From a virus: 23,209 nucleotides of DNA. Of this stretch, positions 1 through 23,209 are shown piece after piece. Positions within the stretch are counted from its first letter, which is position 1. Every line of letters starts with the position of its first letter. The stretch is from positions 1-23,209 of the IMG/VR virus record IMGVR_UViG_3300031841_000396; one strand, given 5' to 3'. Position numbers and translations under genes: made by a program. The notes under the pieces were generated by a model. The model saw only the letters and a list, made by a program, of their open reading frames with translations. It did no database searches and was not told the DNA's origin.

Positions 1-1175
1 CAGAGGGTTTTGATGCAGGTAATCCCCCAGCTTGGGCTGCTGCAGGTATACGTCAAGCAAATGCTGCATTAGCTAAACGTGGTTTAAGTGGTAGTAGCCT
101 AGCAGGTCAGGCTGTAATTCAAGCTATGATGGAACAGGCATTGCCCATTGCACAAGCAGATGCTGAAACATTCTCTAGATTTGAAGAACGAAACTTGTCA
201 AACCGTCAACAACGTGCTATGCTTGCAGCAGAACAAAGGGCAGCATTTATAGGACAAGAGTTTGACCAAGCATTCCAAGCTCGTGTACTAAATGCAGCAA
301 AGGTTAGTGATATAGCTAACATGAATTTTACAGCAGAACAAAACATTGCTTTAGAAAACTCACGTGCAGCTAACACTATGAACATGGCTAACCTAAGTAA
401 TAAACAGGCTCTTGTAATGGCACAAGCTGCTGCCTTGGGCAATTTAGATATGGCTAATCTTAGCAATTTGCAGCAAGCTGCTGTACAAAATGCGCAGAAC
501 TTCTTACAGATGGATATGGCTAACTTATCCAACCAACAACAAGCAGAGATGTTTAGTGCAACATCACGTGTACAGGCTCTCTTCAATGATGCTGCAGCTA
601 AAAATGCTATGTCACAATTTAATGCAAGGGAACAAAATCAGTCAGATCAATTTTTTGCTAACTTAGCAACAACGGTATCACAGTTTAATGCAGCACAATC
701 TAATGCTATGTCACAGTTTAATGCACAAGAAAAAAATGTGATAGAACGTTTTAATAAAGAAGTTGAGAACCAACGTGAACAATTCAATGCAAAGAATAGA
801 CTTGTGATTGATCAAAGTAATGCAGTCTGGCGTAGAGAAATTGCTACATCCGATACTGCAGCTATTAACCGTGCTAACGAACTAAATGCTGCAGCCGTGC
901 TTGGTATATCCAATACTGCATATAACAACTTATGGCAGTATTATGCTGATAGTATGGAGTTTGCATATCTATCAACAGAGAATGAACGTAATAGGGTAAA
1001 CGAGTTAGCTAAAGTAAAACTAAATGCTGATGCAAATGCAAATATTGCAAGTTTAAAAAATGATTATGCTTCATCTGCAGCATTTGGTCAAATGGTTACA
1101 ACACTATTATTTAGTGACTACAGCATGGATAACACTATTATCGGAGACATATTCGAAGGACTAGGATTTTTGTAA
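1..1175 (+). CDS. Virion-associated coiled-coil protein with 11/22-residue repeats (5' end outside window)
   Basis: The reading frame is open from position 3, so the gene starts left of the window; the ATG at 126 is internal. The visible part is rich in Ala, Asn and Gln, with no cysteine and almost no proline. From 186 to about 581 it is built of six 22-residue units that keep exact 66-nt phase (186, 252, 318, 384, 450, 516). The last three begin MANLSN. From 615 this becomes an 11-residue repeat starting QFNA or a variant, in 33-nt steps at 615, 648, 681, 714, 747, 780 and 813. Eleven-residue repeats usually form long right-handed coiled coils. The position ahead of a 1160-residue probable internal protein suggests a virion structural or internal core protein. 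No enzymatic motif was seen. The role is inferred from context. Confidence 0.8.
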   Translation, partial: EGFDAGNPPAWAAAGIRQANAALAKRGLSGSSLAGQAVIQAMMEQALPIAQADAETFSRFEERNLSNRQQRAMLAAEQRAAFIGQEFDQAFQARVLNAAKVSDIANMNFTAEQNIALENSRAANTMNMANLSNKQALVMAQAAALGNLDMANLSNLQQAAVQNAQNFLQMDMANLSNQQQAEMFSATSRVQALFNDAAAKNAMSQFNAREQNQSDQFFANLATTVSQFNAAQSNAMSQFNAQEKNVIERFNKEVENQREQFNAKNRLVIDQSNAVWRREIATSDTAAINRANELNAAAVLGISNTAYNNLWQYYADSMEFAYLSTENERNRVNELAKVKLNADANANIASLKNDYASSAAFGQMVTTLLFSDYSMDNTIIGDIFEGLGFL

Positions 1176-1185
1176 GGATAATTAA

Positions 1186-1410
1186 ATGAAGTATGATAAT
1201 GTAAAAGCAGCATACATAAATATAAATAAGTATATAGAGGATGATAAACCTGCTGGTAAATCATCTGGTTTGTTAGGCCGTATGTCTGGTTCAGATAAAA
1301 AGAAAGAACAACAAGGCAAAGAGCCAATTGAACGTATGGCAAAATTAGTACAGAGAATTAGAAAAGCAAGAAGGGAAGTAAGGAATGGAACTACTAGCAC
1401 CACCACTTGA
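1186..1410 (+). CDS. Small basic hypothetical protein in the virion block
   Basis: A 74-residue protein, not recognised. The start has a good ribosome binding site (AAGGAT, 6 nt before the ATG) directly after the stop of the upstream gene. The middle and C-terminal part is rich in Lys, Arg and Glu (GRMSGSDKKKEQQGKEP, then RIRKARREVRN), with a Thr/Ser tail. It has no membrane segment or cysteine. Its last 26 bases overlap the next gene in another frame. Its place between two structural genes suggests a minor virion or assembly protein, but nothing in the sequence proves this. Confidence 0.65.
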   Translation: MKYDNVKAAYININKYIEDDKPAGKSSGLLGRMSGSDKKKEQQGKEPIERMAKLVQRIRKARREVRNGTTSTTT

Positions 1411-1894
1411 TGCACCTATTCCGGGTCAAAGTCTAACTGCTGAGTTAGGAGGAAGACCTTGGCAAAAACCACCCCAATATGCAACCCCTGAACAGGCACT
1501 AGAGCACTATATACCAAGGCTAACAGACCCAGAGGTATACGATCAGCTTTTGGATGTTCTGGAACTAGGTATTCCTGCAATGACAATAGCTGAGACAATG
1601 CAGTTAGGTGGTGTTATGGAAGGTTTACACACTATAGATGTTGGCATTCTTATACTACCTGTACTTGTAGAATTAATTGCATATATTGGTGATGATGCAG
1701 GTATTGATTACAAGCTAGGTATTGAGAAACGTGTTGACGATGATAAAATATCAGATACAAAAATTGCACTAGCAATGAAACGTTTAAGAGAGGAAGCACC
1801 AGAGGCAGTAGAGGAAGCAAAAGAAGAGACTGTAGAGCTTCCTCAAGAAGAAGAGCCTATTGAGGCACGTGGTCTAATGGGACGGAGGGTATAA
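1385..1894 (+). CDS. Hypothetical virion-block protein with acidic tail
   Basis: A 169-residue protein of unknown function. The N-terminus is Pro-rich (ELLAPPLDAPIPGQS). Residues about 50-105 form a hydrophobic core with one possible membrane-associated or buried helix (VGILILPVLVELIAYIGD). The last 40 residues are strongly acidic (EEAPEAVEEAKEETVELPQEEEP). The start overlaps the preceding gene by 26 nt, and an AGTAAGG stretch ahead of the ATG can act as ribosome binding site. The stop overlaps the next start as TAATG, so translation is probably coupled. It may be a minor structural protein or a scaffold-like assembly factor; this is only inferred from neighbours. Confidence 0.7.
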   Translation: MELLAPPLDAPIPGQSLTAELGGRPWQKPPQYATPEQALEHYIPRLTDPEVYDQLLDVLELGIPAMTIAETMQLGGVMEGLHTIDVGILILPVLVELIAYIGDDAGIDYKLGIEKRVDDDKISDTKIALAMKRLREEAPEAVEEAKEETVELPQEEEPIEARGLMGRRV

Positions 1895-3015
1895 TGGGAT
1901 TCAGTTTAAGTGGTTTTGTTGGTGGATTTTCTCAAGGTGTAACACAAGAAATACAAGAGCAAGAAGAACGTACACAACGGCTAGAAGAAATAGCTAGAGA
2001 AGAAGCATCACGTCTTCGTATTGCTCGTGCAGGTGAAAGACGTAAAGAAAAAGCAGTTGCAGATGCACTGGCAGGACAATTAAGCCTGTACTTTAATCCA
2101 AATGAAGTAGAAGCTATTATGTCTAAAGGTGTTGGTGCAGGTAAAGGTATACTCGATTTAGCACCTACTGCATTAGAAAACGGTGTTGACCTAAGAACCC
2201 TTGTAAACCTTCCTAGCATAGAAGGTGAAGGTGAGCTAACAGAGAAAGACAAAGACACAATTAATAAAACTATTGAAATGGGAGAACCAAAAGATATTGG
2301 TGGGCTATCTACTAGTGCAGACACTACTGTTCCAACTACTAGTGGTTTGTTAAATCTTACTGCTATTGCAGATATGTATGATAAACCAGATAAAATTGAA
2401 ACTACTTTTGCTAATAGACTTGCTGTTATTTCACAGGAACTAGCCAGAGACCCAGAAGGAAAAGATATTGATATAGCTGCACTTAAAGCTGAACAAACTC
2501 AATTGCTAGAAGACTTGGGTAAAATGAAAGAAGCAGAACGTGGTAAAAGTGGGGATGGAAAAACAACCGAATCTTTTACACCGACTGCAGTTTCAACATA
2601 TGTTAGAGAAGTACGTGCTGGTGCCTTAACTAGTAGTGGTTTTAAACTTGACACAGAAGGAAGAATACAAAATCTAAGAGAGGGAAATCAACACATGGCT
2701 GCTATTGCAGACATACGAGTTGCTACAGAATTAAGTGAACGAAACTCTGTTATTCAATCTCCTTTACTTGAAAAGGCTGCTAGTGCTATTCATTCTAGTG
2801 CTCGTTCAGATTTACAGGATCATGCTTTTTCAACACAAAATCCTATAATGGTAAGTAGTCCAGAAGAATATGTAAAGAATTTTTATACATACAGAAAAGG
2901 TTCTGTAGTTAGTGATGGTAAATTTTTGTACGTAAAAACAGGTTACAGTGATCCTTATAATGTAGATAGTGAAGGCAATTCAATGCCGTTTTTCAAATTT
3001 AAAATAGGTGGATAA
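1894..3015 (+). CDS. Probable internal virion protein, 373 aa
   Basis: The protein opens with a glycine-rich hydrophobic stretch (MGFSLSGFVGGFSQGV). A long charged helical region at residues about 19-55 follows (EIQEQEERTQRLEEIAREEA, then RRKEKA), as in phage structural proteins that form coiled coils. The remainder is mixed alpha/beta with no catalytic motif I can identify. The start is coupled to the preceding stop by TAATG and has GGAGG upstream. The stop is coupled in the same way to the 1160-residue gene. Size, composition and position suggest an internal core or ejection-type protein of a short-tailed phage. The family is not recognised. Confidence 0.75.
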   Translation: MGFSLSGFVGGFSQGVTQEIQEQEERTQRLEEIAREEASRLRIARAGERRKEKAVADALAGQLSLYFNPNEVEAIMSKGVGAGKGILDLAPTALENGVDLRTLVNLPSIEGEGELTEKDKDTINKTIEMGEPKDIGGLSTSADTTVPTTSGLLNLTAIADMYDKPDKIETTFANRLAVISQELARDPEGKDIDIAALKAEQTQLLEDLGKMKEAERGKSGDGKTTESFTPTAVSTYVREVRAGALTSSGFKLDTEGRIQNLREGNQHMAAIADIRVATELSERNSVIQSPLLEKAASAIHSSARSDLQDHAFSTQNPIMVSSPEEYVKNFYTYRKGSVVSDGKFLYVKTGYSDPYNVDSEGNSMPFFKFKIGG

Positions 3016-6000
3016 TGGCAGAAATAAGCCAACAACAACTATTAAATTTTATTTATGAAGATACGGGTTCAGTACCACCCCCTACTGAGCCTGATAAATT
3101 TTTAGACGAAGAAGACGAATATAATAATTCCGACATGGAAAATAAAATGTTAAATTTTATAACGGGTGGTAACAATAATGTAAGTGAGAAAAAAGATACA
3201 TCTATTATAAAGACAATAGCTGAAGCAGAACAGATACCTAATACAATTGAATATCACATGAAGATGGGAATCCCTTTGATGGATGAGGTGGACTACCTAT
3301 CATCAGAAGAACATAAAAGAAATCTAGGTATCATAGAAGAACAGCAAGACATGTCTGCTACGGATAAAACACGTGAAGAATTTGACAGTCTTATAGGGCA
3401 TCTAGAAAAGTTAAGTCCAGAAGAAAAAGCAAAAGAAGCTGAAAAATTAAAAAGATCTATGCTAGGTTTGGATGAAGAAGGTGAGTACGTATTACAAACA
3501 GGTGTCTTACGTAGGGCTGGTGTTATAGAGCAGATTATGGCTGAGTCTGATCCCGTTAAACTAATGCAGTTTGCCAAGGGTGTATCATTAGTTGGTGCAT
3601 ATACTGATGACTCTATAACTGAAGGTCTGAGTATCCTAAGAGAGTATACACCCGTTTTATATGATGGCATCAATAAAGCCATGACAGGTTTTGGTAGATA
3701 CAGTGAGGCAGACACACCCAGAGAGTTGAGTGGTACTATACTAGAATCATTTGGAAGTGTAGCTGAGTTTGCAGAAACTGTACCTGTTCTTGGTGGTCTG
3801 TTTGCCAAACGTACTGCAGTAAGTAATCTCAGAAGGGCAGGTAAAAAAGCACTTCGTGAAGCTAAAAGATTAGAAACTGCTAGACGATATAATCCTGATG
3901 GTGCTACAATTGCCACTATGGAAGCTGCAGAAGAAACTCGTACAGCTGCTAAACAGGTTGCTGATAATGAAGTAGAGCTATCTAATCAAATGATTGTAGA
4001 GTTTGAAACTAAGATAGGTGGTAGAGATGTAAACGGTACAATCATTGATGATAGTAAGATTATATCTACAGAAACAAATGGTGTACTGAAAGTTGATCCT
4101 GATAAATCTCGTGAGGTAGGAAGGCAGACTGCATTTGAAATTACAGAACGTGATGGTGCATTGTTTGACTTGGCATTAGGTGAAGATATAGTTACTTCAC
4201 CAATTTTAAACCCTGATAAATTCAATGGGTTTGTAGCTGCAGCAAAAGAATTAAAAGAATTAAAACCAGATGCATTTAATAATAAAAAGACTGTCATTGA
4301 TAATCTTTTAGATCTTAGTATTAGTAAAGACTTTGAAGCTGACATAGGTGGACAAAACCTAATAGACATATTAAATAAATATGGTTTGTCTTTTGAGGAC
4401 TACGTGCTTACCGTTGTAGGATCAGGGTCAGATGCTGGTAAAGTATTGAATGCACTGTCTCAGATAAAACGTAAGAAACCTCAGAACATAATAGATGCGG
4501 ATAAGGCTGCAGCAAAAGTACGTGAAGCTGGAGATTTACGTAGAGGGGTAATGCGTGTAGAAAACGTCAGACGTGGTGGTTTAGTATCACAGATAGCTAC
4601 TGCTGCACGTAACCTTACCTCTGCTGCAATACGTGCTCCTATGGAAAGCCTTGGCAATGTAATGGACACTGCTATATATACGGCACAGAATAAAGGTATA
4701 GTAGCTGGTATAGGATCACTGTTATCTCGTGATAACTGGAGTGGTAGCTTTAGCAATATGAAGTATATGTTCTCTCGTCCTGATGTGGCAAAGGGATACT
4801 CCGATCTTATACTTGAACGTCCTGAGTTAGCCAAGCAGTTTGATGCTATGTACAATAACATCAATGAAATACAAAAGCTGACAGGACGTGGTTCAGGTGG
4901 TAGGCTTGATAGAGTACTATCTGAAATGGAAGACGTAGTTGACGTATTAAACACTCCCAACCGTTGGCAAGAATTTTTAATTAGACGTGGGCAGTTTTTT
5001 GGTGAACTTGAACGGTTGACAAAACGACACTACGATATAGATTTAATAGATGCTCTTAATGAGGGCAAATTAAAAGATTTAATGAATGATGCATCTTCAG
5101 TAAAACCTGAGAAAGCACCTAGTTTTATAACACTTGTAGATGAGGCTACAACAAAAGCCTTAGATGTGACTTATGCAAAGCAACCAGAAATCCCAATATT
5201 TAGAGAAATGTCTGCCTTTATTACTCGTAACGGACTTACTGTTTTAGTTGAATTTCCGAGATTTATGTTTAATAGTATGGAGCTTATGGGTCAGTATGCT
5301 GCAGGATCATCTATACCTCTCACACGTAAAGTAAAAGACCTTGTTACACTGTCTAACAGTGGTCCATTAACGTCAAAGGACAGGCAACGTATTAGTCGTA
5401 ACCTTATGGGCATGGCTGCTGTTGGTGCAGGATATTGGTATCGTACCTCAGAGGAAGCCCCACCTGAGTATAATCAGGTAGCAGTTGGTAGTGAAGCCCA
5501 GATGAACACAACACCAACATATCCTATGGCACATTTTTTATACTTAGGAGAGGCCACAAAAAGATTAAAAGAGGGTACGTTTGATGATTGGTTTGATGGT
5601 CAAGAATTTGTAGAACTGTTTACGGGAAGTAATTTTAGAACTGGTGTTGGTAACTCTATACTTGAAGAAGTAGCACAGATAGCAGATGCTACTGATCTAA
5701 CTGCAGAAGAGACAGTTGGACGTGCTGCAGGTAGGGCATTAGGTAACTACCTAACAACTTGGGTAGTACCTTTTGCACAAATAATTGATTCTCAAAGGGC
5801 ATTGGATATTCGTGGAACAGAGTATAAAGATGTAGCTAAAGACCCAACATTAGACGGTGTTGCAGCATTTGGAAACGAGATTAAACGATCTTTTCAGCAA
5901 CGTGGTTTCGGTCTATCTGCTGAAGAAGAAGCTGCATTACCCATAAAAGAATATCCATTCTATCCTGATGGTAAAGAACGTTTATCACCTGCATTTAAAC

Positions 6001-6497
6001 TAGCAGGTGTTTCTCTAACATCTAGACCTTCAAATGAAGGTGAGTATTTAATGAGTCTTGGTTTTGACTACAGGCAGTTTGGCAGTAAATCTAAAGTGCC
6101 TACCATACAAAGGTACGAGCAACGTTTGATAAATGGACATATGGGTACTCTTGTAGAGATTGCACAATCATATGAAACTATTCTCAGGCAGGAGTATCAG
6201 GAAGCTAACGAAACATTAAGAGAAGAGTTTACTGAAGAAGAATACGTAGCAAATAAACTACGTCCTCTTATATCTGAGGAACTTACTTCTTTTAAACGTG
6301 AGGTACGTGATATAGTAGAGACAGAAGGAAGTCCATATGCAAGGGCTATGATTACATATCGTAGGATACAACCACAATTCCGTAAACTTGCAACTACAGA
6401 TTTTGTGGAAAGGTATGGAAGGAATCCTGACCCTAGTAGCACAGAAGACTTACAGGTTCTAACAGAGATAGCACAGATATACAAAGAAGCATACTAA
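3015..6497 (+). CDS. Large probable internal virion (ejection) protein, 1160 aa
   Basis: The largest gene of the window and the last of the + strand block. The N-terminal 50 residues are acidic. The rest is mainly alpha-helical, with charged segments such as the one near residues 270-320 (RRAGKKALREAKRLETARRY). A short hydrophobic stretch near residue 800 (NLMGMAAVGAGYWY) could insert in a membrane. I see no lysozyme or transglycosylase catalytic motif. Its length, end position in the structural block and lack of cysteine fit the large internal/ejection proteins of T7-like and HMO-2011-like podoviruses. This is a contextual inference, not a sequence match. It begins with a TAATG overlap. The stop is followed 3 nt later by a strong terminator. 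Confidence 0.8.
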   Translation: MAEISQQQLLNFIYEDTGSVPPPTEPDKFLDEEDEYNNSDMENKMLNFITGGNNNVSEKKDTSIIKTIAEAEQIPNTIEYHMKMGIPLMDEVDYLSSEEHKRNLGIIEEQQDMSATDKTREEFDSLIGHLEKLSPEEKAKEAEKLKRSMLGLDEEGEYVLQTGVLRRAGVIEQIMAESDPVKLMQFAKGVSLVGAYTDDSITEGLSILREYTPVLYDGINKAMTGFGRYSEADTPRELSGTILESFGSVAEFAETVPVLGGLFAKRTAVSNLRRAGKKALREAKRLETARRYNPDGATIATMEAAEETRTAAKQVADNEVELSNQMIVEFETKIGGRDVNGTIIDDSKIISTETNGVLKVDPDKSREVGRQTAFEITERDGALFDLALGEDIVTSPILNPDKFNGFVAAAKELKELKPDAFNNKKTVIDNLLDLSISKDFEADIGGQNLIDILNKYGLSFEDYVLTVVGSGSDAGKVLNALSQIKRKKPQNIIDADKAAAKVREAGDLRRGVMRVENVRRGGLVSQIATAARNLTSAAIRAPMESLGNVMDTAIYTAQNKGIVAGIGSLLSRDNWSGSFSNMKYMFSRPDVAKGYSDLILERPELAKQFDAMYNNINEIQKLTGRGSGGRLDRVLSEMEDVVDVLNTPNRWQEFLIRRGQFFGELERLTKRHYDIDLIDALNEGKLKDLMNDASSVKPEKAPSFITLVDEATTKALDVTYAKQPEIPIFREMSAFITRNGLTVLVEFPRFMFNSMELMGQYAAGSSIPLTRKVKDLVTLSNSGPLTSKDRQRISRNLMGMAAVGAGYWYRTSEEAPPEYNQVAVGSEAQMNTTPTYPMAHFLYLGEATKRLKEGTFDDWFDGQEFVELFTGSNFRTGVGNSILEEVAQIADATDLTAEETVGRAAGRALGNYLTTWVVPFAQIIDSQRALDIRGTEYKDVAKDPTLDGVAAFGNEIKRSFQQRGFGLSAEEEAALPIKEYPFYPDGKERLSPAFKLAGVSLTSRPSNEGEYLMSLGFDYRQFGSKSKVPTIQRYEQRLINGHMGTLVEIAQSYETILRQEYQEANETLREEFTEEEYVANKLRPLISEELTSFKREVRDIVETEGSPYARAMITYRRIQPQFRKLATTDFVERYGRNPDPSSTEDLQVLTEIAQIYKEAY

Positions 6498-6500
6498 ATA

Positions 6501-6527
6501 GGGGGCAATTAAGCCCCCTTCTTTTTT
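6501..6527 (+). terminator. Intrinsic terminator of the + strand virion operon
   Basis: A perfect 6-bp GC-only stem (GGGGGC at 6501-6506, GCCCCC at 6513-6518) with loop AATTAA is followed by TTCTTTTTT at 6519-6527. It begins 3 nt after the 1160-residue gene stops. On the opposite strand the hairpin is followed only by TATTTAG, so termination there should be weaker. The stop codon of the last - strand gene lies in the loop. It separates two converging transcription units. Confidence 0.9.
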
Positions 6528-6640
6528 AGCTGTTCTAGAAACCACTCTAGCATTTTTATTAATTCATCTCGTAACTTCTCTGGTTCTGTCTCTGCATTAC
6601 GTTGCTGCAGAAACTGCTTTGCTTCTTCTTCCAGACTCAT
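6509..6640 (-). CDS. Small acidic helical protein, 43 aa
   Basis: A 43-residue frame, not recognised. It begins MSLEEEAKQF, contains LRDELIKMLEWFLEQLKKK and looks like one long amphipathic helix. The start lies inside the 3' end of the RMF-like gene (44-nt overlap). The ribosome binding site is poor, so translation would depend on coupling. The TAA stop falls in the loop of the bidirectional hairpin, which makes this the last gene of the - strand block. Codon use is like that of its neighbours. It could be a non-coding remnant, but the helical pattern and fit to the terminator favour a real small gene. Confidence 0.5.
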   Translation of the reverse strand: MSLEEEAKQFLQQRNAETEPEKLRDELIKMLEWFLEQLKKKGA

Positions 6641-6842
6641 ATTGTAAGATCCGTTTTAACTGCTCATAGTAGGCTTTTGTAAAACCTCTCTCCCATTCTC
6701 GCCACTGCATTGTGGTGGTATTATATGGGTTCCAAACCTTCCCTCGTTTGAAAGCTGTATAACCTTGCTCGTATTGAAACTTTAATGGGGCATCATACTT
6801 GCCAAGGTTGCGTTCTTTACGGGATAGTTTCTTGGGATTCAT
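6597..6842 (-). CDS. RMF-like (ribosome modulation factor-like) protein, 81 aa
   Basis: Residues about 22-60 follow the pattern of bacterial ribosome modulation factor: GY-x-A-x(3)-G (GYTAFKRG), then PY (NPYN), then a W-x-x-G-aromatic block (WERGF) followed by KAYYEQ. E. coli RMF has GYQAGIAG, CPYQ and WLGGW in the same order with similar spacing. RMF binds the 30S subunit and drives formation of inactive 100S ribosome dimers in stationary phase. The N-terminus is basic (MNPKKLSRKERN), fitting RNA or ribosome binding. Bacterial RMF is about 55 residues; this protein has extra N- and C-terminal tails. The start overlaps the preceding stop by 4 nt (ATGA). The function in the phage (translation control or host takeover) is inferred. 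Confidence 0.65.
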   Translation of the reverse strand: MNPKKLSRKERNLGKYDAPLKFQYEQGYTAFKRGKVWNPYNTTTMQWREWERGFTKAYYEQLKRILQYESGRRSKAVSAAT

Positions 6843-7297
6843 GCTACTTCTCCTAGCTCTATTAGAGTTGCTTCAGTGTAAGGTATGTGATAGAAGTGCT
6901 CACCCTTTCGGATGTTTCTACCGTGTGCCTCACGGAGTCTGTCCTTAGTTAAGCTGGTATCTTTGATACGCCACACTTGCTTCAAGTCTCTACGAAAAAT
7001 GTAGAAGTTTAGCACACCATTGGCATCTTTGTACCTGTCAAGCAGTCTAGTTTTACGTTCTGGGATACGTATCTCTGCCCAATCTTTAGGCCAATCTCCT
7101 GTCCAAGCTACCTTCACCTCTGCTTCATTGAAGTATGTGAAGTCTTCTTTTGTAGAGACAATATCAACTGTATAGTTCTCTTTTGTATCTGTGATTTCAT
7201 GTCCGATACTTTTAAGATAATTCACAAGTGTCCTTTTTGCAGGTGAATCATACATGTTGTACCAATCTCTTCTAAATTCTTTTCTTACTGTCATCAT
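6839..7297 (-). CDS. Possible PD-(D/E)xK-fold nuclease-like protein, 152 aa
   Basis: The central part reads as an alpha-beta-beta arrangement: helix at residues 19-31, TVDIVS with D45, then FNEAEVKVAW with E60 and K62. D followed by E-x-K fits the PD-(D/E)xK nuclease core. The downstream WAEIRIPERKTRLLDRY and NFYIFRRDLKQVWRI also recall small endonucleases. Start MM follows GGAGATT, so either Met could be used. The stop overlaps the RMF-like start by 4 nt. The acidic/lysine pattern could be chance; another reading is a DNA-binding or host-takeover protein of unknown family. Confidence 0.7.
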   Translation of the reverse strand: MMTVRKEFRRDWYNMYDSPAKRTLVNYLKSIGHEITDTKENYTVDIVSTKEDFTYFNEAEVKVAWTGDWPKDWAEIRIPERKTRLLDRYKDANGVLNFYIFRRDLKQVWRIKDTSLTKDRLREAHGRNIRKGEHFYHIPYTEATLIELGEVA

Positions 7298-7303
7298 AAT
7301 CTC

Positions 7304-7423
7304 CTAGTATACGTTTGCTGCTTCTTTGATTATTTCCCATGTACCTTCTACCATAGGTATACCTACTTCTGCAAGTAGACCTATTGTAGTAAGTGTTGTT
7401 GCTAATAGTTGAATTAGTTCCAT
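7304..7423 (-). CDS. Small hydrophobic protein, 39 aa
   Basis: The 39-residue frame has a strong ribosome binding site (AAAGGAG, 7 nt before the ATG) and fills the gap between ribonucleotide reductase and the 152-residue gene. The N-terminal half (MELIQLLATTLTTIGLLAEV) is hydrophobic and could be a short membrane or amphipathic helix. The C-terminus is soluble (GTWEIIKEAANVY). It could be a small membrane protein, but there is no positive evidence that it is a holin. Confidence 0.6.
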   Translation of the reverse strand: MELIQLLATTLTTIGLLAEVGIPMVEGTWEIIKEAANVY

Positions 7424-7435
7424 TGTATTTCTCCT

Positions 7436-9331
7436 TTATGTTAAGTCTACGATTTCACATACATCACCAGAGCAAGCCATAGTTTGCATGGCAACCGTAT
7501 TGTCCTCTTGCTCATACTCTGATAGTGCATTCCAGTTAATTCGGTCAGGCATCTTAGCCAGTAAAGCATTATACTCATCCTCTGTACAGTCTTGATAGGG
7601 TGCTTGTTGATAAGTATGATCAGAGTGTGGCAAGAATGACACACCTGACATCTCGTCAAAGTGTTTGAATACAAATGCACCTACCTCTAACCATTCACTG
7701 TCACGTACAGAGATAGTTACACTAGGTTTATGCTCACACCAGTGTCGTTGATATGTAAGCCACATCTCTAGTTGTTCGATAGCAGTCATATCATTACGTG
7801 TAACTGCACCTGCTGGTGATTTCTGGGGGAAACTAAAGACTGTAGTTGTATCTCCCTTAAACACACACGGTTCGTTAGGTATCCCCTGATCCTTCATAAA
7901 CTGTGTCAAGGGGTCTTTGTTGTCTCCTCTAACGGTTCTGATGTAATAGGGGGAATGACGGGCATGTATTCCACTGGCTGAGTCAACAAGTTGTGAGACT
8001 GTTCCAGATGGCTTAACACAACTGATGCTAACAGAAGCATTAATACCAAGATGAGCCGACCATTCAGCATTAGTTTCAACAGCAACTTCACGTAAGTGGT
8101 CAAGGGTTTTCTCCAATCCTTTATTTTTTGTAGTCATTAACGGGTTGTCCATTATCCCCGTGAGAGACACACCAAGCAATCGTTCTTCTTCGGTATTACG
8201 TTGCCACACCTTTCGCAAGTACGGGAATTTAGTGTAGGTTGACTGAATTGTTCCAAGAATAGTTGCAAGGCGGACTTTTCGTTCAAGATCAATAGTAGTG
8301 TCCGTAGACCTGACGACAACTTCCGTAAGGTTGCAGAACTGATACGGACGAAGGATGATTTCACTGCACGGATTAGTGCCAAACTCGTAGTCAGGATCAC
8401 GTCTACCGTACTTAGCAGCCTGTTTCTTAGATGCTTCACGATTAAATACTCCTCTCTCTCCAGACTTAGACTCTACCAGTGCAGTCCATTCACGCATGAA
8501 TGTTTCTACGTCTGGTTTTTCTGTGTACGACACACTGTTGTTTGCCAAGGCACGATGTGCTGCAGTCTCCCACCACTGTCCTGACTTAGCATGACGCATA
8601 CGATCATCACTTAGATTGGATAGGCTGATCATTGCTGATCTACGTACACCACCTACGACTACGATCTGACCGATGAAGCACATCAGGTCATGGCATTCAA
8701 TGCTGGATAGTTTACGACCCTGTGCATTCTTGAATGTGGTTACAGTAAAGTTAAACAACTCAACAAGAGGTGCAGGTCCACTAGCTCTACCACCAAATGT
8801 TTTTAGTCTTGCACCTGCAGGACGTACAAGAGAGACATCCCACTTGGGAATCTCGCCAGCCCAGAGGAGTGCCAACAATTGTCTGAATGCTTTAGCCCAA
8901 CCTTCCTTACTATCCTTGACCACAATGGTAGTGTCAGAGTCAAAGAGAGTGGGAATCTCAGGGAGCTTGCTGATGAACTGCCTCTCGACACTGAAGCCAA
9001 CACCAGTACCACAGAGAAGGATGAACATAGCCTCATCGAAGGACTTAGGGTCATCTACGGGTAGGTAGCTACAGTTATACCCAGCAGTGTTGTCACGTTC
9101 TAATGCAGGACCAGCAGTCATCATTGCTCTCATGGATGGCATTACCTCTAGCCCAAGTATAGCTTGCTCTATCTCGTGCTTTAATTCTGGGGGTACAAGA
9201 TCAGAGATAACATTAGCTGAGTAACGTGTTACTGTATCGTCCCATGTTTCACGACCATATCCATCAAAGTATTTTGCATATCGTGATTTGTGTATAAAAG
9301 ATTGATAGTCTGTTGGTAGGTAATTGCTCAT
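7436..9331 (-). CDS. nrdJ: Class II (adenosylcobalamin-dependent) ribonucleotide reductase, monomeric type
   Basis: Reduces ribonucleotides to deoxyribonucleotides for phage DNA synthesis, using adenosylcobalamin instead of an iron or manganese partner subunit. The active site matches monomeric class II enzymes such as Lactobacillus leichmannii RTPR. C87 lies in NTAGYNCSYLPVDD. The NPCSE block supplies C322 (thiyl radical position) and E324, and C333 follows 11 residues after C322, the same spacing as the C408/C419 pair of RTPR. The C-terminal CSGDVC (C620, C625) is the redox relay pair. CVKPSGTVSQL at 438-448 is the conserved phosphate-binding loop. At 631 residues it is somewhat shorter than RTPR. 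No NrdB-type subunit is nearby. The start overlaps the MazG-like stop as ATGA, with GGAG upstream. Confidence 0.95.
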   Translation of the reverse strand: MSNYLPTDYQSFIHKSRYAKYFDGYGRETWDDTVTRYSANVISDLVPPELKHEIEQAILGLEVMPSMRAMMTAGPALERDNTAGYNCSYLPVDDPKSFDEAMFILLCGTGVGFSVERQFISKLPEIPTLFDSDTTIVVKDSKEGWAKAFRQLLALLWAGEIPKWDVSLVRPAGARLKTFGGRASGPAPLVELFNFTVTTFKNAQGRKLSSIECHDLMCFIGQIVVVGGVRRSAMISLSNLSDDRMRHAKSGQWWETAAHRALANNSVSYTEKPDVETFMREWTALVESKSGERGVFNREASKKQAAKYGRRDPDYEFGTNPCSEIILRPYQFCNLTEVVVRSTDTTIDLERKVRLATILGTIQSTYTKFPYLRKVWQRNTEEERLLGVSLTGIMDNPLMTTKNKGLEKTLDHLREVAVETNAEWSAHLGINASVSISCVKPSGTVSQLVDSASGIHARHSPYYIRTVRGDNKDPLTQFMKDQGIPNEPCVFKGDTTTVFSFPQKSPAGAVTRNDMTAIEQLEMWLTYQRHWCEHKPSVTISVRDSEWLEVGAFVFKHFDEMSGVSFLPHSDHTYQQAPYQDCTEDEYNALLAKMPDRINWNALSEYEQEDNTVAMQTMACSGDVCEIVDLT

Positions 9332-9639
9332 CTTGTATCTCCTGACCCAGACAGTGTGCCTTTCTCCTGACGTTGACGTAGCTTATCAAGGTTGGCTTGT
9401 GCAACGTCTTCCATCTTTAGACCTAAGTCTTTACAGATAGCTGCAATGTACCACAGGCAATCTCCTATCTCTGAACCGATAGCCTCTTTGTCAAGTTTAC
9501 CATCACGTACAATCTTCTTTACTTTGTTTGCTACTTCACCAGCTTCACCTGCAAGTCCTAGTGTGGGATACAATACCTGTACAGATGCAGGATAGATTGC
9601 TGTTGTAGCAGCTTGTCTTTGATAATCATTCATATTCAT
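9328..9639 (-). CDS. MazG-like nucleoside triphosphate pyrophosphohydrolase, 103 aa
   Basis: A single MazG-type all-alpha domain. The metal-binding motif is visible as GLAGEAGEVANKVKK (EAGE-x-x-x-K) near residues 29-43, with the second acidic pair in EIGDCLWYIAAICKDLG near residues 58-74. Such enzymes hydrolyse NTPs or dNTPs to the monophosphate and pyrophosphate. In phages they are thought to adjust the nucleotide pool; a role in lowering (p)ppGpp has been proposed for cyanophage MazG and is debated. It lies next to ribonucleotide reductase with a 4-nt overlap, supporting a role in nucleotide metabolism. The start is MNMNDYQ. Related fold families (dUTPase-like, HisE) are less likely given the EAGE motif. 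Confidence 0.88.
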   Translation of the reverse strand: MNMNDYQRQAATTAIYPASVQVLYPTLGLAGEAGEVANKVKKIVRDGKLDKEAIGSEIGDCLWYIAAICKDLGLKMEDVAQANLDKLRQRQEKGTLSGSGDTR

Positions 9640-9642
9640 ACG

Positions 9643-9804
9643 TCAATCCTCTACTATTATTTTCATTGCTCTTACATCCATACCATCTACATCATGGATT
9701 AGATTACGTAATGTTTCATCTACTTCTTCTACAACCATTCCATCTACTGGCATGGGATATTCTTCTTCATCAAGATCAATCGTTAAAAGTATCTTTACTC
9801 TCAT
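9643..9804 (-). CDS. Small acidic hypothetical protein, 53 aa
   Basis: The frame starts inside the end of the DUF3310 gene (29-nt overlap) with AGAGGA 8 nt before the ATG, and ends 3 nt before the MazG-like gene. It encodes an acidic protein beginning MRVKILLTIDLDEEEYPMP and ending VRAMKIIVED. The two hydrophobic strands at the ends with an acidic helical middle suggest a small alpha/beta fold. Not recognised. The tight fit between neighbours, with a good ribosome binding site, is the main evidence that it is real. Confidence 0.65.
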   Translation of the reverse strand: MRVKILLTIDLDEEEYPMPVDGMVVEEVDETLRNLIHDVDGMDVRAMKIIVED

Positions 9805-10012
9805 TAGTACGATCCTCTATCAATGCATCCAGATACCATCTGGCTTTCTTCAAATCCTCTATGCCGTTCTTATAACGATACCGCCAGAGATACTTCATAA
9901 TATTACCCTGTAAATAATACTGGAATCCATCACCAGTAGCTGCACGAATGGCATCTATGCATTCAATACCAGCTTGGTTATAGTGTGGTGGGTTGTTTAC
10001 AACATCTACCAT
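9776..10012 (-). CDS. DUF3310 family protein, 78 aa
   Basis: The protein matches the compact DUF3310 pattern: HYNQAGIECIDAI near residues 10-22, then YYLQGNIMKYLWRYRYKNG and IEDLKKARWYLDALIE. The domain is common in phages. A related region occurs in T7 gp1.7, a nucleotide kinase acting on dTMP/dGMP, so a role in nucleotide metabolism is plausible, and the neighbours (MazG-like protein, ribonucleotide reductase) agree. It has GGAG 8 nt before the ATG. The polypeptide is much shorter than gp1.7, so whether it is catalytic alone cannot be told. Confidence 0.85.
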   Translation of the reverse strand: MVDVVNNPPHYNQAGIECIDAIRAATGDGFQYYLQGNIMKYLWRYRYKNGIEDLKKARWYLDALIEDRTNESKDTFND

Positions 10013-10025
10013 TCGTTTACTCCTT

Positions 10026-10343
10026 TCAAAAATTTACCTTGATCACATTGTCTTCTTGTCTTGTGACCTTTGGTTTCTTTTTCTTATCTTCTTGTAACAT
10101 ACTTTGTGTGTGGTTGTAAAGCATTTCTCTAAACTCTTCGTTATCTTCCATCAAGGGAACTGCTGCACAAAGCATAGAACCAAGCTGCATTATACTTATG
10201 TAATCATCATCAGATAAATTGTTATCTTCAGATGAAACCATACCCACAAGTAGCTCACCTGTCCACTCACCTTTAGGATCTAGGAAGGGTGATAGTCGTA
10301 CAAGCACATCGTTATCATCTAACTGGTGGAATATTGTACCCAT
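10026..10343 (-). CDS. Hypothetical acidic protein, 105 aa
   Basis: Not recognised. The N-terminal half (FHQLDDNDVLVRLSPFLDP to WTGELLVGMV) looks like beta strands. Residues 39-80 are acidic and helical (SSEDNNLSDDDYISIMQLG). The C-terminus is basic (EDKKKKPKVTRQ), ending in the strand NVIKVNF. The start has AAAAGGAG 6 nt upstream, and the gene sits 1 nt after the endonuclease I gene. It could be a small regulatory or adaptor protein of the nuclease/nucleotide module; there is no direct evidence for a function. Confidence 0.75.
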   Translation of the reverse strand: MGTIFHQLDDNDVLVRLSPFLDPKGEWTGELLVGMVSSEDNNLSDDDYISIMQLGSMLCAAVPLMEDNEEFREMLYNHTQSMLQEDKKKKPKVTRQEDNVIKVNF

Positions 10344-10344
10344 G

Positions 10345-10809
10345 TTATCTCCTTTTTACTTTCTTCAAGGGGAACTGTATAAACTCAGGGTGCATGTTCT
10401 TTCCCTTTTCTTGTATCCATTCTTCAGGTATTACCCTATCACAGAATTGAAATTTATTTTTTTCACACCACTTAGCATATGTAGTCTTTGCACCTTTACT
10501 TAACTTACGTTTACTACTCTCAAATACGAAACGTATATCCAGCTTGGGATGTTGTTTCTTGATACTGATATGCTTACGTCTATCATCTGCAGTAAACCTG
10601 CCCTTGGTTTCTATTATTATACCGTTGGGCAGTATAAAATCAGGGGTATAGGTACGATACATGAGGTCTTCCCATTCTATCTTCAAGCACTCATACTTTA
10701 CAGGTATGTTATGCTCAACTAGGAAGTCTTTTACTTTTAACTCAAGACCACTCCTATACCCATGCTTTAAGGCAGCTTTGAATTGCTTGCCGTTCACTAG
10801 AACTTCCAA
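10345..10809 (-). CDS. T7 endonuclease I-like Holliday-junction resolvase, 154 aa
   Basis: Resolves branched DNA and, in T7, also takes part in host-DNA breakdown and packaging-substrate processing. The match to T7 gp3 is clear by eye: YRSGLELKVKDFL, YTPDFILPNGIIIETKG, DDRRKHISIKKQHPKLDIR, FESSKRKLSKG and the final IPEEWI all have counterparts in the same order. The catalytic PD-(D/E)xK residues are E23, D57, E67 and K69, corresponding to T7 E20, D55, E65 and K67. T7 gp3 is 149 residues, so this is full length. The start lies in the end of the upstream coiled-coil gene (13-nt overlap). It completes the recombination/nuclease set with the Cas4-like exonuclease. Confidence 0.93.
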   Translation of the reverse strand: MEVLVNGKQFKAALKHGYRSGLELKVKDFLVEHNIPVKYECLKIEWEDLMYRTYTPDFILPNGIIIETKGRFTADDRRKHISIKKQHPKLDIRFVFESSKRKLSKGAKTTYAKWCEKNKFQFCDRVIPEEWIQEKGKNMHPEFIQFPLKKVKRR

Positions 10810-11024
10810 TGAAAGTCTAGTGGTATTCCAAAGGATGTGGGTTGTGTAATACCCAATTCCTTTAGCTCCTGTCTAACAGCTTCATCTGCTTCTTTACGAG
10901 CTTGCATAGCTGCACGTAGCCCTGCGTACTTAGCTTCACGTAGGGCTTTTTTCTTTGCTGCAATATCACGTTCCATTTCTGCAATGTGCTCTTGCATCTC
11001 TTTTATTTCAGCATCACCAATCAT
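10797..11024 (-). CDS. Small coiled-coil protein, 75 aa
   Basis: Residues 5-57 form an uninterrupted charged helix (EIKEMQEHIAEMERDIAAKK, then REAKYAGLRAAMQARKEADE), predicted to be a coiled coil. The short C-terminus is LGITQPTSFGIPLDFHWKF. The start overlaps the exonuclease stop by 4 nt, and the last 13 bases overlap endonuclease I. No family is recognised. Its place between an exonuclease and a junction resolvase suggests a partner of one of them, by analogy with other phage nuclease accessory proteins, but this is speculation from position. Confidence 0.75.
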   Translation of the reverse strand: MIGDAEIKEMQEHIAEMERDIAAKKKALREAKYAGLRAAMQARKEADEAVRQELKELGITQPTSFGIPLDFHWKF

Positions 11025-11878
11025 CCATCACTCCTTTCTACATACTGCACAATTGGGGGCATTTTGGCTTGTGATACCTTGGATGGTATCTCTTGTAGTG
11101 TGGGCCAACATGCCTGTCTATAATCACAGAACTTACAACCATCATTTAGAACATAGTTTCCAGTTGCTTTCCCCCGAAAAGTTTCGGGTACAGGGGAAAA
11201 GCACCTTTGGAAACTATTGTCGGTAACAGTTTCTACTGCGTCCTGTATCTTACGTAGCTCTTTATGCATGTCTATATCAGACTTAACATATTTGAACTGA
11301 CCGTTAGCTTTGTTGATTACCCACCAACCACCAGCTTTGTAGCCAGAGGCTTGTGCATAACCAGCAAGCTGACTTATATAACCAAACGAATCGTTTGAAG
11401 CTAGTGATTCGTATGATTCAAATTTATGTTTGTAACTCCAATCAGATGCGGACTTTATGTCATCGACAGAATTTTCAATAATAAGATCATAGCTACCATT
11501 AATAGAGCTATTATCTCTATCTCCAACCTGCAAAGTAACAGTATCAGTGTCTTGAAACTGTACTCCTGCTTCCGTGAGAATACCTTTAAAAACAGCCTCA
11601 ATTATATCTCCTATCATCATGTTCATTACAAACGAGTTAGCCTTTGGTAATGCCTTTTCTGGCTCGTTCTTTTCAAACCAGAGTTGACAAGTAGGACGAC
11701 CAATGTTGGACATCCTTAGTTTAAACTTGTCACGTTTATTACCAGAGCCAAACTGTCTCCTTAATGCATCAGCAATATCGGATGCCACCCGATTGATAGT
11801 TTCGTCAGACATATCCGACTTACCATTGGCAGCATCCTCAAGGTACTGATGAATTGCTAGTTCAGCAGGATGATTCAT
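11021..11878 (-). CDS. Cas4/RecB-like PD-(D/E)xK exonuclease with probable Fe-S cluster, 285 aa
   Basis: The nuclease motifs appear in family order: E94 in GDIIEAVFK, D131 in NGSYDLII, D140-I-K142 in VDDIKSAS, and Q170-x-x-x-Y174 in QLAGY. C64 (RPTCQLW) and a C-terminal trio C248, C251, C257 (CKFCDYRQAC) match the four cysteines that hold a 4Fe-4S cluster in Cas4 and AddB-type nucleases. A phage enzyme of this kind probably chews DNA ends for recombination or degrades host DNA. It lies between the probable SSB and the endonuclease I group, with a 1-nt overlap (TAATG) to the SSB stop. The gene contains a long nested inverted repeat at 11153-11217. Residues between the QxxxY motif and the cysteines are not assigned. 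Confidence 0.88.
   Translation of the reverse strand: MNHPAELAIHQYLEDAANGKSDMSDETINRVASDIADALRRQFGSGNKRDKFKLRMSNIGRPTCQLWFEKNEPEKALPKANSFVMNMMIGDIIEAVFKGILTEAGVQFQDTDTVTLQVGDRDNSSINGSYDLIIENSVDDIKSASDWSYKHKFESYESLASNDSFGYISQLAGYAQASGYKAGGWWVINKANGQFKYVKSDIDMHKELRKIQDAVETVTDNSFQRCFSPVPETFRGKATGNYVLNDGCKFCDYRQACWPTLQEIPSKVSQAKMPPIVQYVERSDG
11153..11217. repeat. Nested inverted repeat inside the exonuclease gene
   Basis: Three stacked pairings share one centre. The outer stem is 10 bp and perfect (ATAGTTTCCA at 11153-11162 with 11208-11217). The middle stem pairs GCTTTCC at 11166-11172 with the right arm GGGGAAAAGC at 11193-11202, with one bulge. The inner stem is 7 bp and perfect (CCCGAAA at 11173-11179 with 11182-11188). 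It lies fully in coding sequence, and no U-run follows it in the direction of transcription. Confidence 0.75.
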
Positions 11879-12777
11879 TATGCAAACTCATCTATGTCTG
11901 CATCAATAATATCATCCACATCGGCAAATGGAATGTCATCATGCTTGTGTACGTTTTCATCCCATGCATTTGTGATGTACTCATTGTAGTTTGCAATCCA
12001 AGCTAGGAAGTTTGTGAGTGTTTCCTGTGCCTGTGAGTCAAGCTCAAGTGAGCTACTGATGTCTAGCTCCAACTCTGGTAGGAAGAAGCTGCTACCATTG
12101 GGTAGATTACGTTCCTGTGTACCAGACTTGATAGTGTGCATTGGTGGTAGCCTACGCATCTTGGACAGTTTGGTGAAGATACCACCTGCCATTTTGAATG
12201 CATCACGGTTTTCGATCTCCCAGATAAATGGAGTATCTGTGAGGTCTTGTGTGACAGGGTTACCCTCTGCATCAACAGGGTTGTCCAATGATACCGTGCC
12301 AAACATAACACGTACACGTTTGATCTGACGAATCAAATCCTGTGTCTTCTGAGGCAATGCCTTGAAGTCTTCAATCCAACCTGCAGGTTTACCACAGTTG
12401 AATCCACCATCATTGTCCTTCAGATCAATGTTAAGGTTGTCAGCCATCACAGTTTTAACATAACGGTTGGGGGCTGTATCGTTACCTTTAATGAAACGTT
12501 TGTACATAAACCGTTGCATGTACGGACGAATGGTTACAGACTCAGAGTAATAGGTAGGCCCATCAGGAATCTCCAGCTTGTAAGTACCACCAGAGACAAC
12601 CTCTAGCTTTACCTTCTTACCATTTACTTCCTGTTCACCCATGATAGCAGAGTGATTAATACGTAACCGTGCAAGGTTAGACCCCTCACGTGAGGACTTC
12701 TGTGAGTCGGCAGTCATGCCCAATGTCTGAGCCATTTGATTGTAATCTGAAGTGTTGAATGTTTCTACTAGTGTCAT
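11878..12777 (-). CDS. Probable single-stranded-DNA-binding protein with acidic tail, 299 aa
   Basis: No OB-fold signature can be assigned by eye, but the C-terminus is striking. After a neutral domain the last 28 residues are dominated by Asp/Glu and hydrophobics (KHDDIPFADVDDIIDADIDE, then FA). They include DDIPF, identical to the end of the E. coli SSB tail that docks partner proteins. Acidic C-terminal tails are general in phage SSBs (T7 gp2.5, T4 gp32). Position between the DNA polymerase and an exonuclease supports the role. The gene has its own strong promoter at 12810-12838 and a strong ribosome binding site (AAAAGGAG, 7 nt before the ATG), as expected for a protein needed in large amounts. 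A recombination annealing protein is an alternative. Confidence 0.6.
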   Translation of the reverse strand: MTLVETFNTSDYNQMAQTLGMTADSQKSSREGSNLARLRINHSAIMGEQEVNGKKVKLEVVSGGTYKLEIPDGPTYYSESVTIRPYMQRFMYKRFIKGNDTAPNRYVKTVMADNLNIDLKDNDGGFNCGKPAGWIEDFKALPQKTQDLIRQIKRVRVMFGTVSLDNPVDAEGNPVTQDLTDTPFIWEIENRDAFKMAGGIFTKLSKMRRLPPMHTIKSGTQERNLPNGSSFFLPELELDISSSLELDSQAQETLTNFLAWIANYNEYITNAWDENVHKHDDIPFADVDDIIDADIDEFA

Positions 12778-12809
12778 GTGTTTCTCCTTTTCGTTTTAAC
12801 AGAGCTATA

Positions 12810-12838
12810 GTTATATCAGGCTACGTCCTTTGTGTCAA
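12810..12838 (-). promoter_or_regulatory. Sigma70-type promoter for the SSB/exonuclease genes
   Basis: Read on the - strand: TTGACA (12838-12833), a 17-bp spacer, TATAAC (12815-12810). This is a perfect -35, ideal spacing and a 5/6 -10 box. Predicted transcription would start near 12803, about 25 nt before the ATG at 12777. The promoter overlaps the last codons of the DNA polymerase gene. It is the best bacterial-type promoter I found in the window. Confidence 0.75.
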
Positions 12839-14861
12839 GCCAATTCGGACCAATCTTTGCTTCTAATAGCAATGGGACATTAAAGTCCAAGTTCCATCGT
12901 TTGTTGACCAGTGACGTAAGTACTTCATTAGTACGGCTAATGATCCGTAATACTTTCTCCTTCTCATTGGGGTGTACGTCAATGACAATACTGTCATGCA
13001 CTGTGTTGACGATACAACTGTTAAGTTTATTTACCTCTAACATTTTGTCAATGTATATCAGAGATATAGGTACAATGTCAGCAGTAGCAAACGATTGTAC
13101 AGGATAATTTTTTATCTGTGTGAAATATGTCACAGTCCCATTACGTCTACGTTGTACGTCAGGGAATGAAAACTCACGACCAGATGGTGTGGTGATCTTG
13201 CCTGTGTTTAGCACCTCACTTGCCAGTGATTCATGCCACTTGGCAATGCCACTATATTTCTTAGTGAACTGTTGGTAGTAGGCAGCTTCCTCTGGTGTAC
13301 GACCAAAGCCACTTGCCCCGTACAGAGGTGCAAAAGTGTGTGCCTTGGCTTCCTGTCTGGACATAGCTTGACCTGCATTACTGATAATCTTAGCAGTGTA
13401 TGAATGCACATCAAATCCTGTAGTCACTTCGTCAATGGCAGTCTTGTCTTGTGACAAGTAAGCAGCTACACGAAATTCTAACTGTGCAAAGTCGGCTTCC
13501 ATTATATAACCACCATCCCAACGGGATTTGAATACACGTTTAACAGGGAACGTACCACCACGTGGCATGTTCTGCATGTTGGGATCTGCCCCTGACAATC
13601 TGCCAGTACCAGTACGATGCTGCAAGAGTTTGACATGTAGTCTACCGTCTTGTTTTACGTGGTTTGCAATACCTTCTACGAAACTAGAGAGATAAGTTTC
13701 TACGGCAGATAGTCTACGAATGCTAGACAGAAATTGTTCTGCCTGTTTGTTGCCCTTGTTACGTGCCACACCCTCAAGATATAATAGATTCTCATTGCTA
13801 GTACTAAATCCAGCAGAACTGACCCACTTTGGGTTATCAACACTGAACTTGAGTCCTGCTACATCAGATGTATCCATAAAAAGATAACCACTGGTATCAC
13901 ACGTAGTACAGTTATTAGGTCTTGCATATCTGCTACCATCTTTCTTAGTTCTCCATATGTGTCCTGTACCATTACAGGTCTGGCATTGTTTTGCCTTCTG
14001 TTTATACAGAACAGTACTGTTGTTACGTATCTGATATATAGTATCTTGCCTGTCCATGTAGTCGTCAAACTTATCGGCCCAATTCTTTTTGTCATTAGGT
14101 TTACGACTGAAGATAACCCAAGACTTTTGCTCTGGGCTTCTAAGGTTAATGGGTCTATCACCCATCAAGTCCTGTACTTGTGCTTCGATACTCTTAACAA
14201 GATCGTCACGTTCTTTTGTAAACTCCTGCCTAACGTCATCTAGTTTAGCTAGATCAACAGTAAACCCACGTTGATAGATACGTGTTAGGTGTATGGCAAG
14301 CTGATTAGTAAGACGCATTGTTCCTGCCAATGTACTGCATTCCTCGTACTTTGTCTGCAAACGTAAGTACAATTGTTGTGTTGCCTTTATATCGTCTATG
14401 CAATAGCTTGCAAGTATTTTGTAAGGCATATCACGAACTTGTTTGCCAGCCTTCAGCCATTCCTTCATGGTGTCCTGCTTCTTTGTGTCAAGTTCGTAAC
14501 GTTCTGCACATGCTTCAAGTGACAGTACCTCTTTTTGCCCACGTTGCAAAACATATTCACCTAGCATGGTGTCAAAGATAGGTCCATTGTATGTGAACCC
14601 AGACTCCCATAGCCACAATAAATCGTGTGCAGCATTGTGCATGATAAGTAGGGGAGCACGGTCAAGATGCTCTTGCACTATCTGTGCTCCCCTTTCGGTG
14701 GGTGGTTGCTCTGCGTGATCAAATGTTACAATGGTTTCGTTACCAAGATCATCTAGCATACCCACCATAACCAATGTATTATCAGGCTCAAACGGATCAA
14801 GGTGTTTGTTACCATCCCGTTTGGTCACAGTGTTTTCTACGTCGAGTGTTAAGTGTTTCAT
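12816..14861 (-). CDS. Family A DNA polymerase with inserted DnaJ-like zinc finger, 681 aa
   Basis: Replicative polymerase. Residues 1-170 form a 3'-5' exonuclease (D7/E9 in LDVEN, D80 in HNAAHD, D157 in YCIDD). Residues 293-325 hold two CxxCxxxG units (C293/C296 in CQTCNGTG, C318/C321 in CTTCDTSG) like the DnaJ central zinc-binding domain, set between the exonuclease and the palm. Polymerase motifs follow: A with D457 (MEADFAQLEFR), B with R502, K506, F510 and Y514 (RQEAKAHTFAPLYG), C with H622-D623 (VHDS). This insert is a hallmark of HMO-2011-like phages. F510 is at the position that discriminates against dideoxynucleotides in E. coli Pol I (F762). The start overlaps the downstream end of the preceding 74-residue gene by 4 nt. 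Confidence 0.95.
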   Translation of the reverse strand: MKHLTLDVENTVTKRDGNKHLDPFEPDNTLVMVGMLDDLGNETIVTFDHAEQPPTERGAQIVQEHLDRAPLLIMHNAAHDLLWLWESGFTYNGPIFDTMLGEYVLQRGQKEVLSLEACAERYELDTKKQDTMKEWLKAGKQVRDMPYKILASYCIDDIKATQQLYLRLQTKYEECSTLAGTMRLTNQLAIHLTRIYQRGFTVDLAKLDDVRQEFTKERDDLVKSIEAQVQDLMGDRPINLRSPEQKSWVIFSRKPNDKKNWADKFDDYMDRQDTIYQIRNNSTVLYKQKAKQCQTCNGTGHIWRTKKDGSRYARPNNCTTCDTSGYLFMDTSDVAGLKFSVDNPKWVSSAGFSTSNENLLYLEGVARNKGNKQAEQFLSSIRRLSAVETYLSSFVEGIANHVKQDGRLHVKLLQHRTGTGRLSGADPNMQNMPRGGTFPVKRVFKSRWDGGYIMEADFAQLEFRVAAYLSQDKTAIDEVTTGFDVHSYTAKIISNAGQAMSRQEAKAHTFAPLYGASGFGRTPEEAAYYQQFTKKYSGIAKWHESLASEVLNTGKITTPSGREFSFPDVQRRRNGTVTYFTQIKNYPVQSFATADIVPISLIYIDKMLEVNKLNSCIVNTVHDSIVIDVHPNEKEKVLRIISRTNEVLTSLVNKRWNLDFNVPLLLEAKIGPNWLDTKDVA
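14650..14693. repeat. 10-bp perfect inverted repeat in the polymerase gene
   Basis: AGGGGAGCAC at 14650-14659 pairs perfectly with GTGCTCCCCT at 14684-14693 across a 24-nt loop. The loop itself contains a near-palindrome around AAGATGCTCTT. It lies in the coding region for the exonuclease domain (residues about 57-71). No T-run follows on either strand, so it is not an intrinsic terminator. Confidence 0.6.
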
Positions 14862-15082
14862 TCTTCTAGTGTTACCTCATTTGCATATACTCTGTCAAGG
14901 CACTCATAAAATTCTTTATCGTTACCATAGATTTCCATTGCTTCTACTGCTTCTTTCAGTGTCAGATTGTTACGTATCATTGCTGAGTGTAATACAATTT
15001 CTTCTGTCATAGTAGATGTATTCATCTGTTGTTTCTCCTTTGCTCTCTTTCTTTCTTGTTCTGTGAAAGGTCTTATGGTCAT
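14858..15082 (-). CDS. Small hypothetical protein between ThyX and DNA polymerase, 74 aa (or 55 aa)
   Basis: A charged helical protein (TEEIVLHSAMIRNNLTLKEA, then VEAMEIYGNDKEFYECLDRV), not recognised. Two starts are possible. The outer ATG (15082) overlaps the ThyX stop as ATGA, with only AAGGGG upstream. The inner ATG at 15025 (MNTSTMTEE) has AAAGGAG 9 nt upstream, almost identical to the site used by the SSB gene, and gives 55 residues. I give the outer start but regard the inner one as equally likely. Its stop overlaps the polymerase start by 4 nt. Confidence 0.7.
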   Translation of the reverse strand: MTIRPFTEQERKRAKEKQQMNTSTMTEEIVLHSAMIRNNLTLKEAVEAMEIYGNDKEFYECLDRVYANEVTLEE

Positions 15083-15741
15083 TTGCTAACACCCCTTAGT
15101 AGGGCATCCCATGATACAGGAAACAATACACCCATTGAGTCACTAATCTGTGTAGCAACCTCTCGTGTCTCTGCCTGTGTATCAGAAGCACATCTGAGTT
15201 TACACATATCAGCAAAAGCATCTAAGCTACCAGACCAGTACCACTCAGTCATCATAGACTGTGGCAGTATCATACGTGCTTGCTCTGGGCATACACCTAT
15301 ATCTAACAGAAGTCTGTAACGAGCAACAGTATCATCATACAAGTCCTCTACAATATCATCTGATATAGTTATAGTACCCTCAGACCCCTGCTTCTTATCA
15401 TCACTGCGTCCACGCCATTCTGTTGGCTGATAAAACTCAGGCTCACTATCAACATACCTACGGCTAATCTCATTCCATCGTAGGAACTTATGCTTCACTA
15501 GTTGTCTAGCTACAAAGACAGGAGCTTTAACATGGAAGGATGCAAAGCAATGTCCAAAAGGTGACATGTGTTTGTGCTTTGCAAGGTAACGTATGAGCTT
15601 CTCATCCTTATCCTCAAGCACCCACTTACCTATCACATGATCCACACAGACCATGCCAGATCGTTTACCGAATGACACACGGGCTGCATTTACAACGGTA
15701 ATATCACTGCCCATGTGATTCATATATGTTGCTTTTATCAT
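15079..15741 (-). CDS. thyX: Flavin-dependent thymidylate synthase ThyX, 220 aa
   Basis: Makes dTMP from dUMP using FAD, methylenetetrahydrofolate and NADPH. ThyX features are visible: HMSPFGH near residues 58-64; the signature region at 83-96 (KHKFLRWNEISRRY) with S93 and Y96; R156 in the ARMILPQSM block; and LRCASDTQAETREVA with Q189/E191 near the C-terminus. The usual signature is RHRX7S; here both arginines are lysines (K83, K85), with H84 and S93 kept at the right spacing. Length is normal for the family. The start overlaps the helicase stop (ATGA) with GAGG 8 nt upstream. It works with the nearby ribonucleotide reductase to supply phage dNTPs. Confidence 0.95.
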   Translation of the reverse strand: MIKATYMNHMGSDITVVNAARVSFGKRSGMVCVDHVIGKWVLEDKDEKLIRYLAKHKHMSPFGHCFASFHVKAPVFVARQLVKHKFLRWNEISRRYVDSEPEFYQPTEWRGRSDDKKQGSEGTITISDDIVEDLYDDTVARYRLLLDIGVCPEQARMILPQSMMTEWYWSGSLDAFADMCKLRCASDTQAETREVATQISDSMGVLFPVSWDALLRGVSK

Positions 15742-16961
15742 ACAACGTACCTCGCAATTTTGTATTCTAGATTACAGTGCACAATACCGTGCCACCCAGA
15801 TAGTTTATTCTTGACCACATTTATGTGTCGTTGAATGTCTTCTTCTTCCTGACCCTCTACTGTAGGGTTCTTGGAAATCATAATCATCAGGTCAGCTTCT
15901 GCTGCCTTACCTGTACGTGATCCTTCCATCATGGCTTGGTTGAGTACAACCTTACCCTCTGCCTCTGCAGATAGCTGAGACATGTAAAAGATAGCACACT
16001 CTTGCTGCTTGGCAATCTGCCTAGCATGTATGGCATTAGCCTTGAGTGCCTCATCTGGTCTTGCAAAGCCAGCAGTCCTAGCAAACTTGTCACCCATGTC
16101 TAGGATCACAATGTCAGGCTTGTATGATTTACATACAGATTCTACCCAATTCATGTCACGTCCTGTAGCATCTTTGAACATGACCTTATCACGGATACGA
16201 TCAAAGACATCAGCAGCCGTGATCTTGTTCTTACTGATCTGGAACTTGTCCATGCCAGTAGCAGCAGTAATGTATCTATGTGCTACTCTGTGGTAGCCCT
16301 CTTCGTTACATAACACAATACACTTTGCACCCTGCCATGCAAAACCGTCAGGTCCAGCTACGAGAGAAGCATGGAATGATGTCTTACCTGTATTTGGTCT
16401 TGCACCGACCTCAATCAGATGTCCTGCATTGATGCCCTCTACCTTACGTACAAGAGTAGGTATATTGAATGTCCATTGTGACTCAAGGTCAGTCATTGCA
16501 AGTATTGTTTCAAGACTTGTATCTTCCCAATCAACTTTCAAATTGGGAGTAAAGTCATCACCATACTGTTCTAATATGTTACGTAATGGTTCGAGGCTAG
16601 ACTTGTCACCGTTCACGTAGTCGAAGCCAAGGTTGGCAATGTCCTCACCAACAACCTGTTGAAACAGTTTAGATAGCACTTCCTGTGCTACGTCACCACC
16701 CATAGGTGCTTCACGTTTGATCTGCATAAACAGGTGTGAGTATGCCTGTTTCTGTGCAGTAGTAAGTGTGGGATTGTTAGCCATGAACAAGGCTTCAATT
16801 TCATCTGGTGTTACGGTACGTTCGTAACGATCCATAGCAGTGTCAATGGACTGCTTGATCTTACGTACATCTTTACTGAATAGTCTGTCAGGACAACGAG
16901 CACCACGATGGTCATCGTAGAACCCTTTGTCCATCAGACTACGTACAAGTGATAATTCCAT
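15738..16961 (-). CDS. DnaB-like replicative helicase, 407 aa
   Basis: A hexameric RecA-fold helicase expected to unwind DNA at the phage fork. Walker A is at 186-195 (GARPNTGKTS) in the typical DnaB sequence context. The catalytic glutamate region is CNEEGYHRVAHRY at 218-230. Walker B ends at D288 (DIVILDMGD), followed by the sensor-like FYMSQLS. The C-terminal KNKLSGWHG resembles the DnaB arginine-finger/DNA loop. The N-terminal about 150 residues lack the primase domain seen in T7 gp4; primase is on the adjacent upstream gene, joined by a TAATG overlap. The pair probably acts as a two-protein version of gp4. Confidence 0.92.
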   Translation of the reverse strand: MELSLVRSLMDKGFYDDHRGARCPDRLFSKDVRKIKQSIDTAMDRYERTVTPDEIEALFMANNPTLTTAQKQAYSHLFMQIKREAPMGGDVAQEVLSKLFQQVVGEDIANLGFDYVNGDKSSLEPLRNILEQYGDDFTPNLKVDWEDTSLETILAMTDLESQWTFNIPTLVRKVEGINAGHLIEVGARPNTGKTSFHASLVAGPDGFAWQGAKCIVLCNEEGYHRVAHRYITAATGMDKFQISKNKITAADVFDRIRDKVMFKDATGRDMNWVESVCKSYKPDIVILDMGDKFARTAGFARPDEALKANAIHARQIAKQQECAIFYMSQLSAEAEGKVVLNQAMMEGSRTGKAAEADLMIMISKNPTVEGQEEEDIQRHINVVKNKLSGWHGIVHCNLEYKIARYVV

Positions 16962-17752
16962 TATGTTTCTCCTAAGTGTTGTAAATCGTCGAAGTCGGTT
17001 TGGTGACGATACTTGAGATCGTCATGCAGTCGTAGCACCTTTACGTTAGGTACATAACCACGTAATTCTTTTGCAATTGCTAGGGTCTTCGGTAGTGCAT
17101 CGGGGTCTAGAGCAATCACTGCTGTTGAGAACTGTGATAAGTACCGTTTGTGTCCCTCTGATAGTGATGTACCCAACACTGCTACCCCGACATATACACC
17201 ACCATCTCGGCATCCAAGTCTGTCTGTTGCACCTACAATAGCAGCACTCACACAGTCCTCAACAACTACAGCAGTTTTACCACAACCAAACGTGTATGGC
17301 AAGCTACTATTTCCATATCTTTTCCACTTTGGTAGACGTTTACCAAGTGCTCTGCCACAGGCATCAACCATGATACCGTTGTGACGATTAGGGAAGACCA
17401 CACGATCTTCCTTTACATCATACATAAGCCCCATCATATCGGGGTTAAGCCCCCACTGATCACAGAAGTCTTGGATTGCAGCATTGTTGTACACAATCCA
17501 TTCTGGCTTGTCGAATTTAATACCGTGTGTCTCTTCTGCAACACTGCCCAGTGACTTACGTATATCCTCTGCCGTAAGGTGGGTACGTGTGCCGCCAGAC
17601 ACACTGCACCCTGCTTTGTAACAATTCCACAATAGTGATCCCATATTGTTAGTAGCAGTGAATGTTTTGTATCCATTACATACAGGACAATTCATACGTT
17701 TAGTTTCACCATTACTAAGTGATAGATCACTAACTATATTTTTTATATCCAT
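16961..17752 (-). CDS. TOPRIM DNA primase with N-terminal zinc finger, 263 aa
   Basis: Makes RNA primers for lagging-strand synthesis. A zinc-binding domain is formed by C22, C25, C44 and C49 (NCPVCNGYKTF, NCYKAGC), the arrangement of T7 gp4 and DnaG-type primases. The TOPRIM motifs follow: E165 in VVVEDCVSA, and D216-x-D218 in VIALDPDALPKT. Length corresponds to the primase half of gp4. Its stop overlaps the helicase start (TAATG, with GGAGAAA before it). The start has only a weak ribosome binding site and lies 6 nt after the integrase stop, so translation may rely on coupling. Confidence 0.93.
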   Translation of the reverse strand: MDIKNIVSDLSLSNGETKRMNCPVCNGYKTFTATNNMGSLLWNCYKAGCSVSGGTRTHLTAEDIRKSLGSVAEETHGIKFDKPEWIVYNNAAIQDFCDQWGLNPDMMGLMYDVKEDRVVFPNRHNGIMVDACGRALGKRLPKWKRYGNSSLPYTFGCGKTAVVVEDCVSAAIVGATDRLGCRDGGVYVGVAVLGTSLSEGHKRYLSQFSTAVIALDPDALPKTLAIAKELRGYVPNVKVLRLHDDLKYRHQTDFDDLQHLGET

Positions 17753-17758
17753 TGTGTA

Positions 17759-18874
17759 TCACTTTCTATGTTGTTCGTTTCCACTCAAGCATACAGTTAT
17801 GTTTCTCGTTGTCAATGCATTATTTGCACTGTCATACGAATGCTTTAGATAGGGCTTTACTGATGACATATTATTATGTCCAGTAACAGACATGATCTGG
17901 TTTATCGGGACACCCTCTCTATCCATCTGCGTTACCCCTGTTCTACGTAAGTCCATAAGACGTAAGTCTTCTGACAATCCTGCTAGTCTCATAACCCGTC
18001 TACCTACTTTAGACAGACGTTCCATACCATACGGATTGTATGTACCATCCACTGGTCTAGGGTGTGGTGCTACGTATTCTTGGAATCCAAAGTCATTACG
18101 TTGTGCATTCAGCATCTCTGTCAAGTCATCAGATATGGGTAGTGTTACCTCTGCCCTACGTTTGCTTTGCTCAAGGTACAGTTTCTGATTGTGTAAATCC
18201 ACACACTCCCACTTGAGGTTACGCATGTCTCCCAAACGTTGACACCACTCATAAGCCATTTGTACAATCAATCCAATATTTCTGTACTCAAACTCAGAGT
18301 ATGCAACATCAAGGAATGACATGACATCACCATGTGTCCATGTAACTTTACGTTGCTTGGCAGTCTTACGTTTGATGTTAGCCCAAGGATTTTGGGTAGC
18401 ATGTTCCATCTGCACTGCATAATTGTATACCCTGCTTGCACAGGTAGCAGCATGATTGGCAAAGCTGATGCCACGTTTGACCCAATCTTCATAGGCTTGC
18501 TTTGCAATCTTAGGTGTAACCTTGTCATACTTTCTCCACCCCATTGTCTGGTGTAGTATGGTCAGGAAATACCTGTAATCAACTTTAGTTGTATCACGTA
18601 ACATATTGAAATCGTTAGACTGATAGTAATAGTTGATAAGGTCTGTGACCTTGCTGCTAGGTTTTATTTTTACAACTGCTAGTTGTTCCTCTCTCCATTT
18701 GTCTATGTTATCATTGTGTTCTTTGACGATCTTACGAACCTGCTTTAAGTCAGGGCCATAAGACTCTCGTTTTACTACACCTTCATCCACAAGTATTTGT
18801 GGTGGATTGAAACGGTAGGAGATGCCACCCGTAGGTGACACTCGTTCTTGTACATAACGTGGTAATCTGGGCAA
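17759..18874 (-). CDS. Tyrosine recombinase (integrase), 371 aa
   Basis: Catalyses site-specific integration or excision through a 3'-phosphotyrosine. The C-terminal catalytic set is R213 (CQRLGDMRNL), K238 (EQSKRRAE), R310 (LMDLRRTG), H333 (VTGHNN) and Y342 (KPYLKHS). The first residue of the usual HxxR box is Met (M307) instead of His. Residues about 70-170 match the SAM-like N-terminal core-binding domain, preceded by an arm-binding type region. The start appears to be TTG: it directly follows the DUF932 stop (TAA then TTG) and has GGAGG 8 nt upstream, while no in-frame ATG lies nearby. No non-coding region suitable for attP adjoins the gene, which is unusual. Confidence 0.93.
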   Translation of the reverse strand: MPRLPRYVQERVSPTGGISYRFNPPQILVDEGVVKRESYGPDLKQVRKIVKEHNDNIDKWREEQLAVVKIKPSSKVTDLINYYYQSNDFNMLRDTTKVDYRYFLTILHQTMGWRKYDKVTPKIAKQAYEDWVKRGISFANHAATCASRVYNYAVQMEHATQNPWANIKRKTAKQRKVTWTHGDVMSFLDVAYSEFEYRNIGLIVQMAYEWCQRLGDMRNLKWECVDLHNQKLYLEQSKRRAEVTLPISDDLTEMLNAQRNDFGFQEYVAPHPRPVDGTYNPYGMERLSKVGRRVMRLAGLSEDLRLMDLRRTGVTQMDREGVPINQIMSVTGHNNMSSVKPYLKHSYDSANNALTTRNITVCLSGNEQHRK

Positions 18875-19720
18875 TTACGCAGCCTCCAGTGTAATAAACC
18901 GATCATCACTGACCCACTTGCTTACCTCTTGTTCACGACTGAACATGCTGATAGCACGTGTGTCATTGCCAGTGTTACGCAGGTTGAACCCATTACGTTC
19001 ATCAGCATAGCTGGCATAGTTTGTAAAGGCAGAATACAATGCCCACTTGTTGTGACCACGTGTGCTTGCCTCTGCACAGTACAAGCTGTACATTTTCTCT
19101 GCCTTACGTCGAGATGAAATCATCTCCTCAAGCAAAGACTTGATGTCTACATACTTGAGGTCAGTCTGTGCCCACACCTGCATCTTGGCAGTTTCTTCAT
19201 AGAAGTCACGTCTTGCACGTGTCAACTCCTGAATGAAACCATCAAGTGTAAAGTTGGATGTGTTCTTCTTGCGTACCTTATCGTACTCACCACGGATCAA
19301 TCCGTTTGTGCAGAAGAAATCAATAGCACCAAAGAATGCTTGGTTGCTGCACGATCCATCAATACCATGCAATGATATGATACGATTACCCAACGTAGTT
19401 GTGTGCTTGTCGGTGTTAATCTCCACCTGCATGTCAGGCAGTGTAATGTCTAGCATAGACCATGCACCACCACGTGCAGACCGCCAGTTAAACTGGGCAT
19501 TCATCATCTCTGATGGTTCAAGGTTCTCTGTGATTGTGTCATAGACACCACGATAAAAGTCACCGTGTGATGCACAGGTAAACTTGTCACCTACCACACC
19601 AATGTACTCACCTGTGTCTCCATTGATGACATACTTTTTGTCCTTCACTTTGGTAGGCTCAAACTCTACGGCAAAGTCAAGGTGCTCTGGTACTTCGAAG
19701 TTTGTAATATCAAATGGCAT
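18875..19720 (-). CDS. DUF932 family phage/plasmid protein, 281 aa
   Basis: The layout fits DUF932 proteins of phages and plasmids: an N-terminal region with VINGDTGEYIGVVGDKF; a central RSARGGAWSMLDITLPD and LGNRIISLHGIDGS; then FFCTNGLIRGE near residue 140; and a helical C-terminal half (YEETAKMQVWAQTDLKYVDI). The biochemical role is unknown. A longer frame starts 10 codons upstream, but the ATG at 19720 has AAAAGGAG 7 nt before it and is preferred. The 80 bases ahead of it (19721-19800) hold no gene; a TATAAG box lies there without a clear -35. The stop abuts the TTG start of the integrase, so the two are co-transcribed and probably translationally coupled. Confidence 0.85.
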   Translation of the reverse strand: MPFDITNFEVPEHLDFAVEFEPTKVKDKKYVINGDTGEYIGVVGDKFTCASHGDFYRGVYDTITENLEPSEMMNAQFNWRSARGGAWSMLDITLPDMQVEINTDKHTTTLGNRIISLHGIDGSCSNQAFFGAIDFFCTNGLIRGEYDKVRKKNTSNFTLDGFIQELTRARRDFYEETAKMQVWAQTDLKYVDIKSLLEEMISSRRKAEKMYSLYCAEASTRGHNKWALYSAFTNYASYADERNGFNLRNTGNDTRAISMFSREQEVSKWVSDDRFITLEAA

Positions 19721-19800
19721 ATTTGTCTCCTTTTCATTTGTTATGGGCAACTGATGATGTCTTATATCACCCTCCTCACCCCTGTACTAGTAACGATAAG

Positions 19801-20193
19801 CTACTTATAGTATTTGTGTGTCTTTAAGGACACAGTTTCAGTCAGTGTTTTTGCCCAATACGGATTGACGTAGTGAGCATGGTAGTGAGTTGCACCGCCT
19901 GTGTTATCAGGCACAGTCCCATCAAGCACATCCTGTGCAATCATCTGTGACAATGCCCATGCTTTCTTTTCATATGGGGTGTCAGGTTTACCGTCACAGT
20001 ACCAACTGAACTGGCACTTGTGTTTGCCCTTGCTGTATCCCTGCTTCACGACAGAGCATACATCGTCAGGCCATCGGTCATGTGCCACACGGTTCAACAC
20101 TACGTGTGACACTGCATACCCCTCAGACATAGGACTCCCACGTGTCTCGTGATATACGTTGAGTGCAAGGCACATCAAAGCTGTACTAAGCAT
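19801..20193 (-). CDS. SleB-type cell wall hydrolase (Hydrolase_2), 130 aa
   Basis: The family signature appears at once: LALNVYHETRG near residues 9-19, with the catalytic glutamate E16. AVSHVVLNRVAHDRWPDDVCSVV, QFSWYCDG and ATHYHAHYVNPYWAKT follow in the order typical of SleB/CwlJ lytic enzymes. These cleave peptidoglycan, so this may be the phage endolysin or a lysis helper. The protein consists of the catalytic domain alone, without a clear signal peptide or wall-binding domain; the short hydrophobic start is part of the fold. It sits between early-type genes rather than beside a holin. AAAGGA precedes the ATG. Confidence 0.9.
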   Translation of the reverse strand: MLSTALMCLALNVYHETRGSPMSEGYAVSHVVLNRVAHDRWPDDVCSVVKQGYSKGKHKCQFSWYCDGKPDTPYEKKAWALSQMIAQDVLDGTVPDNTGGATHYHAHYVNPYWAKTLTETVSLKTHKYYK

Positions 20194-20196
20194 AGC

Positions 20197-20253
20197 TTAT
20201 CCTTTCGGTGGTGGTAGTCCAGACCAATCGTCACATGGATCGTCATGCGGCAT
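20197..20253 (-). CDS. Possible 18-residue peptide gene
   Basis: An ATG with AGGAG 10 nt upstream opens an 18-codon frame (MPHDDPCDDWSGLPPPKG) that overlaps the end of the 117-residue gene and stops 3 nt before the SleB start. It fills the only gap between them. Its stop overlaps the SleB ribosome binding site, so it could serve as a translational coupler. Chance cannot be excluded at this length. Confidence 0.3.
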   Translation of the reverse strand: MPHDDPCDDWSGLPPPKG

Positions 20254-20596
20254 CGGCTTCTGCTCCTGATGTGTAGACGTTAATGTATATACGTGTTGCA
20301 TCGTGTAAACTCTCCGCATCTGATGACAGGCGTATCTCATTACCTGCATCTGCATATTGACCTAGCTTTTGTATGCTGATCATCTTATCGCCACGGCCTG
20401 ACCGTCTGAAGAAGTTTATGTTTGCTTCTTCACCGTCAATGTACTCACCTATGACAGTAAGTTTATTCCTGTTCTCAAAGAACTTGTCTGTGTATTCCAT
20501 GCCAAAGTCCTCCAATAGAAACTGTTGTACAGTTTTGTTGGCATTGATCTCTGACTTGCTCAACATACGTTCAGTTAGTTTTATTATAGCTTCCAT
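20243..20596 (-). CDS. Hypothetical protein, 117 aa
   Basis: Not recognised. The N-terminal half is helical (MEAIIKLTERMLSKSEINAN, then KTVQQFLLEDFGMEYTDKFF). The second half has strands (TVIGEYIDGEEANINFFRRS, then TRIYINVYTS), ending in a short acidic/alanine tail (GAEADAA). AGGAG lies 9 nt before the ATG. It is part of the row of small genes between the right-edge promoter region and the hydrolase, a typical place for phage early or host-takeover genes. Confidence 0.75.
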   Translation of the reverse strand: MEAIIKLTERMLSKSEINANKTVQQFLLEDFGMEYTDKFFENRNKLTVIGEYIDGEEANINFFRRSGRGDKMISIQKLGQYADAGNEIRLSSDAESLHDATRIYINVYTSGAEADAA

Positions 20597-20607
20597 ATTT
20601 GTATCTC

Positions 20608-20844
20608 CTAGTGTAGTTGCATTGGGGCAGGGAATATGTACCCATAGTCATCATATTCTTCTGCATCATATTCGGTGCATGAGATAAACTCTATCTCACA
20701 GTCTGGGTGTACGTGCTTTGCCATAAGCACTGCCATATTACAGGCGGTGTGCCAATCGACAATGGCAGGGAAAGTATCATCAAGTGTTATGGTACTATCC
20801 TGCCCGTCAATCTCAAGCACAATCTCGTATGCTTTAATCGTCAC
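20608..20844 (-). CDS. Hypothetical acidic protein, 78 aa, GTG start
   Basis: Not recognised. It has a beta-like N-terminus (TIKAYEIVLEIDGQDSTITL), a central helix (WHTACNMAVLMAKHVHPD) and an acidic Tyr-rich end (EYDAEEYDDYGYIF). The start is GTG at 20844 with AAGGAG 9 nt upstream. An ATG within the spacer opens only a three-codon frame, so GTG is the sensible choice. It is part of the small early-type gene cluster. Confidence 0.7.
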   Translation of the reverse strand: MTIKAYEIVLEIDGQDSTITLDDTFPAIVDWHTACNMAVLMAKHVHPDCEIEFISCTEYDAEEYDDYGYIFPAPMQLH

Positions 20845-20871
20845 AGGTACATGCTCCTTCTAGTGTCATAG

Positions 20872-21279
20872 TCATGGTCTTGCTCCTTCTGCATATAGGT
20901 ATGGCCTGTCTCTGTGATCACCAACAACCATGCTTGGTTGTAGCTGTAGGAATGCACGTTTAGCTGTACGTACAGGTGTCGTGTCATACACATCAACGAA
21001 TGTATCAAACTTGTATGGGTTGTATGATACAAGTGTGTAGTCCAGATAGTTTGGATGATGGTCTGGATCGAAGTCATCAAAGTATGTGGCATCACCACGT
21101 ACAAAAGCATGGACATTCTTCTTGCCCTCACGCAACACACGTTCACGTCCAGCTTGATGTACTACAAACTCAGGATCACGAATGTGTACCTTGTCAGTGT
21201 GCAGTATTACCCTGCCCGTTCTAGCTGAACGGACAGACCATATGTATTTGTGTAGGTTGAAATAAACTTCAACTCGCAT
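20872..21279 (-). CDS. Hypothetical protein, 135 aa
   Basis: Not recognised as a named family. It starts with two clear beta strands (RVEVYFNLHKYIWSVRS and GRVILHTDKVHI), then a basic helix (RERVLREGKKNVHAFVRG), then a Tyr/Asp-rich middle (YFDDFDPDHHPNYLDYTLVS). The ending includes PVRTAKRAFLQLQ. It has no cysteine and no membrane segment. A GGAAGGATATAATCA leader gives a ribosome binding site inside the end of the preceding small gene. A nucleic-acid-binding role is possible from the basic patches, but this is a guess. Confidence 0.75.
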   Translation of the reverse strand: MRVEVYFNLHKYIWSVRSARTGRVILHTDKVHIRDPEFVVHQAGRERVLREGKKNVHAFVRGDATYFDDFDPDHHPNYLDYTLVSYNPYKFDTFVDVYDTTPVRTAKRAFLQLQPSMVVGDHRDRPYLYAEGARP

Positions 21280-21282
21280 TGA

Positions 21283-21429
21283 TTATATCCTTCCTTTCAA
21301 AGTTTTAGGTTTTTTGATTTTACTTCTCACGGGCTTTTTACTGTTTCCTATGATGGCAATCCCGTCTAGCATATACTTCGTTACGTAACTCTTAGTACGG
21401 TCAAGTCGTGCTGGTATTCTTTTAGGCAT
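21283..21429 (-). CDS. Small basic protein, 48 aa
   Basis: A frame beginning MPKRIPARLDRTKSYVTKYM and ending KIKKPKTLKGRI. It is strongly basic throughout (about 15 Lys/Arg) with one hydrophobic patch (LDGIAIIGN). The start overlaps the end of the membrane protein gene by 8 nt, and the stop is 4 nt ahead of the next gene. It resembles small phage proteins that bind nucleic acid or a host enzyme; the target is unknown. Confidence 0.6.
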   Translation of the reverse strand: MPKRIPARLDRTKSYVTKYMLDGIAIIGNSKKPVRSKIKKPKTLKGRI

Positions 21430-21604
21430 GTTTCATTTTTCCTTTCAGGAATTTGAGTAGGTATACAGCCACATACACTTGTATATACGCAGACCATATA
21501 CCTATGGTGTTTACATTGTCTTTATCGTAGCCCATACTTACCAGTGTACCAACGGTCACTAGCATACAAACATAGGCTACAATAGGTGTCAGTATTAAGA
21601 ACAC
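21422..21604 (-). CDS. Small membrane protein, 60 aa
   Basis: Two hydrophobic segments, residues 2-24 (FLILTPIVAYVCMLVTVGTL) and about 35-51 (IGIWSAYIQVYVAVYLL), are separated by a short polar loop with YDKDN, followed by a basic tail (KFLKGKMKHA). By the positive-inside rule the C-terminus would be cytoplasmic, and the two spans form a hairpin with both ends inside. The start overlaps the end of the preceding gene by 10 nt. A hairpin membrane protein of this size could be a holin, but it lies among early-type genes about 1.2 kb upstream of the hydrolase, so a role in membrane takeover or superinfection exclusion is equally possible. Confidence 0.7.
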   Translation of the reverse strand: MFLILTPIVAYVCMLVTVGTLVSMGYDKDNVNTIGIWSAYIQVYVAVYLLKFLKGKMKHA

Positions 21605-21933
21605 TGTGCCAGCTTATTGTCAATATCTTTCAGCCACGTAGCTGCTTCTTTGCGTTGACGTAACAGATCGGCACGTTCCATATTGTACTTGTTCTTGATA
21701 AGACCTTTGGTCTTGAGAATACGTACACGATACGTGATACGATTAGGATATTCATTCAATGCCTCGGCAATTTGTGCCACGGTCATCTCATCCCATAACT
21801 CAAGGATCACCTCATCAATTACACAATAATTGTATGTGTAAGCTGTAGCTCTTTTCATGTGGAACGTATGCTCTGCATACAGTTCTGGGAAAGCTGATTT
21901 TACTACGGGTGCAATGTCGATTGAGTTGGTCAT
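21595..21933 (-). CDS. Helix-turn-helix DNA-binding protein, 112 aa
   Basis: A helix-turn-helix is visible at about residues 50-80: MTVAQIAEALNEYPNRITYR followed by VRILKTKGLI, the pattern of MarR/winged-helix type recognition elements (A-Q-I-A-E-A-L, then a recognition helix). The C-terminal helix is charged (MERADLLRQRKEAATWLKDI). The N-terminal 45 residues are helical and aromatic. It could be the regulator of the early region; two copies of a palindromic 21-nt sequence and a 13-bp inverted repeat lie nearby as possible targets, although nothing links them directly. The gene overlaps its downstream neighbour by 10 nt. Confidence 0.7.
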   Translation of the reverse strand: MTNSIDIAPVVKSAFPELYAEHTFHMKRATAYTYNYCVIDEVILELWDEMTVAQIAEALNEYPNRITYRVRILKTKGLIKNKYNMERADLLRQRKEAATWLKDIDNKLAQCS

Positions 21934-21945
21934 TTTGTTAGCTCC

Positions 21946-22092
21946 TTATGCTACTGATTTACGAAGGTTGATTTTGTTCTGACGTGCAATTTTACGATCA
22001 CGTTTCCAATCGTCACGTTTAGGTTTGTCAGACTGTCCAACATTGGACGGTTTCTTGGTGATCTTAATGAAGTTCTTCATTTCGTATCGCAT
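21946..22092 (-). CDS. Small highly basic protein, 48 aa
   Basis: Starts at the ATG at 22092 with GGAG 7 nt upstream. The protein begins MRYEMKNFIKITKKPSNVGQ and continues with a charged stretch (KPKRDDWKRDRKIARQNK). About a third of the residues are Lys or Arg. The start lies within the end of the 52-residue gene (29-nt overlap). The codons for KPSNVGQ contain one copy of the 21-nt palindromic repeat found again upstream of the first gene. Probably an early nucleic-acid- or host-protein-binding factor; not recognised. Confidence 0.65.
   Translation of the reverse strand: MRYEMKNFIKITKKPSNVGQSDKPKRDDWKRDRKIARQNKINLRKSVA
22034..22054. repeat. 21-nt repeat with GTCCAA-CA-TTGGAC palindrome, copy 1
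   Basis: Identical over 21 nt to 23123-23143. The core is a 6-bp inverted repeat (GTCCAA/TTGGAC) with a 2-nt centre, followed by GGTTTC-type sequence. This copy is inside the 48-residue basic protein gene. Confidence 0.7.
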
Positions 22093-22222
22093 TTAGTTTC
22101 TCCTGCTTACGGTTACGTTTTGCTTTGTTCCCCTTTTTAGGGGGAACTGTTTGGGGTGATTTACGTTCCTGTAACATAGCTTTAGCTACAGGATTGCGGT
22201 ATGTTACCTTTGTCGATTTCAT
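22064..22222 (-). CDS. Small basic protein, 52 aa
   Basis: Starts at the ATG at 22222 with AGAGGA upstream, inside the end of the 75-residue gene (41-nt overlap), and overlaps the next gene by 29 nt. The protein (beginning MKSTKVTYRNPVAKAMLQER, then KSPQTVPPKKGNKAKRNRKQ) is Lys/Arg-rich with a Pro/Gly/Lys-rich middle and is likely unstructured there. A GTTCCCC/GGGGAAC hairpin falls in that middle part. Not recognised. Confidence 0.6.
   Translation of the reverse strand: MKSTKVTYRNPVAKAMLQERKSPQTVPPKKGNKAKRNRKQEKLNAIRNEELH
22127..22147. repeat. 7-bp perfect stem-loop between two small basic genes
   Basis: GTTCCCC (22127-22133) pairs with GGGGAAC (22141-22147) around a 7-nt loop. It lies 35-55 nt ahead of the start of the 48-residue gene, in transcript direction, and could affect its translation. 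No T-run follows, so termination is unlikely. Confidence 0.5.
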
Positions 22223-22409
22223 CTCGTATATCCTCTAATGCTGCAATTAGACTAGGCAGTACGGCATCATATCTTACGATATGCATATTCTCACTGGCAG
22301 GTAGTATGCCTACTTCCTGCACTGATGTGATGCCGTTTGAAATATGTTGGGCAATGGAAATCTCATGGCCCATGTATCTAACATAAATGTTATTCGTAGT
22401 TGTGAACAT
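22182..22409 (-). CDS. Hypothetical protein, 75 aa
   Basis: Not recognised. The N-terminal 45 residues are beta-like (NNIYVRYMGHEISIAQHI, ITSVQEVGIL, NMHIVRYD). The C-terminus is an acidic helix (LPSLIAALEDIRDEIDKGNI). AAGGAG lies 8 nt before the ATG. Another ATG 5 nt earlier is in a different frame and gives nothing. The gene begins 4 nt after the stop of the Cys-rich gene and is part of the early-type cluster. Confidence 0.7.
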   Translation of the reverse strand: MFTTTNNIYVRYMGHEISIAQHISNGITSVQEVGILPASENMHIVRYDAVLPSLIAALEDIRDEIDKGNIPQSCS

Positions 22410-22413
22410 ATCA

Positions 22414-23103
22414 TTACACTCCTTGTGCTACGGTATTTGCTTTACGTTTGCTGCTACCATGTGCAGGGAAACCAACGATTGCATCACGGTTTCTAGCACA
22501 CAGTTGGCATGTGGCACATGTCACATCGTCACGTATCGTGGCTGGACATATGACCACCTTACGGCCTTTGGGTGTGGTGGTGTTGGTGGTTTGTGCCTCT
22601 GGCAACACTGTGGTCACAGGTGCAATGTCTAGGTCATACAATGCATCAGCATGTGCAAGATTGTTGCCAGACAGGTTGACCACAAAACCTTTCCCATTCA
22701 TCCGTTTGACCACCTGTGCATTATGCTTGTCAGTCAATACGGGATAGTGAGTATAGGTGAAACCCTTTTTACCCTCATTGGCATCTGCCAATTCGTCACA
22801 TGCATCAGCATCCAGACGTTTACCATCACCCGGACAATCACCTGCTTGGTTGTGTCTCCACAACTGACCATCCTTGAAGGATTTGACATTGGCAATGAAT
22901 GTAGGCCAATCATCACCACGTTCACCACGTGTCACTTTACCCCAATGTATTGCTAATGGGCCACCGTTTGCATAGCAACCACCTTCATTATCATTGTTGA
23001 AGGGGCAAACATCAGGGCATGTATCTGCTGACGTGGTTGTGACGGGTATTTTGCCAACCTTTATGTTGTTAGATTTGAAGGTGGTGTGTACTTGGTAAGT
23101 CAT
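22414..23103 (-). CDS. Cysteine-rich phage protein, probably metal-binding, 229 aa
   Basis: The first gene of the - strand block in this window. Nine cysteines fall in clusters: C29, C33 and C43 (TCPDVCPF then GGCYANGGP); C90 and C102; and C186, C196, C199 and C202 (VVICPATI, TCATCQLCARNRD). The C-x3-C-x9-C plus C-x9-C-x2-C-x2-C layout suggests zinc or an iron-sulfur cluster. Other fixed-looking parts are FVVNLSGNNLAHAD and a C-terminal VGFPAHGSSKRK. It resembles an uncharacterised phage family (DUF7227-like in my memory); no reaction is known. GGAG lies 8 nt upstream of the ATG. One copy of the 21-nt palindromic repeat and the candidate promoter lie directly ahead of it. Confidence 0.8.
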   Translation of the reverse strand: MTYQVHTTFKSNNIKVGKIPVTTTSADTCPDVCPFNNDNEGGCYANGGPLAIHWGKVTRGERGDDWPTFIANVKSFKDGQLWRHNQAGDCPGDGKRLDADACDELADANEGKKGFTYTHYPVLTDKHNAQVVKRMNGKGFVVNLSGNNLAHADALYDLDIAPVTTVLPEAQTTNTTTPKGRKVVICPATIRDDVTCATCQLCARNRDAIVGFPAHGSSKRKANTVAQGV

Positions 23104-23122
23104 TTGACTAACTCCGTTAAAG

Positions 23123-23143
23123 TGTCCAACATTGGACGGTTTC
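23123..23143. repeat. 21-nt repeat with GTCCAA-CA-TTGGAC palindrome, copy 2
   Basis: Identical over 21 nt to 22034-22054. Here it lies in the leader of the Cys-rich gene, about 20-40 nt before its ATG and just downstream of the candidate promoter: the place expected for an operator or a leader-RNA signal. Confidence 0.7.
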
Positions 23144-23166
23144 GATGGTGGTTAGTATATGTATAC

Positions 23167-23193
23167 GTTATATATACTTTCACTAAAGATCAA
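23167..23193 (-). promoter_or_regulatory. Candidate early promoter for the - strand gene block
   Basis: On the - strand, TTGATC (23193-23188) and TATAAC (23172-23167) are separated by 15 bp. The -10 box equals that of the strong promoter at 12810, but the spacer is short and the region is so AT-rich that other boxes (such as TATACT further downstream) are possible. The 106-base non-coding stretch 23104-23209 ahead of the first gene supports a promoter here. Confidence 0.4.
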
Positions 23194-23204
23194 GTATATA
23201 TAAC
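23167..23204. repeat. Perfect 13-bp inverted repeat at the right edge
   Basis: GTTATATATACTT (23167-23179) is the exact reverse complement of 23192-23204, separated by TCACTAAAGATC. It is AT-rich, in non-coding DNA, and overlaps the candidate promoter. It could be an operator, a promoter pair or part of an origin. Confidence 0.8.
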
Positions 23205-23209
23205 TTATA

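Follow-up and report, generated by a model that had tools for sequence, protein, structure and literature searches.

The ribosome modulation factor (RMF; PF04957, NF011162; E. coli b0953; PDB 6h4n, 9iot, and 2jrm) is a small basic protein folded into a two-helix hairpin, encoded on the chromosome and described as a factor of gammaproteobacteria (PMC8126665, PMC8778775). Yoshida et al. mutated every invariant residue of RMF and found that ribosome binding was lost in the variants G16A, C29A, W40A, and W44A, and that R3, K5, R11, G23, P30, G43, and R45 were required for dimers (PMC8126665). R3 and K5 touch helix 28, and R45 touches C1536 of the anti-Shine-Dalgarno sequence (PMC8126665). Phage proteins with the RMF fold are already known from annotation, including gp60 and gp76 of Agrobacterium phage Milano, a protein of Delftia phage IME-DE1, and the "ribosome modulation factor" of Caulobacter phage CcrBL9. 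We found no report of ribosome binding for any phage RMF-fold protein. Phage homologues of other ribosome-associated proteins behave differently from one another: the viral HPF of phage rv5 does not enter E. coli ribosomes and leaves the levels of 100S particles unchanged, whereas viral bS21, which aquatic phages often encode, is built into ribosomes (PMC6375957). In our reading, these results caution against assigning function on the basis of homology and set a precedent for the tuning of ribosomes rather than their shutdown.

The family described here is new among the phage RMF-fold proteins, widespread, and unnamed. It belongs to phages of the HMO-2011 type, which have been described as dominant marine phages with a broad distribution (PMC9038755). 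The analysed stretch of DNA (the window) is a 23.2-kb IMG/VR record of 23,209 nucleotides, whose nearest known phages are the Roseobacter phages CRP-345 and CRP-1 of this type. The gene of interest occupies positions 6597–6842 of the minus strand and, as an open reading frame check confirmed, encodes 81 residues between an ATG start and a TAA stop codon. An AGGAG Shine-Dalgarno motif lies 7 nt upstream of the gene. Comparison with relatives gave dN values of 0.04–0.20 and dS values of 0.6–1.1. Therefore, the protein is under purifying selection, as judged from its codons, and the gene is real. A scan of IMG/VR identified at least 572 confirmed relatives. In HMO-2011, CRP-1, and CRP-345, the corresponding genomic slot contains direct orthologues (gp20, gp29, and gp38, respectively), which are annotated as hypothetical proteins only; the publications on these phages say nothing about ribosomes. 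Further orthologues are present in ctYwJ313, CRP-212, CRP-235, and CRP-3, where the annotation does not list the reading frame as a separate gene. Most conserved genes of the HMO-2011-type phages are without function; for this one, a fold can be named and an effect on host translation proposed as a testable hypothesis.

The initial annotation described the product as a phage-encoded RMF-like protein based on its motif and basic N-terminus. Both are present: the protein contains G27-Y28-x-A30-x3-G34, P39-Y40, and W50-x2-G53-F54. The Pfam RMF profile is its top match, with a score of 17.3 bits and an E-value of 0.005, which is below the curated gathering cut-off of 27.9 bits; the E. coli RMF control scored 79.6 bits. 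The same profile matched eleven of sixteen relatives, the best with an E-value of 6e-4, and was the sole Pfam match of four divergent members scanned separately. The Rmf/CrpP family (NF041886) and the Rmf-like phage protein (NF041887) of NCBIfam form one superfamily with the family of the window protein. These two models did not match the window protein itself and matched several family members below threshold, the best scores being 18.7 and 15.6 bits against cut-offs of 28 and 40 bits, respectively. Thus, none of the members tested reached a curated RMF cut-off of Pfam or NCBIfam. Milano gp60, by comparison, clears the Pfam cut-off with 35.6 bits; the HMO-2011-type family is more divergent and is hypothetical or unannotated.

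The relationship to RMF is also indicated by other comparisons. An HHalign comparison of five gammaproteobacterial RMFs with 108 family members gave a score above those of all 200 column-shuffled RMF profiles, with 39 aligned columns and 28% identity. A transitive link leads from the window protein to Pseudomonas phage Ep020 (tblastn E-value 2e-4) and from Ep020 to RMF (E-value 1.3e-5). A family HMM, searched against 929 reading frames of phage Milano together with known proteins, placed Ep020, Vequintavirus W70, Milano gp60 and gp76, and the RMFs of E. coli and Klebsiella at the top ranks; the RMFs of Proteus, Vibrio, and Aeromonas scored more weakly, reaching down into the noise. A six-frame scan of whole genomes with the RMF profile matched only the RMF-like locus in the window record and in eight genomes of the group, and missed the gene in six further group genomes, including HMO-2011. 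Additional sub-threshold matches to the RMF profile were observed in Milano (43598–43699) and Ep020 (71094–71222), which suggests that a phage genome may carry several RMF-fold paralogues. Classical RMF was not found in IMG/VR, and the search of GenBank phages for it returned nothing significant.

No single one of these tests is decisive, and the individual E-values are marginal. A G..G..W..G pattern present by coincidence in an unrelated helical protein might produce comparable scores, and P63C (PF10546) and the FRB domain of mTOR gave similarly weak matches, the latter scoring level with RMF when PDB sequences were searched. However, several independent profile and structure tests agree, and ten shuffled versions of the window protein gave no RMF match. 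We consider a chance resemblance highly improbable. The P63C and mTOR matches are short and cover the E-W-x-R stretch, and we regard them as coincidental.

The fold was predicted with AlphaFold2. A full-length model computed with 31 close relatives was weak (pLDDT 70.5) and gave no RMF match in a structure search. A model of the core (residues 13–70), computed with 50 diverse relatives, was confident (pLDDT 90.4, pTM 0.73) and contains helix 1 (residues 20–33), a loop (34–44), and helix 2 (45–69), encoded by positions 6636–6783 of the minus strand. The two helices and the loop can be superposed on RMF, and the loop after G23 is two residues shorter than that of RMF. When the core model was compared with 350,542 PDB chains by Foldseek, RMF structures occupied ranks 1, 2, and 4. 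The matches 9iot_y, 2jrm, and 6h4n_v had probabilities of 0.94, 0.66, and 0.57 and TM-scores of about 0.65–0.69, with E-values of about 1, a level to be expected from a chain of 58 residues. The match with the highest probability, 9iot_y, superposed with TM-scores of 0.65 and 0.69 and an rmsd of 1.5 Å. VIA-align placed RMF at ranks 1–3 with Z-scores of 6.9, 6.8, and 6.1, ahead of the next unrelated chain at 4.8, although a Z-score of 6.9 falls within the range that the tool labels a common arrangement. A library of viral structures contained many small phage proteins with the RMF fold, three of which are named ribosome modulation factor. Sequence and fold thus relate the protein to RMF beyond chance, as members of the RMF/CrpP superfamily, and it is very probable that the protein is homologous to RMF and has its fold. 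The proposed RMF relationship therefore holds for family and fold, including in the profile-profile comparison, and stops short of the curated PF04957 score.

The residues that RMF needs for its function are a different matter. Residues were counted in 45 family representatives less than 90% identical to one another. Those that maintain the fold are retained: G16, W40, and G43 in all 45, G23 in 43, and an aromatic residue at the position of W44 in 44. P30 is kept in 31 of the 45, and C29 is a cysteine in four, being mostly replaced by asparagine or serine. The "PY" pair put forward as an RMF feature is present in the window protein but is not general to the family (proline in 31/45, tyrosine in 8/45). 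R3, K5, R11, and R45, the basic residues whose function has been tested in RMF and which include the contacts to rRNA, were found at the aligned positions in none of the 45 representatives, and the position of R45 is occupied by asparagine, aspartate, or threonine. The N-terminal register relative to RMF is uncertain, as the N-terminus is not helical in the model. The mean net charge of the family is +8, and it is possible that a displaced basic patch serves a similar purpose.

These counts bear on whether the protein could be a true mimic of RMF that binds the platform of the 30S subunit at the anti-Shine-Dalgarno sequence and forces the ribosomes of the host to form inactive 100S dimers. The shared fold, the basic N-terminus, and the retention of G16, W40, and the aromatic residue at W44, which are critical for binding in E. 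coli RMF (PMC8126665), are consistent with such a mimic, but the loss of R3, K5, R11, and R45 is not. RMF is moreover regarded as gammaproteobacterial (PMC8126665, PMC8778775), and Caulobacter, used as an alphaproteobacterial control, contains HPF but gave no RMF match. No HPF gene was found in eight genomes of phages with RMF-fold proteins, and the gene beside the Vequintavirus homologue is not HPF. Shine-Dalgarno motifs precede 25 of the 30 genes of the window, compared with a background of 16%, so blocking of the anti-Shine-Dalgarno sequence would harm the phage itself. A mimic of this kind is very unlikely. The hibernation of host ribosomes suggested in the initial annotation is not supported, because the tested members do not reach the curated cut-offs and the four basic residues are absent from all 45 representatives; we give 100S hibernation by this protein little credence. 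An RMF match alone is no sign of ribosome hibernation, since the fold is widespread in phages and the residues that RMF needs are not.

The family has conserved features of its own. F31, T44, E49, and R52 are invariant in the 45 representatives, and K15, D17, A18, P19, Q23, Q46, and R48 are present in 40–41 of them. Unlike RMF, the family carries the motifs K-Y-D-A-P-L, near the N-terminus, and T-M-Q-x-R-E-W-x-R-G. The first is part of the family-specific R-K-x-R-x-L-G-K-Y-D-A-P-L motif of the basic N-terminal extension (6784–6842, minus strand), delimited by alignment and column counts. From its sequence, the family reads as an RMF scaffold carrying another binding surface. The extra N-terminal tail noted at the outset is thus a feature of the family, which does not apply to its C-terminal counterpart (residues 67–81; 6597–6640, minus strand). 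The C-terminal tail is missing from several relatives, for example CRP-345 gp38, and mostly overlaps the next ORF. This ORF of 43 residues (MSLEEEAKQFLQQRN...; 6509–6640, minus strand) shares 44 nt with the RMF-like gene, is conserved within the clade, and has no annotation. Since the last 15 residues lie within the overlap and are nearly free of synonymous change, the tail is probably a side effect of the overlapping frames.

Upstream, the RMF-like gene is joined to a gene for a 152-residue protein (6839–7297, minus strand), with which its start shares 4 nt (ATGA). The 152-residue protein has invariant D45, E60, and K62 in a D-x14-E-x-K arrangement, which by eye resembles PD-(D/E)XK enzymes and makes it a putative nuclease; profile searches give no support for this identity. 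In CRP-212 the order of the two genes is swapped, and they are still neighbours. This lasting adjacency and overlap, together with surface residues foreign to RMF that are invariant (T44, E49, R52) or nearly so (D17, Q23, Q46, R48) and the many phage RMF-fold proteins with differing decorations, would suit a general adaptor with a role unrelated to ribosomes, whose hairpin binds a protein partner such as the putative nuclease or a different enzyme of the phage or host. However, in other clades the neighbour of the RMF-like gene is an unrelated protein, which means that the family is not tied to a single kind of partner, and the nuclease assignment was made by eye. We regard the adaptor function as somewhat unlikely. 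The unrelated-sequence proteins at the place of the 152-residue gene in other clades (L012 type and L028) also contain a D...D-V-K pattern.

The slot of the RMF-like gene is bounded by the upstream ribonucleotide reductase gene (7436–9331, minus strand), whose homologue is annotated in CRP-1, CRP-345, and HMO-2011, and by a convergent structural gene (3015–6497, plus strand). The gene indeed ends the metabolic block, as initially annotated, and is followed only by the overlapping 43-residue ORF and the convergent structural gene. MazG is downstream of the RMF-like gene at 132 of 161 loci, and the 43-residue ORF is found there in the clade of the window. At its start, this ORF is similar to the N-terminal extension found in MazG of HMO-2011, and the window has its own MazG gene (9328–9639) upstream of the ribonucleotide reductase. 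Among 24 records selected by DNA polymerase (polA) alone, 20 contain the RMF-like gene. The remaining four are fragments: G031 and G033 lack ribonucleotide reductase, G035 breaks inside it, and G014 ends 586 bases past it. Within this selection the gene is near-fixed in one slot, and almost all genomes that extend far enough to reveal it contain it. A host origin of the gene has no support, as the matches in genome_contigs number four and are located on two contigs of 55–63 kb. Both contigs recur in two unrelated MAGs, so the matches are probably phage contamination.

Seven of ten isolate genomes contain the gene. The other three, CRP-603, CRP-207, and CRP-13, have glutaredoxin and PhoH in the slot, and CRP-207 also endonuclease VII. 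PhoH was found in none of the 19 genomes bearing the RMF-like gene, and the two co-occurred in none of 22 genomes. Because 12 of the 19 genomes were picked for bearing the gene, or for having near relatives that do, and descent is uncontrolled, this mutual exclusivity is a lead only, based on three isolates and perhaps due to descent. It bears on whether the protein might tune translation by binding the 30S subunit near the 3' end of 16S rRNA, favouring phage messages or shielding ribosomes without forming dimers, as phage bS21 may. The RMF fold, the ribosome-incorporated bS21 of aquatic phages (PMC6375957), and the presence of PhoH in the slot of genomes without the gene are in line with such tuning, but the contact residues differ from those of RMF and the PhoH pattern may reflect descent. 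Taken in this specific form, tuning is rather unlikely.

Based on the profiles, the core model, and the genomic position, a mode of action can be proposed. The protein is a small, basic, phage-specific member of the RMF/CrpP superfamily, with a predicted two-helix hairpin stabilised by the glycines and aromatic residues of RMF, as the profiles and the core model show. Its position in the early or metabolic operon suggests early or middle expression, and the ATGA overlap may couple its translation to that of the preceding gene. The target is most likely a structured RNA or a ribonucleoprotein, with the host 30S subunit as the leading candidate, and binding would change or protect translation during infection. 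The route taken by E. coli RMF, in which the basic N-terminus lies on helix 28 and R45 on the anti-Shine-Dalgarno sequence before 100S dimers form with short HPF, is improbable because R3, K5, R11, and R45 are replaced. As a whole, this explanation, a phage RMF/CrpP member that likely binds RNA or ribonucleoprotein by another route, is our preferred one and is held tentatively, at slightly less than even chance. Ribosome binding itself is possible and somewhat doubtful. We further speculate, while considering it decidedly unlikely, that a rebuilt RMF-fold protein of dominant marine phages binds the ribosomes of alphaproteobacteria, hosts thought to be free of RMF, at the 3' end of 16S rRNA in a new way, steering or protecting translation, and that PhoH can substitute for it in the slot.

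Two further features were observed near the ends of the window. The open frame at 126–1175 (plus strand) contains degenerate NLSNxQQA and SQFNAxxxN repeats, and its product is probably a virion protein. At the opposite edge, the gene at 22414–23103 (minus strand) has a strong match to DUF7227, with an E-value of 1e-86.
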